DNA of 64,000 bases from Natronolimnobius sp. AArcel1 (GTDB lineage: Archaea > Halobacteriota > Halobacteria > Halobacteriales > Natrialbaceae): assembly GCF_011043775.1 (NCBI RefSeq), contig NZ_JAAKXY010000004.1:434001-498000 (forward strand). The letters are read 5' to 3'. Positions 1-64,000 of this stretch are shown here, in pieces. The position numbers were made by a program, and so were the translations under genes. Below the pieces are notes generated by a model. That model saw nothing but the letters and a program-made list of their open reading frames with translations. It was not told the origin of the DNA and did not search any database. Positions within the stretch are counted from its first letter, which is position 1. Every line of letters starts with the position of its first letter.

Positions 1-404
1 CGTACGCAGGGATACCAGGGGAGACAGCTGCTGGGAAGCGTGCCGCGGCGGACGTTCCGAACCTCTCGAAGGATGAAAAGCGACTCCTCCATCGAGACGT
101 GTCCCGCATCGCCGCACAGACACGTGAGTTCCTCCCGAACGAGTACATTGTCGATTCCGAAATCTCAACCGGTGCCACCGGCCCGCAGGTGACCGTCGCG
201 GTCCGCCCACCAATCGGCCACGCCGTCAGCGCCGGCTTTACCCCAAATCTTGACGACGGTGACTCCGAGAGCGACACACCTGACCTCACCGACGGCGTTA
301 TCGCACCCGACGAACGCAGCGAAGTTGCCCGTGGACTCGCCGCAAGCGCCGCCCTGCAGGTCAAACAGGCCATCGGCAACAACGTGACGCCAACGGCTCG
401 ATAA
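1..404 (+). CDS. DUF5811 family protein, 5' end cut by window edge
   Basis: The frame is open from the window edge (first full codon at position 3) to the TAA at 402-404. A GTG at 99 could serve as a start, but the in-frame residues before it (YAGIPGETAAGKRAAADVPN) match my memory of the N-terminal part of haloarchaeal DUF5811 proteins, so the gene begins outside the window. The protein is soluble, with no signal peptide or membrane segment, and has an acidic stretch around DDGDSESDTPD. The biochemical role of the family is unknown. It converges with the DUF6276 gene. Confidence 0.75.
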   Translation, partial: YAGIPGETAAGKRAAADVPNLSKDEKRLLHRDVSRIAAQTREFLPNEYIVDSEISTGATGPQVTVAVRPPIGHAVSAGFTPNLDDGDSESDTPDLTDGVIAPDERSEVARGLAASAALQVKQAIGNNVTPTAR

Positions 405-443
405 CTCGGCCCACCCGCTCGAGGTCACATCTCTTCCCCCGTC

Positions 444-842
444 TCAGTACAGTAACTGCTCGAGTTGGTGCTGTCGACGCTCAAGGTCGATTGCTGGCTC
501 AATCTCCGGGTCCGCACAGAGATGATCAATCACCAGTAACGGATCCGCTCCCGCCCGTTCGACCGCCCGCAGGAGTGATTCGATTGCCTCTCGATTCGTC
601 GCCACCGAGGAACACAAGCCGAGTGCGAGCGCGAGTGGGATCGCCCGCTCGAGGCGCGTCGGGAAGGCGTCGCTGATGCGCGAAAAGTCAGGTTCATCTG
701 AGGCGTGGCGCTCGGCAGCAGCCTCGTGCGAAAGACATCGGGTACAGATGCTCGCAGCATCGTCAGGAACGTGGCTCCGATACTCCGCAGGCAGCGCAAA
801 CGGAATCGTCGGTGCGTCGCAACTGGCACACGAACTGGTCAT
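444..842 (-). CDS. DUF6276 family protein, zinc-finger-like
   Basis: A 132-residue soluble protein. The N-terminus carries CASC at residues 5-8 and CTRC at 33-36, spaced like a four-cysteine zinc site. The rest is helical and leucine-rich. This arrangement matches the haloarchaeal DUF6276 family as I remember it; no function is known. It lies downstream of atpD on the same strand, about 65 bases away, and may be read from the ATP synthase transcript. The start is the ATG at 840-842, before MTSSCASC. Confidence 0.7.
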   Translation of the reverse strand: MTSSCASCDAPTIPFALPAEYRSHVPDDAASICTRCLSHEAAAERHASDEPDFSRISDAFPTRLERAIPLALALGLCSSVATNREAIESLLRAVERAGADPLLVIDHLCADPEIEPAIDLERRQHQLEQLLY

Positions 843-907
843 AGCAGTAGTATGGTCGGCAGTACCAACAAGATACGCGTTACGTCCCCCAAATTCGGCG
901 CGCGGCG

Positions 908-1645
908 TTACTGATTCGCTGCCGGTGACTGAGCCGACGTATCCGGCTGGACGTCCTCGAGGTCGTCCCCGTCAGCTGCCGCCTCGGCTTCTTCCTCTGC
1001 TTGACGCGCTTCTTTCTCTTCCTGTTCTTTCTTCTCTTTGATCTTCTTCAGACGGAACGTCTCCTCGCGTTCCTGTTCCTCAAGTTTCTGCTCGATGTAC
1101 TCCTGGCCCTCGTAGAGGTCTGGAAGGACCTTGAACTCGAGTGCGTTGACGCGGCGTTTCGTAGTCTCGATCTCGCGAAGCATCTTCTTCATCGCCGTCT
1201 CGACCTCTGCGGCGAGGATAATGCTCTCGAGGAGGTCCTCGTAGGCTTCCGCGGCTTCGTCGATCCGAGCCGAGGTCCCCATGATCCCGTAGCCACGCTC
1301 ATCGAGGCTCTTCGAGACGCGTGAGGATTCGATCTGTGGGACGACGACGCCCATGATGTTCTTCGATTCAGTCGTGATCTCGGGGTGTTCCTGCAGTGCT
1401 GCAGCGGCCCCGCGAACGGCGACGTCGCCCTCCATGGCACGCGCCATGTTGATCTTCTTCTGGGCGTCCTGATAGTCGTCTGCGAGGTCGCCACGAACGT
1501 CCTGGGCCTTGTCCAGGATGTCCATGAATTCCATGATCAGCCCGTCCCGTTTCTTCTCGAGTGTCCCGTGCCCCCGCTCGGAGAGTTCGATCCGATCCTC
1601 GATCTCCATTAGGTTCTTGCGGGTGGGCTTGACGTCCTTGGCCAT
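908..1645 (-). CDS. atpD: A-type ATP synthase subunit D
   Basis: Central-stalk rotor subunit that transmits rotation between the A3B3 head and the membrane ring. The 245-residue protein has the family N-terminus ([19 protein letters not shown]), a long antiparallel coiled coil at both ends, and the middle segment with [13 protein letters not shown]. The last 40 or so residues form a Lys/Glu-rich tail running into an acidic extension common in haloarchaea. In halophile operons atpD normally follows atpB closely. Here almost 2 kb intervenes (GIDE-like gene, atpB fragment, lipoprotein gene on the other strand), so atpD probably needs its own promoter near 1650-1735. Confidence 0.96.
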
Positions 1646-1738
1646 CTTGAGGGGAGGTTGCGCTCCCAGTCGGATAACTGTTTACAGTTTCAGTCACGTC
1701 TGAAGAGGGTCAACGTAGTAGGGACCACTCTCGAGTGA

Positions 1739-2488
1739 CTAGTAGAGAAACTCCGCACCGAGAATCGGGACGCCAACACCCACGGCCAGAAGCCCACCCA
1801 GCGTGTATCCCGCGCCACGCAATAGCAGCCGACGTCGGGTTTCGCTTTCCGTCGCATCCGAGAGCAGGAACGTTGAGGCACCCTCGCCGTCAATTGTCAC
1901 CTCTGCGTCGACCCCAGCTTGCGGCCGGTGTGCAGTCCCGACAGCGTAGCAGTGCCCGCCAACGTCGAGGCGTTTCTCCGTGTAGCGCTTGTTGTTCAGA
2001 CCGACCCCACCCATTCCGGGGATGTTCAGCGACATATTGAAATTCCACGTGCTATCGTCCGGCACCGGATCGCCAGCCGCGTTCGTCTTGCGTGTTCGCT
2101 CTTTCTCGAGCGAGAGCGACGCCCCATCGGGGTCGACGTACGCCGTCCCCGACTCGTCTTCGATCACGAACGGCCGACGCCCCTCACCAGAGTCAATCGT
2201 CCGCCAACTCGAGCCCGAATTTTTGTTCGAGCTACGCCGACGCTTCTCGATTTTGTAGTCGTAGGCGACACACTCCTGACCAAAGAGTGGCGACTCCTCG
2301 CTCGAGTCGTGGGGTCGAACTGTCCCCTCGATTTCGACGAGTCCATCGGCGGCGACTGCCTGATTGATCGCGACTGGTTCCTGTTCGCCGAGTTCTCGCC
2401 AGCGACGAAGCGAAACCGAGCCATAGCCGATGCCGGCAATGCCGAGACCGCCGATCACGAGACCGATCAGTACAGTTACCAGATCCAT
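1739..2488 (-). CDS. GIDE-domain-like membrane protein
   Basis: A 249-residue protein with one N-terminal transmembrane helix (about residues 4-24), an extramembrane domain, and a second hydrophobic segment near the C-terminus (about 225-245). The middle resembles the GIDE fold: EIEGTVRP, then SPLFGQECVAYDYKIE, a basic loop, then VIEDESGTAYVDPDGA. Archaeal members lack a RING finger, so ubiquitin ligase activity should not be assumed; the role is unknown. It sits between atpD and the truncated atpB copy on the same strand, where ATP synthase operons of relatives normally have no such gene. Confidence 0.6.
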   Translation of the reverse strand: MDLVTVLIGLVIGGLGIAGIGYGSVSLRRWRELGEQEPVAINQAVAADGLVEIEGTVRPHDSSEESPLFGQECVAYDYKIEKRRRSSNKNSGSSWRTIDSGEGRRPFVIEDESGTAYVDPDGASLSLEKERTRKTNAAGDPVPDDSTWNFNMSLNIPGMGGVGLNNKRYTEKRLDVGGHCYAVGTAHRPQAGVDAEVTIDGEGASTFLLSDATESETRRRLLLRGAGYTLGGLLAVGVGVPILGAEFLY

Positions 2489-2604
2489 GCTGGGTAGCTT
2501 GTTTCCAGCTATAATTATGTTCTGTCCTGTTTCTAGCTAGAGAAATACTGAACAGCGAGTCTACTCTACTCGAGAAAAATAAAAGAAACGCCGACAGCGG
2601 GCAG

Positions 2605-2808
2605 TTAGTCGGCCTGGGCGGGTTCAGCGGCTGCGCCCTCGCCAACGTCTTCGCGGTAGTGCTCTTCGATGAGCGCTTCGTCGATACGGTTGAGTTCCGT
2701 TTTCGGCAGTGCCGACAGCAGATCCCAGCCAATCTCGAGTGTTTCTTTGATGATTCGGTTGGTGTTGTAGCCCTGCTGGACGAACTCGGCCTCGAAGCGG
2801 TCTGCGAA
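2605..2808 (-). pseudogene. Duplicated 3' fragment of atpB
   Basis: The encoded 67 residues repeat the C-terminus of the intact AtpB (residues 409-474). Of the first 54 residues 51 are identical (T-I, E-K and D-A changes), after which the acidic tails differ. The matching intact segment is at 3625-3825, about 1,017 bases away in the same orientation. The frame stays open upstream to 2925, but that part (GGLRCPRRG and before) does not match AtpB. Walker and catalytic-interface regions are absent, so it cannot act as a B subunit. DNA similarity falls sharply just past the gene end, which suggests duplication or allelic recombination at the atpB 3' end. Confidence 0.88.
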
Positions 2809-3057
2809 TTCGAGACCTCTCCGTGGACATCGTAACCCGCCAGTGCTGTTTTCTGGTTGCCATTGTCTGAGAGTCGTCGTATGATAGTCTTGTTGTCGAG
2901 TGGGTTTTGGGCCACCTGTGCCCAATCATTCGGTCTTTTTTCTACTCCTCCTGGCGGAGTTCACACTATTATATAGATGAAGTAAAATACTGGCAGCACC
3001 AGCATTAATTCGCCATAGGGAAGCATTTATTTTGCCTGAACGTCTGTGATAATTCGA

Positions 3058-3495
3058 ATGTACCCCACCAGAAGGAGCGTCCTCGCACTTAGTGGAATAT
3101 CTAGTACTGCGTTCCTTGCTGGTTGCAGCGACGTGTTATCGGAAACTAATTTTCTCTCGCTGACAGTCGTGAATTTCACCGACAACTCACACGAGGTCGC
3201 AATCGAGGTGCTCTACCGGGACGCATCAACCTACCAGGAATCGGTCGCAATAGCAACATCGTACGAACTCCCGGCGCCGGACGACGACGTCTCGACCAGC
3301 GTCGAGGAAGATCAACTCCTCGAGACCGACCGATTCATCGTCAACGTTGAACTCAAGGCAAACCCCGCTGTCAGCGACTCGTATTACTTTTACCCCGCAC
3401 TCGAGGACGACGACCAGGACGATCACCTCTTCGTCGAAATTCGAACCCAACCTGAGAGCGACGCGTTGTACATTGACTTCGACCAGAGCCACTGA
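3058..3495 (+). CDS. Tat-type lipoprotein, function unknown
   Basis: A 145-residue protein whose N-terminus has the twin-arginine pattern TRRSVLALSG followed by lipobox LAGC, so it is probably exported folded by Tat and lipid-anchored at the cysteine. The mature part looks like a small beta-sandwich (TVVNFTDNSHEVAIEVLY) of the kind common in haloarchaeal surface lipoproteins. The ATG at 3058 is preferred to the upstream GTG at 3046 because it places the arginines a few residues from the start. It is flanked by the two copies of the atpB 3' end and runs opposite to the operon, so it was probably carried in with the rearrangement. Confidence 0.7.
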   Translation: MYPTRRSVLALSGISSTAFLAGCSDVLSETNFLSLTVVNFTDNSHEVAIEVLYRDASTYQESVAIATSYELPAPDDDVSTSVEEDQLLETDRFIVNVELKANPAVSDSYYFYPALEDDDQDDHLFVEIRTQPESDALYIDFDQSH

Positions 3496-3624
3496 CCGAT
3501 GGCACTGTCGTGGATCGAAGTCGAGGGTCCCGACCTACTCACAATTTGGAGTAGCAGTAAGCGAAGACAGAACGCTCTGTGACCATGTAAAACGCGAGAG
3601 AGAAGAACCCGAAAAGACGCCGGA

Positions 3625-5049
3625 TTAGTCGGCCGAAACGGCTTCGGCTTCCTCACCGGCTTCGTCTTCGCGGTAGTGCTCTTCGATGAGGTCTTCGTCG
3701 ATACGGTTGAGTTCCGTTTTCGGGAGTGCCGACAGCAGGTCCCAGCCAATCTCGAGGGTTTCCTCGATGGTTCGGTTGGTGTTGTAGCCCTGCTGGACGA
3801 ACTCGGCCTCGAAGCGGTCTGCGAAGTCGAGGAACTTGTTGTCCCGTTCGCTGAGTGCTTCACGACCGACAATGTTCACGAGGTCACGCAGGTCTTTCCC
3901 CTCTGCGTAGGCCGCGAACAGCTGGTCGGCCACGTCGCCGTGGTCCTCGCGGGTGAGGCCCTCGCCGATCCCGTCGTCCATCAGCCGCGAGAGGCTTGGT
4001 GAGACGTTGATCGGTGGCTCGACACCCTGGCTGTTCAGGTCACGATCCATCATGATCTGGCCTTCCGTAATGTAGCCAGTCAGGTCAGGAATCGGGTGCG
4101 TGTCGTCGTCGCCGGGCATCGTCAGGATCGGCACCTGTGTCACCGAGCCCTCGCGCCCTTCGATTCGACCGGCACGCTCGTAGAGCTGTGCCAGGTCAGT
4201 GTACATGTATCCGGGGTAGCCACGTCGGCCCGGGACCTCCTCACGTGCGGCACCAATCTCTCGGAGTGCCTCACAGTAGTTGGTCATGTCCGTCAGGATA
4301 ACCAGCACGTGGTAATCCTTCTCGAAGGCGAGGTACTCTGCGGTCGTCAGGGCCAGTCGCGGCGTGACCTGGCGCTCGACTGCCGGGTCGTCCGCGAGGT
4401 TCATGAAGACGACCGAGCGCTCGAGTGCGCCCGTGCGCTCGAAGTCGTCCATGAACTCGTTTGCCTCTTCTGCGGTAATCCCCATCGCACCGAAGACGAC
4501 TGCGAACTCCGATCCCTCATCGTCGTCGCCGTCTTCTTCTTCAGGCACGGTTGCCTGACGAGCGATCTGCAGTGCGAGTTCGTTGTGTGGCAGACCCGAT
4601 GCCGAGAAGATCGGCAGCTTCTGGCCACGAACCAGCGTGTTCATGCCGTCGATGGCAGAGACACCGGTCTGGATGAACTCCTCTGGGTACTCACGCGAGT
4701 AGGGGTTAATCGCTTCGCCGACGATGTCTTGTCGCTCGTCGGGGACGATTTCTGGGCCGCCGTCGATTGGGTTCCCGGAACCGTCGAGAACGCGACCGAG
4801 CAGGTCCTCAGTGACGGGCATCTTCATCGTCTCGCCCAGGAACCGAACGGAGGCGTTGCGGTCGATCCCGCTTGTCCCCTCGAACACCTGAATCGCAACG
4901 AGTCCGTCACTCGATTCCAGCACCTGCCCACGCAGGGTATCACCCTGTGGCGTCTCGATTTCGACGATCTCGTCGTATCCGACGGGCTCGTCGACTTCGG
5001 CGAACACCAGTGGACCGCTGACTTCCGTAATCGTTTGGTATTCTTTCAT
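3625..5049 (-). CDS. atpB: A-type ATP synthase subunit B
   Basis: Regulatory, non-catalytic subunit of the A3B3 head. It is 474 residues long, full length for the family. As expected for B subunits the P-loop is replaced by FSASGLPHN at residues 148-156. The conserved [22 protein letters not shown] segment is present (quoted in part: [12 protein letters not shown]). It starts two bases downstream of the atpA stop, so the two are translationally linked. The last 66 residues are duplicated at 2605-2808. Confidence 0.97.
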
Positions 5050-5051
5050 CG

Positions 5052-6815
5052 TTAGTACAGTGCTCGCAGTTGTTCTTGGAGCTGCGCTTCGACCTCGTCG
5101 ATGAACTCGTCGTACTCCTCGGCCGTTCCCATCCGGTTGAGCCGCGGTGCCGCATCGACACTCTGGATCTCCTCGACCGGGACGCCAGCCTCGAGCGCGT
5201 CGAAGGCTTCGTCGTTGAACGTCTTGATCGCGGTCAGCATCCGGTAGGTCTTATCGGGTTCACAGTAGGTGTCGACGTCGTGGAGCGCGTTCTGCTGAAG
5301 CCAGGCCTCACGGAGGTAGCGAGCTACCTCGAGCGTGAGCTGCTGGTCTTCCGGCAGGGCGTCCTTGCCGACGAGCTGGACGATCTCTTGGAGTTCGTCC
5401 TCCTCGTCGAGCACGTCGACGGCCCACTGTCGCACGTCGGACCAATCGCCCGCGACGTTGCCTTCCCACCACGGGTCAAGCTGGTCCTTGTACAGCGAGT
5501 ACGATTCGTTCCAGTTAATCGATGGGAAATGTCGACGCTCGGCGAGGTCGGCATCCAACGCCCAGAAGGTCTTGACGATACGCAGCGTGTTCTGGGTGAC
5601 TGGCTCGGAGAAGTCCCCGCCCGGTGGCGAGACTGCGCCGACGACCGAAATCGATCCTTCGCCGCCATTGATCAGCTGGAACTTGCCGGCGCGCTCGTAG
5701 AACTCCGAGAGCGACGCGGCGAGATATGCTGGATAGCCCTCTTCGCCGGGCATCTCCTCGAGTCGGCTCGAGATTTCACGCATGGCCTCTGCCCATCGGG
5801 AGGTGGAGTCAGCCATGAGTGCAACGTCGTAGCCCATGTCGCGGTAGTACTCTGCAATCGTGATTCCCGTGTAGATACAGGATTCACGCGCTGCGACGGG
5901 CATATTCGACGTGTTCGCGATGAGGCAGGTCCGGGCCATCAGCGGGTTCCCGGTCTGTGGGTCGGGCAGCTCTGGGAAGTCCTCAATGACCTCAGTCATC
6001 TCGTTGCCACGCTCACCGCAGCCGATGTAGACGACGATGTCCGCGTCGGACCATTTCGCGAGTTGCTGCTGCGTGACGGTCTTCCCGGAGCCGAACGGAC
6101 CGGGAATCGCTGCCGTCCCGCCCTTTGCGAGCGGGAAGAGACCATCCTGAACGCGCTGTCCGGTGACGAGCGGCTCAGTTGGGGTCTCCTTGTCACCAGC
6201 GGGTCGGGCCTGACGGACCGGCCACTCCTGGTGCATCTGGATCTCTTCGCCGTTGTCGAGTTCCGCGATCGTCTCTTCGACGTTGAAGGCACCACTCTTG
6301 ACCGACGTGACCTCTCCGCCCTCGTAATCCGGCGGGACCATCACTTTGTGGTCAATGGTGACCGTCTCCTCGACGACACCGACGACGTCGCCGGGTTCGA
6401 CGACATCGCCTTCAGAGACTTCCGGTTCGAACTCCCACTCCTTCTCGAGGTCGATACCGGGGGCGTCGACCCCACGGTCGAGGAATGCGGTCCCCATCTT
6501 GTCCTCGAGGACGTCGAGTGGGCGCTGGACGCCGTCGTAGATGGAGTCCATCATGCCCGGTCCGAGGTCGACACTGAGCGGTTCGCCCGTGTTCTGGACG
6601 GGTTCGCCCGGGCCGACGCCGGAGGTCTCTTCGTACACCTGAATCGTGGTCAGGTTCCCTTCGATCTCGATGACCTCGCCCATCAGCCCTTCGTCGCCGA
6701 CGTAGACGACGTCGTTCATCCGGGCGTCGAGGTCCGTGGCGGTCACAACCGGACCACTCACGCTTTCGATTACACCGTCTTCGTCGACGGTCTCAGGTTG
6801 TTCTGCCTGGCTCAT
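5052..6815 (-). CDS. atpA: A-type ATP synthase catalytic subunit A
   Basis: Catalytic subunit of the A1 head, making ATP from ADP and phosphate using the ion gradient, or running in reverse. It is 587 residues long with Walker A GPFGSGKT at residues 239-246. The non-homologous insert typical of A subunits precedes it (about 120-200, with EWPVRQARP at its end). The Walker B region ([14 protein letters not shown]) and the C-terminal helical domain are intact. No intein is present, although this gene hosts inteins in some archaea. It lies between atpF and atpB with gaps of only a few bases. Confidence 0.98.
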
Positions 6816-6818
6816 AGT

Positions 6819-7154
6819 TTAGCTGTCTTCCTCGTCTTCGTCCATAAGGTCGATACCGATCGCTCGCTTGATCTGGTCGCGCAGTCCGCCGCCACCAGTA
6901 CCGCTACCGATAGTGACGACGACCGGCTCGACACTCGTCTCGACGTTCTGGCGAACGCCTCGCGAGAGATACTCGAGGTCTTCGTCGTGCATGACGACGA
7001 TGCCGACGCCGTCGTCTTCCAAGACCTCGGTGACGGCGTCGTCTAACTCCGCTTCCTTCTCGTCGTCCGGCACGTTCTCGGAGCGGCGAACGCCCGCGAG
7101 TCGGAAGCCGGTCGTAAACTCGGGACTGCCAACGACTGCGATTTCCTGACTCAT
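6819..7154 (-). CDS. atpF: A-type ATP synthase subunit F
   Basis: Small central-stalk subunit of 111 residues bound to subunit D in the head cavity. The family N-terminus is IAVVGSPEFTTGFRLAGVR; the Rossmann-like fold continues through DDGVGIVVMHDEDLE, and a short acidic tail follows. The start overlaps the end of atpC by four bases, so translation is probably coupled. Confidence 0.93.
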   Translation of the reverse strand: MSQEIAVVGSPEFTTGFRLAGVRRSENVPDDEKEAELDDAVTEVLEDDGVGIVVMHDEDLEYLSRGVRQNVETSVEPVVVTIGSGTGGGGLRDQIKRAIGIDLMDEDEEDS

Positions 7155-8203
7155 AGGATCACCAGCTCCTCTTCGATCTCGCTTTCGGAGAGTCCGACCT
7201 CGCGACCGCGTGCGATGGCGCGGATGTTCTCGACCTCGCGTTCTTTCGCGAGGATGTACGACAGCACGGCCGAGACCGAGACCGGATAAATGCTCGAGAG
7301 CGTGTCGGCGTACTGGAGCAACGCAGCGTCTAGTGCGTGCTCGAACTGGATAAGGCTGTCAGCCTCACGCAGCCGACGGAGTGCTCCCGAGAGTCGGTCG
7401 CCGTAGCGTTTGTTATCCGCGATGTGATCGACGAGATCGTCGTAATCGGTGACGAGCTGGCTGAGCTCTGACCCGTCGAACAACACGCCGCCCTCAATGT
7501 AGTAACTCGCCGGATCGAGGTCGGCACCGCTTCGAGCGAGTCGAAGGGCGTTCCGTGCGTTCCGGAAGTCGATTTCAGCCTGCAGGAACTCGACGTACTT
7601 CGCCTGTGGCCCTTCTCGAGGCCGGCCGAGATCGTCGAGCAAGTGCTCGTAAAACTCTCGGTCGAGGGCGTTCTCGAGCGGGACGAGCGTCCCGGTTTCG
7701 GCGAACGCCTCGAGTTCGGCCGAGAGTGGGTCGTAGTAGATCGTGTCTGCGAGAACTTCGATTGCATCCTCGATCTCGTCGACCTCGAGCAGTCGATCAA
7801 TCGTTACGTCATCGAGTTCGCCGGCCATGATCAGGTCCGTCCTGATCTCCTCAGCTGGCGTGTCGGTGTAGATCCCGCGGATGATCGTCTTTAGATTCCA
7901 GACGTCGAATTTCCGCAGGTAACGACTGATCAGGTCGTAGATGCGACCCTCGGACCACTCGAGCAGTTCCTGGAAGTTCTTCGCGAGGTTTCGGTTCAAC
8001 GCGTACTCGATCAGATCGACTCCCGAAAAGCGTGCCCCGAGCTCGTTGATCTCGCGTTCGTACTCCGACTCTTCCATGAACCGGGCGATACCGCTTGGCC
8101 CCATCCGGACCAGCTTCCGATAATCTTCGTCACTGAACAGCTTGGCTCGTCGTGACCGAACGCGAGCATTGACGTATTCCGTGTTCGAGGCACCTAGGCT
8201 CAT
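7151..8203 (-). CDS. atpC: A-type ATP synthase subunit C
   Basis: Cone-shaped subunit linking the rotor ring to the central stalk. The 350-residue protein is all-helical with three related lobes; recognisable parts are NTEYVNARVRSRRAKLFS at the N-terminus and SYILAKEREVENIRAIARGR near the C-terminus, the usual V/A-type C/AC39 signature. It overlaps atpE upstream and atpF downstream by four bases each. Confidence 0.95.
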   Translation of the reverse strand: MSLGASNTEYVNARVRSRRAKLFSDEDYRKLVRMGPSGIARFMEESEYEREINELGARFSGVDLIEYALNRNLAKNFQELLEWSEGRIYDLISRYLRKFDVWNLKTIIRGIYTDTPAEEIRTDLIMAGELDDVTIDRLLEVDEIEDAIEVLADTIYYDPLSAELEAFAETGTLVPLENALDREFYEHLLDDLGRPREGPQAKYVEFLQAEIDFRNARNALRLARSGADLDPASYYIEGGVLFDGSELSQLVTDYDDLVDHIADNKRYGDRLSGALRRLREADSLIQFEHALDAALLQYADTLSSIYPVSVSAVLSYILAKEREVENIRAIARGREVGLSESEIEEELVIL

Positions 8204-8781
8204 TGCTCGAAGAGTCTGTTACTGATCTCCTGAAGGTTGTCTTCCCAGACGTCCTCGAGCACCGAGTCGAACGTGTTGTTGACTCGGACGCGAGACTGGT
8301 CACTCTCGACGACGACGCCGCCAAGGCAGTCGTACTCGCCGGCGTACTCGTAGCCGTCGTAGTCGGCAAGGATCGACTCGAGCAGCTCTTGGTCGTCCGC
8401 ACGACCATAGACGCTGACGTCATCTCCCTCGTCGAACTCGACGCGTGCAGCCTCGAGAAGATCGCGAGTCAGTTCCTCGCGAGTCTCGCCCTCGAGGTCG
8501 ACGAGTTCTGACTCGACTTGCTCGCGAACGTCACCGAGGACGTCCCGTCGGGCCTCCAGACGCTTTTGTTTCGCCTCCAGTTTGGCACTGGAGAGGCGCT
8601 GTTCGCGCAACTGCTCGACCTCGCGCTCGACCTCACGCTCGGCGTCGGCGAGAATCTCCTCGGCATCCTCCTCGGCGGCCGATTCGATCTCGGTAGCGCG
8701 AGACTCGGCGTCGTCGCGGATGTCCTCCGCACGCGCGTGGGCCTCTTCTCTGATGTCTTCGACGACTGTGTCCAAACTCAT
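8200..8781 (-). CDS. atpE: A-type ATP synthase subunit E
   Basis: Peripheral-stalk subunit forming a coiled coil with subunit H. The 193-residue protein has a long N-terminal helix rich in Glu, Arg and Ala (about residues 5-100) and a C-terminal globular domain with the GGVVVESDQSRVRVNNTFDS motif that binds the head. It overlaps atpC by four bases and lies 23 bases after atpK. Confidence 0.94.
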   Translation of the reverse strand: MSLDTVVEDIREEAHARAEDIRDDAESRATEIESAAEEDAEEILADAEREVEREVEQLREQRLSSAKLEAKQKRLEARRDVLGDVREQVESELVDLEGETREELTRDLLEAARVEFDEGDDVSVYGRADDQELLESILADYDGYEYAGEYDCLGGVVVESDQSRVRVNNTFDSVLEDVWEDNLQEISNRLFEQ

Positions 8782-8804
8782 TGGTGAGAGAAAGGGGGTG
8801 GTGT

Positions 8805-9065
8805 CTAGACGAAGACAACGACCAGCGCCAGAATCACAATCGTCTCAGGAAGGACGGTCATGATCAGGCCTGGAACGAACAGATCGTCGTCCTCGGCGAT
8901 TGCGCCGATTGCGGCTGCACCGATACCGCGCTCTGCATAGCCTGCTGCGATTGCAGCCAGACCGACGGCCAGAGCGGACGCAGCGTCACCCTCGAGGAAG
9001 GGTGCTTCGTTCACTTCACCATTGTTCAGTACGCCATTTACCATTTCCGCAAGTGCAAGTTCCAT
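8805..9065 (-). CDS. atpK: A-type ATP synthase proteolipid subunit K (c ring)
   Basis: Membrane rotor subunit with two transmembrane helices joined by a polar loop (AIAEDDDLF). The ion-carrying carboxylate is Glu74 in helix 2 (VLPETIVIL). The residues around it do not settle whether the ion is a proton or Na+; proton coupling is usual in halophiles. The 86-residue length and single hairpin are normal. It lies two bases downstream of atpI. Confidence 0.94.
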   Translation of the reverse strand: MELALAEMVNGVLNNGEVNEAPFLEGDAASALAVGLAAIAAGYAERGIGAAAIGAIAEDDDLFVPGLIMTVLPETIVILALVVVFV

Positions 9066-9067
9066 TG

Positions 9068-11311
9068 TTATTGATCCTCACTGTGGTTTCGATCGGTTCC
9101 GAACGGTTCGTAGTTCTTGCCACCGCCTTCATAAAACTTCCCAAAGAACTCGACGTACTCGAGCCTGATACCCTGTAATCCGGCACTTGTGATACCAAGT
9201 AGCAAGACTACAATGTGGCCAACGATCAGGACGAGAATACCGGCAACGAAGGCAGCTGGGCCCATGTGGAAGAGGCCTTCGAACATGACCTCTCCGTCAG
9301 CCGGTGTGTAGCCAGTCCATGGGGCGATGAAGGGGCGTGAGCCTTCTTCGGTCTGGACGGCACCGAAGGCGAGTAGGTTGACGACGAACGCCATCCCACC
9401 CTTGGCGAGCAATACGGCCGTGATCCGTGCATACGAGACGACGTGTGCGAACGGCATCACGAACTCTGCGAGTTCTGCAGGGTCACCGAGACCAAGCAGG
9501 ATGAGGCCAGCGACGATCATCAACAGCGGAAGCGTAATATCGAGTCCGCCGATGAGAGCGATACCAGCCGGGATAGTGAACACGTCCATCAACGGGAAGC
9601 CGCTAAATCCGAGTGCGAACGGCTCGCCGTCGAAGGTCGTGTAGATCCATTCTGGCTTGGTGCCAGCGCCCTGTGCCGAGAACACCCAGATCCAGATACC
9701 GTTGAGCATCAGGAGCCACGAGCCACTGTGGGTAATCGCTCCCCAGAGGCCGTGACCGTGCAGGATGTTCTCTGCGAAGTCGATGATCCACCCCATATTC
9801 AGATGGAGCACACCGAGCAAGACGGCGATGATCAGCCATGCGTAGACGAAGTCAGATGTCGCTGGCGAGAGACCCTTGTCTCCCATCGGCGCGCCGCCCT
9901 CGCCAAAGAGCATGTAGCCGAGTTCGTGGAGGCCGAAGAACTCTCCGAACAGGATGCCGAAGAAGATCGTGAACGCTCCACACCACATCGCAACGCCGCC
10001 AAGACTCGAGATTCCAGGGCTTTCGAAGCTCTGGAACATGTAGAATCCGACCAGTACGTACAGCAGTCCGTACCCGACGTCACTGATCATGAAGCCGAAG
10101 AACAGTGGGAACGTCAGGAACAGGAAAATCGTCGGATCGAGTTCGGTGTATTTGGGTCGATTGACCGCGTTGACCAGCGCCTCAAAGGACTTTGCACCCT
10201 TCGGGTTGTTCTGGATCGTCGGCGGTTCGTCGCCCATGGTGACCGCAGAGCCGCCATCGGTGACGGCCTTTTGCTGCTGGCTATCCTCTTCTGCATCGGG
10301 ACCCTCGCCTTCGTCGTCGGCTTTTGCCTTCTGGGTCCCCTGTGCGATATCCTCGGTATGGGTCGAGCCGTGTCGGTCGTAGCTCGCCCGCTCGAGTTCT
10401 TCGATTTCGACACTCTCGCCGACGGCCTCACGCAGCGCCGAAGCGAGCTTTTCGTACTCCTCGCTCGGGAGCCAGCCTTCGGCGATGAACGCCCGATTCG
10501 TCGTTGCAAACTGCAGGGGCGCATCCGTGATCTGGGCCTCGACCGAGAGGTCCTCTTCGACACGAAGCAAGAACGGTCCTGCCTCCTGTTTCAGTCGCTC
10601 GAGTTCCCCGTCGATCTCGTCGATTCGGGTCTCGAGGTCGCGCTTTTGATCCTCGAGTTCGCCGACGTAGGCCCGCGGGCCGCGGTCGGTCTCGGGAATC
10701 TCGTGGCGCTGGAATTCAACGCCGACGAGTGCGTCGTCGATGATACCCTCGCCAGCGCCTTCGGCAGGCGCAGCGACGATGGCGACGACGTCGCCGCCAG
10801 TGAACGTCTCGAACGCACGGACGTTCTCGTCTGCGGCGAGTGCCGTTTCGACGGCGTTCGTCGACCCCTCGCCGACGAGGACATCGACCGACTCATACCC
10901 CGAAAGCAAGTCGAGTTCGATCCCCAGTTCCGCAAAGGGGGCGACGCGGTCGATGCGCTCGTCGACCTGACGCAGGTCCTCGCGGACATCGCTGCGCTGA
11001 TCGTCGAGGTCGTTGATCTGCGTTCGAATGTCCTCAAGTCGCTGTTCCCAGTCGTCTCCGAGCGGACCTGACTGTGGAGTGACGTCGCCTTCTGAGAGAC
11101 CGAGCGTGCTTTCGAGTGCACGAACGGTCACCAGTTTTTCGGAGACGTCGTCTGCTCCTTCGATCGGGTTGCCGTTGTCGAATCCGTCCCAGGTGCCATC
11201 GTAATCGGAGAGATGGACCAAGTTCAGGTCGTGGATCGCCTCGATGACCGTCGGCATAACTGCCTTGGAACCGGTCACCGAGACCTTGCTCATCTGCTCA
11301 GGTCTGAGCAT
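9068..11311 (-). CDS. atpI: A-type ATP synthase subunit I (a subunit)
   Basis: Stator membrane subunit with the ion half-channels. The first 360 or so residues are a soluble coiled-coil arm, including an acidic, Gln/Lys-rich insertion near residues 310-350. About eight membrane helices follow. The helix with VSYARITAVLLAKGG carries the arginine expected to face the c-ring glutamate. The start at 11311 (MLRPEQMSKVSVTG) fits the family; it overlaps the end of atpH by 14 bases. Confidence 0.95.
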   Translation of the reverse strand: MLRPEQMSKVSVTGSKAVMPTVIEAIHDLNLVHLSDYDGTWDGFDNGNPIEGADDVSEKLVTVRALESTLGLSEGDVTPQSGPLGDDWEQRLEDIRTQINDLDDQRSDVREDLRQVDERIDRVAPFAELGIELDLLSGYESVDVLVGEGSTNAVETALAADENVRAFETFTGGDVVAIVAAPAEGAGEGIIDDALVGVEFQRHEIPETDRGPRAYVGELEDQKRDLETRIDEIDGELERLKQEAGPFLLRVEEDLSVEAQITDAPLQFATTNRAFIAEGWLPSEEYEKLASALREAVGESVEIEELERASYDRHGSTHTEDIAQGTQKAKADDEGEGPDAEEDSQQQKAVTDGGSAVTMGDEPPTIQNNPKGAKSFEALVNAVNRPKYTELDPTIFLFLTFPLFFGFMISDVGYGLLYVLVGFYMFQSFESPGISSLGGVAMWCGAFTIFFGILFGEFFGLHELGYMLFGEGGAPMGDKGLSPATSDFVYAWLIIAVLLGVLHLNMGWIIDFAENILHGHGLWGAITHSGSWLLMLNGIWIWVFSAQGAGTKPEWIYTTFDGEPFALGFSGFPLMDVFTIPAGIALIGGLDITLPLLMIVAGLILLGLGDPAELAEFVMPFAHVVSYARITAVLLAKGGMAFVVNLLAFGAVQTEEGSRPFIAPWTGYTPADGEVMFEGLFHMGPAAFVAGILVLIVGHIVVLLLGITSAGLQGIRLEYVEFFGKFYEGGGKNYEPFGTDRNHSEDQ

Positions 11312-11630
11312 GGACGTCCTCCTGGAACAGGTCGACGACGTGGTCTGTCACCTCGTCGATTCGGTCCTGCGCCTGCGACGCAAGGGCCTCCCGTTCGCCT
11401 TCGCCCTCTTCGAGGACCGCTTCGCACTCCTGGTCGATTTCATCGCGCGCCTCCTCGAGGCGGCGCTGTTTGCGTTCCTGTGCCTCTTGGTGCGCTTCCG
11501 AACGAATCTCCTCGGCTCGTTTCCGGGCCTCGGCTATTCGCTCGTCGCGCTCCTGTTCCGCCGTTGCGACGATTTCATCGGCTTCATCCTCCGCCGACTG
11601 TATTCGTTCGAGAACCTCTGGCCTCGGCAT
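11298..11630 (-). CDS. atpH: A-type ATP synthase subunit H
   Basis: Peripheral-stalk partner of subunit E, 110 residues of almost uninterrupted charged coiled coil (MPRPEVLERIQSAEDEADEI onwards). It is the first gene of the ATP synthase operon. The divergent methyltransferase gene starts about 170 bases upstream, so the operon promoter should lie in that gap (A/T-rich bases around 11650-11670). Confidence 0.9.
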   Translation of the reverse strand: MPRPEVLERIQSAEDEADEIVATAEQERDERIAEARKRAEEIRSEAHQEAQERKQRRLEEARDEIDQECEAVLEEGEGEREALASQAQDRIDEVTDHVVDLFQEDVHAQT

Positions 11631-11802
11631 ACTCTAAGCAACCGAACGTTTGATAGAGCGCGTATATGGTAGTTGCGAAACCCACCCGACTCCCAGACAG
11701 GCGTCGACACAGTAGCACGTGATTACCACCGCCATACAACCAACCAGCTCGTGCCAGCGCCGGAACAGCAGACATATCCCGCTCGCATCGAAACACCAAC
11801 CA

Positions 11803-12426
11803 ATGGGAATCCTCGAGAACAAAGCCCGGGCTCGGCTGTTCTACAAGTACCTCTCGAAGGTTTACGACCAGGTCAATCCCTTCATCTGGAACGAGCAGAT
11901 GCGCAGCGAAGCGCTCTCGCTGCTCGAGATTGAAGAGGATATGACCGTCTTGGATGTCGGCTGTGGCACCGGCTTCGCAACCGAAGGCCTCCTCGAGCAC
12001 GTCGACGAAGTGTACGCGCTCGACCAGAGCGAACACCAACTCGAGCAGGCCTACGCGAAATTTGGCAAGCGCGCGCCGCCGGTCCACTTCCACCGCGGCG
12101 ATGCCGAACGCCTTCCGTTCGCCACGGATACGTTCGATATCGTCTGGTCCTCGGGATCGATCGAGTACTGGCCAAATCCAATCCTCGCACTGCGAGAGTT
12201 CCGCCGCGTGCTCAAACCCGGTGGGCAGGTACTGGTCGTCGGCCCGAACTACCCCGACAACGTCATCGCACAACACCTCGCGGACTCAATCATGCTCTTT
12301 TACGACGAGTACGAAGCAGACGCGATGTTCAAACGCGCTGGCTTCGACGACGTCAAGCACCTGTTCCAGGGACCATCCTACGAACCTGAGGTCGCAATTA
12401 CAACAATCGGGCGCGCACCCGAATAG
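11803..12426 (+). CDS. Class I SAM methyltransferase, MPBQ-methyltransferase-like
   Basis: A 207-residue methyltransferase with SAM motif I (LDVGCGTGFAT, residues 50-60) and motif II region LDQSEHQLEQA. Several stretches strongly resemble plant/cyanobacterial 2-methyl-6-phytylbenzoquinol methyltransferase: FYKYLSKVYDQVNP, GDAERLPF, SGSIEYWPNP and FRRVLKPGGQVLVVGPNYP. Haloarchaea make methylmenaquinones rather than tocopherols, so C-methylation of a menaquinone precursor is a reasonable inference, not shown here. The ATG at 11803 (MGILENKAR) is chosen because the family begins just before FYKYLSK. It is divergent from atpH. Confidence 0.8.
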   Translation: MGILENKARARLFYKYLSKVYDQVNPFIWNEQMRSEALSLLEIEEDMTVLDVGCGTGFATEGLLEHVDEVYALDQSEHQLEQAYAKFGKRAPPVHFHRGDAERLPFATDTFDIVWSSGSIEYWPNPILALREFRRVLKPGGQVLVVGPNYPDNVIAQHLADSIMLFYDEYEADAMFKRAGFDDVKHLFQGPSYEPEVAITTIGRAPE

Positions 12427-12446
12427 CGCTACTCGAGTCACTTTCT

Positions 12447-12959
12447 TCAGGTTGCCTCCGTCTCGAGCGTCGCGATTACCGTCTCATCGACAACGAGCCG
12501 AACAGTGACTACATCGCCTGACTCGAGTGTCGGACTGTTCGTACTCGCAATCGTCAGTTCGGCGCGCTCGCCCGCGTGCCAGTTCGGATCTGCCTGTTCG
12601 TTGAACGGCCCATCCGGAAACCCGTAGTAGCCCTCCTTTCCAGCGGATGGAACTGACGGCTGCGACGAAAGCGGCGTATCGTTGATCGTCACAGTCACCG
12701 AAAGCTCCCGCACATCGATCGAATCGCCCGCAGTGTGTTCGATCACCAGTGTGCTAGTGTCTCCATCAGCGCTGAGGTCGAACGCGGCAGTCGTCGGCTC
12801 CGAGACGGACCACGTCGAGAACCCGACCGCGACCACGGCAACGAGACAGACCGTAATCGCGAGCAGTGCAATCGTCCCGATAACCGGGCTCACGCCGCGA
12901 TGGTTTGCAGACCATCTCAGTGAGTGGCGTACTCGAGGTGAACCATCGGTGTCCGTCAC
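12447..12959 (-). CDS. Archaeal type IV pilin-like protein
   Basis: A 170-residue protein with the archaeal prepilin signal: a basic N-terminus, RG at residues 21-22, then VSPVIGTIAL and about 20 hydrophobic residues. Prepilin peptidase (PibD) would cut before Val23. The exported part is a beta-rich pilin domain. It stands alone with no pilus ATPase or membrane platform nearby, so it may be a minor pilin. It converges with the methyltransferase gene. Confidence 0.8.
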   Translation of the reverse strand: MTDTDGSPRVRHSLRWSANHRGVSPVIGTIALLAITVCLVAVVAVGFSTWSVSEPTTAAFDLSADGDTSTLVIEHTAGDSIDVRELSVTVTINDTPLSSQPSVPSAGKEGYYGFPDGPFNEQADPNWHAGERAELTIASTNSPTLESGDVVTVRLVVDETVIATLETEAT

Positions 12960-13100
12960 ACCCCGGTCTGGGTTCGCTTTTGTTTATAAATTACAGCCCT
13001 ACTACCGAGAAATAGGAGTTTCCATGGGGTTGCAATGCGTTCTGTTCGAACTCAAGCTTGGACACGAACACGAGAGTCACCACCAGAACGTAAACAACTG

Positions 13101-14387
13101 CTATTCGTCCGAGCCGTTCGAAACAGTGGTATTCGTACTTCTCGTCGACGTTTCGATCGACAGTTCGTACTCATCAGTCGAGGGCACGTACCAGAGCGTT
13201 CCATCGTCGGCGTCACCCTCACCGACTTCGACGCCGTTGACCGAGACTGTTGCCGCCTGTGGCTCACCGCTCGAGGACTCACGGACTGTGATTTCGCTTG
13301 GGCCGTTAAGCGGTGTCTCGTTGAGCGTCATCTCGAGGCCGCCGGAGGTCCACTCGTACTGCTCGGTGACGGGAAGTTCCGAGAGCGTGAGTTCCTGATA
13401 CTCGTGGTAGACATCACCCGTTCCGCCATCAAAGAAGACCTCGATGTTGTTGTTATTGATATCGTATTCGACTGAGTATAATTGCGCAAGTGTATACGAT
13501 TGTGATCCCCTGCTGCCACCGGCATTTTCAGCCGCCCATGGATAGTGCTCGCTTGCGATGTCGAACAACGATTCTCCCTGGAGGTCATCTGAGGAGTCGA
13601 CATCACGGTTATCAAACCGTTTTGTCTCTATGAGCACGTCGTCTCCATCAATCATCAGCAGACTGTATCCGTTTTCAGCAGTCCGAACCTGGACCTGACT
13701 TGGCTCGGAACCGGTCGCACCATCGCTTGCACCATCCATATTCTCTCGAAGTTGAGACTGATGTAGTTCTGGGATGACCGTATTCGCTCGATCCTGTTGA
13801 TTCGTAATCGTATAGCCAGATACCTGATCGGCTCGTTCTGCTAACTCGTCGTAGCCGTCAATGATCGCCTCTGCTTCGTGGGTATTTCGGAACAATGTCT
13901 CGATCAGTTCAGTATTCGAGCGGTCACCGTCTGCGTGTTCGCGAACGGCATCTCGTTCCCGTTGCTCGAGTTCCTCGACGCGCTCTTCGAGCCTATCTTG
14001 GGCGTGTTCGATCATGTCCTCTCGAGCATCGTCATCTGCTTGCTCGAATTCGCGGTCAACGAGGAGGTACTGATCCGCATCGGACCGAAGTTGCGTGTCT
14101 GTCTGGGCTAACTCCATTCCGATTCCGGAGCGGTACTCGACGTGTTCGTTCCGAATTGGTTCCGGCAACTCGAGACGGTTCGTCGTATTCTCAGCAGTCG
14201 TTGGCGATGACGTTGGTTGCTCCTGTGCAGAAAGCGTCGACGTGGAGGGGTTCTGCTGGAGGGCAGTCGCCTGTTGGTTCTCACCCTGCTCGCCATGGAA
14301 ACCGGTTGAATCGGCCGCAACGAGGGTGAATGCGGGCAGCGAGCAGATGAGAAGCAACGCGAGGAACACGGGGGCCGCGCTGTTCAT
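13101..14387 (-). CDS. Secreted or cell-surface protein, DUF7096-like
   Basis: A 428-residue protein with an N-terminal Sec-type signal (hydrophobic FLALLLICSLPAFTLVAA, cleavage near VAADS). It continues with a Ser/Thr/Gln-rich linker, a Glu/Arg-rich coiled coil (about 120-210), a middle alpha/beta domain, and an acidic beta-rich tail with repeated Asn-x-Ser/Thr sites. It resembles haloarchaeal secreted families (DUF7094/DUF7096) that often sit next to a membrane-anchored winged-helix regulator, as here. No enzymatic motif is visible. The assignment to a DUF is from memory and uncertain. Confidence 0.6.
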   Translation of the reverse strand: MNSAAPVFLALLLICSLPAFTLVAADSTGFHGEQGENQQATALQQNPSTSTLSAQEQPTSSPTTAENTTNRLELPEPIRNEHVEYRSGIGMELAQTDTQLRSDADQYLLVDREFEQADDDAREDMIEHAQDRLEERVEELEQRERDAVREHADGDRSNTELIETLFRNTHEAEAIIDGYDELAERADQVSGYTITNQQDRANTVIPELHQSQLRENMDGASDGATGSEPSQVQVRTAENGYSLLMIDGDDVLIETKRFDNRDVDSSDDLQGESLFDIASEHYPWAAENAGGSRGSQSYTLAQLYSVEYDINNNNIEVFFDGGTGDVYHEYQELTLSELPVTEQYEWTSGGLEMTLNETPLNGPSEITVRESSSGEPQAATVSVNGVEVGEGDADDGTLWYVPSTDEYELSIETSTRSTNTTVSNGSDE

Positions 14388-14566
14388 CGGACCACAGTAT
14401 GGGCTCCTGATATAAAAGCGGGTCGCACACGTTTTTCGAGCAGATTCACGTCAATTCGGGCGCCAACAGCGTTTGCTCGCGTCTCGAGAGCGTTTATACC
14501 CGCCGATAACATTTTATTTTCCGATGGAAAGTGTTTTTTCCCCCGGGAAACCACGCGTTTATACGC

Positions 14567-15919
14567 ATGCGGTTATCCACCGCGATTACACTCGCCCTGA
14601 CGGCCCTCCTCGCTACCTCCATGATTGGGGCGGTGGCTGCGTCACCGGCGGCGTCGCCAACGGATCCGGCCAGCGCTGGATCGATCTCCACGCCGGCGGC
14701 CGACCAGCCAGCATTGACCTCGTATGAGGCTTCACAGCCGGCGGTATCTTCGACAACCGCGACAACACCAGCCGCGACGCAGCCCACAGTTCAGGAGACT
14801 GCAACCCCGTTCGAACCCGCTGACCGCGAGCAGGTTATACGCATCAACGTCAGCGACAGTGGCAACGCCGAGTGGACAGTCGAAACTCGATACAACCTGA
14901 GCGACGACGACGTCGAGGACTTTACCGAGTGGAGCAACGCCGTTGCCGCCGGTGAACGTGAGGTGAGTTACGACTCTGATGTCCAACTCTTCCGCTCGTT
15001 CGCCGCCGATGCCGAGCAAGCAACAGACCGCTCGATGACGATCGAAAGTCCGCATTGGAACGAGCCACAGATAGAGTCACCGGCAGATGACGATACCGAC
15101 GCAGACGACCACCAAATCGGTGTCATCTCCTACTCCTTTACCTGGACGAACTTCGCCCAGGCCGATACCGACCGAATCCACGTCGGCGATACCTTCCACG
15201 AACCCGACGAACCGATGTTCGAGCGACTGCTCGAGGGCCAACACCTTGTTATCGACTATCCCGACACCTACGCCCTCGAAACGCCAACCCAACTCGAGTG
15301 GGACGGCCCACACGAGTTCGATGACGATGAACTCGCAATTGTCTTCGTTCGTGGTCCCGGTGGTGGGCTGGGTCAGACGATCCTTGCGATTGCCTTCTCA
15401 GGGTGGGGAATTGGGGCGGGACTGCTTGCACTAGCCGCCGTCGCAGTGGGCTACGTCGTTATGACGCGGCGCGATGAGGACCTAGCCAACGGCGACACGG
15501 CGCCAGTCTCACAGTTCATGGGCCCGGTCGTTGCAGCACTCCCTTCGACACTGAGGCGGCGACTTGGGACTGGTAGCGCTACCGACGAGACTGAGCCGCC
15601 TCGAGACGTACACCGACCGCCAGACGAGCCTGCACCGGCACCGACAGGTGAGAGCGACGACGGAACACAAATCGCCTTTGAGGAAGAGGAGGAAATCGAT
15701 CCTGAACTCCTGAGCGACGAAGAGCGTGTTCATCGGATGCTCAAACGCAATGGTGGACGCATGAAACAGGCGACAATCGTCAACGAAACCGGCTGGTCGA
15801 ACGCCAAAGTCTCACAACTGCTCTCCCAGATGGACGACGACGGTAAAATCGAGAAGCTCCGTATCGGGCGCGAAAACCTCATCACGCTTCCCGAAGTTGA
15901 TCCGACGGAAGTCGAGTAG
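14567..15919 (+). CDS. Membrane-anchored winged-helix regulator
   Basis: A 450-residue protein with a cleavable signal at 1-28 (MRLSTAITLALTALLA), an exported Thr/Pro/Ala-rich segment and beta domain (VIRINVSDSGNAEWTVETRY), one membrane helix near 275-300, and a cytoplasmic tail ending in a winged helix (DEERVHRMLKRNGGRM then TGWSNAKVSQLLSQMDDDG). It could carry an outside signal to DNA. The ATG at 14567 puts the signal peptide at the extreme N-terminus. It is divergent from the secreted 13101-14387 protein across 180 bases, which suggests a sensor-partner relation (inference). Confidence 0.75.
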   Translation: MRLSTAITLALTALLATSMIGAVAASPAASPTDPASAGSISTPAADQPALTSYEASQPAVSSTTATTPAATQPTVQETATPFEPADREQVIRINVSDSGNAEWTVETRYNLSDDDVEDFTEWSNAVAAGEREVSYDSDVQLFRSFAADAEQATDRSMTIESPHWNEPQIESPADDDTDADDHQIGVISYSFTWTNFAQADTDRIHVGDTFHEPDEPMFERLLEGQHLVIDYPDTYALETPTQLEWDGPHEFDDDELAIVFVRGPGGGLGQTILAIAFSGWGIGAGLLALAAVAVGYVVMTRRDEDLANGDTAPVSQFMGPVVAALPSTLRRRLGTGSATDETEPPRDVHRPPDEPAPAPTGESDDGTQIAFEEEEEIDPELLSDEERVHRMLKRNGGRMKQATIVNETGWSNAKVSQLLSQMDDDGKIEKLRIGRENLITLPEVDPTEVE

Positions 15920-16020
15920 TTGCTTCTTGCGACCGGTTTCCTATTGCGGTCGCTCTGCTCATCTTTGTCTAAAACTTCGATCAAAAAGTGCCGCTCACTC
16001 ACGTCGTTCGTTCGCGGTAC

Positions 16021-17016
16021 TCACGCCAGCGGCGTCCGCTCGACAACCTGTCCGTCGTAACTCGGATACTGTTCAACAATTTCGCCATCCTCGAGATCAC
16101 CCTCCTCGATCATCTCTTCTAAGAGCCACCAGGCGATTTCGACGTGATTCGTTTTGACGGTGTAGAATTCCTCGGGGACGCCAAGCGCTTCGAAGCGCTC
16201 GGGGTCGGCGCGGGTCTTGCCGTAGACGAGCGTGCCGTCGTCGGTCACGTCATCGAATTCGCGGCGGATGTTGCGCGCCATGCGCTTGAGGCGACGGCGG
16301 TGCTGGGCGGCGTCTTTGAACACGGAGGTACAGAAGTAGACGCGTTCGTGATCCCCCATGACCTCGAGAATCTCCTCGCGGGAGCCCTCGACGGCGCTCA
16401 TGTGGTTTTCCTTGAGTTCGTAGCCCTGCTCTTGCATCCGTCGGTAGTTCCCGTCGGACATCTCGAACTCGTTGATGTTACAGAAGTCGGCTGCGCCCTC
16501 ATCTAAGAACTCGAGGAATTCCTCTTCGGCGCGGATACCCGGAATTTCGAACGCGGGCGTGAGGCCCTCCTCGCGAGCGATGTACAGAATCTCCTCCCAC
16601 TCGGTGCCGTGGAGGTCGCCCCACTGCTCGTAGGGCGGGTGGAACCGAATCTCGTCGAGGCCGGCCTCGGCAAGTTTCCGCATGTTCTCGCGCCCGCCCG
16701 GAATCCCCGTATAGAGGTGGGTGTGGTGGTCCTCGCCGAACTCGTCTTTCAGAAGCTCGAGGTAGTGACAGGTTCGCTCGAGGGCCTCCTGGGGTTCGCC
16801 GCCGGTGATTGAGGTGCCCAGTGCGTCCATCCGGTGGGCCTCCTCGAGGACGTCCTCGTCGTCTTCGACGAGTCGTTCGTTCGCGTAGACGTCGGTGACG
16901 TTCTTGCGGTTCTCGCCAAGCGGGCAGTAAAAGCAGTCGCGCTGGTCACAGTAGCCGTATACGAACATGACCATCTTGCCGCCTTTCGCGCACTGCTCGC
17001 AGCCCTCGGAAATCAT
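16021..17016 (-). CDS. Radical SAM protein with CX4CX2C motif
   Basis: A 331-residue protein with the cysteine set C23-x4-C28-x2-C31 (GYCDQRDCFYCPLGE) followed by a glycine motif SITGGEP, as in radical SAM enzymes. The usual spacing is CX3CX2C; the DNA here clearly gives one extra residue. A second pair, C6-x2-C9, lies upstream and may bind metal. It is related in overall layout to uncharacterised archaeal proteins once compared with pyruvate formate-lyase activase (COG2108, from memory). Substrate unknown; the neighbours give no clue. Confidence 0.78.
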   Translation of the reverse strand: MISEGCEQCAKGGKMVMFVYGYCDQRDCFYCPLGENRKNVTDVYANERLVEDDEDVLEEAHRMDALGTSITGGEPQEALERTCHYLELLKDEFGEDHHTHLYTGIPGGRENMRKLAEAGLDEIRFHPPYEQWGDLHGTEWEEILYIAREEGLTPAFEIPGIRAEEEFLEFLDEGAADFCNINEFEMSDGNYRRMQEQGYELKENHMSAVEGSREEILEVMGDHERVYFCTSVFKDAAQHRRRLKRMARNIRREFDDVTDDGTLVYGKTRADPERFEALGVPEEFYTVKTNHVEIAWWLLEEMIEEGDLEDGEIVEQYPSYDGQVVERTPLA

Positions 17017-17204
17017 CTACTCGTATCGAACGGTTCCAGCGGAATAAGCGAACCGGGTTCGAAACGGTGTGTGAGTGGGTGTCCTGCGGCGTGTCGTGTG
17101 TGCATCTGTTCGTCATACCCACCGCACGTTGCTGTCGTTGCGCTCGTGATGATAACAAAACATATACTGACTCATTACAATTCGTATTGGTAACGGTACT
17201 TGGA

Positions 17205-17789
17205 ATGGAGAAACGACTGAAACGACGACACCTCCTCGTCGGACTCGGTGCAAGCAGCCTCGTAGCAACCAGCGGCTGTACCGACCGCCTCGAGTTGGGT
17301 AACGACGATGATGAACTTCGCTGTCGAGGGGAGTATCGGTATCTCAGGCCAGAACTCGAGGACAGAGCGATCGTCTACGACGAACAAATGCCCGGCGTAT
17401 CGCTCGAGGTCCCCGCGGAAGTAGAGGAGCTAACAGAATTCACTGTTACCCTCACGAACTCCAGTGACCGAGAGTTCGAGATTTACGACGATGATCGGCT
17501 CGCCGTTCAGGCGCTCGGCGACGATGGAGCGTGGCACACGATTTTCGGCGTCGAGAAGGATTACGAGTGGTCCGAGCAGACAACGGCGCTCTCGCCCGGC
17601 GACGATCGATCGTGGACGCTCAACGCAGCGATCAACGACAGCGGTCTCGAGCGGTACTCCTTCTGCTCGACCCCGACTCCTGACCAGTATCGACTGCTTT
17701 TCTGGGGATTCCCAAATGACCCCTCGGGAGTTTCGCTGGTGGTCGCGCAGGATTTCGAAATCATCGAGCAGCAAGACAACGAGCACTGA
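17205..17789 (+). CDS. Tat-type lipoprotein, function unknown
   Basis: A 194-residue protein with twin arginines (KRRHLLVGLGASS) and lipobox TSGC, so it is predicted to be Tat-exported and lipid-anchored. The mature part has one immunoglobulin-like beta domain (VSLEVPAEVEELTEFTVTL) of the sort used in intracellular-proteinase-inhibitor-like domains of haloarchaeal lipoproteins. The ATG at 17205 is chosen because it puts the arginines at residues 7-8; the long upstream extension is Cys-rich and not signal-like. Confidence 0.7.
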   Translation: MEKRLKRRHLLVGLGASSLVATSGCTDRLELGNDDDELRCRGEYRYLRPELEDRAIVYDEQMPGVSLEVPAEVEELTEFTVTLTNSSDREFEIYDDDRLAVQALGDDGAWHTIFGVEKDYEWSEQTTALSPGDDRSWTLNAAINDSGLERYSFCSTPTPDQYRLLFWGFPNDPSGVSLVVAQDFEIIEQQDNEH

Positions 17790-17914
17790 TAGCGAGCGCC
17801 CGTCTCTATAGCACGCACAGGACGAAGCAGCACCTGGCCACGAACCGACTCGTTTCGAGGCGTGTGAATGACATCCCAGAAAACGGAAGTACCACGCCCG
17901 CGAACTCGAGGACG

Positions 17915-19048
17915 ATGCTGTTGGTCCTCTGTGTCGACCTCGATGACGACCTCGGTCGCAAGACCGGCTTTTCGACGCCGGTAATCGGCCGGGAACCCGT
18001 CGAAGAGGCCGCTGTTGCCCTCGCGACCGCAGATCCCGAAGACTCCGACGTAAACGTCATCTTCCAGGGGCTGCACGTCTACGACGATCTGGACAGCCGC
18101 GACGAGAGCGTCGAAGTTGCGGTCGTGACGGGCAACGAAGACGGCGACGTAGCGGCCAACCGCGAGGTCGGCGACGAAGTGGATACGGTCCTCGCGAGCC
18201 TCTCGACTGCCGAGGACGTGACCGCGCTCATCATTACCGACGGTGCTCAGGACGAATCCGTCATCCCCGTTATCCGCTCGCGGGTCCCCATCGACGGCGT
18301 CCGCCGCGTGGTCGTCCGCCAGGCCCAGAATCTCGAGTCGATGTACTACACGATCAAGCAGGTGCTGGACGACCCCGAGACGCGGGGTACCGTCCTGATC
18401 CCACTCGGAATCCTCCTGCTGATCTACCCCCTCGCGCTCATCGGCAGCGCCCTCGAGATGCCGGGCTTCGTACTTGGAACCACCTCGGCGTTGCTTGGCC
18501 TGTACCTCATCTCGAGGGGACTCGGACTCGGCGACCGACTCGATATGGCAGTCGAGAGCGCGCGCCGCTCGCTGTATGCTGGGCGGACAACGCTCCTTGC
18601 CTACGTCGTCGCCGCGGCGCTGTTCGTTCTGGGCGGCGTCAGCGGGATGAACGAACTCGAGGGTGTTCAGGACGCGACGACTGGCGAGGTCGGCGCGCCG
18701 GTCATGGTCGCCGCGCTCGTCTACGGGTCGATTCAGTGGCTCGCTGCGGCAGGAATCACGACGAGTCTGGGCCAGATCACCGACGAGTACATCGCCGGCA
18801 ATCTCAAGTGGCGCTACCTGAACGCGCCGTTTTACGTCGTCGCAATCGCCATCGTCCTCCACGCTGTCAGTGCCTTCTTCCTCGATAGAGTGGAAATTGG
18901 CTACCTCGCAACGGCGCTGACGGTCGGCACACTACTTGGCATCGTCAGCACGCTCGCCTTTGCCGTCGTCGAATCCCGACTCGAGGATACTGACGGCTCC
19001 GACGAGGAGGGTGACACCGACAGTCGTCGACACCCGGATCGAGTCTAG
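17915..19048 (+). CDS. DUF373 family membrane protein
   Basis: A 377-residue protein with an N-terminal soluble DUF373 domain beginning LVLCVDLDDDLGRKTG, followed by about seven membrane helices from residue 150 on. The family is widespread in archaea and of unknown function. The ATG at 17915 is preferred to a GTG at 17864 because the family starts directly with the first beta strand (MLLVLCVDL). Confidence 0.8.
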   Translation: MLLVLCVDLDDDLGRKTGFSTPVIGREPVEEAAVALATADPEDSDVNVIFQGLHVYDDLDSRDESVEVAVVTGNEDGDVAANREVGDEVDTVLASLSTAEDVTALIITDGAQDESVIPVIRSRVPIDGVRRVVVRQAQNLESMYYTIKQVLDDPETRGTVLIPLGILLLIYPLALIGSALEMPGFVLGTTSALLGLYLISRGLGLGDRLDMAVESARRSLYAGRTTLLAYVVAAALFVLGGVSGMNELEGVQDATTGEVGAPVMVAALVYGSIQWLAAAGITTSLGQITDEYIAGNLKWRYLNAPFYVVAIAIVLHAVSAFFLDRVEIGYLATALTVGTLLGIVSTLAFAVVESRLEDTDGSDEEGDTDSRRHPDRV

Positions 19049-19137
19049 TGCGAGCCTCAATCACATGTTTCGCCAGCCCGCGAGCAGTGTCGGCAGTTGT
19101 AGGTAGGACGAGAGAAACCGACGGTTCGCCAGTACAG

Positions 19138-19980
19138 TTATCGTTCTCGTTCGACGACGAACTCAGCTAACTCGAGTAGGTAGCCCTCTGCTTTGGGATC
19201 GGCGACATCGACGCGGTCGAGTGCGTCGAGTGCGCGGTCGGCTTCTGCGCGGGCACGCGCGTTGGCTTCCTCGGGTGTGAGATCCGTGACCTGGACGACC
19301 GAGGGGCGCTCTAAAGCGGCGTCGTGACCGGTTGGCTTCCCGAGGTCGTCCGCGTCGGCGACGGCGTCAAGAACGTCGTCGCGAATCTGGAAGGCGATGC
19401 CGACGCGTTCGGCGTACTCGCCGAGTGCTTCGACGGTGAACGGATCGGAGTCGGCCGCAATCGCGCCGAGTTCGGCAGCAGCGCGAAAGAGTGCGCCGGT
19501 TTTGCGCCGCGCGAGGGTCATGTACTCCTCTTCGTTACTCGGCTGTGCTGAGAGTTCGGTCGCTTCGCCGATGCCGAGTTCGACCATCGCTTCGGCGACG
19601 GTGCGAGTCGCCTGTGGGTTCGTCGAAAAGAGGCCAAACGCCTCACCGAGGAGTCCGTCGCTCGTGATGATCGCCGGCCCGTAGCCGAATTCGGCCCAGG
19701 CGCTTGCGGTGCCGCGACGCAGTTCGGATCGGTCGATAATATCGTCAATAACGAGCGAGGCGTTGTGGACGAGTTCGATGCCAACCCCGAAATCGACAGC
19801 CTCTTCTGCGGTTCCACCGACCGTCTCACAGGCTAACACCGTGACCATCGGTCGGACGCGTTTGCCACCGGAGAGGGCGACGTGCCGAACTTCCTCGTTG
19901 AGCGTCTCCGGGTCGACCCCATCGACGACGTCGACGAGACGCTCTTCAATTAGCGCCCGGCGGCGCTCCAGAAGTTCCAT
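19138..19980 (-). CDS. idsA: Polyprenyl (geranylgeranyl-type) diphosphate synthase
   Basis: Chain-elongating prenyltransferase that makes the isoprenoid precursor of archaeal lipids by adding isopentenyl diphosphate units. The 280-residue protein has both aspartate-rich motifs: DDIID at 79-83 and DDVLD at 201-205, plus GGKRVRP at 38-44. The residue five before the first motif is Ala74, a small side chain that allows a product of C20 or longer; C25 is possible in haloalkaliphiles. It is convergent with the DUF373 gene. A haloarchaeal genome usually has several paralogues, so the exact product is open. Confidence 0.9.
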   Translation of the reverse strand: MELLERRRALIEERLVDVVDGVDPETLNEEVRHVALSGGKRVRPMVTVLACETVGGTAEEAVDFGVGIELVHNASLVIDDIIDRSELRRGTASAWAEFGYGPAIITSDGLLGEAFGLFSTNPQATRTVAEAMVELGIGEATELSAQPSNEEEYMTLARRKTGALFRAAAELGAIAADSDPFTVEALGEYAERVGIAFQIRDDVLDAVADADDLGKPTGHDAALERPSVVQVTDLTPEEANARARAEADRALDALDRVDVADPKAEGYLLELAEFVVERER

Positions 19981-20084
19981 TGACGGGCTTTAGGAGCAGG
20001 TCAAAAAGTAGGTGACGGTTTTCCGGTGTCTGTGACGCACTCACGCACCAACGCACGCCGTGGTGCGAAAGAGTGCGGTGGCGC

Positions 20085-22709
20085 TTACTCCTCGTCGTCG
20101 AACTGGAACGAATCTGCGAGCGGGTCGCTTCCGTCATCGCTCGCAGCATCCGTGTTCGTCTCGTCTTCGCCGTCGTTGACGTGGTCCTCCCAGCCGTCAC
20201 CGTGTTCGCCCTCGTCGCTTGCCGACGTCTCGTCGTCCGCACCGCCTTCAGGTGTCGTCGCTAGTGGGTCCGTCGTCGCTTCCGTATCCGAATCAGACTC
20301 GTCGCCCTCGGCCACATCGTCCTCACCGAACGAGACGACTTCGTCGTCGTCGAACGAGACGGCGGCCTCCTCAGACGCGATGTCTGACGCCTCGAGCGAG
20401 TCGGAAGTGTCTGCATCGGTGTCGAAGTGATCGAGCGTTGCAGAGAGTTGCGTTGCCTGTTGGGCAAGGTTCCCGGCACTGCGCGAGACTTCTGTCAGTG
20501 CCGTCGTCTGCTCTTCGGCCGCTGCAGCGACGGTCTCGCTTTCGGTGCTTGTCTGCTCGGCAATCGTCGCAACTTCGTCGACCATCGCGACAACTTCCTG
20601 TGTCGAGGCCGCCTGCTCGTCGCTCGCACTCGAGATTTCCTGCATCCCGGTGTTCGTTTCGACAGCGTAATCTGCAATCTCGTCAAGTGCGTTCGCCGCA
20701 CGCTCGACGGAATCAGTGTGCTCGGAGACGTGGTCGCTCGTCTGTTGGACCTCTGCGGCTGCGCGTTCGGTCTGGGACTTAATCTCCTCGAGGCGGTTCT
20801 CGATGTCTCGAGCGGCCTCGCGGGTTTCTGCGGAGAGCTCTTTGACCTCGCCTGCAACGGCGGAGAAGCCTTCGTTCGAGCTTTCCGAGCGGGATGCTTC
20901 GATGTTTGCGTTCAGCGCCAGCATGTTCGTCTGCTCGGCGATTTCCGTAATGAACTCGAGGAGGTCGTCGATCTGCTCCATCTCCGTCTCGAGTTTCTCG
21001 ATTTCGGCGACGGCTGCGTCGGATTCGGTTTCGATCTCCTGCATGCCCTCGATGGCATCCTGTGCAGCTTCACGCCCGCGTTCGCCGGTTTCTGCCGTGC
21101 GTGCTGCAAGGTCGGCAACCTGGTTTGAAGAGGCTGCGATCTGTTCGATCGTCGTCGACAGCCCGCTCATCTCCTGATTGATCGACTGCAGACTGTCGTT
21201 CTGTCGATCAGCACCTTCGGAGATCTCTTGTGTGGATTCAGCAACCTGCGTCGACGCCGACTGGACCTCCTCGCTCGAGGCAGTCACTTCCTCCGAGGCC
21301 GTCGCGACTTCCGTTGCGAACGTCTTGATCGTCGCCGTCGTCGTCTCGAGTTCGGCGATCATCTCGTTGAACTCGGTCGCGATATCGGTCATCGCCTCGT
21401 TCTCGCTGTCGGCGTTCATCCGCGCGGTGAGATCGCCGTCGGCCGTCGCCTGCATCACCTCGCTGTATTCGTCGGCTTTCATCTCGAGGTGGTCGTTGAG
21501 ACGTTCGGCTTCCGCACGAGCGGTCTCTGCCTCGTCGCGCGCCTGCGTCGTTTCCTCAATTTGGGTCTTCAGCGAGTCACGCATACTGCCGAACCCGGAG
21601 TATAGGCGGCCGATACTGTCGATCCGCTTGGACTCGAGGTCGACCTCGAGATCACCCTCTTCCATCTTGGAGGCCTTTCGGGTCAGGCGATCGATCGAGC
21701 GGGACGTGTTCCAACCGAAGACTGCACCGACGAGTCCGATCAGCATGACAGCGCCGATCGTTGCGATCAGGCCGTACTGCTGGACGTCGTCGACGAAGCC
21801 GTAGGCGATGTCAGTTGGCGTATGGATGAGTGCGACCCAATCGGAGCTCCCGATAGTCGCGTAGCCAACAACGTACTCCTGTGAGCCAAAGAAGTCTTCA
21901 TCCATGAACGAACTCCCCGGTCCGGCTTCCATTGCCCCAAGTGAGCCGGTCTCCTCGTCGCGTGCATCGACCAGCGGTGTGTCATCGCCCCCATCAGTAT
22001 ACAGTTCGAACATCGGGTTCGTTGTAGATGCATGTGCATCGTCACCTGGGTCACTGAACGCAATTCGATCGTTTCCGTCAACGACCATTGCATAGCGGTC
22101 ATCACCCGTCGTCACTGGATACTCATCCAGTGGAACCGTGTAGACGAGTACCTGCCCGGCCGGGATGTTGTGACTGGCAGTGATGTATGCAATCCGCTCT
22201 TCGTTCTCGTCAATGTCACCGCTCTCGTAGGCGTTGGTCACGTATGTGTTCGACTCGTTGTCGATTTCATCCACCCACTCGCCCTCGAGTCCTTCGTCGC
22301 CCTGTGGATCGACCTTGGTACTGGCGATTACGTGCCCATCCGTCTCGAGGAGATGGAGGTGTTCTTCGCCGACATCACCCTCGCCGCGGTCACCCATCGT
22401 TTCCTCAACGTAGTCTTGTGCCGCCGCCTGATCGTCAGCGTCTTGGACGTCGACCGCGCTACTTCGCGCGAACTCTTCGACCGTATATTCGTTGTTCTCG
22501 TGGAAATCATTGACCGATTCCGCTTGCTGTAGCGCAAGCGTCTCGTGATCGGTATAGACGTTCGACTGTACACCATCTTGTAGTTGTGCCGTCCCAACGA
22601 GTCCGATTGCCCCCACCGAGAGGCCGAGGATCAGCAATACAATCGCGAACTTCATCGCGTAGCTTCGACGGATGAAGTTCGGCACCACCTTACGCAGCAG
22701 TCCGTGCAT
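20085..22709 (-). CDS. Methyl-accepting chemotaxis protein (haloarchaeal transducer)
   Basis: An 874-residue receptor. A membrane helix near 20-42 is followed by an extracellular dCACHE-like sensing domain to about 318, a second helix, a HAMP region, then a long coiled coil with methylation helices and the signalling hairpin (EIAEQTNMLALNANIEASRS, conserved in the family). The last 130 residues are an extremely acidic, low-complexity tail. The ligand cannot be read from the sequence. A 10-base inverted repeat lies right at its start (see 22707-22734). Confidence 0.92.
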   Translation of the reverse strand: MHGLLRKVVPNFIRRSYAMKFAIVLLILGLSVGAIGLVGTAQLQDGVQSNVYTDHETLALQQAESVNDFHENNEYTVEEFARSSAVDVQDADDQAAAQDYVEETMGDRGEGDVGEEHLHLLETDGHVIASTKVDPQGDEGLEGEWVDEIDNESNTYVTNAYESGDIDENEERIAYITASHNIPAGQVLVYTVPLDEYPVTTGDDRYAMVVDGNDRIAFSDPGDDAHASTTNPMFELYTDGGDDTPLVDARDEETGSLGAMEAGPGSSFMDEDFFGSQEYVVGYATIGSSDWVALIHTPTDIAYGFVDDVQQYGLIATIGAVMLIGLVGAVFGWNTSRSIDRLTRKASKMEEGDLEVDLESKRIDSIGRLYSGFGSMRDSLKTQIEETTQARDEAETARAEAERLNDHLEMKADEYSEVMQATADGDLTARMNADSENEAMTDIATEFNEMIAELETTTATIKTFATEVATASEEVTASSEEVQSASTQVAESTQEISEGADRQNDSLQSINQEMSGLSTTIEQIAASSNQVADLAARTAETGERGREAAQDAIEGMQEIETESDAAVAEIEKLETEMEQIDDLLEFITEIAEQTNMLALNANIEASRSESSNEGFSAVAGEVKELSAETREAARDIENRLEEIKSQTERAAAEVQQTSDHVSEHTDSVERAANALDEIADYAVETNTGMQEISSASDEQAASTQEVVAMVDEVATIAEQTSTESETVAAAAEEQTTALTEVSRSAGNLAQQATQLSATLDHFDTDADTSDSLEASDIASEEAAVSFDDDEVVSFGEDDVAEGDESDSDTEATTDPLATTPEGGADDETSASDEGEHGDGWEDHVNDGEDETNTDAASDDGSDPLADSFQFDDEE

Positions 22710-22734
22710 GATCGATAAAGATTATTACCGATCA
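22707..22734 (-). promoter_or_regulatory. Inverted repeat at the transducer start
   Basis: TGATCGATAA and TTACCGATCA form ten-base arms with one mismatch separated by six bases, beginning at the start codon of the chemotaxis transducer. The surrounding bases are AT-rich, unlike the coding DNA. It could be an operator or a leader hairpin. This is inferred from symmetry only. Confidence 0.35.
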
Positions 22735-22876
22735 ATAAATGTTGCTGATGGGAAATGTGCGAGCAGTAACTAATTCAGGTTGTAGGTAATATCGTGTATT
22801 CGCGGTGTGAAGAGGTATATACCAACGTTTCAACGGCTGCAACGAGGATCGAACGAATACTCACTCGAGTGATTAG

Positions 22877-23830
22877 TTACTGAAACGCTTCGGTCAGTGC
22901 TGGAACGACGTCGAACAGATCGTCGGTGATCGCGTAGTCCGCGATGTCCATGATCGGCGCATTAGGATCAGTGTTAATCGCGACGATCGTATCCGAGCCC
23001 TTCATGCCGGCAACGTGTTGAACGGCACCGGAAATGCCGATTGCAATGTAGACGTCGGGCGTAACGACCTTCCCGGACTGGCCGACTTGGCGATTCTTCG
23101 GCAGCCAGCCGTTATCAACGATCGGGCGCGACGAAGACACTGTCGCGTCGAGCGCGTCTGCAAGCTCGTGGATAATCTCGAGATTCTCCTCTTCGTCGAT
23201 TCCGCGGCCAACCGAGACGAGCACCTCGGCGTCGCTGATGTCGACATCGCCGCTGCCGACTTCCTCGAACCCGGTCACCGTCGACCGGATCGCGCCCTCG
23301 TCGATCTCAGGCTCGAACGATTCAATCGTCGCGTCGCTGGTTCCCTCGGCTTTGGGCCACTCTGCGCTGCGGATTGTCACGACGGCCGGACCCTCGAGCT
23401 CGGTCGTCGTCTCGACTTTCCCGCCGTACATTTCGCGGGTTGCTGTCAGTGTCTGCCCCTCGGTTGTGAGGGCAATCGTATCCGTGATGAGCGGCCGCTC
23501 GAGGTTGGCGCCGACGGCGGGCGCGTAGTCGAGGCCGTTGACGCTGTTGGGAATAAGGACGTATTGTGGGTCAAGTGCGTCGGCAAGTTGGGTGACCGTC
23601 TGTGTGTAGATGTCGTGGTTGAACTCCTCGCCGTCGGTAACAGTGTGAATCGCATCGACGCCCTCGCGGTTGAGTTTCTCGGCGAAGTCCTCAACGGTGC
23701 CGCTGATGACCGCAAGGTGAAGTTCGCCACCGGTTTCGTCGGCGAGTTGGCGGCCGGCGGTCACGAGTTCGTAGCTCACATCGCGCAGGTCGCCGCGGCG
23801 GTGTTCGGCGACCGCAAGAATGTCAGTCAT
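22877..23830 (-). CDS. etfA: Electron transfer flavoprotein, alpha subunit
   Basis: Binds FAD and passes electrons from acyl-CoA or other dehydrogenases to the quinone pool together with EtfB. The 317-residue protein has the C-terminal FAD domain with RPIVDNGWLP, GQSGKVVTPDVYIAIGISGA (family signature) and INTDPNAPI. It overlaps the end of etfB by four bases, so the two are cotranslated. No FixC/FixX quinone reductase is adjacent. Confidence 0.95.
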   Translation of the reverse strand: MTDILAVAEHRRGDLRDVSYELVTAGRQLADETGGELHLAVISGTVEDFAEKLNREGVDAIHTVTDGEEFNHDIYTQTVTQLADALDPQYVLIPNSVNGLDYAPAVGANLERPLITDTIALTTEGQTLTATREMYGGKVETTTELEGPAVVTIRSAEWPKAEGTSDATIESFEPEIDEGAIRSTVTGFEEVGSGDVDISDAEVLVSVGRGIDEEENLEIIHELADALDATVSSSRPIVDNGWLPKNRQVGQSGKVVTPDVYIAIGISGAVQHVAGMKGSDTIVAINTDPNAPIMDIADYAITDDLFDVVPALTEAFQ

Positions 23831-24618
23831 TGTGCCACCCCCTTCTCGCGGAGGAGATCAGCAAGTTTCCCGGCCGTCTCCTCGGCGCCACCCTCCCAGA
23901 TGGTCGCGTCGCTCTCGCTTTCCGGTTCGTACATCTCAGTAAGCGTGATCGCCGATCCGATTGCGCTTTCGTCGACACCGAGGTCGGCTAACTCGAGGAC
24001 ATCGAGTGGCTTGCGCTGGGCCTGGCGAATCCCGCGCAGGCTCGCATACCGTGGTTCGTTGATCCCCGTCTGGATCGTCAACACGGCTGGCAGTTCGATA
24101 TCTGTCAGTTCCTCCACACCACCCTCGAGTTCGCGTCGGACCGAGGCGACACCGTCCTCGAAGTCGTGCTCGAGGTGGTTAACGACGGCCGCCCACTCGT
24201 ACCCGACCGTCGCCGCGAGCGAGACGCCTGTCGCGCCGAAGGCGTCGTCACCGGCTTGCACACCGGTCAAGACGAGATCCGGGTCTTCGTCGTCGACGAC
24301 AGCGCTGAGGAGTTCTGCCTTCGCGTCAACGCCGAGCAGATCGATATCCTCGAGTGCGTCGTCCCAGAGACGGACTGCGCGGTCGGCACCCTTCGCGAGT
24401 GCCTGCCGGATGGTCTGTTCGCACTCCTCGGGACCGATCGTCACCGTGACGACCTCGTCAGCGACGCCCGCTTCCTGCAACTGGACTGCCTCCTCGATCG
24501 CGTAATCGTCCCACTCGTTCAAGTCCGCACCGAGGTACTGCTCGGCGATGGCAGTCCCTTCGATTTCGAACTCGTCTTCGACGGTCGCGACCTCCGTCAC
24601 CGGTACGAGAATTTTCAT
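23827..24618 (-). CDS. etfB: Electron transfer flavoprotein, beta subunit
   Basis: Partner of EtfA; binds AMP and contributes the docking loop for dehydrogenases. The 263-residue protein starts MKILVPVTEV, chosen over an in-frame ATG four codons upstream because the family begins with this strand. The VLTGVQAGDDAFGATG segment and the loop near LPAVLTIQTGINEPRY are conserved. First gene of the etfBA operon; AT-rich bases with TTTACAAT and TTTATTT near 24660-24690 could hold its promoter. Confidence 0.94.
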   Translation of the reverse strand: MKILVPVTEVATVEDEFEIEGTAIAEQYLGADLNEWDDYAIEEAVQLQEAGVADEVVTVTIGPEECEQTIRQALAKGADRAVRLWDDALEDIDLLGVDAKAELLSAVVDDEDPDLVLTGVQAGDDAFGATGVSLAATVGYEWAAVVNHLEHDFEDGVASVRRELEGGVEELTDIELPAVLTIQTGINEPRYASLRGIRQAQRKPLDVLELADLGVDESAIGSAITLTEMYEPESESDATIWEGGAEETAGKLADLLREKGVAQ

Positions 24619-24815
24619 TGGTACTAACACCCACGTCCTTCCCGTAAACGTTTTCGGAACAATTTACAATCCGTTTCAGATTTATTTGGCGCGTGCTGGC
24701 AAAACGCGGGGCAGAACCCGTGTAGACAAGACACCGGGACAGAGCCGTTGGGCTCGCTCGAGGCGTCTGTACTCGAGACGGAAACGGTTTAACGTCGCCG
24801 CTGATACGACATACT

Positions 24816-25280
24816 ATGGCAGACTGTCCACTCGCCGACGACTGCCCGAGTTTCTCCGAACGGATCTCGGGAATGGGGTGTGCTCACTACGGGGATAAGG
24901 GTGGGAAAGAGTGGTGTAACCACTACAACCAGCCGATCGATGATCTGAAAACCCAGCCCGTTAAATCCGGCGAAGAGATCGTTGTCGACGTCGTGGACAT
25001 GCACGAAAGCGGCGCTGGTGTCGGTCGAACCGAAGACGGCTTTATTGTGATGGTTGACGGCGTCCTTCCAGAGGCCCGCGCCCGCGTCAAAATTGAGCGC
25101 GTCCACAGCAACCACGCCCGCGCAGAGTTCCTCGAGAAACTCCCGATGGACGACGACGATGATGGAGTTGACGAGGATGCTGACGACACCGCGACCGCAG
25201 AGAGCGACGATGAGACTGATCGATCCTCCTCGACCGACCGGGAACGACTCGGCAGTCGCGATAACTTCTGGGGCTCATAA
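24816..25280 (+). CDS. TRAM-domain protein with N-terminal cysteine cluster
   Basis: A 154-residue protein. Cys4, Cys10, Cys22 and Cys34 in the first 35 residues could bind metal. Residues about 50-107 form a TRAM RNA-binding beta-barrel (VVDVVDMHESGAGVGRTEDG, VDGVLPEARARVKIERV), and the tail is acidic and disordered. TRAM proteins bind tRNA or act as RNA chaperones; no catalytic domain is attached here. It stands alone, divergent from etfB. Confidence 0.82.
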   Translation: MADCPLADDCPSFSERISGMGCAHYGDKGGKEWCNHYNQPIDDLKTQPVKSGEEIVVDVVDMHESGAGVGRTEDGFIVMVDGVLPEARARVKIERVHSNHARAEFLEKLPMDDDDDGVDEDADDTATAESDDETDRSSSTDRERLGSRDNFWGS

Positions 25281-25469
25281 CAGCCCTCGCAGTCGGCCGT
25301 TTACACCTGGACAGTCACGGCCACGCCACTCACAACCGACCGCCGCTCGAGGCGACCAATCGGACATCGCACACTCTACCCCACAACAGGGAAGCTTTGA
25401 CTTTCTCCGGGTCGCTACTGTGTGTATGCACACCTCGACACAGCGACTCGATCCGCGGTGGACAGAGCC

Positions 25470-25928
25470 ATGATGGACGACGTCGAAACCCTCTTGACGG
25501 AGATTGGCTTTGACTCGGACTCGAGCGTCCTGACCTACCGACAGGCACAGGTGCTCGCACTGCGCGAACGCGACATTTCACAGGCCGACATCGCCGCCGA
25601 ACTCGGAACCTCGCGTGCGAACGTCTCCTCGGTCGAAGCGAGTGCGAGAGAAAACCTCGAGAAAGCGCGCGAGACAGTCACGTTCGCGGAAGCGCTTCGC
25701 GCCCCAGTTCAGGTTCGCATTCCGTCTGGAACGGACCTCTATGATGTTCCGGATCTGGTGTATGAAGCCTGTGACGAGGCTGGTGTCAAAGTCGATCACA
25801 CTGCGCCGGACCTGATGAAAGTCGTCAGCGACGCGGCAGGGGCCGCCGTCAACGGCCGAGACGTTTCAACCCCGCTGATCGTCGGCATCACGAGCGACGG
25901 GCTGGTCCGCGTGCGCCATCAAGAATAA
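25470..25928 (+). CDS. Tfx family DNA-binding protein
   Basis: A 152-residue transcription regulator. The N-terminal helix-turn-helix (LTYRQAQVLALRERDISQ then AAELGTSRANVSSVE) is followed by the alpha/beta Tfx C-terminal domain (PSGTDLYDVPDLVYEACDEA). In methanogens the founding member regulates formylmethanofuran dehydrogenase genes; haloarchaeal targets are unknown. Two adjacent ATGs (25470 and 25473) are possible starts. Confidence 0.88.
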   Translation: MMDDVETLLTEIGFDSDSSVLTYRQAQVLALRERDISQADIAAELGTSRANVSSVEASARENLEKARETVTFAEALRAPVQVRIPSGTDLYDVPDLVYEACDEAGVKVDHTAPDLMKVVSDAAGAAVNGRDVSTPLIVGITSDGLVRVRHQE

Positions 25929-26209
25929 GCTGAATAGATACCTCTCGCTACGCACCGCGTACAGAACCGTAGTCACTGCAAACGGGGAAGGGGGGGGGGA
26001 GTGGCTGAGAGTGGCGTTACGCCATATCCCAACTGACCTGGAGAATGTGCTGGCGGTTTCGGTGGATACGTCTCCTGCGCACAGGGCTATCGGCAAGGAG
26101 TTGAATCCCACTGCCGCTGCTCTAGTCACCGTGATTGGTGTGACAGGAAGAGGTATGTCGCGGCGCAATGAGCCGACTCACACCGACCAGCCACGCCGCG
26201 AGTTGCCCG

Positions 26210-26485
26210 TTACTCGTCGATGTATTGGCGTTCCCACTCGCGGCGCTCTTCGATCTGCTGGCGGCCGCTCTCGCTGATTTCGTAGTAGTTCGTTCGCCGG
26301 TCAAGTTGCCCTTTCTCGACCAACTCTTTGTTGACGAGCGTGTCGAGGTTTGGGTACAACCGTCCATGATTAATATCGGCGCTGTAGTACGATTCGATCT
26401 CGTCTTTGACGTTCTGTCCCGAGGGTTGGTCAGCTCCTGCAATGACATACAGGAGGTCCCGTTGGAACCCAGTCAGATCGTCCAT
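26210..26485 (-). CDS. PadR-like transcriptional regulator (core copy)
   Basis: A 91-residue single-domain winged helix: LTGFQRDLLYVIAGADQPSG, INHGRLYPNLDTLVNKELVE, then LDRRTNYYEIS as the wing. PadR proteins usually repress genes for transport or stress and are often self-regulated. A paralogue of roughly three-quarters identity lies in the accessory island at 60367-60639. The nearest neighbour upstream is the queuosine-precursor transporter, divergent across about 310 bases. Confidence 0.85.
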   Translation of the reverse strand: MDDLTGFQRDLLYVIAGADQPSGQNVKDEIESYYSADINHGRLYPNLDTLVNKELVEKGQLDRRTNYYEISESGRQQIEERREWERQYIDE

Positions 26486-26794
26486 GTTTCACCCATATGA
26501 TTACACCAGTAGATCGACTATTTGTTATCTATCGCGTATCATGGGCTGCGAGACGGTTTCAGGCGGACTAATAGCGTATTGCGGTGATTGTCATCAGTTG
26601 TCGACATCGTACAGACGATGACATACTGACAATTCTCGATAGCCGCGGTGACACTCACACTCTGTGGACTGTCACAACAACCAGTATTCGAGAGCCACTC
26701 CCAAGAGAGCCTCTGAACCATCTCGAGAGGTTCGCCACAACCGACTCGAGGGAGACCGAGATAGCACCGTTTACATAGGTGCACTCGAGAGGCG
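26486..26794. other. Intergenic stretch, no gene seen
   Basis: About 309 bases between the divergent PadR and transporter genes. It must hold both promoters; the bases after 26500 are AT-rich for the PadR side. No conserved open frame, tRNA or long repeat was seen. Confidence 0.5.
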
Positions 26795-27532
26795 ATGGGT
26801 ATGAGCCAGCAGCACGGACCACAGTCGGCCGCCACGCCGACAATTTCACACATTGCACTGAGTGGCCTCTTTATCGCGGCACTGGTGACTGCCCAGTTGA
26901 CAGCGGCAAAAGTACTCGCGTTCGAGTTGCCCGCTTCGATTCCGTTGGTTGGGCCGGAACTGATCTTGCCGGGAGCGGCACTCGCGTACGCACTGACGTA
27001 CTTTGCGAGTGACTGTTACACCGAACTCTACGGCAAACGCGCCGCCCAGATCGTGGTCAACGTCGGCTTCGTGTTGAACTTCGTTGTCCTCGCGCTCGTC
27101 TGGTCGACGATTGTGGCCCCTGCCCACGGCTCCGGTGTCGATCCCGATACGTTCGAAACCGCACTCGGCGCGTCGACGAACATCGTCATCGGCAGTTTGC
27201 TTGCCTATCTCGTCAGTCAGAACTGGGACGTCTGGGTCTTTCATCGCATCCGTGACGCCACTGGCCCCGAGTACCTCTGGGTGCGAAACATCGCCTCGAC
27301 GGGGACGAGCCAGGCCATCGACACGGTTATCTTCGTCTCGATTGCCTTCTTCCTCGCTCCAACCGCTCTCGGCGTCGGCGAGGCACTCCCACTCGAGTTG
27401 TTACTCGGCCTGATGGTCGGTCAGTACCTGCTGAAACTCGCAATCGCAATCGTGGATACGCCGTTCGTCTACGCCGTCGTCGGCCTCGTCCGCTCGCGTC
27501 GGGACGACGAAAGCCTCGAGACGGCCACCTGA
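26795..27532 (+). CDS. Queuosine/archaeosine precursor transporter (VUT/YhhQ family)
   Basis: A 245-residue integral membrane protein with six or so helices. Family marks are FASDCYTELYGKRAAQIVVN and the late SQAIDTVIFVSIAF helix. Bacterial homologues import preQ0/preQ1; in haloarchaea salvage of the archaeosine precursor is the likely use (inference). The M29 aminopeptidase gene follows 47 bases later on the same strand. Confidence 0.88.
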   Translation: MGMSQQHGPQSAATPTISHIALSGLFIAALVTAQLTAAKVLAFELPASIPLVGPELILPGAALAYALTYFASDCYTELYGKRAAQIVVNVGFVLNFVVLALVWSTIVAPAHGSGVDPDTFETALGASTNIVIGSLLAYLVSQNWDVWVFHRIRDATGPEYLWVRNIASTGTSQAIDTVIFVSIAFFLAPTALGVGEALPLELLLGLMVGQYLLKLAIAIVDTPFVYAVVGLVRSRRDDESLETAT

Positions 27533-27579
27533 GCACCTCGAGGAGAAGGTGGTTTGTGTTCCGAGCCGTATCCGCGGGT

Positions 27580-28680
27580 ATGGACGAACGCATCCGCGAA
27601 CACGCGGCAGTACTGGTCGATTGGAGCGCTCGCATCGAGTCGGGGGATAACGTCGTACTCTCGGTGGGGCCTGAGGCCCACGAACTCGCCGTCGCCGTCG
27701 CCGAAAAACTCGGCGAGCGCGGCGCGAACCTACTGTCGACCTACAGCTCCGGCGAACTCTCGCGTGCATATCTGCAGGCACATGACGGCGAGTTCGACGA
27801 GAATCCAGCCCACGAACTCGCACTCTACGAAGAAGCGGACGTCTACCTCTCACTCGGCGGTGGCCGAAATACGAGCGCGACAGCAGACGTCTCCGGGGAG
27901 ACCCAGACCGCCTATCGCCGTGCTCGCCAGGACATTCGCGAGGCGCGCTACGAGACGCGCTGGGTGTCGACGCTCCATCCGACGCGCTCGCTCGCCCAGC
28001 AGGCCAATATGGCCTACGAAGAGTACCAGGATTTTGCCTACGACGCAATCCTGCGCGATTGGGAATCGCTGGCAGAGGAGATGGGCCAGTTGAAGGACCT
28101 CCTTGATGCAGGCTCCGAGGTCCGACTCGTCTCCGAGGGAACCGACCTCACCATGGAAATCGAGAACCGAACCGCCGTCAACAGCGCCGCCTCCGTCGAA
28201 TATGACTCACACAACCTCCCGAGCGGCGAGGTCTTCACCGCACCCACCGCTACCGAGGGCGAGGTCACCTTCGACGTCCCGATGACGCTTCGCGGCGAAG
28301 CCGTCCGGAACGTCCGCCTCGAGTTCGCAGACGGCGAGGTCGTCGACTACGACGCCGAACAGGGCGCAGACGTAATCGCCGACATTCTCGAGACTGACGC
28401 GGGCGCGAAGCGACTCGGCGAACTCGGCATCGGGATGAATCGCGGCATCGACCGCTACACGGACACCATCTTGTTCGACGAAAAAATGGGTGACACCGTC
28501 CATCTGGCGCTCGGGCGAGCCTACGACGCCTGCCTGCCGGAGGGCGAGTCGGGCAACGACTCGGCGACCCACGTCGACATGATCACGGATATGAGCGAGG
28601 ACTCGCGCCTCGAGATCGACGGCGAGGTCGTCCAGCGAAACGGTCGATTCCGCTGGGAAGACGACTTCGACAGTGAGTAA
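27580..28680 (+). CDS. M29 family aminopeptidase
   Basis: A 366-residue metallo-aminopeptidase that trims N-terminal residues from peptides in the cytoplasm. The C-terminal domain keeps the metal ligands: Glu in LPSGEVFTAP, Glu in RLGELGIGMNRG, His in GDTVHLALG, and His/Asp in THVDMITDM. The ATG at 27580 is chosen because family members begin with MDERIREHA-like sequence; the eight residues before it look like leader. Confidence 0.9.
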   Translation: MDERIREHAAVLVDWSARIESGDNVVLSVGPEAHELAVAVAEKLGERGANLLSTYSSGELSRAYLQAHDGEFDENPAHELALYEEADVYLSLGGGRNTSATADVSGETQTAYRRARQDIREARYETRWVSTLHPTRSLAQQANMAYEEYQDFAYDAILRDWESLAEEMGQLKDLLDAGSEVRLVSEGTDLTMEIENRTAVNSAASVEYDSHNLPSGEVFTAPTATEGEVTFDVPMTLRGEAVRNVRLEFADGEVVDYDAEQGADVIADILETDAGAKRLGELGIGMNRGIDRYTDTILFDEKMGDTVHLALGRAYDACLPEGESGNDSATHVDMITDMSEDSRLEIDGEVVQRNGRFRWEDDFDSE

Positions 28681-28921
28681 GGAGGTCTTACTGCAGTGTA
28701 TGGCAGCCCAAACACCATAATCACGTTCATACTAATGATGGACTCCGTCCACGGATCGAATACCGCCTCGGTCGGTGGCGGCAAGTAACCGACCGGGATG
28801 CTTGGCGTCCCACCCGTTTCGACAGTTGTCTGCCCGCCCTGCCGGAGGCGGTACATATCCGGCGTTTTCGCGTGATACTACACCTCGAGAGGCGTTCCTA
28901 CAGCACGCCAGTCAATAGACC

Positions 28922-29578
28922 GTGACGCTCTCGAGTCTCGAGGCCGAAACCGACAGTATGTGCCTGCGCGATCAGCTCCGAGCCGGCGCGGCGATCTATA
29001 ACGAGGGCTTCTATCACGCCGCCCACGACGCCTGGGAGGCACGCTGGCTCGAGTGCGAGGATGGAACGGACGACGAGCAACTGCTCCACGGGCTGATTCA
29101 GGCCACTGCCGCGGTGTTTCACGCCCACGAGTGCAACTGGGAGGGTGCCGTCGGGGTGGCCGAGAGCGCCCAGTCGTATCTCGCGGGACTTCCTGATGAC
29201 TACCGAGGCGTGGACCTGCCACCGATGCGGGCAATGCTCGCGACGTTCGCATCGGATCCCGAAGTGCTCGAGCGGCGAGCACCAGTGCGACTCGCGCTCG
29301 AGAGCGACCAGCCCCGCCTTGCCGATCTCAATATCGACCAGACCACGATTGCGGCCCCGATTCTCGCCGCCGAGTGGGGGTACGATCCGGAGCCGGTCGA
29401 ACAGGCGTGTACGTACGCCCGGACGGATCTCGAGGCAGGCGACGACGACAGCCGATTCATCACACTGGCGTTCGATTTCGTCCGGAAAGCCGACGCTCGA
29501 GGGATTATCTACCAACGATTGACGAGTCACGTCGACCGGCGACAGGCGCGTGAAGAAGACGTGCAGGGGCTGTTTTGA
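28922..29578 (+). CDS. DUF309 family protein
   Basis: A 218-residue soluble helical protein. The hallmark is FYHAAHDAWEARW near residue 31, whose two histidines and Glu suggest a metal or ligand site, followed by LLHGLIQATAAVFHA. Function unknown across bacteria and archaea. The start could be the GTG at 28922 or the ATG at 28958; the latter gives the usual family start just before the helix. Confidence 0.8.
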   Translation: MTLSSLEAETDSMCLRDQLRAGAAIYNEGFYHAAHDAWEARWLECEDGTDDEQLLHGLIQATAAVFHAHECNWEGAVGVAESAQSYLAGLPDDYRGVDLPPMRAMLATFASDPEVLERRAPVRLALESDQPRLADLNIDQTTIAAPILAAEWGYDPEPVEQACTYARTDLEAGDDDSRFITLAFDFVRKADARGIIYQRLTSHVDRRQAREEDVQGLF

Positions 29579-29828
29579 GTGTCGTGATAGCATGCAGAGT
29601 CGTGATAGAGCGTCTCAAGAAGGTTCTGTGTTGGCGGTACAAACATGAGAGTCACCTCACTGAACGGTTAATAGCAGGCAGCGGTCGCATAGTGTGGCCG
29701 GCCGATGTCTTCTTTGACAAGAGAAGAGTTCCTATTCCTTGGATGAAAATTAGGTTTTCAAACATAGGTGTCTACATCATCTAATTTAGTTGCCAAAGTA
29801 ATTAGTTGCTATAATTCAATCACCTTCC

Positions 29829-30308
29829 ATGAGCGAACCAGATTGGGCAAAAATTCTGTCTTACCTCTATAATAGCCATTCGAAGGTAGAGATTTGGCAT
29901 AATAATGAAATAGCGCAGTCAGATAAGGTCGTTTCAGAAACAGGGTTAGATCCTCAAACGATAGAGAACAACCTTGATTCAATGGAAGACATTGGAATAG
30001 TGGAAATGAATTTCTTTGATATAGATATTTCAACTGATTCTGGGAAAGAGACGACGACAGGAGTGAGTTATTCGTTGACTGAAAAGGGGTTTGATATCGC
30101 TCATGAGCGTAAACTAGTCGAACAACAAGACTTGACAAACCGAAGTCTTGTTGCAATCACAGTGCTCTTAGTGGGAGTGACGATGATACAAGCTATTGCT
30201 GCCGTTCAGTCTGTTGAAGGGGCTGAACGAACTTTTACAATTATAGCAAGCATCCTAATTCTCATATCAGTTGGTGTCGGCCTCTGGAGATCTGACTTCT
30301 TTAAATAG
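29829..30308 (+). CDS. Winged-helix protein with two C-terminal membrane helices
   Basis: A 159-residue protein; the first 95 residues look like a winged helix (VVSETGLDPQTIENNLDSME, then SYSLTEKGFDIAHE), and the last 55 hold two membrane helices (SLVAITVLLVGVTMIQAIAA and FTIIASILILISVGVGL). Coding sequence and flanks are clearly more AT-rich than the neighbours, which points to horizontal acquisition. Function unknown. Confidence 0.65.
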   Translation: MSEPDWAKILSYLYNSHSKVEIWHNNEIAQSDKVVSETGLDPQTIENNLDSMEDIGIVEMNFFDIDISTDSGKETTTGVSYSLTEKGFDIAHERKLVEQQDLTNRSLVAITVLLVGVTMIQAIAAVQSVEGAERTFTIIASILILISVGVGLWRSDFFK

Positions 30309-30462
30309 TTCAGCTGTTAGAGTGAGTTATTGGGATTTTCACTATTGGTGCCCACTAAACCCCCAATAGTGGCAGATTCAATAAACGGTCTGTGATATCC
30401 AATCAGTTCTCTACAAAAATCAATTGTGTTCGCAGCCTAAGTGATGCAGAAACTAATAGCGC

Positions 30463-31209
30463 TTAATCGTCGTGGTGCGCCGAATTATCCTGTGGCTCGT
30501 AGCCGAGGACGGCTTTCGCGCGCTCGAGTGAGTAGTACTTCCGGTCGTTGTCGGAGATGCCGTAGACGATTTCGTAGCCGTAGTCGGCTTTCACACAGCG
30601 ATCGAACAGGTGCGCGCAGTCACGATAGGAGAGCCACATTGCCTGCCCGCGTTCGTAGTCGATTGGCGGATGGTCCTTCGTGAGATTGCCGATTCGAACG
30701 TTGACGACGTCGATACCGTACTCGTCGTGATAGTAGCGCCCGAGCGATTCACCGGCAGCCTTCGAGACGCCGTAGAGATTGCCCGGCCGGGGCAGTTCCG
30801 TCCCATCGAGCAGGTAGTCGTCGTCCTCGCGGTACATCTCGGGCGTCCGTTCGTCAGTTTCGTAGTGACCGACGGCGTGATTTGAGGAGGCAAAAGCAAC
30901 CTTCTCAACACCGGCATCAACGGCCGCTTCGAAAATCGTCTGCGTGCCATCGATGTTGTTCGTCAGGACGCTGTCCCACGGCGCGGTCTTACGGGGGTCC
31001 CCAGCGAGATGGATGACGGCGTCGATCCCCTCCATCGCCTCGCGGACGGCATCGTCGTCAGTAATATCGGCGACGACGAACTCGCCCGGATAGTCTTCCG
31101 TCGGCGGATCCCGATCCATCAACCGCCACTCGTACTCCGCAGCGAGGTCGCCAAGGATCGCATCCCCGACGCGCCCCGCAGCCCCAGTCAACAGGACGGA
31201 CTGTGCCAT
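30463..31209 (-). CDS. azf: NAD-dependent SDR, glucose-6-phosphate dehydrogenase (Azf)-like
   Basis: A 248-residue extended short-chain dehydrogenase with TGAAGRVG for NAD binding near residue 8, an SSNHAVG active-site serine region, and the YGVSK Tyr-Lys pair. Its length and motifs match the haloarchaeal Azf family, whose characterised member oxidises glucose 6-phosphate with NAD+. Automatic annotation often calls such proteins NAD-dependent epimerase, and that remains an alternative. The start at 31209 (MAQSVLLTGAAG) removes a non-homologous 35-residue extension. Confidence 0.68.
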   Translation of the reverse strand: MAQSVLLTGAAGRVGDAILGDLAAEYEWRLMDRDPPTEDYPGEFVVADITDDDAVREAMEGIDAVIHLAGDPRKTAPWDSVLTNNIDGTQTIFEAAVDAGVEKVAFASSNHAVGHYETDERTPEMYREDDDYLLDGTELPRPGNLYGVSKAAGESLGRYYHDEYGIDVVNVRIGNLTKDHPPIDYERGQAMWLSYRDCAHLFDRCVKADYGYEIVYGISDNDRKYYSLERAKAVLGYEPQDNSAHHDD

Positions 31210-31373
31210 TCGTTCGGTGTGAGGGAAAGCGCCGATAAGAACCATGCGGTTCCAGACCAGTGCGGTCGTCGGTGTCACAGTCGACTCACTCGAGCAGGCA
31301 AAGACGGCGTCCACGTGCCACAGACGACCGGAGGACCGGAACCACCTTCCCGCACGCCCTCGAGCACTCGCAT

Positions 31374-31751
31374 ATGGACACTGCGCCGACCGACGCCGAA
31401 GCCGCCTGCTTCGAAGCCGGCATCAAATTCGGCACGCTGTATCACCAGTTCGCTGGCACGCCACTCTCGCCCGCGAGCGCCGACAGCATCGAGACCGCAA
31501 TGGAAGAGGCAATCGAAAATCAGCCCCACTGCACCGACGTCAGCGTCGCGGTTCAACTCGACGTCCTCGAGGCCGAACTCGCCGACTCGAGTGCGACGTA
31601 CACCGAACTGACTGGGCGCTTTCTCGAGGTCGAAATCATCGTCGAGTACGAAGACTGCGAGGTCGTAACGGAGATGGCGATGGAAGATGGCTACCCGCTG
31701 ATGCAGGTCGTCTCGGTTCGCGAAGAGCGCGGTTCGGAACGAACGGAGTGA
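31374..31751 (+). CDS. mptD: Archaeal dihydroneopterin aldolase MptD
   Basis: A 125-residue protein of the archaeal MptD family, which cleaves 7,8-dihydroneopterin to 6-hydroxymethyl-dihydropterin on the way to tetrahydrofolate or tetrahydromethanopterin. Typical parts are CFEAGIKFGTLYHQFAGTPL and the central acidic strand FLEVEIIVEYEDCEVV. The ATG at 31374 follows an upstream stretch that reads as non-coding. Convergent context: Azf lies upstream on the other strand. Confidence 0.82.
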   Translation: MDTAPTDAEAACFEAGIKFGTLYHQFAGTPLSPASADSIETAMEEAIENQPHCTDVSVAVQLDVLEAELADSSATYTELTGRFLEVEIIVEYEDCEVVTEMAMEDGYPLMQVVSVREERGSERTE

Positions 31752-31911
31752 GTGAGAACCGCGACAGGCGAATTACGCGGGATCGGAGATTCCGCGAACC
31801 ATGCAAGCGGGAGCACTTGAACTTCGCTCACTACCGTTCGCTCGTTCCATCTAAAGATAGCAAATGCTTAACTGGAAAACATATACGTATGAGACGTTCA
31901 CTCTAATTTAG

Positions 31912-32451
31912 ATGACTACTAGACGGACCCTCCTTACATCCGGTGCAACCGTTATGACTCTCACAGCAGGATGCGTGGATCGGTTTTCTGGATCACCGTC
32001 AACAACCAGTCGATCTGGTAGTGCCACTCAAGAACCGATTTTTGTCGATGAGGAAACGGGTTGGCATGGAGATCTGTTCCGTACAGAGTTATTCCTGACA
32101 CCCGATTCACTTCAGGAAGCACTCAATGAAGATGCACTCCCTGGGACGCTAGATGAAGGGTTTACAGACTTCGATCCCTCTGAATTCTTTGTTAGTATCT
32201 TCGCCTCAAAACTCGAGCTACACTCTACAGGTACAACCAAGGGATGGTGTCCCCGTCCGGAAATTAAAGATGAGACGGTCGTATTTTCTCTTCCACTAGC
32301 TGAATGGCCTGACGAGTTAGACGACCCCTACGAAGAGCTTGTTACTATCGACCTCTGGCAACGAAATAGAGCCAACCCACCGGAATCTGCGACAGTTCAG
32401 GTCAATTTGGTGTCTGAGATTGAAGCGGATCTACGCACCTGTTCGGACTAA
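31912..32451 (+). CDS. Tat-type lipoprotein, function unknown
   Basis: A 179-residue protein with TTRRTLLTSGA twin-arginine signal and TAGC lipobox at residues 18-21, followed by a Ser/Thr-rich linker and a compact beta domain. Codon use is more AT-rich than flanking core genes, suggesting recent transfer. No relative with a known role is recognised. Confidence 0.65.
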   Translation: MTTRRTLLTSGATVMTLTAGCVDRFSGSPSTTSRSGSATQEPIFVDEETGWHGDLFRTELFLTPDSLQEALNEDALPGTLDEGFTDFDPSEFFVSIFASKLELHSTGTTKGWCPRPEIKDETVVFSLPLAEWPDELDDPYEELVTIDLWQRNRANPPESATVQVNLVSEIEADLRTCSD

Positions 32452-32657
32452 CTTGATTTGGCAAGGTCTCTCCCAGATACATCTGGATGCGAAGTGGACA
32501 ACAGCGAAACCCGTGAGGAACCGAACCACGAGTCTGGACTCCTTCAAGAAGGCTTTCGAAATTCACTCGCTATGTTCGCGATATTGGCGCTGACGGACGC
32601 GTTTTCACTTTCACTTTCGGGCAACCTTTTAACCGCGGCCCCCGCAAAGGAGATGAC

Positions 32658-33110
32658 ATGAGCCAAGCGACCTTCGGCGACGACGAGGAACTGTTCGGGG
32701 AAGCAGCCAACGAGATGCGCGAGGACGTCGAATCCTCGCTCGCAGACGGCTGGGACGCCCTTCCCGCTGCCGACGACGTCTGGGAAACCGACGCCGACAA
32801 CGTGCTGGGCGTGCTCAACGGCCTCAAAACCGCTCTCGACGCGGGCGATGCAGAAGACCACCTGCGCGACGCAAAGAAGTGGTTCACGATGGGCCAGCGC
32901 GCCGACGCCTTCGAGGACGCCGACGATCTCGAGGAGGAAATCGGCGACCTCGAGGAAGCCATCAGCTCGATTTCGGACGCCGGCGAGCAGGTCGGCGACC
33001 TCACCTCGACGATTCCGGCGCTTCGTGGCACGCTCGAGGATGCTGGCCCGAGCGATGAGGAAGACGAAAGCGAGGCCGAAGCGGACGCTGACGACGAAGA
33101 CGAAGAGTAA
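32658..33110 (+). CDS. DUF5790 family protein
   Basis: A 150-residue helical acidic protein that is widespread in haloarchaea. It begins SQATFGDDEELFGEAANEM and ends in an almost wholly Asp/Glu tail. A GGAG sequence lies a few bases before the ATG, a clear ribosome site. No function is known. It converges with the creatininase-family gene. Confidence 0.75.
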   Translation: MSQATFGDDEELFGEAANEMREDVESSLADGWDALPAADDVWETDADNVLGVLNGLKTALDAGDAEDHLRDAKKWFTMGQRADAFEDADDLEEEIGDLEEAISSISDAGEQVGDLTSTIPALRGTLEDAGPSDEEDESEAEADADDEDEE

Positions 33111-33131
33111 CGCCCACAGCGCTCGAGTCCG

Positions 33132-33869
33132 TTAGCGCTGGTCGGGCCGTGAGCGGTCACGCTCGGCAACCGCCTCGAGCAGTCGCGCCAGTGCGTCACC
33201 AGCCAACTCGACCAGTTCCTCCCCGCGTGCTGCGTCGCCGGCCGTCGGGTCGCCGACGACGCCGTTTTCTGCAAATTCGGCCGAATCGTAGGCCAGATTC
33301 GCGTGGCTCACCCACTCTCCCCAGCCAGCAGCAGCGCCCTCGCGTGCCGCCTCGAGTTGCTCCTCGCGGACGAGGTCGGGCTCGAGCGCCTGCAGGAGTG
33401 AGGTCTCGAGTGGCCCGCCGTGGCCCATCTCGCTCGAGTGGTCACCAACGGCGTCGAACCAGGTGAACGGGACGGCGTAGGCGTCGCCGTCGCGAGTGAG
33501 TCGCGCACCGACCTCTCGGAGTGCGTCGACGTTGCCGCCGTGGCCGTTGACCAGCACGACGCGGTCGAAGCCGTGCGTGGCGAGGCTTGCGACGGCTTCG
33601 CGGACGTAGTCTCTGAACGTGTCTGCAGACACCCACATCGTCCCCGGAAACTGGCGGTGTTCCTCGGCGATACCGATTGGTATCGCGGGTGCGCGGACCA
33701 CCTCGCGCTCGAGGCGCTCACAGCCGGCGTCGGCGATTGCCTCGGCAGTAAGCACGTCGGTTCCGAGCGGCGCGTGGGGGCCGTGTTGTTCCGTGCTCCC
33801 GACTGGGACGACAGCCAGGTCCGTCTCGCAGTCGCGAACGTCGGTCCACGTCGCAGCAGAGAGGTGCAT
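33132..33869 (-). CDS. Creatininase-family amidohydrolase, possibly ArfB
   Basis: A 245-residue metal-dependent amidohydrolase. Ligands are visible in VPVGSTEQHGPHAPLGTD (Glu, His, Asp) and VLVNGHGGNVDAL. In archaea this family includes ArfB, which deformylates a GTP-derived formamidopyrimidine in riboflavin and F420 synthesis; whether this copy does so cannot be settled from the sequence. The start at 33869 (MHLSAATWTDV) matches the family; the frame upstream is leader-like and overlaps the next gene's promoter. Confidence 0.8.
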   Translation of the reverse strand: MHLSAATWTDVRDCETDLAVVPVGSTEQHGPHAPLGTDVLTAEAIADAGCERLEREVVRAPAIPIGIAEEHRQFPGTMWVSADTFRDYVREAVASLATHGFDRVVLVNGHGGNVDALREVGARLTRDGDAYAVPFTWFDAVGDHSSEMGHGGPLETSLLQALEPDLVREEQLEAAREGAAAGWGEWVSHANLAYDSAEFAENGVVGDPTAGDAARGEELVELAGDALARLLEAVAERDRSRPDQR

Positions 33870-33988
33870 GCACGGGACCACCAAGCGAACGGACATGAAC
33901 CCGTCGGTGGCTCGAGAATATGGGGGACAGTGGGACGTATGCGAACGCAGGGTCAACCGGTTTGGGGCTCGTGCGAGTACGGTTCACT

Positions 33989-34333
33989 ATGAGCGACGAC
34001 AATCGCGAACTCGGCGTCGAACTCGGCGACCTCGGCGACGAACTCGAGAGCCAGGAGTACCCGATCAGTCAGGACGAGCTGCTCGAAGAGTACGGAGACA
34101 ACGAGATCGGAGCCGGCGAAGAGACGTCGACGCTTAGGGAACTGCTCGAGCCGCTGAACGAAGATGAGTACGAAGACTACGGCGAGGTCGAACAGGCAAT
34201 CATGAATATGGTCGGCGATTCCGCAATCGGGCGGAAAAACTACAGCGACCGAACGCCGCCCGCGGCGGGTGAAGACCGCCAGGATGAGGGCGCACCGGAA
34301 CAAGAAGGACAGCGAGAACAGGAGTCCTTTTAG
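33989..34333 (+). CDS. DUF5789 family protein
   Basis: A 114-residue acidic protein with a small helical domain (YPISQDELLEEYGDNEIG, then LRELLEPLNEDEYEDYGEVE) and a Gln/Glu-rich disordered tail. It matches the haloarchaeal DUF5789 family (DUF2795-like helical fold, from memory). Role unknown. Divergent from the creatininase gene, convergent with the ABC transporter. Confidence 0.72.
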   Translation: MSDDNRELGVELGDLGDELESQEYPISQDELLEEYGDNEIGAGEETSTLRELLEPLNEDEYEDYGEVEQAIMNMVGDSAIGRKNYSDRTPPAAGEDRQDEGAPEQEGQREQESF

Positions 34334-34348
34334 ACCGTCACGACCCGG

Positions 34349-36307
34349 TCAGTCGTCGTCCGCGTCGATATCGAGGTCGACTTCCGTTCGGGCCTGACGG
34401 CGCTGGGCGCGCTCGATGAACTCCTGTGGTAGTTCGTCGATTTCGCCGGCCTGGACGCCCCAGAGATGTGAGTAGAGGCCGTCGTTTGCGAGGAGTTGGT
34501 CGTGGGAGCCGCGTTCGACGATCTGGCCGTCCTCGAGGACGAGAATCATGTCTGCGTCTTTGATCGTCGAGAGTCGGTGGGCGATGGCGAACGTGGTTCG
34601 ATTTTCGGTGAGATCGTCGATGGAGCGCTGGATGAGCATCTCAGTCTCGGTGTCAACGTCGCTCGTTGCCTCGTCCAGAATCAGGATATCCGGATCTTTG
34701 AGCACGGCACGGGCGATGGCGATGCGCTGGCGCTGGCCACCGGAGAGTTTGACACCGCGTTCACCGACCATCGTATCGTAGCCGTCGGGAAGATTCTGGA
34801 TGAAGTCGTGGGCCTCAGCCGCCTTCGCGGCCGCAATGATCTCCTCGCGGTCGGCATTGAACGTGCCGTAGGTGATGTTCTCCTCGACGGTGCCGTAGAA
34901 CAGGAACGAGTCCTGTCCGACGTAGCCCATCGACCGGCGCAAACTCGGTAAGGACACGTCACGCAGGTCCTGCCCGTCGACGCTGATCGCCCCGTCATCG
35001 ACATCGTAGAGTCGAAGCAGGAGTTTCAGGACGGTCGACTTGCCTGCGCCCGTCGGGCCGACGAGTGCGACCGTCTCCCCGCCATCGACATCGAACGACA
35101 CGTCGTCGATGATGCGCTCGCTGTCGTCGTAGCCGAACTCCACGTGGTCGTACTCGACGCTTCCGTCGCGAACCTCGAGTGAGTCGGCATCGACTTCGCG
35201 TTCGATTCGTCCTTCCTCGTCCATCAGGCCGAAAATCCGCTCGCTCGAGGCCTCTGCGCGCTGGTACATGTTGATGACCTGTCCGAACTGGGCCATCGGC
35301 CAGACCAGTTGCTGGGTGTACATGATGAACGCGACGAAGACACCCGTCTCGAGGGTTCCCGTGAACGGACCGGGCGCGGTATCCATGAGCACCCAGTAGC
35401 CGCCGACGAGGAAGGTGAGGACGAAGCCGATCCCCGAGATGACCTGCAGGCCGGGGAAGAACTTGATCCGCAGCCAAATTGCGCCCCAGTTCTTGTCGTA
35501 GTAGTTCTGTGAGACGTCCTCGACGCGCTCGGACTCGTACTCCTCGGTGTTCGAGGACTTGATCACGTTGATGCCGCCGAGATTGTTCTCGAGTCTCGAG
35601 TTGACTTTCCCGACCGACGAGCGGACTGCGGCGTATTTCGGCTGGATTTTCTGGACGAAAAGGTAAGTGAAGATTGCAATTAGGGGCACGGGCGCAAGCG
35701 AAACCAGCGCGAGTTGTGGGTTGAGCCAGAACAGCAGGAAGGTGATGCCAACGACCATCACGATCAGGCGCGTCGCGGAGTTCATCCCCTCGTTGAGAAA
35801 TCGCTCGAGTTGGTTGACGTCGTTCGAGAGGACAGACATCATCTCGCCGGTCTGTTTGTTCGAGAAGAACTCCATATCGAGGCGCTGCATCTTGTCGTAG
35901 GTTGCGGTTCGGACATCGTGTTGGACGTCCTGTGAGAAGGAGTTGAATCCCCAGTTGCGAAGCCAGTGAAAGACCGCGCCGAGGACGAATGAACTGGCGA
36001 CAACGACGACGACGAAGATAAACTGGTCTAGCGACTCAGTCGGAAGCCACGCCTCCGGGAGAACGGTCAGTGGCACCTGCTCGTGAAACTCCTGTGGGCC
36101 GAAGACCGAGTCGATTGCGACCGCGAGCAAGAGTGCGGGAAGGAGATCAAGTGCTCGCGCGAAAATACTCGAGAACAATCCAACAACCATCGGGAACCAA
36201 TAGGGACGACCATACTCGAAGATCAGCCGGCGCATCGGGCTCTCAGCCTGCTCGCGCTGCTCCTCGAACGGATCATCATCTTCCCAATCAATATCACTCC
36301 CGCTCAT
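34349..36307 (-). CDS. ABC exporter, fused permease and ATPase
   Basis: A 652-residue half-transporter that would function as a dimer. An acidic leader is followed by six membrane helices (about 30-320) and a nucleotide-binding domain with Walker A GPTGAGKST, signature LSGGQRQR, Walker B ILILDEATSD and the H-loop IAHRLST. Similar to MsbA/lipid or multidrug exporters; the substrate is unknown. The ATG at 36307 (MSGSDIDWEDD) is taken as start. Confidence 0.9.
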   Translation of the reverse strand: MSGSDIDWEDDDPFEEQREQAESPMRRLIFEYGRPYWFPMVVGLFSSIFARALDLLPALLLAVAIDSVFGPQEFHEQVPLTVLPEAWLPTESLDQFIFVVVVVASSFVLGAVFHWLRNWGFNSFSQDVQHDVRTATYDKMQRLDMEFFSNKQTGEMMSVLSNDVNQLERFLNEGMNSATRLIVMVVGITFLLFWLNPQLALVSLAPVPLIAIFTYLFVQKIQPKYAAVRSSVGKVNSRLENNLGGINVIKSSNTEEYESERVEDVSQNYYDKNWGAIWLRIKFFPGLQVISGIGFVLTFLVGGYWVLMDTAPGPFTGTLETGVFVAFIMYTQQLVWPMAQFGQVINMYQRAEASSERIFGLMDEEGRIEREVDADSLEVRDGSVEYDHVEFGYDDSERIIDDVSFDVDGGETVALVGPTGAGKSTVLKLLLRLYDVDDGAISVDGQDLRDVSLPSLRRSMGYVGQDSFLFYGTVEENITYGTFNADREEIIAAAKAAEAHDFIQNLPDGYDTMVGERGVKLSGGQRQRIAIARAVLKDPDILILDEATSDVDTETEMLIQRSIDDLTENRTTFAIAHRLSTIKDADMILVLEDGQIVERGSHDQLLANDGLYSHLWGVQAGEIDELPQEFIERAQRRQARTEVDLDIDADDD

Positions 36308-36372
36308 TACGAGCGAATCCGTGACGATTGACAATAAGGGTTTGCTACGAATCGAAATACGCCGGTTCGTCG

Positions 36373-36864
36373 CTAGTCGTACTCGAGTTCGACCTCATCC
36401 CCAACTGACATACCCGTCTCGTTTGCATAGCCACGGGGCACCTCGAGGACGTACTGTCCGTCGCCCGTGTGCTCGAGATCCTCTCCGTCTTCGTCGGGTT
36501 CAGGTGCGCGGGCGTGCTCGATGGACGTGATCTCGTGGTCGCTGTCGATGAAGATGATGTCAATGTCGAAGTCCATCTCGCGCATGACGTACGTTCGCTC
36601 GTTCTCGCTCGCGTGGACGAACAGCATTCCCTCGCCATCCTCGAGTGAGTCGTGGTCGCTCAACCCAGTGTGGCGCTCGCTGTACGTGTCGGCGACTTCC
36701 ACGTCAACAACAGCTTTGGATTCGCCATCAGTATCGAGGACGCGGACTTCACCGGAGTCGGCACTCCAGGGTGGTGAGATGAGACCAGTCTGCAGCAGGG
36801 CGAATGCGATGAAACCGACCGCCACAGCGACGAGAAGTGCCTTCCAGACGCGCTCGAGGACCAT
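36373..36864 (-). CDS. DUF192 family exported protein
   Basis: A 163-residue protein with one N-terminal membrane anchor (ALLVAVAVGFIAFALLQ) and the DUF192 beta-barrel outside (VEVADTYSERHTGLSDHDSL, MLFVHASENERTYVMREMDF, YVLEVPRGYANETGM). The family is common in archaea and bacteria; function unproven. It starts about 60 bases before the tRNA-Val gene and reads away from it. Confidence 0.85.
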   Translation of the reverse strand: MVLERVWKALLVAVAVGFIAFALLQTGLISPPWSADSGEVRVLDTDGESKAVVDVEVADTYSERHTGLSDHDSLEDGEGMLFVHASENERTYVMREMDFDIDIIFIDSDHEITSIEHARAPEPDEDGEDLEHTGDGQYVLEVPRGYANETGMSVGDEVELEYD

Positions 36865-36924
36865 ATCCGATCTGCGCAGTGAGAAAGTAAAGGTTATTCG
36901 GACGCAGGAATTTGGTTCGAATAC

Positions 36925-36998
36925 GGGCTCGTGGTCTAGCTGGTTATGACGCGGCCTTTACAAGGCCGAGGTCGGTGGTTCGAACCCGCCCGAGCCCA
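36925..36998 (+). tRNA. tRNA-Val (anticodon UAC)
   Basis: The acceptor arms GGGCTCG (36925-36931) and CGAGCCC (36991-36997) pair fully, with discriminator A. The anticodon stem CGGCC/GGCCG closes a seven-base loop TTTACAA giving anticodon TAC. The T-arm has GGTTCGAACCC. No intron is needed. tRNA genes are common integration targets, and AT-rich accessory DNA begins just downstream. Confidence 0.96.
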
Positions 36999-37436
36999 TC
37001 CATATTCTGCACGAATGTGAGCCAACGGATTCAGCGGATAGAGCGCCTGAAGCGCTTGTTTCACTGATTCGGCAGGTGTTCGTCGTCCAGGTTTTGCGTG
37101 GAGCCCATTCATACGGTATACGAGGGTTGCTCTCTTCTCGCCTTCTCTAATGTCCGAAACACGCGGACGCATTAGTCAATCGCTGGTTGAGCTTTGGCTA
37201 CCGCGCCTGCAAAACGTGTTGATGAAATAGCAAACCATCACAGTCGATGGTACCACGATTCCGTCACTCAACCTCGAACCTAACACTGAAACGGGTGATT
37301 CGGTAACTGCATGTGCGTGCTGGCGGCTGGAGATTTGATCAGCTACTAGTAGTGTATTATTCGTGCTTGTGACATATTGCGCATGTGCAGTGACTTGGCT
37401 GATGAGGAACCCAATGAATGCTGAGGTCTGGATATA
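36999..37436. other. tRNA-distal spacer, no supported gene
   Basis: About 440 bases between the tRNA and the first island gene. Only short frames with several stops are present (for example 26 codons from 37150), with no family I recognise. The stretch may hold decayed transposase or integrase sequence, or the left attachment boundary of the island. No repeat of the tRNA 3' end was found by eye inside the window. Confidence 0.45.
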
Positions 37437-38390
37437 TTACCCGATTGAGGGAATGGTTGGCTCCACACTGTTGTAGACTTCGTCTCGACTGCTAACTTCT
37501 TTATCTTGGAACGTCAGGACGCCAGCATCGTGCAATGATTCGAGTTTCCGTCCGAGCTTCCAGGTGTCTGTGGTGTCGTCTTGGTATTCGGCTTGCAGAT
37601 TCTCGGCAATGTCTTCGACACTCAGGTGAAGTTCTGGATCGTTGCGGCGGAGGGCGCTGAGGTAGTATGCGTTTGCGAACTTGGGGAAGTGGTTCAGCAT
37701 CGCTAGGCCCAACTTCTGACGGAGCAGGTAGTATCCCTCGTCGATGATGTCTCCGATGATGTCCTCTTCCTGAAGACCCTGGATATCTGCGGATTCCATT
37801 TTTGGGCCTTGGTACATCTTTCCCTCCTCAATTCGGACGTAACCTAATTCCTCAAAGACATCCAGGTAGTCTCTCGTATTGGATGTGGTCTGGGCGTTTT
37901 CCAGTCTCCTAACGGAGTCCGGCGCTTCGTGGCGAATGAAGTCTACAATTTCGATGACCGAGTTCAGCTGGTTTCTAACTGGCGTCAGTTTGTAGACCTT
38001 GCTGTAGATGGCCCGGGCCATCGACCAGTCCAACCGTGTCAAGATATCCTTGTGACGCTCTTTGAAGGCGTCGTACAGGTCACTCCGGTCCGGAAGCTTC
38101 ATCCGGTAGTAGCCGTCCTCCATCGGAGAAGCGTACAAGGTTTTCACGTCTCCAATGTTCACCATTTTCAGGACGTTATCCTGTTTCCGACAGTCTGAAA
38201 CGTCGCGTGGATACGCTATCCCGACTTTCACATAGTAGCCCTCATCAGACTTTTCGACACCTTGGACGAAGAGTCTCCTACTATAGTGGTATCGAAGGTG
38301 GCCTTCGATTCTGTTCTTCACGCTCTCTTCTCCCGTACCTGCTGGGAACGTCAGAGCTTCATCACTGATTCGGGTTTGTTGAATGCTCAT
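37437..38390 (-). CDS. Unrecognised protein, second gene of a two-gene operon
   Basis: A 317-residue soluble protein with no family I can name. Charge is balanced, there is no signal or membrane segment, and the second half looks helical with winged-helix-like spacing (VRRLENAQTTSNTRDYLDVF, ELGYVRIEEGKMY). Its ATG overlaps the stop of the 38387-39049 gene in an ATGA junction, so the two are very likely cotranslated and may form a complex. It is the first gene downstream of tRNA-Val. Confidence 0.7.
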   Translation of the reverse strand: MSIQQTRISDEALTFPAGTGEESVKNRIEGHLRYHYSRRLFVQGVEKSDEGYYVKVGIAYPRDVSDCRKQDNVLKMVNIGDVKTLYASPMEDGYYRMKLPDRSDLYDAFKERHKDILTRLDWSMARAIYSKVYKLTPVRNQLNSVIEIVDFIRHEAPDSVRRLENAQTTSNTRDYLDVFEELGYVRIEEGKMYQGPKMESADIQGLQEEDIIGDIIDEGYYLLRQKLGLAMLNHFPKFANAYYLSALRRNDPELHLSVEDIAENLQAEYQDDTTDTWKLGRKLESLHDAGVLTFQDKEVSSRDEVYNSVEPTIPSIG

Positions 38391-39049
38391 TGGTCTGTCT
38401 CCATGAACTCAGCCATCTTCTTCTGTTCCTGTCCGTCGATCCAGAGGGTCCAGCGGGCGCGTTCTGCCCTACTCCATAGACGGAGAAACGTGGTTTCGCT
38501 GAGAGTCATCTCGACTGGATCCTCGTTCTCGTTGTCGTAGTAATCGGCTAACGGATCCCAGTAAATGACAATGTCGTCTTCGACCTGAATTGGGATCAGG
38601 ATTGGTATCTCGCTGGCTCCGAACTGCCCAGCCTGCACATCGTACTCATCGATTTTCTCAAAATACTCGGGGTCGAGTTCGACCAGTGGCAAGGAGGCAG
38701 TCTCTGTATTCAAAATCTCATTGAGGTCCTCCAGATCAATTTGGGTCGCTGTGTAGGCATCGAACGACGTTTCCTCCAGTTTCCCATTCAGCCTGGCTTC
38801 CAGCTGAGAGAAGTTCCCGCCAAAGCGCGATCGGTGACCGCAGAGTGTTTTTAGTTCTTTGCGAGCAACTTCCTCGGGGTCTTCGTCCGCATCTTCTCCG
38901 GGATTAATCGGGAAGTCTGGATGGAACTCACGATAATCCGCAAGCATATTCTTCACAGCCAGAAGCAGACAGTCGAGTTCGGACTCAAGACGGGTGAATC
39001 TTGAAAAAACCGTCTGTTTGTGCTGTGGGTTTTGACCGTCTTTACTCAC
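38387..39049 (-). CDS. Unrecognised protein, first gene of a two-gene operon
   Basis: A 220-residue soluble protein starting with GTG at 39047-39049. The first third is helical and charged, the later part is mixed alpha/beta (ESEIPILIPIQ-like strand near 150, then a Trp-rich helix RLWSRAERARWTLWIDGQEQ). No known family is recognised. It shares a four-base stop/start overlap with the next gene and is divergent from the DUF2971-like gene across about 95 bases, with TATA-like TTATATTTTA in between. Confidence 0.65.
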   Translation of the reverse strand: MSKDGQNPQHKQTVFSRFTRLESELDCLLLAVKNMLADYREFHPDFPINPGEDADEDPEEVARKELKTLCGHRSRFGGNFSQLEARLNGKLEETSFDAYTATQIDLEDLNEILNTETASLPLVELDPEYFEKIDEYDVQAGQFGASEIPILIPIQVEDDIVIYWDPLADYYDNENEDPVEMTLSETTFLRLWSRAERARWTLWIDGQEQKKMAEFMETDQ

Positions 39050-39143
39050 GGTAAGACCTCTTCTCGAAGGTGGAGGTCGAATACGTTATATTTTATGGAT
39101 ATTCAATTCAAAAGGGTCGGTGAGAACCGGTGATTTCGCTGGA

Positions 39144-39908
39144 ATGAATAATATCTTTCCCAACGAGGAGTGGGAGCCTGCTCAACCGGCATCGGATACA
39201 GAGTTGTGGCGTTATATCGATTTCACGCAGTTCGTATCCATATTGGAGAATGATGCACTCTGGTTTTCTCGTGCTGCTGGCTTCTTTGACTCATACGAGG
39301 GTGCCCTCCCACCTGGCAAACTGCGAAAGATAGCTAAAGGAGTGTCTGACCGTGTCTCTGACCCAGAGAACTTCGTTCGGGCTTTTTACGATGCATTGCG
39401 GTATTCGACCTATATCAGCTGTTGGCACGAGGCTTCCGAGGAGACTGCTTCGATGTGGCAGGTGTACCAGCAGAAGGGGAAGGAGGTAGCCATCAAAACT
39501 ACTGCTTCCCAGTTCCTATCTGCACTAGACAGTAACTACGATATCGTGAGCGGCCAAGTGGAGTATATTGATTACTCTAACAGCCCAGATATCACAGTAA
39601 ACCGCATCTCCCCATTCTTTTTCAAGCGGGAAAGCTTTGAACCTGAATCGGAGTTTCGAGCAGTCATCTCTAATTTCGAACCACCGGATGGCACTCCAGT
39701 CAATGAGAACTTCGTGGATAAGGTCGCACGAGAGTCCTCGCCAGGAAAGGCAGTTACTGTAGAGTCTTCAGCATTGATACAAGAAGTGTATGTCTCGCCT
39801 GTAGCAGGCGGATGGCTTGAAGCCTTAATAGGCGATGTTCTTGACACATACGGATTAGAAAGCGTCCCCGTTCATCCATCTAGTCTGAATAAGGATCCAT
39901 TCAAATAA
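39144..39908 (+). CDS. DUF2971-like protein
   Basis: A 254-residue soluble protein. Hallmarks resembling DUF2971 are LWRYIDFTQFVSILENDALW, FFDSYEGALP, and ISCWHEASEETASMWQVYQ, followed by YIDYSN and FKRESFEPESEFRAVI. The family occurs in bacterial and archaeal accessory regions, often near defence genes; no activity is established. The ATG at 39144 (MNNIFPNEEW) is used. It is divergent from the 38387/37437 operon. Confidence 0.65.
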   Translation: MNNIFPNEEWEPAQPASDTELWRYIDFTQFVSILENDALWFSRAAGFFDSYEGALPPGKLRKIAKGVSDRVSDPENFVRAFYDALRYSTYISCWHEASEETASMWQVYQQKGKEVAIKTTASQFLSALDSNYDIVSGQVEYIDYSNSPDITVNRISPFFFKRESFEPESEFRAVISNFEPPDGTPVNENFVDKVARESSPGKAVTVESSALIQEVYVSPVAGGWLEALIGDVLDTYGLESVPVHPSSLNKDPFK

Positions 39909-40070
39909 CAAATATACCGTGCTACTAACAGTCGATTGCACTGGTCAAAAATCATCACAATCCAATAAACCTTTCAGACTCGGATACAGAGTAACTCGTT
40001 GAGTTCGCACCACGACTCAACGAGATGCGCCAATTAACACACGAAAACCCGCTTGAAAATCAGGATAACC

Positions 40071-40568
40071 ATGACTGATTCCACTGGGGGGATCGATGCG
40101 TGGATAACGCATACAAGCAATCAGGAACGTATTCAGGCAGTCGTTCGAACCGTTTCGAAGCCTCGATCTTCCTCATTCATAGCAAACGAAGCAAACGTTG
40201 AGCAGAGTGTTGCACGCGACCATCTGGAAGAGCTAGCTGAGACGAACGCAGTTTTACTGATTGAGGAAGAAAACAAACGCCTCTATGGGCCAAATATGGA
40301 CTATACGGCACGTGAAGCGGCCGCTGACCTGGCCTCTGAATTCGATGAGGAAGGCTTGTTAGAACTACGGGAAAAGATGGAGCGAGACATAGAAGGGTGG
40401 CGTGCAGAATTCGGCATTCCATCCCCGGAAAACCTTCGTGAGTACGCTCAAGATACAGACGAAGCGTCTGAAGCGATTCATCTTCGAAATGTTGCGAGGA
40501 AATGGGAACTCGTTCGGTATCGACTCACAGTTGTTGAGCACGCGGTAGAGCATTTCTCACGAGCTTAA
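40071..40568 (+). CDS. DUF7342-like winged-helix regulator
   Basis: A 165-residue protein: an N-terminal winged helix (RIQAVVRTVSKPRSSSFIAN, VEQSVARDHLEELAETNAVL) then a helical C-terminal part (LLELREKMERDIEGWRAEFG, NVARKWELVRYRLTVVEHAV). It matches a large haloarchaeal regulator family often on plasmids and islands. The gene for a small zinc-finger protein begins 22 bases after the stop and may be cotranscribed. Confidence 0.75.
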   Translation: MTDSTGGIDAWITHTSNQERIQAVVRTVSKPRSSSFIANEANVEQSVARDHLEELAETNAVLLIEEENKRLYGPNMDYTAREAAADLASEFDEEGLLELREKMERDIEGWRAEFGIPSPENLREYAQDTDEASEAIHLRNVARKWELVRYRLTVVEHAVEHFSRA

Positions 40569-40590
40569 TGCAAAAGAGACGAGAATACAC

Positions 40591-40746
40591 ATGCCTGAAT
40601 GTCAAAATTGCGGGAACCACGTGACGGAGCGCTATGTGCGAGTGTTTGCCCCGTCTGGAACAGACAATCCACGTGTTTGCCCGCAGTGCCCGGACAAGAT
40701 TCGAGATGGTGCTGAAGTTCGTGACGCGAAATCTCAGCGCCGGTGA
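40591..40746 (+). CDS. Small zinc-finger protein (DUF7563-like)
   Basis: A 51-residue protein starting MPECQNCGNHVTERYVRVFA and later CPQCP, which makes two CPxC-type knuckles of one zinc site. Haloarchaea have many such microproteins, and close matches usually follow a winged-helix regulator, as here. It is basic at the C-terminus (DAKSQRR). Confidence 0.72.
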   Translation: MPECQNCGNHVTERYVRVFAPSGTDNPRVCPQCPDKIRDGAEVRDAKSQRR

Positions 40747-40829
40747 CGTTCCTTTCCCTGCTGTTAGCTGGCGCTTCCCCATAAGTCAGATAACATATAT
40801 CCGAAGAAGATTCTAACCTACAGGTAGAG

Positions 40830-41096
40830 ATGCGTGAGGAATTGACGTCCGATATCATTGAAGCGATAGCGATATACAATGACGTCTGTAGTTCGGAATT
40901 GGGTTTCACATTGTATGATCATGTAGACCCTGACGCTATCAACTCTTTATCCAAACGGAGCAACAGTGTCTGGACGGTTTCATTTCGCGTTCCAACAAAC
41001 AATGTGACAATCGATTCGCGCGGTAACATTCTGGTTGATGGAGACCAGGTTCTAAATTGGAAAGAAAACAACTCAATCTGTCTAGACACTGGGTAG
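40830..41096 (+). CDS. Stand-alone HalOD1 output-domain protein
   Basis: An 88-residue protein consisting almost only of a HalOD1 domain: helix with SDIIEAIAIYNDV, LYDHVDPDAINSL, then VSFRVPTNNVTIDSRGNILV. HalOD1 is the predicted output domain of many haloarchaeal response regulators; single-domain copies have unknown roles. A second one lies at 57749-58087. Confidence 0.75.
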   Translation: MREELTSDIIEAIAIYNDVCSSELGFTLYDHVDPDAINSLSKRSNSVWTVSFRVPTNNVTIDSRGNILVDGDQVLNWKENNSICLDTG

Positions 41097-41234
41097 ACCA
41101 CGGTTGACTCCCTCCCACGGCTGAACAGTAGTTGCTGATTTGATCGGATCAGTGGATCATCGAAAGGCGTCAGTACTCGATTCGTCTTCAATTTCGCTCG
41201 ATTAGCTGTGTCCCCGTGCCTGGCCGGTGCCTAA

Positions 41235-41663
41235 TCACAAACGAATCGCGTCAGGATCAGCCGTGACCATCACAAAAGAGTCTCCACCCTCAGTATCCTG
41301 ATCCGTCCGTAGCGTGTTTACGATCGACTCGTGTATATCACGGACTGCGATAATCTGTGACCGAGGAATTATTCCTCGCTGCTCAATACGCGTCCAAAAC
41401 CCTTTTTTAAGAACTAATACCTCTTCATGACTCGATTCGTGCACCACACCAGATATCTCTAACGCGTCTTCATCCCTTAACAACAACCCGTAGAGCTGGA
41501 TTGTGGCGAGAGCTTCAATGAGTTCCGAACGGCGAACTGGATGGTGCATTGCAACCCTGTCTATTTCCTCGCCAAAATACCAGGTGACAATATCAATTTG
41601 ACTGCGTAGATCATCGTTCACCTCGCCAGAATTCTGAATTGGTATACCCGCACTCTCTTCCAT
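41235..41663 (-). CDS. Hypothetical protein
   Basis: A 142-residue soluble protein; no family is recognised. Central part ELIEALATIQLYGLLLRDED looks helical and the C-terminus beta-rich (GDSFVMVTADPDAIRL). It is divergent from the histidine kinase across roughly 210 bases, which suggests it could share control with it, but there is no further evidence. Confidence 0.5.
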   Translation of the reverse strand: MEESAGIPIQNSGEVNDDLRSQIDIVTWYFGEEIDRVAMHHPVRRSELIEALATIQLYGLLLRDEDALEISGVVHESSHEEVLVLKKGFWTRIEQRGIIPRSQIIAVRDIHESIVNTLRTDQDTEGGDSFVMVTADPDAIRL

Positions 41664-41874
41664 ACCCTCACGTTAAAACAGACTTCTAAATAGAGGTTTT
41701 CTGAGACTAAGCACACCTGGGACTTACTTCGACCACACCAACACGATGAAAACCAAGTATCGTACCGCCACATTTCATCGAGAATCAAGGCGGATACCTC
41801 GGGGCCTGACCCTGAGGCAGTTGACATTCAGAAATCCAACTACTTTTGATAGCAGAACCATAATGATTCCTGCA

Positions 41875-44757
41875 ATGACTGAGCCGATACGGATTCTACA
41901 CCTCGACGCTGATAACGGCTACAGAGAGCAAACCTCGGCGCAGTTAGAACAAGCAGATGTGCCAATCAATGTCATCTCGGCTGCGTCTATCAGCCAAGCA
42001 CTTGAAACGCTTCAAAACCAGTCCGTACATGCAATACTCAGCTCAGCACCTCTGATAAGAGAAGAGACCAGTCAAAACTCACTCGACCAAGCACTCCAAC
42101 AGCAACATCGTCAAATTCCTATTTTTCTCTATTCCTCTACGGCCAGCAATCCTAATCAGAATCAGGAACCGCCCAAACTACACACAAACAGCAAGCACCT
42201 CACAAAACCGACAACCCCGGAAGAGTATTCGTTACTATCAAAATGGATCAAGAGTGAAACTGGCACGCAGAACGAGATCCTCTCCCCTTTCAACACAGTC
42301 GAAGGGTTCGCACTTTTAGATGAGACTCTCAAGTACAAAATCATTAATGAGGATCACGCCAGCACCTACGGATACGATGATACAGACGCCCTGCTGGGAA
42401 CAGATTGGTTCAAACACTACGAGAAGAGTGCACGCGAGTCACTCTCAGAAAAGATACGAGAACTTCAACCAGGAGAAAGTTGGTCAAACGAATTCACCCG
42501 GGATCCTCTACCTGAATCCGTCGCCCCACACCGAGTAACAGTAACCCGGCTACAAAACGGCGAGTACGGATGTTTCGTGAAGAACTTGCAAGAGAAAAGA
42601 CTGCTTGAACAAGAGCTAGAACGGAAGGAAATAATAACCGAAAACATTCCAGATATATGTCTCATAGTTAACAATGAAGGGATAGTCACGTACCAAAACC
42701 GTCTATCTGAAAACACATGGGATTACCCACTTCAAGATTTGCGAGGTGAATCTCCCCTCGAATATGTACACCCAGATGATCAAGACGCACTGTTGGCTGA
42801 CTATCAGCACCTACTTTCCAATCCAGGCACTTCTCTCACCTCTGAATACCGGTTTCAAACATCGACCGGGAAATGGCGATGGTTCGAGAACCACGCTATA
42901 AATAAATGCGACAACCCCAGAATCGAAGGAATACTAGTAACTGCTCGGGATATTTCCAAACGGAAGCAACAGGAACAACAGTTGCGTAAAAGCAATGAAC
43001 GACAACGCCTACTTTTCGAAAAGGCACCTGACAGTATCATCATTCACGATCGAGAAGGTAATATTCTGGAAGTGAATTCAAAAGCAGTTGAGCTAACGGG
43101 GTATTCTCGCCAGGAGCTGCTTTCGATGAAGATACAAGATATCGAGGTAGGGTTTACCGAGACACAACTAAAGCAGAACTGGGGTAGAATGTTGGCTGGC
43201 AATATCTTCCAAGCCGAAGGGAAAATCAAACGAGCCAATGATACAACCTGCCCGATTGAAGTCTGGATCAACAAAATCGATATTGATGGGAAAGCCCGTT
43301 ATCTTGCCCACTCAAGAGATATTACAGAACGACGAGAACGAGAAAAAGAACTTGAAAGTGCGAAAAGTCGGCTGTCACTAGCTGTCGATGCCGCGAACGC
43401 AGGTGTCTGGGAATGGAATCTCGAAACAGACGAAATTCTCTGGGATGAGAGCACAGAACGACTATTCGGCATCAAGGACGGATCATTCAGTGGAGAGTAC
43501 GATGAACTATTAGAGTATATACACCCGGAAGATAAGTCAAATTTTGATAGGAAGGTTCAGAGAATAGTTAACGATGGTGGAGAATTCACCATAGGTTTCA
43601 GAGTCAACAATGAAGCAAATGAACAGTTATGGTTAACTGCACGTGGCCGTGTCCTCGCAAGTCCCGACAGCGAATACAAACGTATGATCGGTGTTGTAAT
43701 CGACAATACTGAGCAGAGAAAACAACAGGACCGGTTCGAAGCACTCGTAGAACAGTCTACAGATATCATCTCTATACTTGATGAGAACGGGACATTTCAA
43801 TACCAGAGTCCATCTATCAATGAAATCCTCGGCCATGACCCTGACAGCCTAATAGGTGAAGACGCCTTCGACTACATCCATCCAGACCACCGGGAACGCA
43901 TATGGGACGAATTTAAAACAGCAATCCCGGATCCAGACTCCAACCCGAAGGTGGTCTACAAGTTCAAAGCTGCGGATGGCTCATGGCGCTGGCTCGAATC
44001 CAGAGGCAATAATCAACTTAATAACCCAGCCGTTGGAGGTTTTGTGATAAACACACGCGATATAACACGACAAAAAGAATACGAGAAAGAGCTTGAAGTA
44101 CAACGTGACAATCTGGAGGTTCTTAACGAAGTAGTTAGACACGACATTCGGAACAAATTAGTTCCAATCTCAGGATATACAGATATCTTAGCCGATCGTG
44201 TAGATGACGCTCATGAATCGTATCTTGAATTGATGCAAGCCAGCGTACAGGATGCGATCGAAACGACAGAGATGGCTGCGAAAGTCACCAAAATAACGCT
44301 GCAAGATGAGAACGATCTATTCCCCATTCAAATTCGAGATATTCTTGAGGACGAAGTCGCGGCTGCCGAACAAACCCATGAGGAAGCCGAGATAACTATT
44401 GAACGACCGCTTACCAGTGCGAAGGTCCTGGGTGATCAAATGCTTCCCTCGATCTTCACAAACTTACTCGATAATGCAGTCACACATAATGATGCAGAAA
44501 CACCAAGAATAACGGTCTCTACAAGTGAAACAGAAAGCAAGGTCTCGATTCGCGTTGCGGATAACGGACCAGGGATCACTGACGAGAAACTTGAAAGCGT
44601 GTTCGAGAAGGGTGTCAAGGGCGTTGATAGCGACGGTACCGGTCTCGGTTTGTTCCTTGTCGATACTCTGGTAGAGCGTTATCAGGGTGGTATTTGGATC
44701 GAGAATACAGAAGTTGACGGGACTGTGTTTGTCGTCCAACTTCCGAAAGCTGACTGA
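41875..44757 (+). CDS. Multi-PAS sensor histidine kinase with degenerate receiver
   Basis: A 960-residue soluble kinase. The first 125 residues look like a receiver fold (RILHLDADNGYREQTSAQLE) but the usual phospho-Asp position reads AILSSAPL, so it is likely inactive for phosphotransfer. About five PAS-like units in tandem follow (for example DSIIIHDREGNILEVNSKAV, IISILDENGTFQYQSPSINE), then the dimerisation helix with EVVRHDIRNKL (phospho-His) and an HATPase with LLDNAVTHND, DNGPGIT and GTGLGLFL. The ATG at 41875 is taken; 41863 is an alternative. Convergent with the receiver-fusion gene, 26 bases away. Confidence 0.9.
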   Translation: MTEPIRILHLDADNGYREQTSAQLEQADVPINVISAASISQALETLQNQSVHAILSSAPLIREETSQNSLDQALQQQHRQIPIFLYSSTASNPNQNQEPPKLHTNSKHLTKPTTPEEYSLLSKWIKSETGTQNEILSPFNTVEGFALLDETLKYKIINEDHASTYGYDDTDALLGTDWFKHYEKSARESLSEKIRELQPGESWSNEFTRDPLPESVAPHRVTVTRLQNGEYGCFVKNLQEKRLLEQELERKEIITENIPDICLIVNNEGIVTYQNRLSENTWDYPLQDLRGESPLEYVHPDDQDALLADYQHLLSNPGTSLTSEYRFQTSTGKWRWFENHAINKCDNPRIEGILVTARDISKRKQQEQQLRKSNERQRLLFEKAPDSIIIHDREGNILEVNSKAVELTGYSRQELLSMKIQDIEVGFTETQLKQNWGRMLAGNIFQAEGKIKRANDTTCPIEVWINKIDIDGKARYLAHSRDITERREREKELESAKSRLSLAVDAANAGVWEWNLETDEILWDESTERLFGIKDGSFSGEYDELLEYIHPEDKSNFDRKVQRIVNDGGEFTIGFRVNNEANEQLWLTARGRVLASPDSEYKRMIGVVIDNTEQRKQQDRFEALVEQSTDIISILDENGTFQYQSPSINEILGHDPDSLIGEDAFDYIHPDHRERIWDEFKTAIPDPDSNPKVVYKFKAADGSWRWLESRGNNQLNNPAVGGFVINTRDITRQKEYEKELEVQRDNLEVLNEVVRHDIRNKLVPISGYTDILADRVDDAHESYLELMQASVQDAIETTEMAAKVTKITLQDENDLFPIQIRDILEDEVAAAEQTHEEAEITIERPLTSAKVLGDQMLPSIFTNLLDNAVTHNDAETPRITVSTSETESKVSIRVADNGPGITDEKLESVFEKGVKGVDSDGTGLGLFLVDTLVERYQGGIWIENTEVDGTVFVVQLPKAD

Positions 44758-44783
44758 GGTACTATACAATTTTCCAAATGTTG

Positions 44784-45653
44784 TCACGCCTTTGGGACAA
44801 GTGGATCTAGAGATTGTTGCTCAGACTTTGAGAGACCGAGTCGCTTCAGTCCGTCCAAACAGCACTGATACCCCTCCATTTCCTTTGCAACTTCACCATA
44901 CGCATTGACGAGTGCAGCTTGCTTCGAGCGAATCGATAAGAATTCACGGGACTCAGAAGACAACTCAGAACGGTTAAGAAGCAGCTCCAATCGGCTTTTG
45001 ATTTCTGACTCAGAAACTGGTTTTTGCGCGTAGTCATCCACCTCTAATTCGCAAATGTCGTTATCAGGTTCCAAACTTGAGACTGCCAGGATAAGGGCGT
45101 CTTCATCGAGTTTTTTAATCTCAGACGCAACTTCGTCACCTGAGATGCCTGTTAAATGCCGATCGAGGATAACAACGTCGATTGTTTGGTCGTATTTTGC
45201 GATCGCTTCTTCGCCTGTTCTTACGAACTCGACGGCGTACGAGTCGGACAAATACTCAGATAATATGTCGGCTACCATGCGTTCGTCCTCGACGATCATT
45301 ATCGAGACCTGAGTCTGTTCGTGACGTTCATGCCACCCATTAAGCATATGCAAGGCTGGTAAGAGTCCTCGTCCTTTTTCCGTTAACTCATAGATTGTGA
45401 TACCACTGCCCTCTACCTTCTCAGTCGTTTTGAGCACGCCCATTTCGCATAGGTCACTGAGTCCATCAGACAGCATTTTTGAGGAAATCCCATCAAGGAC
45501 GGCTTCGATCTCGGAGTATCCTGCGCCGTCCAACTCGTCAACTACATAGATAATAATCGGGTGCCATTTGTAGGAGAGTATCTTCGTTGATTGCTTGACT
45601 TGCTCGACCTGGGCTGTCAGGTTGTCTTCCGTTTCGTGGTGAGCCTGAGTCAT
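44784..45653 (-). CDS. HxlR winged helix - receiver - HalX fusion regulator
   Basis: A 289-residue protein with three parts. Residues about 15-105 form an HxlR-type winged helix (KWHPIIIYVVDELDGAG, GISSKMLSDGLSDLCEMGVL). Residues about 115-225 form a receiver (SIMIVEDERMVADILSEYLS) with phospho-Asp in VVILDRHLTG and Lys in AQKPVS. The last 55 are HalX-like helices. A DNA-binding domain before a receiver is unusual; normally output domains follow. The multi-PAS kinase ends 26 bases away on the other strand and is the obvious partner. Confidence 0.85.
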   Translation of the reverse strand: MTQAHHETEDNLTAQVEQVKQSTKILSYKWHPIIIYVVDELDGAGYSEIEAVLDGISSKMLSDGLSDLCEMGVLKTTEKVEGSGITIYELTEKGRGLLPALHMLNGWHERHEQTQVSIMIVEDERMVADILSEYLSDSYAVEFVRTGEEAIAKYDQTIDVVILDRHLTGISGDEVASEIKKLDEDALILAVSSLEPDNDICELEVDDYAQKPVSESEIKSRLELLLNRSELSSESREFLSIRSKQAALVNAYGEVAKEMEGYQCCLDGLKRLGLSKSEQQSLDPLVPKA

Positions 45654-45965
45654 GTGGGTTTATAGTATTGTCATTACTAAGTAGGTGAGCTTTTCTGGGT
45701 GAAAGTCAGGGCTTTCTTGAGTGTCACCTGGCCATTTGTTCAGATATGTTAAACGGGGGAGGGCTTACCATAGCGTACGTTACAACTTCACTTAGTGTTA
45801 GATCGTTCACTTATGATTGGGGTTCAAACCGAGACATAGCGAACCCGCCTGCCTCGAACACGAATCAAAATCGCATTCCAAAGCCAGTCACAAACTCAAC
45901 AGGACAGAGCACTACGCGATTCAATCCACCACGAGCAACCCACCATCAAGGCCCCATCAGGAACA
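45654..45965. other. Intergenic stretch, no gene seen
   Basis: About 310 bases between divergent regulator genes. Bases near 45654-45680 and 45740-45800 are AT-rich and probably promoter DNA. An in-frame read-through of the next gene's other frame exists but has no protein-like features. Confidence 0.45.
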
Positions 45966-46283
45966 ATGGCGCAACCGAACCCAGAACCAGAGGGAAGAAC
46001 ACGAGTACTGATTGCACACCAGGATCTTGTTCAAGCAAAGAAACTCGCAGGTCAACTACCTCGCAATTATGCCGTAACCGCGACAGACACGCCTGGAACA
46101 ATATTTTCTGAAACAGCAAAACATGTTGACGTACTGCTAATCAATTCAGATTTCTTCAACACTCTACCAAACGACATCGTGTGGGGCATAGCGTGTGGAA
46201 CCACTGATTGCAAGGTGATCCTGCTAGGAGAGTCAACGCCCGTGACCGATGCGATCAGAAACGGCTTCGATGACTGCTTATAA
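45966..46283 (+). CDS. Receiver-like protein, short and degenerate
   Basis: A 105-residue protein resembling the first four-fifths of a receiver domain (RTRVLIAHQDLVQAKKLAGQ, then VDVLLINSDFFNTLP, KVILLGESTP). The acidic pocket and phospho-Asp are not clearly conserved (LINSDFF), and the last helix is missing. It is close to the receiver fusion gene, divergent from it. It may be a phosphorylation-independent regulator or a decaying gene; the PATE-like element starts right after its stop. Confidence 0.55.
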   Translation: MAQPNPEPEGRTRVLIAHQDLVQAKKLAGQLPRNYAVTATDTPGTIFSETAKHVDVLLINSDFFNTLPNDIVWGIACGTTDCKVILLGESTPVTDAIRNGFDDCL

Positions 46284-46298
46284 AGCACAAGGAGAATA

Positions 46299-46792
46299 CC
46301 TGCGGCTTCAGCCGCAGGATGAATCCGACAACTCGGAGTCAATCTACGCTGCGATAGCCACACTGAGATTTGACAATCCGTATCTTAAAGTGACAGGCAA
46401 TCCTACGTATAGGTAGGAATCAGGTTGGGAACGGAGCGATTCCGGCCAGTCCTACGATGGCGGCCTGTCCGCCCCAAGCAATGAGACAGTAATCGGAACC
46501 AGTCAGGTGAACGGTCGGTTCCTATAATGAACCGATGCTGTGCCCGACTGCTGTACGCGCCACGGAAAGTAACTCCGAGTCCGTCGAAGTCTGCCGGACT
46601 CCCTGAGGCAAAAACAACTCTGGGAGTCCGAACACGATGGAGGATAGGAGTACCGGGGGCTTGGCACTCCCAGCAGTCCCACCCGCCACAGACCACGAGC
46701 ATCTCCACAGATTCGTACTGTTTGGATGCTCGGTGGGGCTGTTAAACCTGAAATCTCCAACGCTCAGGATTCCTCCGCGTTCACGCGGAGGA
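46299..46792 (+). mobile_element. Palindrome-flanked PATE/IS1341-like non-autonomous element
   Basis: The stretch is bounded by two GC-rich hairpins: CCTGCGGC-ttca-GCCGCAGG (46299-46318) and TCCTCCGCG-ttca-CGCGGAGGA (46771-46792), the second followed by GGATGTCA. Haloarchaeal TnpB-only (IS1341-type) elements and their small PATE derivatives characteristically end with such a hairpin. Only short frames lie between, so no transposase or full TnpB is present; it would need help in trans. Exact outer edges are not determined. Confidence 0.55.
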
Positions 46793-46794
46793 GG

Positions 46795-47100
46795 ATGTCA
46801 ACAAGGCCAATCACGCCTGGGAAAATCGAAGAAACCGTTGAGCAAGTCTGTACTCGGCAGGTGTACGAGTCGGTAATTGATGATCTTTGGCGGGTACTCC
46901 ACACGAAAGCACTTCTCCGAAAGGAACTCAACGATGAGGAAATAGAGAAATCTGATTCGTACCGCGTATTACAGCAACACCAGTCTTCTCTCGAATCCCT
47001 TGCAGACGAACTTGAGAAGGATCTTGAAAAGAAAGACTTCACCGCATTGTTCCGCGACGCAAGCTCTGGTTCTCGACTCGTACGACCCTCAGTTAACTAA
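46795..47100 (+). CDS. Hypothetical protein, start next to element end
   Basis: A 101-residue soluble, highly charged, mostly helical protein (VCTRQVYESVIDDLWRVLHT, LQQHQSSLESLADELEKDLE). No family is recognised. Its ATG at 46795 lies inside the conserved GGATGTCA that follows the right hairpin of the PATE-like element, so the insertion may have replaced the original start and promoter. The next gene begins two bases after its stop. Confidence 0.6.
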   Translation: MSTRPITPGKIEETVEQVCTRQVYESVIDDLWRVLHTKALLRKELNDEEIEKSDSYRVLQQHQSSLESLADELEKDLEKKDFTALFRDASSGSRLVRPSVN

Positions 47101-47102
47101 CT

Positions 47103-47510
47103 ATGGATTCAACATTTACAGACAAGCTTCGTCGAATTAACCAACATTCCCCAGGGGAATCGGGATTACAGGTTTCGAGGACGGATCGCGCCATCGTCCA
47201 GGCACTTCTCAGGAACGAATACCCACTGTGGATGGTTGTCCTGGCATTTTGGGTCGTGGGTGATCTTTTGACGACAACGATCGGGCTTCAGATTCCAGGA
47301 GTCATTGAGGTCGGTCCTGTTGGACGTATTGTGGTAGCTGAATTTGGTGTATTAGGAATGATCTTATTCAAGATTGGGTTCACTAGCCTGGTTTTTGCAA
47401 TTGCAGAACGCATCCCTGAGCCGCATCACGTTGGCGTTCCCATAGGACTGGCGCTTGTTGGTATTGTGGCAACTGCGTGGAATACAGTGGTCATTGCATC
47501 TGCATTCTAG
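47103..47510 (+). CDS. Small membrane protein, DUF5658-like
   Basis: A 135-residue protein with three membrane helices (LWMVVLAFWVVGDLLTTTIG, MILFKIGFTSLVFAIAE, IGLALVGIVATAWNTVVIA). The pattern, with polar WVVGDLLTT in helix 1 and WNTVVI in helix 3, is like haloarchaeal DUF5658 proteins of unknown role. It is tightly coupled to the upstream 101-residue gene. Confidence 0.65.
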   Translation: MDSTFTDKLRRINQHSPGESGLQVSRTDRAIVQALLRNEYPLWMVVLAFWVVGDLLTTTIGLQIPGVIEVGPVGRIVVAEFGVLGMILFKIGFTSLVFAIAERIPEPHHVGVPIGLALVGIVATAWNTVVIASAF

Positions 47511-47635
47511 TGGCCGAATGATGTTGGTGTTGGTGTTTGTATTTGACAGTCATTTGTGTTCCAATCGCATGGAGTGGGCTACTTTCGTGAAGGTGAGTCC
47601 TGGCTTACTTTGAAGTGACACTCAACTTATAAGTC

Positions 47636-48358
47636 GTGATTCCAACTATGTTAGTAATGGGAGAATCAGGGGAAACCGCGCCTACTAAGGAATCCACTCA
47701 GAACACCAGACTTGCAAACAAAGCAACAGCACCACTCCTCTCTCGGAGATCCACGCTGAAACGAGCTGGTGTATTCACAGCTACCCTCGGATTAGGAGCA
47801 GGCGGGTACTTCGCCTTCTTCGCTGATCAAGCAGCCGCAGCAGAAATCAACGAATTCGAACTCGACGACGTCGAGCTTGACACGGCAGACGGTCAAGTAG
47901 ACGAAGTCACCGTTGAAATCACAGAGTACGAAATCGATTATTCGAATTTCAGCAGCGACGACGGTGAATTCGATGTCACGCTCTGGGGAGAATTTGATGA
48001 AGATGGAGAAGTTGAACTGGATAATGAGACTGTAGAGGTGGATGAGACACCGCACGGAGAGGTAAGTCCTGAAGCGATTGTGGGTGAGACGTACGATCTT
48101 ACTGACGATGATGATTTAGAAGCAGAGGACCCGGTTGTAGAGGCTTCAGAACTGGATGTTGACGAAGGTGAGGAAGAGACGTACGAGTTCACTATCCGGA
48201 CCGAGGTAGAGTATACTGGAGGAGATGAAGACATCTCAGTTAGCGATGAAACGGCTGAGTTCTCGCTCACAGTGGATAACTTCGATGGGGAAGTTGATGT
48301 GACAATTGACGGCGAAACTGGTGCGGAGCCTGTCCACGGTCCTGAAAACGGAGACTAA
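47636..48358 (+). CDS. Tat-exported acidic surface protein 1
   Basis: A 240-residue protein (alternative starts at 47648 and 47657) with a twin-arginine signal SRRSTLKRAGVFTATLGLGA and cleavage likely near QAAAAE. The mature part is all-beta by pattern and very acidic, with segments VTVEITEYEIDYSNFSSDDG, FDVTLWGEF and YEFTIRTEVEY that align in layout with the two neighbouring exported proteins. The GGYFAFFADQ stretch is loosely reminiscent of TasA/SipW-type signals. Function unknown; a surface or biofilm role is inference. Confidence 0.65.
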   Translation: MIPTMLVMGESGETAPTKESTQNTRLANKATAPLLSRRSTLKRAGVFTATLGLGAGGYFAFFADQAAAAEINEFELDDVELDTADGQVDEVTVEITEYEIDYSNFSSDDGEFDVTLWGEFDEDGEVELDNETVEVDETPHGEVSPEAIVGETYDLTDDDDLEAEDPVVEASELDVDEGEEETYEFTIRTEVEYTGGDEDISVSDETAEFSLTVDNFDGEVDVTIDGETGAEPVHGPENGD

Positions 48359-48383
48359 CTTGGGACCCTGATTAGTAGATCAT

Positions 48384-49739
48384 ATGCGTTATTCACGTCG
48401 AGCGTATTTAGGTGGGTTTGGAGCCGTTATGACTGGCGGTATAGTTGCAACCACGATTGGCTCTGACAGTGTAGTCGCTAGTGAAATCAGCACTGAAAGC
48501 GGTGATTTAGACGATGTGTATATTCGAGATGCAGAAGGTGAATTGGACTCTCTCACCGTTACCTTCGATCAATTTGATGTGGTGTGTGAAAACCTGACAC
48601 CGCGAGAAGGCGATCTGGAATTAACCATTAACGCAGAAGCAGGTGGCACAAGTGCAGAACTTTACGAAACGAATCTTGAGCTCACTCAACCACATGAAGA
48701 ATTTTCCTTTGACGAGGTTTTCGAGGAGGAAGAGGATGCAGAACTACACATAACTGATTTTATAAGCCCGGACACGTTCGATGCTGCTGATGATGGTGAC
48801 GTGACTGAAACAGAAGTCACAATCTCTATTGAAATTAAACAGGGTCAGGGGGAGGAGGGCAATAATGTTACAGTATTCTACAAAGATGAATTTACCTTTT
48901 CAGTGTTTGTTGCAAATGTAGATGAAGAGACTTTTGAAGATCCATCTGATGAGCCTTACGAAGTTGACGTTGAAGACTACTCAGAAGTAACCGCTACAAT
49001 TGAAGGTGCAGCAGGAGGTCGAGGTGCAGGATCTGGCATTCTTGGAACGGGTTTACTCGAATCCTCTGGTGGGGATGGGGGGAATGGTGGTTATATCAGG
49101 GCAAGAGCAAACATTAGTCAGATTGACAAACTGAATGTGTGGGTTGGTGAAGGTGGGAAAGCACCTACGGGTGAAGACGATCCTGGCGATCAAACTGATG
49201 GACTATATTCTGGCGGAGCTGGTGGAGACAGTAGGTTTGCTGGAGGCTCTGGAGGCGGGTGTAGCGCGGTGACAACAACTGAAATTGAAGACTCAGAAGA
49301 AGATGAAAATGTATTATTACAAGAGAGCATAGCTATTGCTGATGGTGGTGGGGGCGGAAGTGCAGCGACTGGATTACTTGATTTAGGTCGTTCATCTGGG
49401 GGTGGAGGAGGAGGGCGAAATGGTCAGGGAGGAGATGGTGCATCCGGTTCCAGTAATGACGGAGACCCTGGGGATGGGCCAGTAGGAGGTGAAGAAATTG
49501 GTGGTGCAGGTGGGGATGCACCGACAAGTCTGGTTAGTAGTGGTGATAGCGGATCCGACGGCGGTCAGACACTTGGACAGTTCTCTCCAACAAAAGTTGG
49601 TGAATTAGAGATCGAGGAGCTAGACAGTGAATCGGGCGCAGGAATGGATACAGATGATGTTGAAGATGGTGGGGATGGAAAGAACGCTAAAGTTAGCCTT
49701 CAGCTAGTTGGCAAACCATTTGAACCATTAACAGACTGA
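48384..49739 (+). CDS. Tat-exported surface protein 2 with glycine-rich adhesin-like domain
   Basis: A 451-residue protein with Tat signal SRRAYLGGFGAVMTGGIVAT. Residues about 45-185 form an acidic beta domain like that in its neighbours (SLTVTFDQFDVVCENLTPRE, ETEVTISIEIKQG). From about 195 on there is a glycine-rich domain: EVTATIEGAAGGRGAG, GGYIRARANISQIDKLNVWV, GGAGGDSRFAGGSGGG and repeated GGGGG runs, the layout of glycine-rich domains in phage and bacterial adhesins. It starts 25 bases after protein 1 and is probably cotranscribed. Confidence 0.7.
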   Translation: MRYSRRAYLGGFGAVMTGGIVATTIGSDSVVASEISTESGDLDDVYIRDAEGELDSLTVTFDQFDVVCENLTPREGDLELTINAEAGGTSAELYETNLELTQPHEEFSFDEVFEEEEDAELHITDFISPDTFDAADDGDVTETEVTISIEIKQGQGEEGNNVTVFYKDEFTFSVFVANVDEETFEDPSDEPYEVDVEDYSEVTATIEGAAGGRGAGSGILGTGLLESSGGDGGNGGYIRARANISQIDKLNVWVGEGGKAPTGEDDPGDQTDGLYSGGAGGDSRFAGGSGGGCSAVTTTEIEDSEEDENVLLQESIAIADGGGGGSAATGLLDLGRSSGGGGGGRNGQGGDGASGSSNDGDPGDGPVGGEEIGGAGGDAPTSLVSSGDSGSDGGQTLGQFSPTKVGELEIEELDSESGAGMDTDDVEDGGDGKNAKVSLQLVGKPFEPLTD

Positions 49740-49879
49740 TAGAAGGTCCCAATAGTTTCTATCGGCGTGTAATGTCGGTGCACAACCTTCAGAGATGAGT
49801 ACAAGACGAATGAAAGTGCTTTGCTCCGGCAGTGCAGGAGTAAACACAGACGCACCCGAGTAGTGTGGCGCGGGACACT

Positions 49880-51088
49880 TCACTGGGGATTATTGGTTGG
49901 TGTTCCTCCTGCTGTTCCTTCAATTATTATTTCGGCCGAAGGAGTTGGATCATCATCGCCATCCTCGCCATTGTCGTCATCATCTCCATTTCCGTTCGAA
50001 CTTGATTCTGATTTAGAGCTTAGTAAAAAATTGCTCAGACTTTGAGCATACGAGAGGTCATATTGTTCTGATTCAACTCTGATCTCGATTTCCAGAAGTG
50101 TAACCGTCACATCGTCATCAGATGGTTCGAATTCCCCGAAATCAGACGACACCTCTGAATGATTAGCAAGATCTAATTCCTCACCAGCAAATGTTCCCGA
50201 TAGACTCTCATTTGACTCTTCGCTGGATTCGATCGAAGTTGAACCGATCAACTCCTTCTCATCAGCAAACTCCGGACGAGCAAATACCGAAATAGTGAAC
50301 GTATCCGGATCATCATCACTCACATCATCGAAACCTTCGTACTCAATTTCGAATTCGGTTTCCTCCCCATCAAAATACATCGCAGACAAACCAGTATGAT
50401 CCGTCTCCGCCACAAACCCGTCCCAGAACGTGTCAAAACCAGCTGAGAGACGCTGACCGCGAGTTGCCGTCACTAAAGACGCGTACGTTGCAGTCGAAGT
50501 CAAATCAAACGACTGTGACTCCACGGTAATCTCAAACTCGACCGCAGTGGTTTGCTGATCTTCTCCCTCCTCAGGAGCAAACTCAGCGTAATCGTCTGAC
50601 ACTCCGCTGTGAGCAGCTAAATCGATCGTATTCGAGTCGAACACATCAGCGTCTAAGTCATAGAACAGGGAATCAGACGGTGTGTCTTCAACTCCAAATG
50701 AACCAGACACGAGCGTCTCCGCTTCAGAAGCAAAGTCTGGTTTCACCGCGATAGACACATTAAATTCATCGACATCATCAACTTCCCCGGAATCAAACCC
50801 GGTGTAAAGCACCTGCAAACTCATATCACTCCCACTGATAGTCACTCCCTCCGATTCGGTATCGATTGATCTGACAGTAAACGATGTAGGTAGATCTGTT
50901 ACAGCATACATCGTCGGACTATCATTGGCTCCCACCCTTTGATCTGGTTCATCACCATTTCCAGAGAACAAAATATATCCAAGACCTAGCCCACTGACCG
51001 CACCGACGCCTCCTGTTGCTACTAGGATGCTTCGACGTGATGTGGCCACATCTTTGAGGTCATCAATCGAGTCAAGATCATCAATCAT
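49880..51088 (-). CDS. Tat-type membrane-anchored surface protein 3, two-domain repeat
   Basis: A 402-residue protein. SRRSILVATGGVGAVSGLGL near residue 18 looks like a Tat signal or anchor without a clear cleavage site. Two copies of one acidic beta domain follow (about 60-205 and 215-345): compare FNVSIAVKPDFASEAE with FTISVFARPEFADEKE, and AAHSGVSDDYAEFAPEEGED with ANHSEVSSDFGEFEPSDDDV. An Asp-rich linker and the short end IIIEGTAGGTPTNNPQ come last; this resembles the first strand of the glycine-rich domain in the neighbouring protein, so the gene may be truncated there. Convergent with protein 2. Confidence 0.68.
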   Translation of the reverse strand: MIDDLDSIDDLKDVATSRRSILVATGGVGAVSGLGLGYILFSGNGDEPDQRVGANDSPTMYAVTDLPTSFTVRSIDTESEGVTISGSDMSLQVLYTGFDSGEVDDVDEFNVSIAVKPDFASEAETLVSGSFGVEDTPSDSLFYDLDADVFDSNTIDLAAHSGVSDDYAEFAPEEGEDQQTTAVEFEITVESQSFDLTSTATYASLVTATRGQRLSAGFDTFWDGFVAETDHTGLSAMYFDGEETEFEIEYEGFDDVSDDDPDTFTISVFARPEFADEKELIGSTSIESSEESNESLSGTFAGEELDLANHSEVSSDFGEFEPSDDDVTVTLLEIEIRVESEQYDLSYAQSLSNFLLSSKSESSSNGNGDDDDNGEDGDDDPTPSAEIIIEGTAGGTPTNNPQ

Positions 51089-51225
51089 TCTGATACGTGA
51101 TAGGGTTCGTTCGAGTTTAAAGCTTTGCAGGTAGAGCCGTTGTGAAGCATGAAATCCGCATTTCCGGTTAGTTTTGAGTGAGTCACAACTACTGCCCAGA
51201 TAAGTTGGGAAAAAACAATAAATTG

Positions 51226-51242
51226 ACTCGGGTTCAACCCGA
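51226..51242 (-). terminator. Hairpin downstream of the GLUG fragment
   Basis: CTCGGGT and ACCCGAG form a seven-base stem with a three-base loop between the end of the GLUG fragment (51269) and the start of surface protein 3. It could be a transcription terminator or processing site; there is no clear T-run. It resembles a tRNA T-arm only by chance, as no acceptor or anticodon arm is present. Confidence 0.25.
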
Positions 51243-51268
51243 GGCGATACGCTCAAAGAATGTTCGGC

Positions 51269-51664
51269 TTAACTACTGGGTAGTTCACCTTCACTTCGAA
51301 TAAACTCGTCAATCAACTCTTGTTCGATATCTTCGACGAACGTCTCACCATCATCAGCCAGTGTTTCCTCACCGTGTTCAATAACCACATCACCATCACC
51401 ATCACCTTCAACAATCTCACCAATCACTGTATCCTCACTATCAAGACCAGCATCATCTACCACGTACGAATCACGCAATACTGGGCCAGACTCTGCTATA
51501 CTATTGTCTATTCCTAGTTGTCCGACAAGCCCGCCGGTCTGAGAATCGCCTTCTACGTCACCAGTCGCGTAAGACTCTACAACCTCTCCACTATCACTAT
51601 TCAACCCGACAAATCCACCAACCATTTCGTCACCAGGCACATCACCAGACTGACCAGGCATTCT
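51269..51664 (-). pseudogene. C-terminal fragment of a GLUG-motif surface protein
   Basis: The readable protein holds one and a half GLUG repeats (GGFVGLNSDSGEVVESYATG, then GGLVGQLG) and an acidic tail. GLUG repeats occur in large secreted adhesins. No start or signal peptide belongs to it: upstream, the frame runs into the last codons of the recombinase gene 51642-52802, which uses another frame. It is therefore a remnant of a longer surface-protein gene cut off at the recombinase end. Confidence 0.65.
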
Positions 51665-52802
51665 GGACTGCATCGGACCGATCCATTTTCTGTTTTCGCT
51701 TTGTTCGCGGATCGTAGTGCTTTTTGAGTACCGGGATCGAAACGTCAAACCGTTCACTTGCGCGAGAAGGGTATAATCCATTACTGAGATGATTCACGAT
51801 CGCTCCCCGACGAATCGCGTGCGGGCAATATGAGTACGGACAAACGTTCAAATCCGGATCACACCCCCCATCACAAGTGATTGGTTTATTTCTTCTTACG
51901 GAATCATAATTTATTTCTGATTCATCAGGTGCCCAGCGGCAACTTGTCGCTTCATAGATCCACCTACGAAGCGTGGATTTAGACGCTCGACCCTGCTTTG
52001 TGGCAAACAGGGGCGAACGACTGTATTCATCAGTTACATCAGGGCGTACGTTATCGATGTACCATTGAATGGCGTCAATGACTCGATCTTTGACGATGAC
52101 GTCTCGTTCACCATCTCCAGGTGTATTATCCTGCACCTCACCGTTTTTCAATCGAGTCCCTGTATCTGGCCGGTGTCTAAGGACAATCGTATTTTCATCC
52201 GATCTAAAATCCTTTACATCGAGTGAGTGAAGATCACCGATCCGAAGGCCACCATTGAAACCAACTTCTATGATAGCATGCATTTTCGATCCGTAGCGCT
52301 GTTCACCAAGCCGTTCGATGATGTGTCGTGCGACTGATTCCGGAATTGCTTCGTCACGTACCGTCGGGTCAAGATTTAATTCGTCTTTATCGAGAACCCT
52401 GTAAACGGCTTCATCACAGTATTGTCGTTTGGATAGCCACCGAAGCCAGCTTCGCACATTTTTTGTATATGTGAGCTGGGTTGCGTCAGCTTCGTGTTTC
52501 TGCTTGACCTCATCCACATACCTATCTACCAGTTCTATTGACAGACCTGATGGAATCGTCACTCCTTGCGCTTTTGAGAAGGCGATGAACTCGGGGATGG
52601 TTCGTTTATATTGTGCACGAGTTGCCGGACTTCGATTCTCTCTCCGTGAGAGATATCGTTCATACAGATCCTCAAGTGTGGGGGAAGACGGCGTTTTGTC
52701 ATCAGACTCTGAAAGGACCTCAACGCCGACGCTATTGAGGATATCCTGAATGGTTTCTGGGTCATCGATTTGCGCTAGGGTTTCTGGGAGTGAGAGGCTC
52801 AT
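51642..52802 (-). CDS. Tyrosine recombinase/integrase, catalytically complete
   Basis: A 386-residue recombinase. The N-terminal core-binding domain (about 40-140) includes YLSRRENRSPATRAQYKRTI. The catalytic domain keeps Arg in GFNGGLRIGDLHSL, the His-x-x-Arg box in CPHAIRRGAIVNHL, and the nucleophile Tyr in VLKKHYDPRTK. A cysteine cluster (CDGGCDPDLNVCPYSYC) before the box is typical of haloarchaeal integrases and may bind zinc. The ATG at 52802 overlaps the stop of the partner gene by four bases. Confidence 0.88.
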   Translation of the reverse strand: MSLSLPETLAQIDDPETIQDILNSVGVEVLSESDDKTPSSPTLEDLYERYLSRRENRSPATRAQYKRTIPEFIAFSKAQGVTIPSGLSIELVDRYVDEVKQKHEADATQLTYTKNVRSWLRWLSKRQYCDEAVYRVLDKDELNLDPTVRDEAIPESVARHIIERLGEQRYGSKMHAIIEVGFNGGLRIGDLHSLDVKDFRSDENTIVLRHRPDTGTRLKNGEVQDNTPGDGERDVIVKDRVIDAIQWYIDNVRPDVTDEYSRSPLFATKQGRASKSTLRRWIYEATSCRWAPDESEINYDSVRRNKPITCDGGCDPDLNVCPYSYCPHAIRRGAIVNHLSNGLYPSRASERFDVSIPVLKKHYDPRTKRKQKMDRSDAVQNAWSVW

Positions 52803-53683
52803 TGTTCGTTGAGAGTTTTCGAGATTCCGGCCCACTGGATATCGCTTGGAAGAATCACTGTCTCCGAATCACTGCCCTGTTCGGATGTTCGGGCTGGTCG
52901 ATCAGGTTCACGGGGCCATAGGGAGAGGTCGCTACTCGCGCGTTTCACAGAACGTCGAAGCGTCGATGATGAGGCTCGACCGTGTGGTGTTGTGAATAAT
53001 GGTTTGTTCTGCTGTTCAGATGAGGTGTCTCGTTCGTGTTCCAGGTATGTGCTTATCGATTCCGCGACGTTGGCTGGTATACTTGCAGTTCGTGTGGTGT
53101 GTATGCCTGTTGAGACTGGAAGGTGCGTCTCCGGAAGATTGAGAGTTACCGTCTTGCTTTCGATGCTGATGTCGTTACAGTTGAGTTCTTGAAGTGGTGC
53201 TGGATTCGATCCTGTGTAGTAGAGGAGTGCAGCATACACGTGCGTTCGCGTGCCGTATTCAGAGCGTTGTAGATAGTTGAGAAAAGCTTCAACGTCTTCC
53301 TCAGAGACGCCGTTTGGACTTTTTTCCTGGAGGAGCGTTCCTGCGAGTTGCATTTTGACCTGAGTGGCCATGTCGGCATCATCGGGGATGTGGTGTGCTA
53401 TGCGTGCCTTCTCGTGGCTTGGATCGGATTTGTGTATAACCGCGAGGAGGTTAGCTAACGTGCAGGCTTGCCCGGTGATAGTTTTGGGTTCGTACCCACG
53501 TTCCAGTTGGTAAGTTGCGTATTCTGCGACGATTTTCGCGGTGAGCTGTGGTGGGTTGTGCTGCTGGTTTATCAGCCAGGATTGGAACGCTAAGGTTGTG
53601 CTTTGATGGGACTGGTATGTGCTAAGTGCTGTGGACGTGGGTATTTGGCTGAGGTAGGTCGAAACCTCTGTTCGAAGTTGCAT
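52799..53683 (-). CDS. Tyrosine recombinase-like protein lacking catalytic residues
   Basis: A 294-residue paralogue of the downstream integrase. The core-binding domain is present (TLAFQSWLINQQHNPPQLTA, NLLAVIHKSDPSHEKAR). The first catalytic Arg region reads YYTGSNPAPLQELNCNDI with no Arg. PLFTTPHGRASSSTLRRSVK matches PLFATKQGRASKSTLRRWIY in the partner, but the protein then ends without the His-x-x-Arg box or Tyr. It may serve as a DNA-binding or architectural partner in a heteromeric recombinase. Translationally coupled to it by a four-base overlap. Confidence 0.8.
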   Translation of the reverse strand: MQLRTEVSTYLSQIPTSTALSTYQSHQSTTLAFQSWLINQQHNPPQLTAKIVAEYATYQLERGYEPKTITGQACTLANLLAVIHKSDPSHEKARIAHHIPDDADMATQVKMQLAGTLLQEKSPNGVSEEDVEAFLNYLQRSEYGTRTHVYAALLYYTGSNPAPLQELNCNDISIESKTVTLNLPETHLPVSTGIHTTRTASIPANVAESISTYLEHERDTSSEQQNKPLFTTPHGRASSSTLRRSVKRASSDLSLWPREPDRPARTSEQGSDSETVILPSDIQWAGISKTLNEQ

Positions 53684-53758
53684 TCGCCATATTTATACAA
53701 GTGATGTTTCCCTGGAATAATCGAAAAACTGGTTTTTCACTGCTATATAAAAACCCCT

Positions 53759-53910
53759 CGTGAACTGCTACGAGCATGATGGCTCATGGCTTCCCGAGGA
53801 TTAGCCGGACATACCCGTGATACCATCGTCCTGATGAACCCAAACAGTGTCGTGCTTCACACTGTGCCATCGGGCGCGAGGTACTCGCATCAAGCCCGAG
53901 CTAGTTCACG
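53759..53910 (+). ncRNA. GC-rich spot with nested inverted repeats, candidate structured RNA
   Basis: In otherwise AT-rich DNA, arms CGTGAACT (53759-53766) and AGTTCACG (53903-53910) enclose two strong hairpins: ACAGTGT/ACACTGT (53844-53865) and TCGGGC-GCGAG-gta-CTCGC-atcaa-GCCCGA (53870-53899), plus a small CATC/GATG stem. A TATA-like CTATATAAAA lies at 53743-53752. Predicted transcription start near 53770 would leave out the outer left arm, which is a point against the outer stem being RNA. Alternatives: a recombination site, or a decayed gene (an open frame of 52 codons runs 53786-53944). Confidence 0.35.
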
Positions 53911-55270
53911 AATTCAAACGTTGATCGTAGGCGTTTTCGAATAGCTTGTTGTAATCCTGGCGTCCATCAAGATGGTCAAGAGCGAATGCGTAACACGCTG
54001 TGAGCGCATCGACCTCATCTGGAACGTACACTAATCGTTCTTCATCTGGATAGAATACGTGCAATTCCTCTGTGTCGATTTGTTCTACTAATGGGTAGTC
54101 AATATACGTCAACTTCCACCCTGCAACGATATGACCTAAGAAATCACCATAATACGTTAGCTCCCCTGATGTCTCCTTCACCAACGGATAGTCATCCCAA
54201 GGCTCCGGTGACGTCCCAACTCCAGAAAGATCGTTCAAATGCTTCCCTTCTATATTTGTACTGGCTCTCTGGAACTTATCGTTCAATAATTTAATAGAGC
54301 TGTCTGTATCTGTTGTCAGACTCGTGGTTGGAAGCCAGTTAGCGGCGAGAACATCTATTTCACACATATCCTGTTTCCACGTTTTCTCAGCTAACACCTC
54401 GACATCAGTGAGAACAGCTTCAGCCAATGCTTCAGCTTTCGAGATACGGTCACTCGCTTTGAGATCAGCTACCACTGGATAGATCAAATCGTCGAGGGGG
54501 AGGTTTTCAATATCACTTGGAGCAATGAACGTAGAATCTCCGATTTCATCGTAAACCTCCGATGCAATCTCATGATACACTTCCACGACAAGTGGCAATA
54601 CAGGTTCGAAACCGGTTTTGCGTAAGCGCGATGCAATTTCACCGTGAAGTCCGATCTCCTCTGTGGTTCTGTCTACAGCTTTTAATAATTTCTTCTGCGT
54701 CGTCTCAATGTTGTTCATCTCTTCGCTCAATGGCCCATTGAGCTGTTTCATCCATAATCCGATTTGATCGACGCCGTGTTTGTCATCAAACCACTTCCCG
54801 GCAAGCCCTAACATGAACCCGCACATGAGTGCTGGGTGATGAAGATCAGTCTCGCTGTTTTCGTCGATAGTATGAAGAATATGACCGAGATGGACACCGA
54901 GTTCCATCGTATTGAACGTGTCCCTTGTGACGCCAGACACGGCTAGCGGCGGGTGATACAGTGGGTCTTTGCGCTCTATCTGGATCAATTCCTCAGCAAT
55001 GTCTATGGGCTCTTCAACATCGTATTCCTCGTGAATTGCTTCGCGTGTGCCATCGTCAAGATATCCCTGTTGGTGGAGAATTGAGAGGTCTTCGACGAGG
55101 TATTGTATTCGTGAAGGGAGTTTTTGGACGGCGGTTTCGATCGCTTTGATAAGCGGATCCGGATTCTTGTATTTGAAGTCACCAATCTCGCCTTCGATAG
55201 CGTAGTGGAGTTGTGCTTCGGCTAGGTTGTAGCGTTCTGCTTCAGTTCTTGATCCAGGGTCCTGTGCCAT
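53906..55270 (-). CDS. Unrecognised 454-residue protein between recombinase modules
   Basis: A soluble, mostly helical, acidic protein with no family I can name. Visible features: N-terminal helices (AEAQLHYAIEGEIGDFKY, IKAIETAVQKLPSRIQYLVE), a histidine-rich middle (GVHLGHILHTIDENSETDL, HHPALMCGFMLGLAGKWFDD), and a beta-rich end (ELHVFYPDEERLVYVPDEVD). No nuclease, ATPase or helicase motif is seen. It is divergent from the four-gene cassette at 55350-57621 and upstream of the other recombinase pair, so it is probably part of the same mobile unit. Confidence 0.65.
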   Translation of the reverse strand: MAQDPGSRTEAERYNLAEAQLHYAIEGEIGDFKYKNPDPLIKAIETAVQKLPSRIQYLVEDLSILHQQGYLDDGTREAIHEEYDVEEPIDIAEELIQIERKDPLYHPPLAVSGVTRDTFNTMELGVHLGHILHTIDENSETDLHHPALMCGFMLGLAGKWFDDKHGVDQIGLWMKQLNGPLSEEMNNIETTQKKLLKAVDRTTEEIGLHGEIASRLRKTGFEPVLPLVVEVYHEIASEVYDEIGDSTFIAPSDIENLPLDDLIYPVVADLKASDRISKAEALAEAVLTDVEVLAEKTWKQDMCEIDVLAANWLPTTSLTTDTDSSIKLLNDKFQRASTNIEGKHLNDLSGVGTSPEPWDDYPLVKETSGELTYYGDFLGHIVAGWKLTYIDYPLVEQIDTEELHVFYPDEERLVYVPDEVDALTACYAFALDHLDGRQDYNKLFENAYDQRLNS

Positions 55271-55349
55271 GCTATGGGGTATTTATATAGCTGTGAAATA
55301 GTACTTTTGCGGAGTATCCAGAAAATCACCACGTCAAGTTTTAGGTGCT

Positions 55350-55508
55350 ATGTCGAAGCCCAATTGCATCGACAATGCTGACGTGCGCTGGGCGGTCCAG
55401 CGCGCCCTGGTAAATCTCAAGCACCGATTGACCATGCTACGCGGACGTGAACGCGCCCGCATGCACTCAGAGCAGTTTTGTGGCGTTCGAGGTGGGATCA
55501 ATGAGTAA
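55350..55508 (+). CDS. Small basic protein leading the recombinase cassette
   Basis: A 52-residue frame, MSKPNCIDNADVRWAVQRAL onwards, rich in Arg and His (LRGRERARMHSEQF), with its stop overlapping the next ATG in ATGAGTAA. The overlap matches the other junctions of this cassette, which is the main support for it being real. It has no known family. The stretch is more GC-rich than its surroundings and also contains a perfect seven-base hairpin (55385-55403), so an RNA or regulatory role is possible instead. Confidence 0.45.
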   Translation: MSKPNCIDNADVRWAVQRALVNLKHRLTMLRGRERARMHSEQFCGVRGGINE

Positions 55509-56016
55509 CCTTTCGAATAGTAATAGAGATAAATCGATCGCGTCGAGCAGCAGCGAAGACTCAGAGAAGGATGCGTTAGAGAAGGTTCCAGCAACATCGT
55601 ATGTTCCTCGAATCCAGTATGAGAAATGGAAGGGAGAGGCAGAGAATCGTGACCAGTCGATCAGTACGCTGATCGCTACGATGGTTGAGGCAGGATTGAA
55701 TGATATCGAGCTAGAAGACGAGTCGCCGTCTGAGATCGTTGATCTACGGTCAGAGTTGCAGGAGGTCCGATCTGAGCGTGATGATCTTTACGAGAAACTA
55801 CAGCGGAAAGAGCGCGGGGATTTCCAGGTTGGACTCGGTCGAGTGAAGGAACTAATTATCGAGAACCCTGGTATTGATCGTCGTGAGATCATAAATTTCG
55901 TGATGGAAAATCCGGTATTGTTTGTCGATAGTTACCTTGAGAGTTTGGAGACATCTGAGTTCAGGAAGCAGAATGGAAAGTGGTTTCCGCCTGAATCTGT
56001 GGAGGTGGACGAATGA
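55501..56016 (+). CDS. Probable DNA-binding accessory protein (coiled coil)
   Basis: A 171-residue protein. After a Ser/Asn-rich start, PRIQYEKWKGEAENRDQSIS and TLIATMVEAGL look like a ribbon-helix-helix segment; a coiled coil follows (VDLRSELQEVRSERDDLYEK), then a winged-helix-like C-terminus (NPGIDRREIINFVMENPVL). The stop overlaps the next start by four bases (ATGA). It probably helps the recombinase bind DNA or controls the cassette (inference). Confidence 0.65.
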   Translation: MSNLSNSNRDKSIASSSSEDSEKDALEKVPATSYVPRIQYEKWKGEAENRDQSISTLIATMVEAGLNDIELEDESPSEIVDLRSELQEVRSERDDLYEKLQRKERGDFQVGLGRVKELIIENPGIDRREIINFVMENPVLFVDSYLESLETSEFRKQNGKWFPPESVEVDE

Positions 56017-56480
56017 CTACTACTCATAAGCACAAAGACTTCGCATCTGTGTATGACTCTCTATCCGAAATTCCTGATGACAAAAGGCTTGATACCTTTG
56101 AGATGGAATTTAGAGGCAGGGACGTAGTGAATGAATATCTGTCATATAAATACGGTGATGGGGACTACCACGAGAAATTCGTAAATCAGGTCGATAGGGC
56201 ATTTCAAACTTGGAAAGAAGTCTGTAAACAGAATGATTGTCATCCAGCATTGGCTGCACCGCACGTGATAAATGAATGGTGTATATCACTCGTCAAGAAT
56301 GCAAAAAGAACCACTGTGAAAGACAACTACCTATCACATATAAATCGTTTCTATAGGTACATGAAATGGCATATCGATTATCCTCATTGCTATAACCCTG
56401 TTCAATTTGCGGTTCGTGACTACGAAGTTGCTAAATCTGTCTGGAATTGCCGCGTTGGGGGTGAGAAGGATGGTGAATGA
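56013..56480 (+). CDS. Recombinase core-binding-domain-only protein
   Basis: A 155-residue protein that looks like the N-terminal SAM-like domain of a tyrosine recombinase (FQTWKEVCKQNDCHPALAAP, VKDNYLSHINRFYRYMKWHI) without any catalytic domain. Its end overlaps the following recombinase start by 11 bases. It is either an accessory DNA-binding subunit or a split-off domain; the conserved coupling argues for use rather than decay. Confidence 0.68.
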   Translation: MTTTHKHKDFASVYDSLSEIPDDKRLDTFEMEFRGRDVVNEYLSYKYGDGDYHEKFVNQVDRAFQTWKEVCKQNDCHPALAAPHVINEWCISLVKNAKRTTVKDNYLSHINRFYRYMKWHIDYPHCYNPVQFAVRDYEVAKSVWNCRVGGEKDGE

Positions 56481-57621
56481 TGAGGACGTAGTTGATCAAC
56501 TATCGGCGTTCGACGAAATAGGTGATGAATTCAATCAGGATGTGGATTCATTGAAGAAGTACGATCAGCAGTTCAAGCAGATTGATCAGGATCCTGTTGA
56601 AATTTACTGTGAGGTTGTGGTTTCACAAATGAACAACACTGACAAGGCTAATAGAAGGAAAATTTCGAGAATAGAGGAGTACTTGGAACATATGGAGCAA
56701 TATGAAAGGCATCCAGCTTGTGCAAACTCTCACCATATCTCTCAGTTTATAAACAAAGAGATTAGAAAAGGACACCAACCACATACGATCAACCTTAAAA
56801 TTTCTGAGATTGAAAGCATGTTTGACTATTGGTCGAACCACCCTAAGATGCCGCACCCACCGGAGGGCGAAAATAAGTATAATCCAGCTACAATAGCTCG
56901 CGGATTCAAGAAGGATGCAATTCAGAGAAATTCAAAAAGCATCCAAAAGACCCCTCCTCGGATACCAATTGAAGAATTATCCCACCGAATCAGGCAAATA
57001 AAGAACACACTTCACAGGGCGTTCATCGTTTGCCAGTTGAAACACGGATCAAGAGCCGGGCAGACCTCTAATTTACAGTTGCGGGATATCCAGCTTAATC
57101 ATGACGGGTTGAACAAACTGTACCCTGAACTTGGTACGCACCCTCGATTGAGGGATGTCAAAGAGGACGCGATCTATTATGCACCATTCCAAGAGCGTGA
57201 AGGTGGAAAATCTAAACGACCGATCGTTTTACCAATTGATAATGAATTGAATCGGTTGCTTGTAAAATATCTTCGCCTACGTCCGCCAGTTGAGGAACCC
57301 TGGCTCTTTCTCAATCCCGCCACATGTGGGAAGATAACTACTGGGTACGCAAATGAACGATTTTGGAAGAACCACTTTCAACCAGAATATGCTGAAACAG
57401 AACTGTACCGTGGAGTGACATCACACTTCGCACGGCACTATTTCAGCACGTACTGGAAGACTCAAATAGACACCAACGAAGAATACTTGAAATATATGAG
57501 GGGAGATAAGAATGGGGATTTAGATGGAGGGTCGCCAGACATTATGTATACATATATACACACACATTTCCCGGATGTGAAAGATGAATATCTTAGGAAT
57601 ATTTACAAGTTTGGGATCTGA
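56470..57621 (+). CDS. Tyrosine recombinase/integrase, catalytically complete
   Basis: A 383-residue recombinase. The N-terminal domain includes NRRKISRIEEYLEHMEQYER and INLKISEIESMFDYWSNHP. The catalytic domain has Arg in LKHGSRAGQTSNLQLRDI, the His-x-x-Arg-His box in TSHFARHYFSTYW, and a candidate Tyr nucleophile in DIMYTYIHTHFPD. It is the last gene of an overlapping cassette starting at 55350. Not closely similar to the 51642-52802 recombinase, so the region holds two separate recombinase lineages. Confidence 0.85.
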   Translation: MVNDEDVVDQLSAFDEIGDEFNQDVDSLKKYDQQFKQIDQDPVEIYCEVVVSQMNNTDKANRRKISRIEEYLEHMEQYERHPACANSHHISQFINKEIRKGHQPHTINLKISEIESMFDYWSNHPKMPHPPEGENKYNPATIARGFKKDAIQRNSKSIQKTPPRIPIEELSHRIRQIKNTLHRAFIVCQLKHGSRAGQTSNLQLRDIQLNHDGLNKLYPELGTHPRLRDVKEDAIYYAPFQEREGGKSKRPIVLPIDNELNRLLVKYLRLRPPVEEPWLFLNPATCGKITTGYANERFWKNHFQPEYAETELYRGVTSHFARHYFSTYWKTQIDTNEEYLKYMRGDKNGDLDGGSPDIMYTYIHTHFPDVKDEYLRNIYKFGI

Positions 57622-57748
57622 TCCAATTTAGGAGTGAGTGCCATTTTGATCTGTTCTGCTAGCAAATTCTAGTCTTTGTCCCGTGAATTCCCGAAAGTGC
57701 TAGCAATCGAAATTCGTTCCATCAACAATCAGTTATTATAATTAAAAC

Positions 57749-58087
57749 CTACTCGTGGATGCAGATTAATCCGTTACTGTTGACTACCACTTGATTATCT
57801 GTGTGAGTGAATACAACAACTTCAGCAGTACCAACGGAATACTGGTCTCGTGAATCACCAAACAAAAGCAGTTGGAGCGCTTCAACATCAATGGAATCGT
57901 ATAATGGTGGTTCCACTATTTCTGAAATTGATGTATCCTTGGCTTCGGCAATAGCGTCACAGATCGCAGTTGTAAGGCTATCATCATTCTTGATAGAGTA
58001 TCGCTTTTGAGCTAAGCATTCCCCACTATCCTGAAATCCACATTCGCACCAATCACCCTCTATCGACGACTTCTCGTCATCAATCAT
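57749..58087 (-). CDS. HalOD1 protein with N-terminal cysteine extension
   Basis: A 112-residue protein (alternative start two codons upstream). The first 30 residues hold three cysteines (DWCECGFQDSGECLAQ), possibly metal-binding. A HalOD1 domain follows (TTAICDAIAEAKDTSISEIV, PPLYDSIDVEALQLLL, NQVVVNSNGLICI). Small downstream-oriented neighbours at 58080-58522 overlap or abut, forming a likely three-gene operon. Confidence 0.7.
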   Translation of the reverse strand: MIDDEKSSIEGDWCECGFQDSGECLAQKRYSIKNDDSLTTAICDAIAEAKDTSISEIVEPPLYDSIDVEALQLLLFGDSRDQYSVGTAEVVVFTHTDNQVVVNSNGLICIHE

Positions 58088-58316
58088 TTTCACTCACCTT
58101 AATGAACCCCCCTTCAACGATTCTGTAGTGAACTTCCTCACTAGATTCAGTATTTACCCCCAGCTCCTCCAAATCCTCAGCAGTGAGAAACATTCCTACA
58201 CCTAATGGGTTACCTGCCGCATCTCGAATCATCTGACTTCTCCATGAGTCACCCCGTTCCTCGTAATTATCTTTGATTGATGTTGTGTCGTCCTCGTTGT
58301 GGTAGTGTTCTCCCAT
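58080..58316 (-). CDS. Hypothetical small protein
   Basis: A 78-residue acidic protein starting MGEHYHNEDDTTSIKDNYEE. The second half, NPLGVGMFLTAEDLEELGVN then YRIVEGGFIKVSEND, looks like a small beta-barrel or AbrB-like fold. No firm family. It overlaps the HalOD1 gene downstream and nearly overlaps the zinc-ribbon gene upstream. Confidence 0.55.
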   Translation of the reverse strand: MGEHYHNEDDTTSIKDNYEERGDSWRSQMIRDAAGNPLGVGMFLTAEDLEELGVNTESSEEVHYRIVEGGFIKVSEND

Positions 58317-58321
58317 TTTGA

Positions 58322-58522
58322 TCACCAATCCAAATTCAGGTGTTCCCAACCGAATTCCGCGATCTCTTCCCTAGTGAGTTCATCTATTTGGAGTTCCTGA
58401 AGGGCGATACAGCCTTCACCGGGACATCCGAATAAATGAGATGGATACACACTTCCCTCGTCATAAACCCATCTTAAAGTCGTTCCACAACTACTACATT
58501 TAGATGTTAGTACCAATGGCAT
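58322..58522 (-). CDS. Small zinc-ribbon protein
   Basis: A 66-residue protein with CSSC at residues 9-12 and CPGEGC at about 33-38, a plausible four-cysteine zinc site, followed by an acidic helix (IDELTREEIAEFGWEHLNL). It leads the small operon with the 58080 and 57749 genes. Function unknown. Confidence 0.6.
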   Translation of the reverse strand: MPLVLTSKCSSCGTTLRWVYDEGSVYPSHLFGCPGEGCIALQELQIDELTREEIAEFGWEHLNLDW

Positions 58523-58703
58523 GAATCAAAACACCCGATTCCTGCTTTGATCGCCTCCCTGAGGTCGATGAGCGCATTGTGTTCTATTACAAAATGCTGT
58601 CGAGCTCTTCACCTGATAAATGGGACCTGGTTTGTTCAATGGAACTTCTTTGTACTGGTATTTGCTCATCGGGTATCACTATGTTTGGAGAGGTGCTTTT
58701 TGG

Positions 58704-59198
58704 TCAATCGGTAATTGAGTTATCCGGTGACACCGCTCCCCCAGAATAATGTTCCACGATTGACTTGCAGAAAAACGTTTGAACGAGCGGTGACGTGGTC
58801 TGTACGATCGCAACGAGTGGCTTCAAATTTTGCCCTGGTGTTACGATTTTTCGATCAGAATCATAGTTGATTGCGCTCACATCGTATAGTCGGGGCAAGT
58901 GTGTTTGAATGAGCGAGTTGTAGACATTGTGGTAGGAATCCCCGGTGGCGTGATCTTTCGGGACTCCTTGTTCTATCATTACGATTTCGCGTGCAAGTTC
59001 TCGAACTGTTACCTCAGCCGGTCCATCTTTGCGGCTGGGTTGAGAATTGTCTGTACCGTCATTACTTGGAACCACCCCAAACTCCCGGTCACCTAAAAGG
59101 AGAATTGTAAGTCTTCGTCTCGATGACCGAAGGACGTGATGGATAGTTGACGCTGATGATCCAGTATGATGATTTCGAAAGTAGTCTGGGTCATCCAT
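58704..59198 (-). CDS. DUF7344-like winged-helix protein
   Basis: A 164-residue protein. VLRSSRRRLTILLLGDREFG, VTVRELAREIVMIEQG, YHNVYNSLIQTHLPRLYDVS and INYDSDRKIVTPGQNLKPLV follow the haloarchaeal DUF7344 winged-helix layout. The family often accompanies HalOD1 or small regulatory proteins. The start at 59198 (MDDPDYFRNH) is taken over an upstream, Cys-rich extension. Confidence 0.7.
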   Translation of the reverse strand: MDDPDYFRNHHTGSSASTIHHVLRSSRRRLTILLLGDREFGVVPSNDGTDNSQPSRKDGPAEVTVRELAREIVMIEQGVPKDHATGDSYHNVYNSLIQTHLPRLYDVSAINYDSDRKIVTPGQNLKPLVAIVQTTSPLVQTFFCKSIVEHYSGGAVSPDNSITD

Positions 59199-59368
59199 TT
59201 TTGGCACCTCTGTTGCTATGTTCCCCCTCCTTCTGACCCCGCACAAACAAGCAGTCAATCCCTCCCATATGCGAGAACCGTTCACACCCACCTATTTAGT
59301 TCTTACTGAGGAATTAATTCCTCTGTGGTGGAGAATTGCTATTCCTTTGGCTTGGCACGATTTGGATA

Positions 59369-59608
59369 ATGGCAGGACCGGGTCGAAAACCTACAGTCTC
59401 TGACTCCGAAATTCTTCGAGTATTTGAGGAAGCTTCTGATCCTGTACTCACAACTAGTGAGGTGGCAGAAGAGATTGATCTTGGTAGACGAGGAACCTAT
59501 AGCAGACTTCAACAACTTTCTGAAGCTGATGAGTTAGAGTTAAAAAAGGTCGGTGAGACAGCTGCTGTTTGGTGGTATCCAGAGGGTTTGAGGAATCGAT
59601 ATGGATAA
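59369..59608 (+). CDS. Winged-helix DNA-binding protein
   Basis: A 79-residue protein: SDSEILRVFEEASDPVLTTS, EVAEEIDLGRRGTYSRLQQL, wing with LELKKVGETAAVWWYPEG. It is a single-domain haloarchaeal winged helix common on plasmids and islands. Target unknown. Divergent from the DUF7344-like gene. Confidence 0.72.
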   Translation: MAGPGRKPTVSDSEILRVFEEASDPVLTTSEVAEEIDLGRRGTYSRLQQLSEADELELKKVGETAAVWWYPEGLRNRYG

Positions 59609-60044
59609 TTCCAGAGCTGTCAATCATCGGTGCGTATCATAGGATAGAACACGTCTGTTTCGGACATAATATGTGAACAATAATACATTGTCCGCTAGGC
59701 TATCACCTTTCTCATTAGATATCTACCTCGTGAAACTACTGCTCACTCTACGTGCTTACTGTTCACTTTCAATTTCGACGAGCGATTTGCTTCCACACCG
59801 ACAGTACGAATAACTACCTTTACGTCTTACTTTACCATCAGGAAACCGGGTAGCTAGATAACCGGCATTACAATCAGAACTGACAGCAACTGTCTCTTCT
59901 CAAGTTCGGTTGTTACTCAGTCGAGGTAATCGGGCCGACAACGCCCATGCAAATATCGTTGGTGACTATCCAATATCCTAAACTGGTAACTATCTGTGTG
60001 AATTAAGCATGGGTATTTAGTATCAATCTGTTCAATCATAGCTC
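59609..60044. other. Long intergenic stretch with one gene remnant
   Basis: About 436 AT-rich bases. Apart from the zinc-ribbon remnant at 59756-59899 on the minus strand, no coding frame or RNA was recognised. Confidence 0.4.
59756..59899 (-). pseudogene. Remnant of a small zinc-ribbon gene
   Basis: The minus strand encodes 47 residues including DCNAGYLATRFPDGKVRRKG, SYSYCRCGSKSLVEIE and a stop. This reads like haloarchaeal zinc-ribbon microproteins, but the first cysteine knuckle is reduced to one cysteine, no start codon is present, and a stop interrupts the frame directly upstream. It is most likely a decayed gene. Confidence 0.4.
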
Positions 60045-60161
60045 ATGAACTGTGAGCGTTGTGGAGAAGATACCACCGTCAAACGCTACGACGTAGACGG
60101 GTTTTCTGGGTATCTCTGTGAAGAATGCACAGAGACATGGGAAACACTTCTGGACGGATAA
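60045..60161 (+). CDS. Zinc-finger microprotein
   Basis: A 38-residue protein, MNCERCGEDTTVKRYDVDGF then GYLCEECTETWETLL, with two CxxC knuckles making one zinc site. Such short proteins are common and expressed in haloarchaea, where some affect growth or biofilm traits. No specific role can be given here. Confidence 0.6.
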   Translation: MNCERCGEDTTVKRYDVDGFSGYLCEECTETWETLLDG

Positions 60162-60366
60162 TATTACTTTCCAGTTGAGCCGAAGGGGGTGGGAGCGTGT
60201 GACAGGTTGTGAACCACCGAACCCTTCGTCATCAATTCACCATACTAATACATAAATCTACATTCGCCCTGCAATATGTGTGTCACCTTTACTCGTCGGT
60301 TACGTAAACTTACAGCCGGATACGGGAGAGATAACAAATACCACAATCAATGAAATGGCCTTTGAG

Positions 60367-60639
60367 ATGGACGAACTCACAGGATTCCAACGCGATTTAT
60401 TGTACGTCATCGCGGGGGCCGAGCAACCATCAGGCCAAGACGTCAAAGAGGAGGTTGAACAGTACTACAGCAGTGAAATCAACCATGGGCGGCTCTATCC
60501 GAACCTCGACACCTTGGTCAATAAGGACCTCGTCGAGAAGGGCAAACTCGACCGACGGACCAACTATTATAATCTCAACGACACGGGTGAGGAAGTTATC
60601 GAGGAACGACGAGAGTGGGAGTCACAGTACGTTGATTAG
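60367..60639 (+). CDS. PadR-like transcriptional regulator (island copy)
   Basis: A 90-residue single-domain PadR protein starting MDELTGFQRDLLYVIAGAEQ, with about three-quarters of its residues identical to the core copy at 26210-26485. Recognition-helix residues (NHGRLYPNLDTLV) are unchanged, so both may bind the same operator. The ATG at 60367 gives the exact family start; upstream in-frame residues are not protein-like. Confidence 0.82.
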   Translation: MDELTGFQRDLLYVIAGAEQPSGQDVKEEVEQYYSSEINHGRLYPNLDTLVNKDLVEKGKLDRRTNYYNLNDTGEEVIEERREWESQYVD

Positions 60640-60780
60640 CCTTCCTTGTGTTTTCGTACCTCAGTCTCCCTGTGAGTTTAGTTTTTGCCAGTAAGCAGAG
60701 GTATCGATTGTCGCCCAGGTAACGAGACTCCCTGAACGTAGTACTCAATCGGCTTATATGGGTATGACAGTGTGTGAAAA

Positions 60781-61278
60781 TCATAGCCAGTCAGGAGACG
60801 GGCGATGCTCGTACCACTCGATCTCTTCAATTGTGACTGGGCGCTTACCGATGTCGGGGAGCTCCAACTCGGCGGCCTCGTACATGTCATAGAGAATCCC
60901 GATCTGATCGTAGAGATTCACCTGTTTCAACAGGCCAATCCCATACTCAGTGACCGCGTAATATTTCCGCGGGATCCCATTGGGAACTGGTGAGGCATCG
61001 GCCTCAAGAACGGTCACAATTTTAGGGTCTCGGTTCTGGAGATTGCGCAAGTGGTCACGGATCGTGCTCTCGGTGATCTCGTTCCGTGCAGCCAACTCAA
61101 CGGCACTTAACGCGCCTGTCTGACTTGCCAGGATTTGCTGAAGGAGTCGGGCTTTCGGCTCTGTCAGGATTGCCCGCAGGTCAGCGAGACGGTCGGGATC
61201 CACGTTGTGTTCCACCACCTGTCCTGACCCGTCTTCGCCGCCGAGATACGCCGCAGACGAGGAAACATCCTGGGACAT
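60781..61278 (-). CDS. Winged-helix regulator
   Basis: A 165-residue protein (starts at 61305 and 61323 are also possible). It has a winged helix at about 30-110 (LTEPKARLLQQILASQTGAL, ARNEITESTIRDHLRNLQ, IPRKYYAVTEYGIGLL) and a helical C-terminal part ending in ITIEE-like IEEIEWYEHRPSPDWL. Resembles ArsR/MarR-type haloarchaeal regulators. Divergent from the unknown 61375-61992 gene across a short gap, so it likely controls it. Confidence 0.7.
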   Translation of the reverse strand: MSQDVSSSAAYLGGEDGSGQVVEHNVDPDRLADLRAILTEPKARLLQQILASQTGALSAVELAARNEITESTIRDHLRNLQNRDPKIVTVLEADASPVPNGIPRKYYAVTEYGIGLLKQVNLYDQIGILYDMYEAAELELPDIGKRPVTIEEIEWYEHRPSPDWL

Positions 61279-61374
61279 ATCCAGAAGTTCGACTCCCAGC
61301 CCCATATGTTTTGCGACGATCATCGATAACCATGTTTCTCAACGTATAAACCCTCAGTCAAACATCCCACAACC

Positions 61375-61992
61375 ATGGCAAATACGGACGCTCCACCACA
61401 CATTCAGGGTACCCCGCGCCTCGAAGATGCGGACTTCATCTACAGCGGTCTAACCGGCCCCGAAATCCAAACCATCCACGACAACGCCCTCACACTCTTC
61501 ACCGAACTCGAATTGAAAGCTGCCTCCGACACCATCTATCTCATCCTCGGTAACTACGATACGCCCCCAGGCGACCGCAACGGCCCGAAAGATCGCCTCG
61601 AAAACACCCGCGATAACATCAACGACAGTCCGCTCCTCGCCAGCGCAATCCTACTCGAAGATCTCGACGAAACCAACGAGCACTGGTCGAACTTCTACCT
61701 CAAGTTCCGCTACACACTCATCGGTGCAGACTACACTCTCCTTATAGCCGAAGATAACGACGGCGGCCACGAACTAGAGCTGGGCGAAGTTCCACTCGAA
61801 ACCACCTTCATATTCAAACGCGACTACACCACCCTGGCAATTGACTCCGACCTCGAATACGAAAAATACGACGCCATGATAGCCACCTTATTCGACATCA
61901 TGGATGAGAACGATCATCTCGCCACCTGGATCGATCCTGACGAACTCCAGACCCTCGTTATGAACACCGTCAAGCAAACTCTCCACAACTAA
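61375..61992 (+). CDS. Unrecognised protein paired with a winged-helix regulator
   Basis: A 205-residue acidic soluble protein (start MANTDAPPHIQGTPRLEDAD). Middle part LLASAILLEDLDETNEHWSN and FYLKFRYTLIGADYTLLIAE looks alpha/beta; the end is helical. No family is recognised. A TATA-like GTATAAAC around 61340 fits near-leaderless transcription. The divergent regulator gene next to it suggests a small autoregulated unit, possibly toxin-antitoxin-like; that is speculation. Confidence 0.6.
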   Translation: MANTDAPPHIQGTPRLEDADFIYSGLTGPEIQTIHDNALTLFTELELKAASDTIYLILGNYDTPPGDRNGPKDRLENTRDNINDSPLLASAILLEDLDETNEHWSNFYLKFRYTLIGADYTLLIAEDNDGGHELELGEVPLETTFIFKRDYTTLAIDSDLEYEKYDAMIATLFDIMDENDHLATWIDPDELQTLVMNTVKQTLHN

Positions 61993-62231
61993 CCCATCCT
62001 TACAATTCGCTCCATATTTTGCAGTGGCCTGGCAAGCTACCGAATACCAGTTCAGAGATGCCGTACGATATGGCAATGGTGACAAATACTCTGTGGGAGT
62101 GTCATAGAAAAGTTCGTATACCCACCCATCGGTTTTTCGCCGAACGGTAAGTACAGGAGATGCAGTGATTAGTTGGAGAAGACTCCATCTCCCTGTTAGA
62201 TTCAAATGGTTTGGTGTGGTCAGAGATACGT

Positions 62232-62411
62232 ATGGAGAAAGAGCGAAATTTCCTTGCTACTTGCGACCAATGCGGAAACGCATATTCAGCTACAATCACT
62301 GATGATGGGGAAATTCTTCCGCTTGGGGCTCGAAATGGTTGCAGATGCGGTGGAGAATCGTTCTCCCGAGTAGACGAAGAAGATTTTGACGAAGCTACTG
62401 ACGACGATTAA
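62232..62411 (+). CDS. Small zinc-ribbon-like protein
   Basis: A 59-residue protein with CDQCG at residues 11-15 and CRCGG near 38-42, giving a four-cysteine site, followed by a very acidic tail (VDEEDFDEATDDD). The ATG at 62232 places the first cysteines at the usual distance. Function unknown. Confidence 0.55.
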   Translation: MEKERNFLATCDQCGNAYSATITDDGEILPLGARNGCRCGGESFSRVDEEDFDEATDDD

Positions 62412-62589
62412 TCAGTATGCACACGTAGTTACCGACTGCCCAATTCATTTTCAGTCGTAATTCTGAATAAAGAAACCGTGCTACTATCTACTGATAACCA
62501 CAGGTCTCCTCCGAATCAGAGTTTAGAAGACTGGGCGTATTTGGTTCACTTTCCAGAGATTTATGGTCCCTTTGTGAATAAGAGAATGC

Positions 62590-64000
62590 ATGACATCTTC
62601 ATCGGATCTCCAAGACGCTCTCCAGACGATTGACGACCGAATTTCTGATGAGATGAGTGAGCGCGACGTGGAGAATATCTTCCTTGAATCTGGGTTTTAC
62701 GATGTCCTGGGCTATGAGGGTACGGGAACCGACATCCGAAGTGAATTCACGTTGCCCGACAACCGTCGGCCGGACTATATCACACTGGATACCAACGAGT
62801 CTGTAACTGGCGTTTTTGAATTCAAGAAACCGAACCGAGATCTCAGTGGACACGAGGATCAACTCTTCCACTACATGGACGAGCTCCGGGCGAAATATGG
62901 GGTACTGACGAATGGCGTAGAACTTCGTGTATACACCGCTGAGCAAAACTTCGTCATTCCAGCGAAAGCCCTCAGCACGATTACTGACTCCGAAGCAAGA
63001 AATCTCTCTAGCATACTCCGGAAGCGCGAATTTGACCTCACGAATCCCGACCATGTAAACCGCTTCCTCTCTGATTTAGATCCGATTCCGCTCGACAAAC
63101 AGGCTAAACTTGGCCAGGAACACTTCTTCGATACCTTCCGGCTAGAGAAAGGCAGTCCGTTCGCTGACCTTGTGACGGCTATGATGGATCTTCTCCGGGA
63201 ACTCCGAGATGAACGCGAAGAGAAGTTCGTTAAAGGTGCGTACGACTTCTGGGAAGCCACGTACGCAAGCGAACCCGAAGAAGTCCCCTCTTCATGGCAG
63301 CCGTTCATCAACGGAAAACAGTCCCTCCGTGATTTTATGTTCTGCTTGGAAAGCGGGCACGCGCTCCTCGCCCGCCTGCTTTTAGCGAAAGCCACCGAAG
63401 ACCACGATTTCTTCGCTGGCACCGGATACAACGGGATGGATGACTACTTCCGCGGCCTCCAAGGATTCGGGATGAGCATCAACTTAGACGCCTTCCCAGT
63501 TGCCGCAGACAACCTTATCGACGATATGCAGGACCAACTTGTCGAAGGCCTATTCCAGGACGATATCTTTGTCTGGTGGACAGACGGCTACACCGAACAG
63601 CTATCTCGTGGGCACCATACTGGCGCAAATCAGTTCGAAGCTGTCGCGCGCGGAACTGGAGAAGTCGAGCGTATCAGTGAAGCCACTCGTGACCAGTTTA
63701 GTCGCGCCGTCGCAGAAGTGTTCTTCAACGTTCTCCGATTCGATTTCAGCGACGTCCAAGGCGACTTGCTCGGTGATCTCTACCAGCGGTACTTCGACCC
63801 GGAAACCCGGAAAGCGCTGGGTGAATTCTACACCCCGCAACCGGTCATCGATTACATAATGGACGGGGTCGGATACGATCGTGGCGTGTCGAATGAGCGC
63901 CTCATTGACCCGTCCTGCGGATCTGGAACGTTCCTTGTCGAGGGAGTCAAACGCTACGTCGAAGATGTCGAACGGTACAACGATAATCCGGACTGGGAAG
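62590..64000 (+). CDS. Type IIG-like restriction endonuclease-methyltransferase, 3' end cut by window
   Basis: The frame is open from ATG 62590 to the window edge (470 residues visible). Near the N-terminus, PDY (Asp62) and GVFEFKKPN (Glu77, Lys79) form a PD-(D/E)xK nuclease pattern like HsdR N-terminal domains. A helical linker follows, then an N6-adenine methyltransferase start with GEFYTPQPVIDYIMD near 411 and SAM motif LIDPSCGSGTFLVEG near 438. Nuclease and methyltransferase in one chain indicate type IIG-like restriction-modification. The target-recognition part would lie beyond the edge. A catalytic NPPY motif is not yet reached. Confidence 0.85.
   Translation, partial: MTSSSDLQDALQTIDDRISDEMSERDVENIFLESGFYDVLGYEGTGTDIRSEFTLPDNRRPDYITLDTNESVTGVFEFKKPNRDLSGHEDQLFHYMDELRAKYGVLTNGVELRVYTAEQNFVIPAKALSTITDSEARNLSSILRKREFDLTNPDHVNRFLSDLDPIPLDKQAKLGQEHFFDTFRLEKGSPFADLVTAMMDLLRELRDEREEKFVKGAYDFWEATYASEPEEVPSSWQPFINGKQSLRDFMFCLESGHALLARLLLAKATEDHDFFAGTGYNGMDDYFRGLQGFGMSINLDAFPVAADNLIDDMQDQLVEGLFQDDIFVWWTDGYTEQLSRGHHTGANQFEAVARGTGEVERISEATRDQFSRAVAEVFFNVLRFDFSDVQGDLLGDLYQRYFDPETRKALGEFYTPQPVIDYIMDGVGYDRGVSNERLIDPSCGSGTFLVEGVKRYVEDVERYNDNPDWE

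Follow-up and report, generated by a model that had tools for sequence, protein, structure and literature searches.

Genes and features of the cluster

Three neighbouring open reading frames, named P1, P2 and P3 here, occupy positions 47636-51088 of the window, by which we mean the whole stretch of 64,000 nucleotides analysed from Natronolimnobius sp. AArcel1 (contig NZ_JAAKXY010000004.1, positions 434,001 to 498,000). Their positions, and the Tat-type signal that the original prediction had placed on each of them, are borne out. The types A and B are those of the related operons described below, and a10d is a profile of the domain that the three proteins share.

47636..48358, + strand: P1 (A-type), with a Tat signal and AAA site, one domain and a C-terminal strand tail
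47843..48289, + strand: domain copy in P1 (a10d profile, E 1e-11)
48384..49739, + strand: P2, with a Tat signal, one domain copy and a glycine-rich C-terminal half
48480..48929, + strand: domain copy in P2 (a10d profile, E 2e-7)
48972..49736, + strand: glycine-rich domain of P2 with an ALK/LTK-like pattern (27% Gly; PF12810 E 0.04, below cut-off)
49880..51088, - strand: P3 (B-type), with a Tat-type N-terminus, two tandem domains, a low-complexity linker and a C-terminal strand tail
50456..50920, - strand: P3 domain copy 1 (profile matches, AlphaFold model)
50006..50452, - strand: P3 domain copy 2 (profile matches, AlphaFold model)
49883..49936, - strand: C-terminal strand motif of P3, AEIIIEGTAGGTPTNNPQ, matching VGGTIVLEGxAxNEP of the B homologues (alignment)

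The twin-arginine motifs (LSRRSTLK in P1, YSRRAYLG in P2 and TSRRSILV in P3) are each followed by a hydrophobic stretch, and the Tat models of Pfam and NCBIfam give sub-threshold matches only. Class III (prepilin) signals of the type IV pilin kind were not found; Tat-type n-regions, RR motifs and AxA sites are present instead. Export by Tat is ordinary in haloarchaea, where 39-55% of secreted proteins have been assigned to this pathway (PMC2945643).

A shared domain in four copies

One domain is common to the three neighbouring ORFs, once in P1, once in P2 and twice in P3. These copy numbers, which had been proposed beforehand, were recovered with a10d, a profile made from 16 family members of other genomes after removal of their signal peptides and containing no window protein. 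Run without filters on the 318 window ORFs, a10d matches P1 (E 1e-11), residues 32-182 of P2 (E 2e-7) and two separate stretches of P3 (E 5e-7, a value for the whole protein), and finds no fourth ORF among the 318 (next-best E 0.27), while the reversed window ORFs give nothing below E 0.5. With default settings, across all loci read, it matches 202 of 6085 ORFs and none of the 6085 reversed ones. Because of these window-free and reversed-ORF results, the four copies are, as judged from profiles, real and not a by-product of acidic composition. The description of the domain as acidic adds little to this; the shared domain stands, but its acidity is not distinctive within a haloarchaeon.

The two copies in P3, previously called clearly related, indeed match each other profile against profile at E 7e-28, and P1 matches the N-terminal domain of P2 by BLAST at E 2e-5 (shuffle z 6.9; none of 400 shuffles scored as high). 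The sequences of P1, P2 and P3 have strongly diverged from one another, and the tie of P1 and P2 to P3 comes mainly by way of relatives, with weak scores in direct pairwise comparison. A profile of P1, the P2 N-domain and four relatives finds the two copies in P3 at E 7e-12 and 2e-9, and an A-only profile finds P3 (7e-14) and P1 (1.5e-4) in the window with HMMER filters off and gives no match there with default filters. The P1 copy matches the A family by hhalign (E 1.8e-5) over the first 45 residues of the copy. P1 is thus, on sequence grounds, a member of the domain family.

An intact operon in relatives

Full-length homologues of P3 with 32-35% identity are found in four other genomes of the family, namely those of Natrinema limicola JCM 13563, Natrialba aegyptia, Natrialba taiwanensis and Natronolimnohabitans sp. 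A-GB9, and each of these genomes has an adjacent A gene, as the proposed co-occurrence check had called for; P1 aligns with the A genes of all four. In the four relatives (Natrialbaceae; three genera) the gene order A-B-C-D is kept on a single strand:

gene A, 230-300 aa: one domain
gene B, about 390 aa: two domains, equivalent to P3
gene C, 600-810 aa: Tat signal, domain with GLUG repeats
gene D, 148-158 aa: S26 signal peptidase-like, at the end of the operon

D matches archaeal signal peptidase I (TIGR02228) at E 5e-11, with 42.8 bits against a curated cut-off of 51.85, PF10502 with 22.6 bits against 22.9, and the SipW model at E 2.7e-7; an SMEPT motif and an N-terminal hydrophobic stretch were recognized by eye. 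The earlier statement that no export machinery adjoins the cluster therefore holds for the window and fails for the relatives, since a signal-peptidase-like gene ends the operon in all four. C proteins start with the shared domain's first half (E 2e-12 to 4e-11 or better) and one of them ends with its second half, so that the GLUG repeats seem, from these alignments, to be inserted within the shared domain. This apparent position inside the domain sets C apart from other GLUG-repeat proteins (PF07581), with which the C proteins and a remnant in the window share the repeats themselves.

A difference in cleavage sites runs through the operon. In seven of the eight A and C proteins encoded by the relatives, the twin arginine has an AFA or TFA site 28 residues further on, and in the eighth an AFA is found at a similar place after a second RR, the first RR lying further upstream. 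The corresponding cleavage-type sites are AAA in P1 and VVA in P2. An AxA-type site is missing in four of the five B proteins, the fifth having a weak TLA, and none is clear in P3. With AxA sites present in A and C and mostly lacking in B, it is B that may serve as membrane anchor, held by an uncleaved N-terminus. The family proteins checked showed neither a lipobox nor a C-terminal membrane helix nor any other anchor, which leaves B as the one candidate for retention at the surface.

The window version and its apparent island

The cluster in the window is a rearranged form of this operon, with D missing and with P2 and a GLUG remnant present beside integrase genes; P1 and P2 face P3 and the remnant. 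The surrounding features are as follows:

36925..36998, + strand: tRNA-Val, at the left edge of a low-GC stretch
51269..51641, - strand: 3′ remnant of a GLUG-repeat gene (PF07581 E 8e-7), its frame running into the end of the integrase ORF
51642..52835, - strand: tyrosine recombinase, XerC/XerA-like (profile matches)
52799..53683, - strand: second tyrosine recombinase-like ORF (profile matches)
56407-57621, + strand: third phage-integrase-like ORF, in the low-GC stretch (PF00589 E 0.002)

The remnant at 51269-51641, which the original prediction does not mention, is a probable relic of C, to judge by its repeats; a mechanical ORF at 51269-51781 overlaps the integrase ORF in another frame. D is absent from the window, and two signal-peptidase-like places occur elsewhere in the same genome, both on another contig. 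The window copy may be incomplete because D is missing and the GLUG gene is broken.

That the cluster lies on an island is supported. The GC content is 0.48 from 37 kb to the window end and 0.59 before, the drop falling at the tRNA-Val, and three integrase-like ORFs are present, but no att site in the form of a direct repeat of the tRNA-Val 3′ end was found in the window beyond 13-base chance matches. In the relatives, the GC content of the operon and that of its surroundings are at most 7 points apart, and so it is the window copy that looks acquired.

Spread of the domain and exchange of modules

The domain itself is widespread across haloarchaeal genomes and is not island-specific; the family is mostly not on islands. 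With a broad profile, A10, matches were obtained in 121 of 392 Halobacteriales genomes and in 53 of 95 genera, the whole domain being less widely spread than the 121 genomes because some of the weaker matches span just the signal and the first strands; a hand count from the list gives about 80 genomes with near full-length matches. In a phylum sample of 295 genomes, 16 have a match, all in Halobacteriales. No model of this domain in Pfam-A or NCBIfam was hit by any member scanned, and no description of it was found in the open-access literature. The profile thus gives shape to a large set of exported proteins of haloarchaea, so far unclassified, which is present in 53 of the 95 sampled genera. 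B-family members gave no match in viral contigs and plasmids.

Adjacent pairs of family genes recur in many genomes, and many other genomes have a single family gene with no partner, from which it follows that a multi-protein assembly cannot be general. A second type of partner occurs at four loci (L093, L097, L098 and L099), where the gene after the family member encodes a small protein that has a single N-terminal membrane stretch and a region either of low complexity or rich in Thr/Pro. A member lies beside an RtcB-like gene, recognized by eye, in many genomes of genus g33 in the Halobacteriales family f5 (L085, L087, L088, L090, L091 and L111).

The C-terminal modules carried by the domain include glycine-rich and GLUG modules, unclassified beta-rich modules and Thr-rich stalks, and they are exchanged among the domain proteins. 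On plasmid unnamed3 of Halostagnicola larsenii XH-48, a single-domain protein (WP_157231443.1) is encoded beside one that joins the domain to a glycine-rich part (WP_157231444.1), both annotated as hypothetical. At a locus of another genome (L059) the domain is joined to a different, unclassified C-terminal module, and in a further halophile family (L146-L151) pairs are formed by one protein that joins a single domain to an unclassified beta-rich module and one that joins a single domain to a Thr-rich stalk. Full-length P2 is absent from all others of the 125 family genomes.

The glycine-rich, adhesin-like part that had been noticed in one protein is upheld as the C-terminal half of P2. Like the ALK/LTK domain and the phage adhesins S16 gp38 and Pam3 gp24, whose glycine-rich domains are held to bind receptors (PMC9608196), it alternates strands and poly-Gly. 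It differs from them in that PF12810 stays below cut-off (14.3 bits against a curated 24.5), tblastn found no match in phages and no fold is predicted (AlphaFold pLDDT below 50). It had no match among PDB sequences either.

Predicted fold and known families

The AlphaFold model of P3 (5 sequences; pLDDT 61, pTM 0.62) has two beta-sandwiches of the same strand order, and that of the P2 N-domain (16 sequences; pLDDT mostly about 60-90 over residues 70-190) repeats this strand order together with a short helix. The comparison of structures that had been suggested as a check thus agrees with the profiles for both P3 copies and the P2 domain. The Foldseek matches of the P3 model are generic Ig/FnIII-like chains (transglutaminase 2, RbmA, CfaB) with E about 1e-5 and low TM-scores; a fold search with the P2 model gave no match below E 0.03, and the A and B profiles found nothing relevant among PDB chain sequences. 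We regard the domain, with moderate confidence, as an Ig-like beta-sandwich. The most relevant structural neighbour of P3 is RbmA, a biofilm scaffold of Vibrio cholerae, which likewise has two tandem Ig/FnIII-like domains (match E 1e-5); with a TM-score of 0.32-0.37 on the RbmA side and 8-9% identity, the likeness is likely one of fold analogy.

TasA/camelysin was considered on account of the adjacent signal peptidase and of a weak match of P1 to PF12389 (E 0.025; 14.9 bits against a cut-off of 22.5), which P2 and P3 do not match, and the fold search gave it no support: neither TasA nor thread subunits are among the 50 PDB matches listed for the P3 model, which are Ig/FnIII-like chains instead. 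The TasA/camelysin/SipW system of Bacillus likewise has exported beta-sandwich proteins beside a type I signal peptidase, but its signals are of the Sec type whereas those here are Tat signals and the PDB matches here are Ig-like. Archaeal threads (Saci_0406) and bundling pili are also surface beta-proteins cleaved by signal peptidase I with no known assembly machinery (PMC9715654). They differ in being crenarchaeal and Sec-exported, with an N-terminal donor strand, and the proteins studied here have no relevant PDB sequence match. The DUF4097 toastrack (PF13349) is matched by P1 with 25.3 bits, over the cut-off of 22.9, yet by no scanned A homologue; the match is probably fortuitous, P1 being a beta protein of acidic composition.

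A proposed modular cell-surface system and its alternatives

The computed results, namely the common domain and how widely it occurs, the operon, the swapping of modules and the difference in cleavage sites between A/C and B, can be brought together in a modular cell-surface system, in which an exported Ig-like scaffold displays exchangeable binding modules. We hold this reading tentatively, at slightly short of an even chance. Each protein of the cluster would be folded before Tat carries it out of the cell. A type I signal peptidase, which would be the product of gene D in the intact operon, would then cut P1, P2 and the relatives' A and C proteins at the AxA site. P3/B would stay membrane-held by its uncleaved N-terminus as a two-domain base, and the shared Ig-like domain would act as a connector or scaffold unit gathering the proteins at the surface. 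Binding would fall to the extra modules, that is, the glycine-rich half of P2, the GLUG repeats of C and the other beta-rich modules elsewhere. We infer that Tat is used in vivo, that B is the anchor, that the domains assemble with one another and that binding and surface adhesion take place. The moderate quality of the P3 model and PDB matches that are generic for Ig-like folds count against this system. Surface adhesion, raised in the original prediction, is the best single reading of the cluster, though a putative one.

The proteins may instead be independent secreted binding proteins, for instance polysaccharide-binding ones, with the domain as a common Ig-like spacer beside the signal peptide and the clustering due to gene duplication. 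The lone family gene found in most family genomes, the divergence of P1, P2 and P3 and the weak Pfam hints of a lectin or CBM-like kind in some family members would fit this account, which we consider somewhat unlikely in view of the A-B-C-D operon that four species of three genera have kept together with a signal-peptidase-like gene of its own, the recurrence of adjacent family-gene pairs and the cleavage site that A and C keep and B lacks. A more specific form of surface structure, a haloarchaea-specific non-pilin fibre or adhesive complex made of an unrecognised Ig-like domain, with A/P1 as Tat-exported shaft, B/P3 as membrane base, P2/C as exchangeable tip and a dedicated signal peptidase for maturation, is unlikely. 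Less likely still is a self-assembling fibre whose shaft, A, would be joined by donor-strand complementation through the C-terminal strand (VGGTIVLEGxAxNE), with B as base and C/P2 as tip. It would account for the free C-terminal strand conserved in A and B, the tail GG conserved across the superfamily, the dedicated signal peptidase, as in SipW-TasA operons, and the pairs of a single-domain protein and a tip-like partner. No missing strand or groove is visible at the quality of the P3 model, however, TasA and thread subunits are not among the PDB matches listed and P1 fits PF12389 poorly (E 0.025); the fibre form is less likely than the surface-adhesion reading.

A secreted competition or anti-viral factor, in which a constant export domain would carry C-terminal modules that differ between proteins and either affect nearby haloarchaea or keep viruses from adsorbing, would suit the island site beside integrases and candidate defence genes as well as the receptor binding by glycine-rich domains of phage adhesins (PMC9608196, PMC9229481). 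We regard it as very improbable: no toxin, nuclease or peptidase domain was found in any family member scanned, no immunity-like gene was seen and the family lies mostly off islands.

The compact operon with its putative signal peptidase, present in culturable species, makes it testable how haloarchaea form surface structures and adhere without type IV pili, and Tat export of folded proteins would distinguish such a system from Sec-exported fibres.

Other genes of the window

Just upstream of the cluster, at 41746-47510, lie genes for a PAS histidine kinase, an HxlR-response-regulator fusion, a HalX-domain protein and a DUF5658 membrane protein, which are possible regulators of the cluster. 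The ORF at 39120-39908 (+) matches the candidate defence family PDC-S31 (E 2e-12), and that at 62590-64000 (+) combines an HsdR N-terminus with an N6-methylase as a fused restriction-modification protein that continues past the window end.

Follow-up and report, generated by a model that had tools for sequence, protein, structure and literature searches.

In tyrosine recombinases that have been well studied, the two domains with which a protomer binds its site belong to a single chain. RIT elements carry three recombinases, Tn554 carries two recombinases and TnpC, and SNJ2 inserts into tRNA genes. Both RIT elements and Tn554, which are named in PMC10214605, have several coupled recombination genes, as does the cassette described here. 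The GInts carry their operon at one end, have short repeats and insert site-specifically into genes; their partner GinC lacks the catalytic residues, and GinD is a small helper. All these features, as PMC5385486 describes them, recall our cassette. The GInts are reported there as absent from archaea. The strand-biased circularizing integrative elements (SEs) are alike in their overlapping or coupled genes, a non-catalytic Tfp, a coiled-coil Srap, imperfect inverted repeats at the ends and a 6-bp footprint. They are described as forming a single-stranded circular intermediate and leaving no empty site after recombination (PMC10214605). Likewise, the SNJ2 operon (OP012469; PMC8371274) is haloarchaeal and consists of three overlapping genes with the integrase last. 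Its helpers are a small winged-helix protein (gp3, according to a review) and a small coiled-coil protein (gp2), gp1 being the integrase (PMC8371274), and the cassette shares the coiled-coil and winged-helix features. In the literature searched, including the relevant sections of PMC11078007 and PMC4158269, such a haloarchaeal module is not described, which is not proof of its absence.

The window, that is, the whole stretch of 64,000 nucleotides analysed, belongs to a haloarchaeal genome (G000:C4:434001-498000). It contains a cassette of three co-oriented open frames on the plus strand: g2 (55501-56016, 171 aa), g3 (56013-56480, 155 aa) and g4 (56470-57621, 383 aa). The overlaps of 4 bases (g2/g3) and 11 bases (g3/g4), reported by an earlier sequence-only reading, are borne out by these frames. 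That reading had described four overlapping genes. More precisely, it placed a small basic protein before g2, with an 8-base overlap. This g1 is a 52-aa ORF (55350-55508, plus strand) that we cannot support as a gene. It has no Pfam or NCBIfam match. A search of 100 related genomes returned scattered weak hits only (E 0.011 at best), and the cassette loci of relatives gave nothing convincing (best E 0.29). Since g1 has no homologues, the cassette is retained as g2-g3-g4, not as four genes, and the 8-base overlap rests on an unsupported ORF.

Downstream of g4, on the minus strand, lies a homologue of u1 (58080-58349). It matches at 1e-26 a profile built from seven proteins, the window u1 protein itself among them. 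u1 has no Pfam match. Among the 38 loci with g2, 18 have this small gene upstream of g2 and in the same orientation, whereas the window copy is on the opposite strand. Just past g4, and also opposite to the cassette, are a HalOD1-domain protein (57749-58093) and a DUF7344 protein (58704-59291). By eye, DUF7344-like genes recur close to other cassettes.

Judged on gene content, the cassette is analogous to the GInts, the SEs and the SNJ2 operon, and it is a member of none of them. The ginABCD operon encodes three integrase-like proteins, all of normal size and two complete (PMC5385486), whereas the cassette lacks such a set of three and has one catalytic protein. In GInts, the stop codon of the last operon gene marks the start of the cargo. 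The same is seen in the pairs L031/L032 and L132/L136, where homology ends at the g4 stop; in other close pairs it ends near this stop or runs on. The SEs have two catalytic recombinases, IntA and IntB, beside Tfp and Srap, and their Tfp keeps more of the fold than g3 does (PMC10214605). In contrast, g4 is the sole catalytic protein of the cassette. Target-gene replacement is not mentioned for SEs in the sections of PMC10214605 on which we draw. The SNJ2 operon has no core-binding-only subunit, and its proteins are unrelated to those of the cassette at the profile sensitivity used. g4 falls outside the SNJ2 integrase family, with short marginal matches only (E 0.018 over 17 aa). Nor are g2 and g3 recognizable as the SNJ2 Orf2/Orf3 helpers, as neither has a significant profile match to gp2 or gp3. 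The earlier comparison with RIT elements is the weaker one, because RITs use a row of three tyrosine recombinases, against a single catalytic one here; the GInts, the SEs and the SNJ2 operon are closer.

The g3 protein was read earlier as core-binding only, and we find no catalytic domain in it. It aligns to residues ~40-156 of g4 (hhalign probability 98.3%, E 1.5e-14). On this profile evidence, g3 is a paralogue of the core-binding domain of g4. The g3 profile also matches the N-terminus of the neighbouring recombinase, which reflects the same paralogy. The predicted model of g3 (pLDDT 87.9) fits the core-binding domains of several recombinases: Z is 9.9 for lambda Int, 9.3 for XerD, 8.9 for a Haloarcula integrase domain and 8.3 for Cre. 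The fold search gave 29 rows with Z from 9.9 to 7.3, all of them recombinases or recombinase-fold proteins, and the next row had Z 4.0. For a helical bundle, Z values below ~13 are not strong alone; the assignment rests on the gap below Z 7.3 together with the profile match to g4. From model and profile, g3 has the core-binding (SAM-like) fold of the N-terminal domain of lambda Int, XerD and Cre. Foldseek alone gives weak E-values (best 0.055), and Pfam alone misses the domain in 13 of 14 members. The g3 frame is open in 15 loci, with 146-175 aa and invariant residues that include P21, W67, P124 and H125. Stand-alone g3 occurs at 59 places (profile, E < 1e-30) in 52 of 391 Halobacteria genomes.

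The idea of an archaeal analogue of the bacterial elements with several recombinases, in which one core-binding domain has become separate, thus gains support from this hhalign match (98.3%), from the conserved gene order and from the element ends seen in relatives. The split was earlier said to mirror a neighbouring pair of recombinases. The paralogy agrees with a split-off domain, but the pair is a separate system. It lies at 51642-53683 and consists of a full 397-aa recombinase and an overlapping 294-aa one. By eye, the 294-aa partner ends before the HxxR and tyrosine region, so it is probably non-catalytic.

The residues R195, K247, H319/R322 (HxxR) and Y362 of g4 are invariant across all 16 aligned sequences. 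We take these positions to be the catalytic residues of tyrosine recombinases. By these signatures g4 is a complete tyrosine recombinase, in agreement with the earlier reading. It shows a YMRGD motif at the position where other recombinases usually have LGH. The window g4 is divergent, with a best identity to relatives of 42% and a long branch in the tree (1.81). It has no phage match at E 0.01. The g4 of a relative gave only distant phage matches, all of them to bacterial phages, and the matches of g4 in plasmids are distant too.

In the g2 protein, alignment, model and fold search point to three parts: the N-terminus is RHH-like, a coiled coil of 45 residues follows, and the C-terminus is a winged helix. 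The first two had been recognized before, and the winged helix had been missed. The predicted model has pLDDT 73, and the structure search returned weak winged-helix matches only. The Pfam matches of g2 members are likewise weak, though they agree in kind with these domains (RHH_1, NikA-like, HTH).

A similar protein accompanies a widespread recombinase of haloarchaea. A g4 match was found in 127 of 127 near-complete genomes searched. In all 13 weaker-match loci examined (L018-L030), a g2-like RHH/winged-helix gene adjoins or overlaps the recombinase that follows it, and g3 is absent. These core recombinases form a group separate from the cassette g4 (support 100/100). The best NCBIfam match of the one tested is the XerA model, below its cut-off. 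The RGD variant is shared, being found also in L048. This core operon of an RHH/winged-helix gene and an Xer-like recombinase is the nearest cellular relative of the cassette, and its regular layout makes g2 a plausible recombinase partner. The simplest history, as judged from the sequences, is that the cassette shares ancestry with the core two-gene operon and gained g3 by duplication of the core-binding domain.

The cassette recurs in other haloarchaea. After pooling and removal of duplicates, 67 distinct loci were obtained: 38 with g2-g3-g4, 26 with g3-g4, one with g2-g3 (a cut contig) and two with g4 only (both degraded). The order g3-g4 is present in 64 of the 67, most of which were found with g3 as the query. 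With g4 alone as the query, 17 strong places (E < 1e-40) besides the window appeared in 16 of 149 genomes. The fragments in G102 were left out, as they lie on a 4.4-kb contig. Among the 16 loci found in this way (L031-L046), 14 have a separate g3 and 12 have g2. The gene order and its overlaps are not due to chance, as they recur across loci. The sequence-only reading had staked its proposal on a conserved order and on homologues of the first two genes: the order is conserved, and g2 has homologues before g3 in 38 of the 67 loci, whereas g1 has none. As 26 of the 67 loci lack g2, this protein is not always needed. Its patchy presence in the cassette tree would be explained most simply by repeated loss; L054, L065 and L067 carry g2, and the loci L040 and L042 are degraded.

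A further 17 loci came from a scan of named genomes; their titles mark all as haloarchaeal but one ("uncultured archaeon"). When 392 genomes were drawn evenly from the phylum, 11 matches resulted, all within the order of the window, and no relative was seen beyond Halobacteria. Three scans of viral contigs found no relative of the cassette, and plasmids contained no relative of g3.

Relatives carry the cassette close to one end, 0.3-2.4 kb inside it, of integrative elements that measure ~5 to 136 kb. Where the g4-side end was seen, it is found ~0.3 to 2.4 kb past the g4 stop. Three conserved target genes were identified, each entered within its coding sequence: those of a beta-CASP RNase, a PurD-like ATP-grasp protein and Nop5. 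The ends show direct repeats of 7-8 bp and inverted terminal repeats, and the elements carry a whole or partial (5') replacement of the gene they split. It is already known that islands often restore the genes into which they insert, as stated in PMC12884075.

In the beta-CASP RNase group, the host gene is broken at GATGCTC. The element starts with GGAAACGAAGAT..CGCTAGCAGT in Halorussus litoreus/G143, G036 and Halobacterium bonnevillei. The far end, covered for H. litoreus/G143 and G036 only, reads ..TTCGTTTCC, followed by GATGCTC and the remaining host gene; the element is 42 kb long. The predicted circular core, TTCGTTTCC-GATGCTC-GGAAACGAA, is dyad-symmetric around a 7-bp overlap. A complete RNase copy of 417 aa is present in these elements. 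Those of H. litoreus/G143 and G036 are 94.6% identical over 33 kb, and the likeness ends exactly at the g4 stop codon.

The PurD-like gene is split at ~codon 216 (G239, G159, G158 and G149), and the host halves are 74 to ~136 kb apart. The size in G149 is an estimate, because its halves lie on two contigs. The repeat is GTGCTCG, with arms TATTTCC../..GGAAATA and an inverted repeat of ~23 bp; the right repeat of G239 is GTGTTCG, one base different. The predicted attP core of this group is GGAAATA-GTGCTCG-TATTTCC. A full-length copy of the gene lies between g4 and the g4-side end, and it is broken in G158. The nop5 gene is split at ~codon 92 in G355, G369 and G338, the right side being found also in G283. 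Near the junction, the first 90 codons borne by the element have closely similar DNA in the four genomes; joined to the host DNA, these codons restore the gene. The direct repeat of this group is imperfect. When host halves were rejoined in silico, one open frame with both halves resulted in six of seven cases (A, B, G158, G159, G239 and G355); G369 failed.

The element of G355 (L139) is 5.4 kb long, and its G+C of 54% is below the 64% of the flanking DNA. The remaining ORFs in it are small, and no other recombinase was recognized among them by eye. The cassette adjoins one element end in all three target groups and, by analogy, is the likely machine of the larger elements too. An IS605-like insertion after g4 in L119, first taken as an att insertion, was dropped. 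As a separate observation, the stretch just past g4 varies between close elements (L031, L032, L112, L132 and L136). By eye, it holds defence-like genes, namely type I restriction-modification genes and those of a PHP/ATPase protein and of membrane proteins.

The comparison of ends proposed earlier thus succeeded for relatives, in three target groups, and not for the window copy. This copy lies inside a low-G+C island of 35.2 kb at a tRNA-Val gene (36925-36998, plus strand); the island runs to ~506210 of G000:C4. The last 22 bases of the gene (36977-36998) form one island end, and their copy at 72189-72210, beyond the window, forms the other. Near this far end is the island integrase (70948-72081 in window numbering), which is SNJ2-type and 45% identical to the SNJ2 integrase. 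In G002 the island flanks are together and the site looks empty, and G001 has a different island, of 23.6 kb, at the same tRNA-Val. The window also encodes a 119-aa PadR/MarR-like protein (60280-60639) that resembles SNJ2 Orf3 by eye; it lies in the same island, far from the SNJ2-type integrase.

Scans of the DNA around the window cassette gave no significant ends of its own. One candidate, the 8-bp repeat TGAGCGCA (54001/58569) flanked by inverted arms of 9 bp, was equalled or beaten in 5 of 60 shuffles and was rejected. Wider scans gave nothing convincing. The best pair of one of them (39667/69682) scored 31 against up to 30 in 12 shuffles; it lies mid-ORF, 12 kb from g4, and was discarded. 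The AT-rich motif matches at 57733 and 60564 are unpaired. The window copy may be either an active nested element or a relic.

We consider it probable that g2-g3-g4 is the integration and excision module of a class of haloarchaeal integrative elements, with g3 for DNA binding only, g4 for catalysis and g2 as an assembly or direction factor. The gene order, the paralogy of g3 with the g4 N-terminus, the element ends, the split host genes and the restoring copies are all established at the level of sequence. In the proposed reaction, catalysis would fall to g4, the tyrosine recombinase. DNA binding in the same complex would come from g3, a duplicated core-binding domain that lacks the catalytic half. 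g2 would bind DNA through its RHH and winged helix, and its coiled coil would join the parts. The module would recombine a dyad-symmetric attP core, with arms around a 7-8 bp overlap, with a 7-8 bp match inside the coding sequence of a conserved gene. With it, the element would bring either a full copy of the gene that it splits or a substitute for the 5' part. From the relatives, we infer that the window copy may work likewise.

Other readings have to be weighed against this one. g3, with g2, could be a regulator, namely a recombinase-fold repressor acting on att or on a promoter to control g4. MrpR and YopR of phage SPbeta are thought to act in this way, and both are among the fold matches of g3 (Z 7.9 and 7.7); the RHH and winged-helix domains of g2 are also typical of regulators. 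Nevertheless, the g3 frame overlaps that of g4, the two genes occur together in 64 of 67 loci, even where g2 is absent, and g3 lacks the catalytic-like half present in MrpR and YopR (chains of ~320 aa). We therefore regard a regulatory role as unlikely. That g3 is a decayed recombinase fragment would fit its short length and single domain, but it is hardly credible at all, being contradicted already by the conservation of g3: its open frame of 146-175 aa in 15 loci, its invariant residues and its presence in 52 of 391 genomes. Quite improbable as well is a divergent SNJ2-type integrase operon. The layout is indeed the same, since SNJ2 gp3, gp2 and gp1 overlap and helpers precede a final integrase. 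Conversely, the similarity of g4 is marginal, g2 and g3 have no detectable similarity to gp2 and gp3, and neither of the two SNJ2 helper proteins is a core-binding domain.

For the window copy alone, the cassette may be a passenger, a captured and functionless relic in a tRNA-Val island moved by its own SNJ2-type integrase. This is quite possible, though we lean somewhat against it. The island integrase adjoins the island end, no ends of the cassette appeared in the scans, and its sequence is divergent (best identity 42%). On the other hand, the three frames are all open and the catalytic residues are all kept.

Taking the integration and excision module as the preferred reading, we suggest, tentatively and with slightly more doubt than belief, that these elements form a distinct haloarchaea-specific class. 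It would be built on a hetero-oligomeric recombinase, composed of a core-Xer-like recombinase and a duplicated core-binding subunit, hence the insertion into coding sequences with gene replacement in each lineage. With a conserved separate core-binding subunit, the division of labour in multi-subunit recombinases (GInts, SEs and RITs) could be tested in a minimal case with one catalyst. For such a test of the subunit roles, the element ends, att cores and target genes reported above provide substrates. That an RHH/winged-helix gene precedes the core recombinase points to a possible partner protein for the Xer-like recombinases of haloarchaea. Finally, such a class would explain a set of large haloarchaeal islands inside conserved genes, and it would offer integrases for haloarchaeal genetics.
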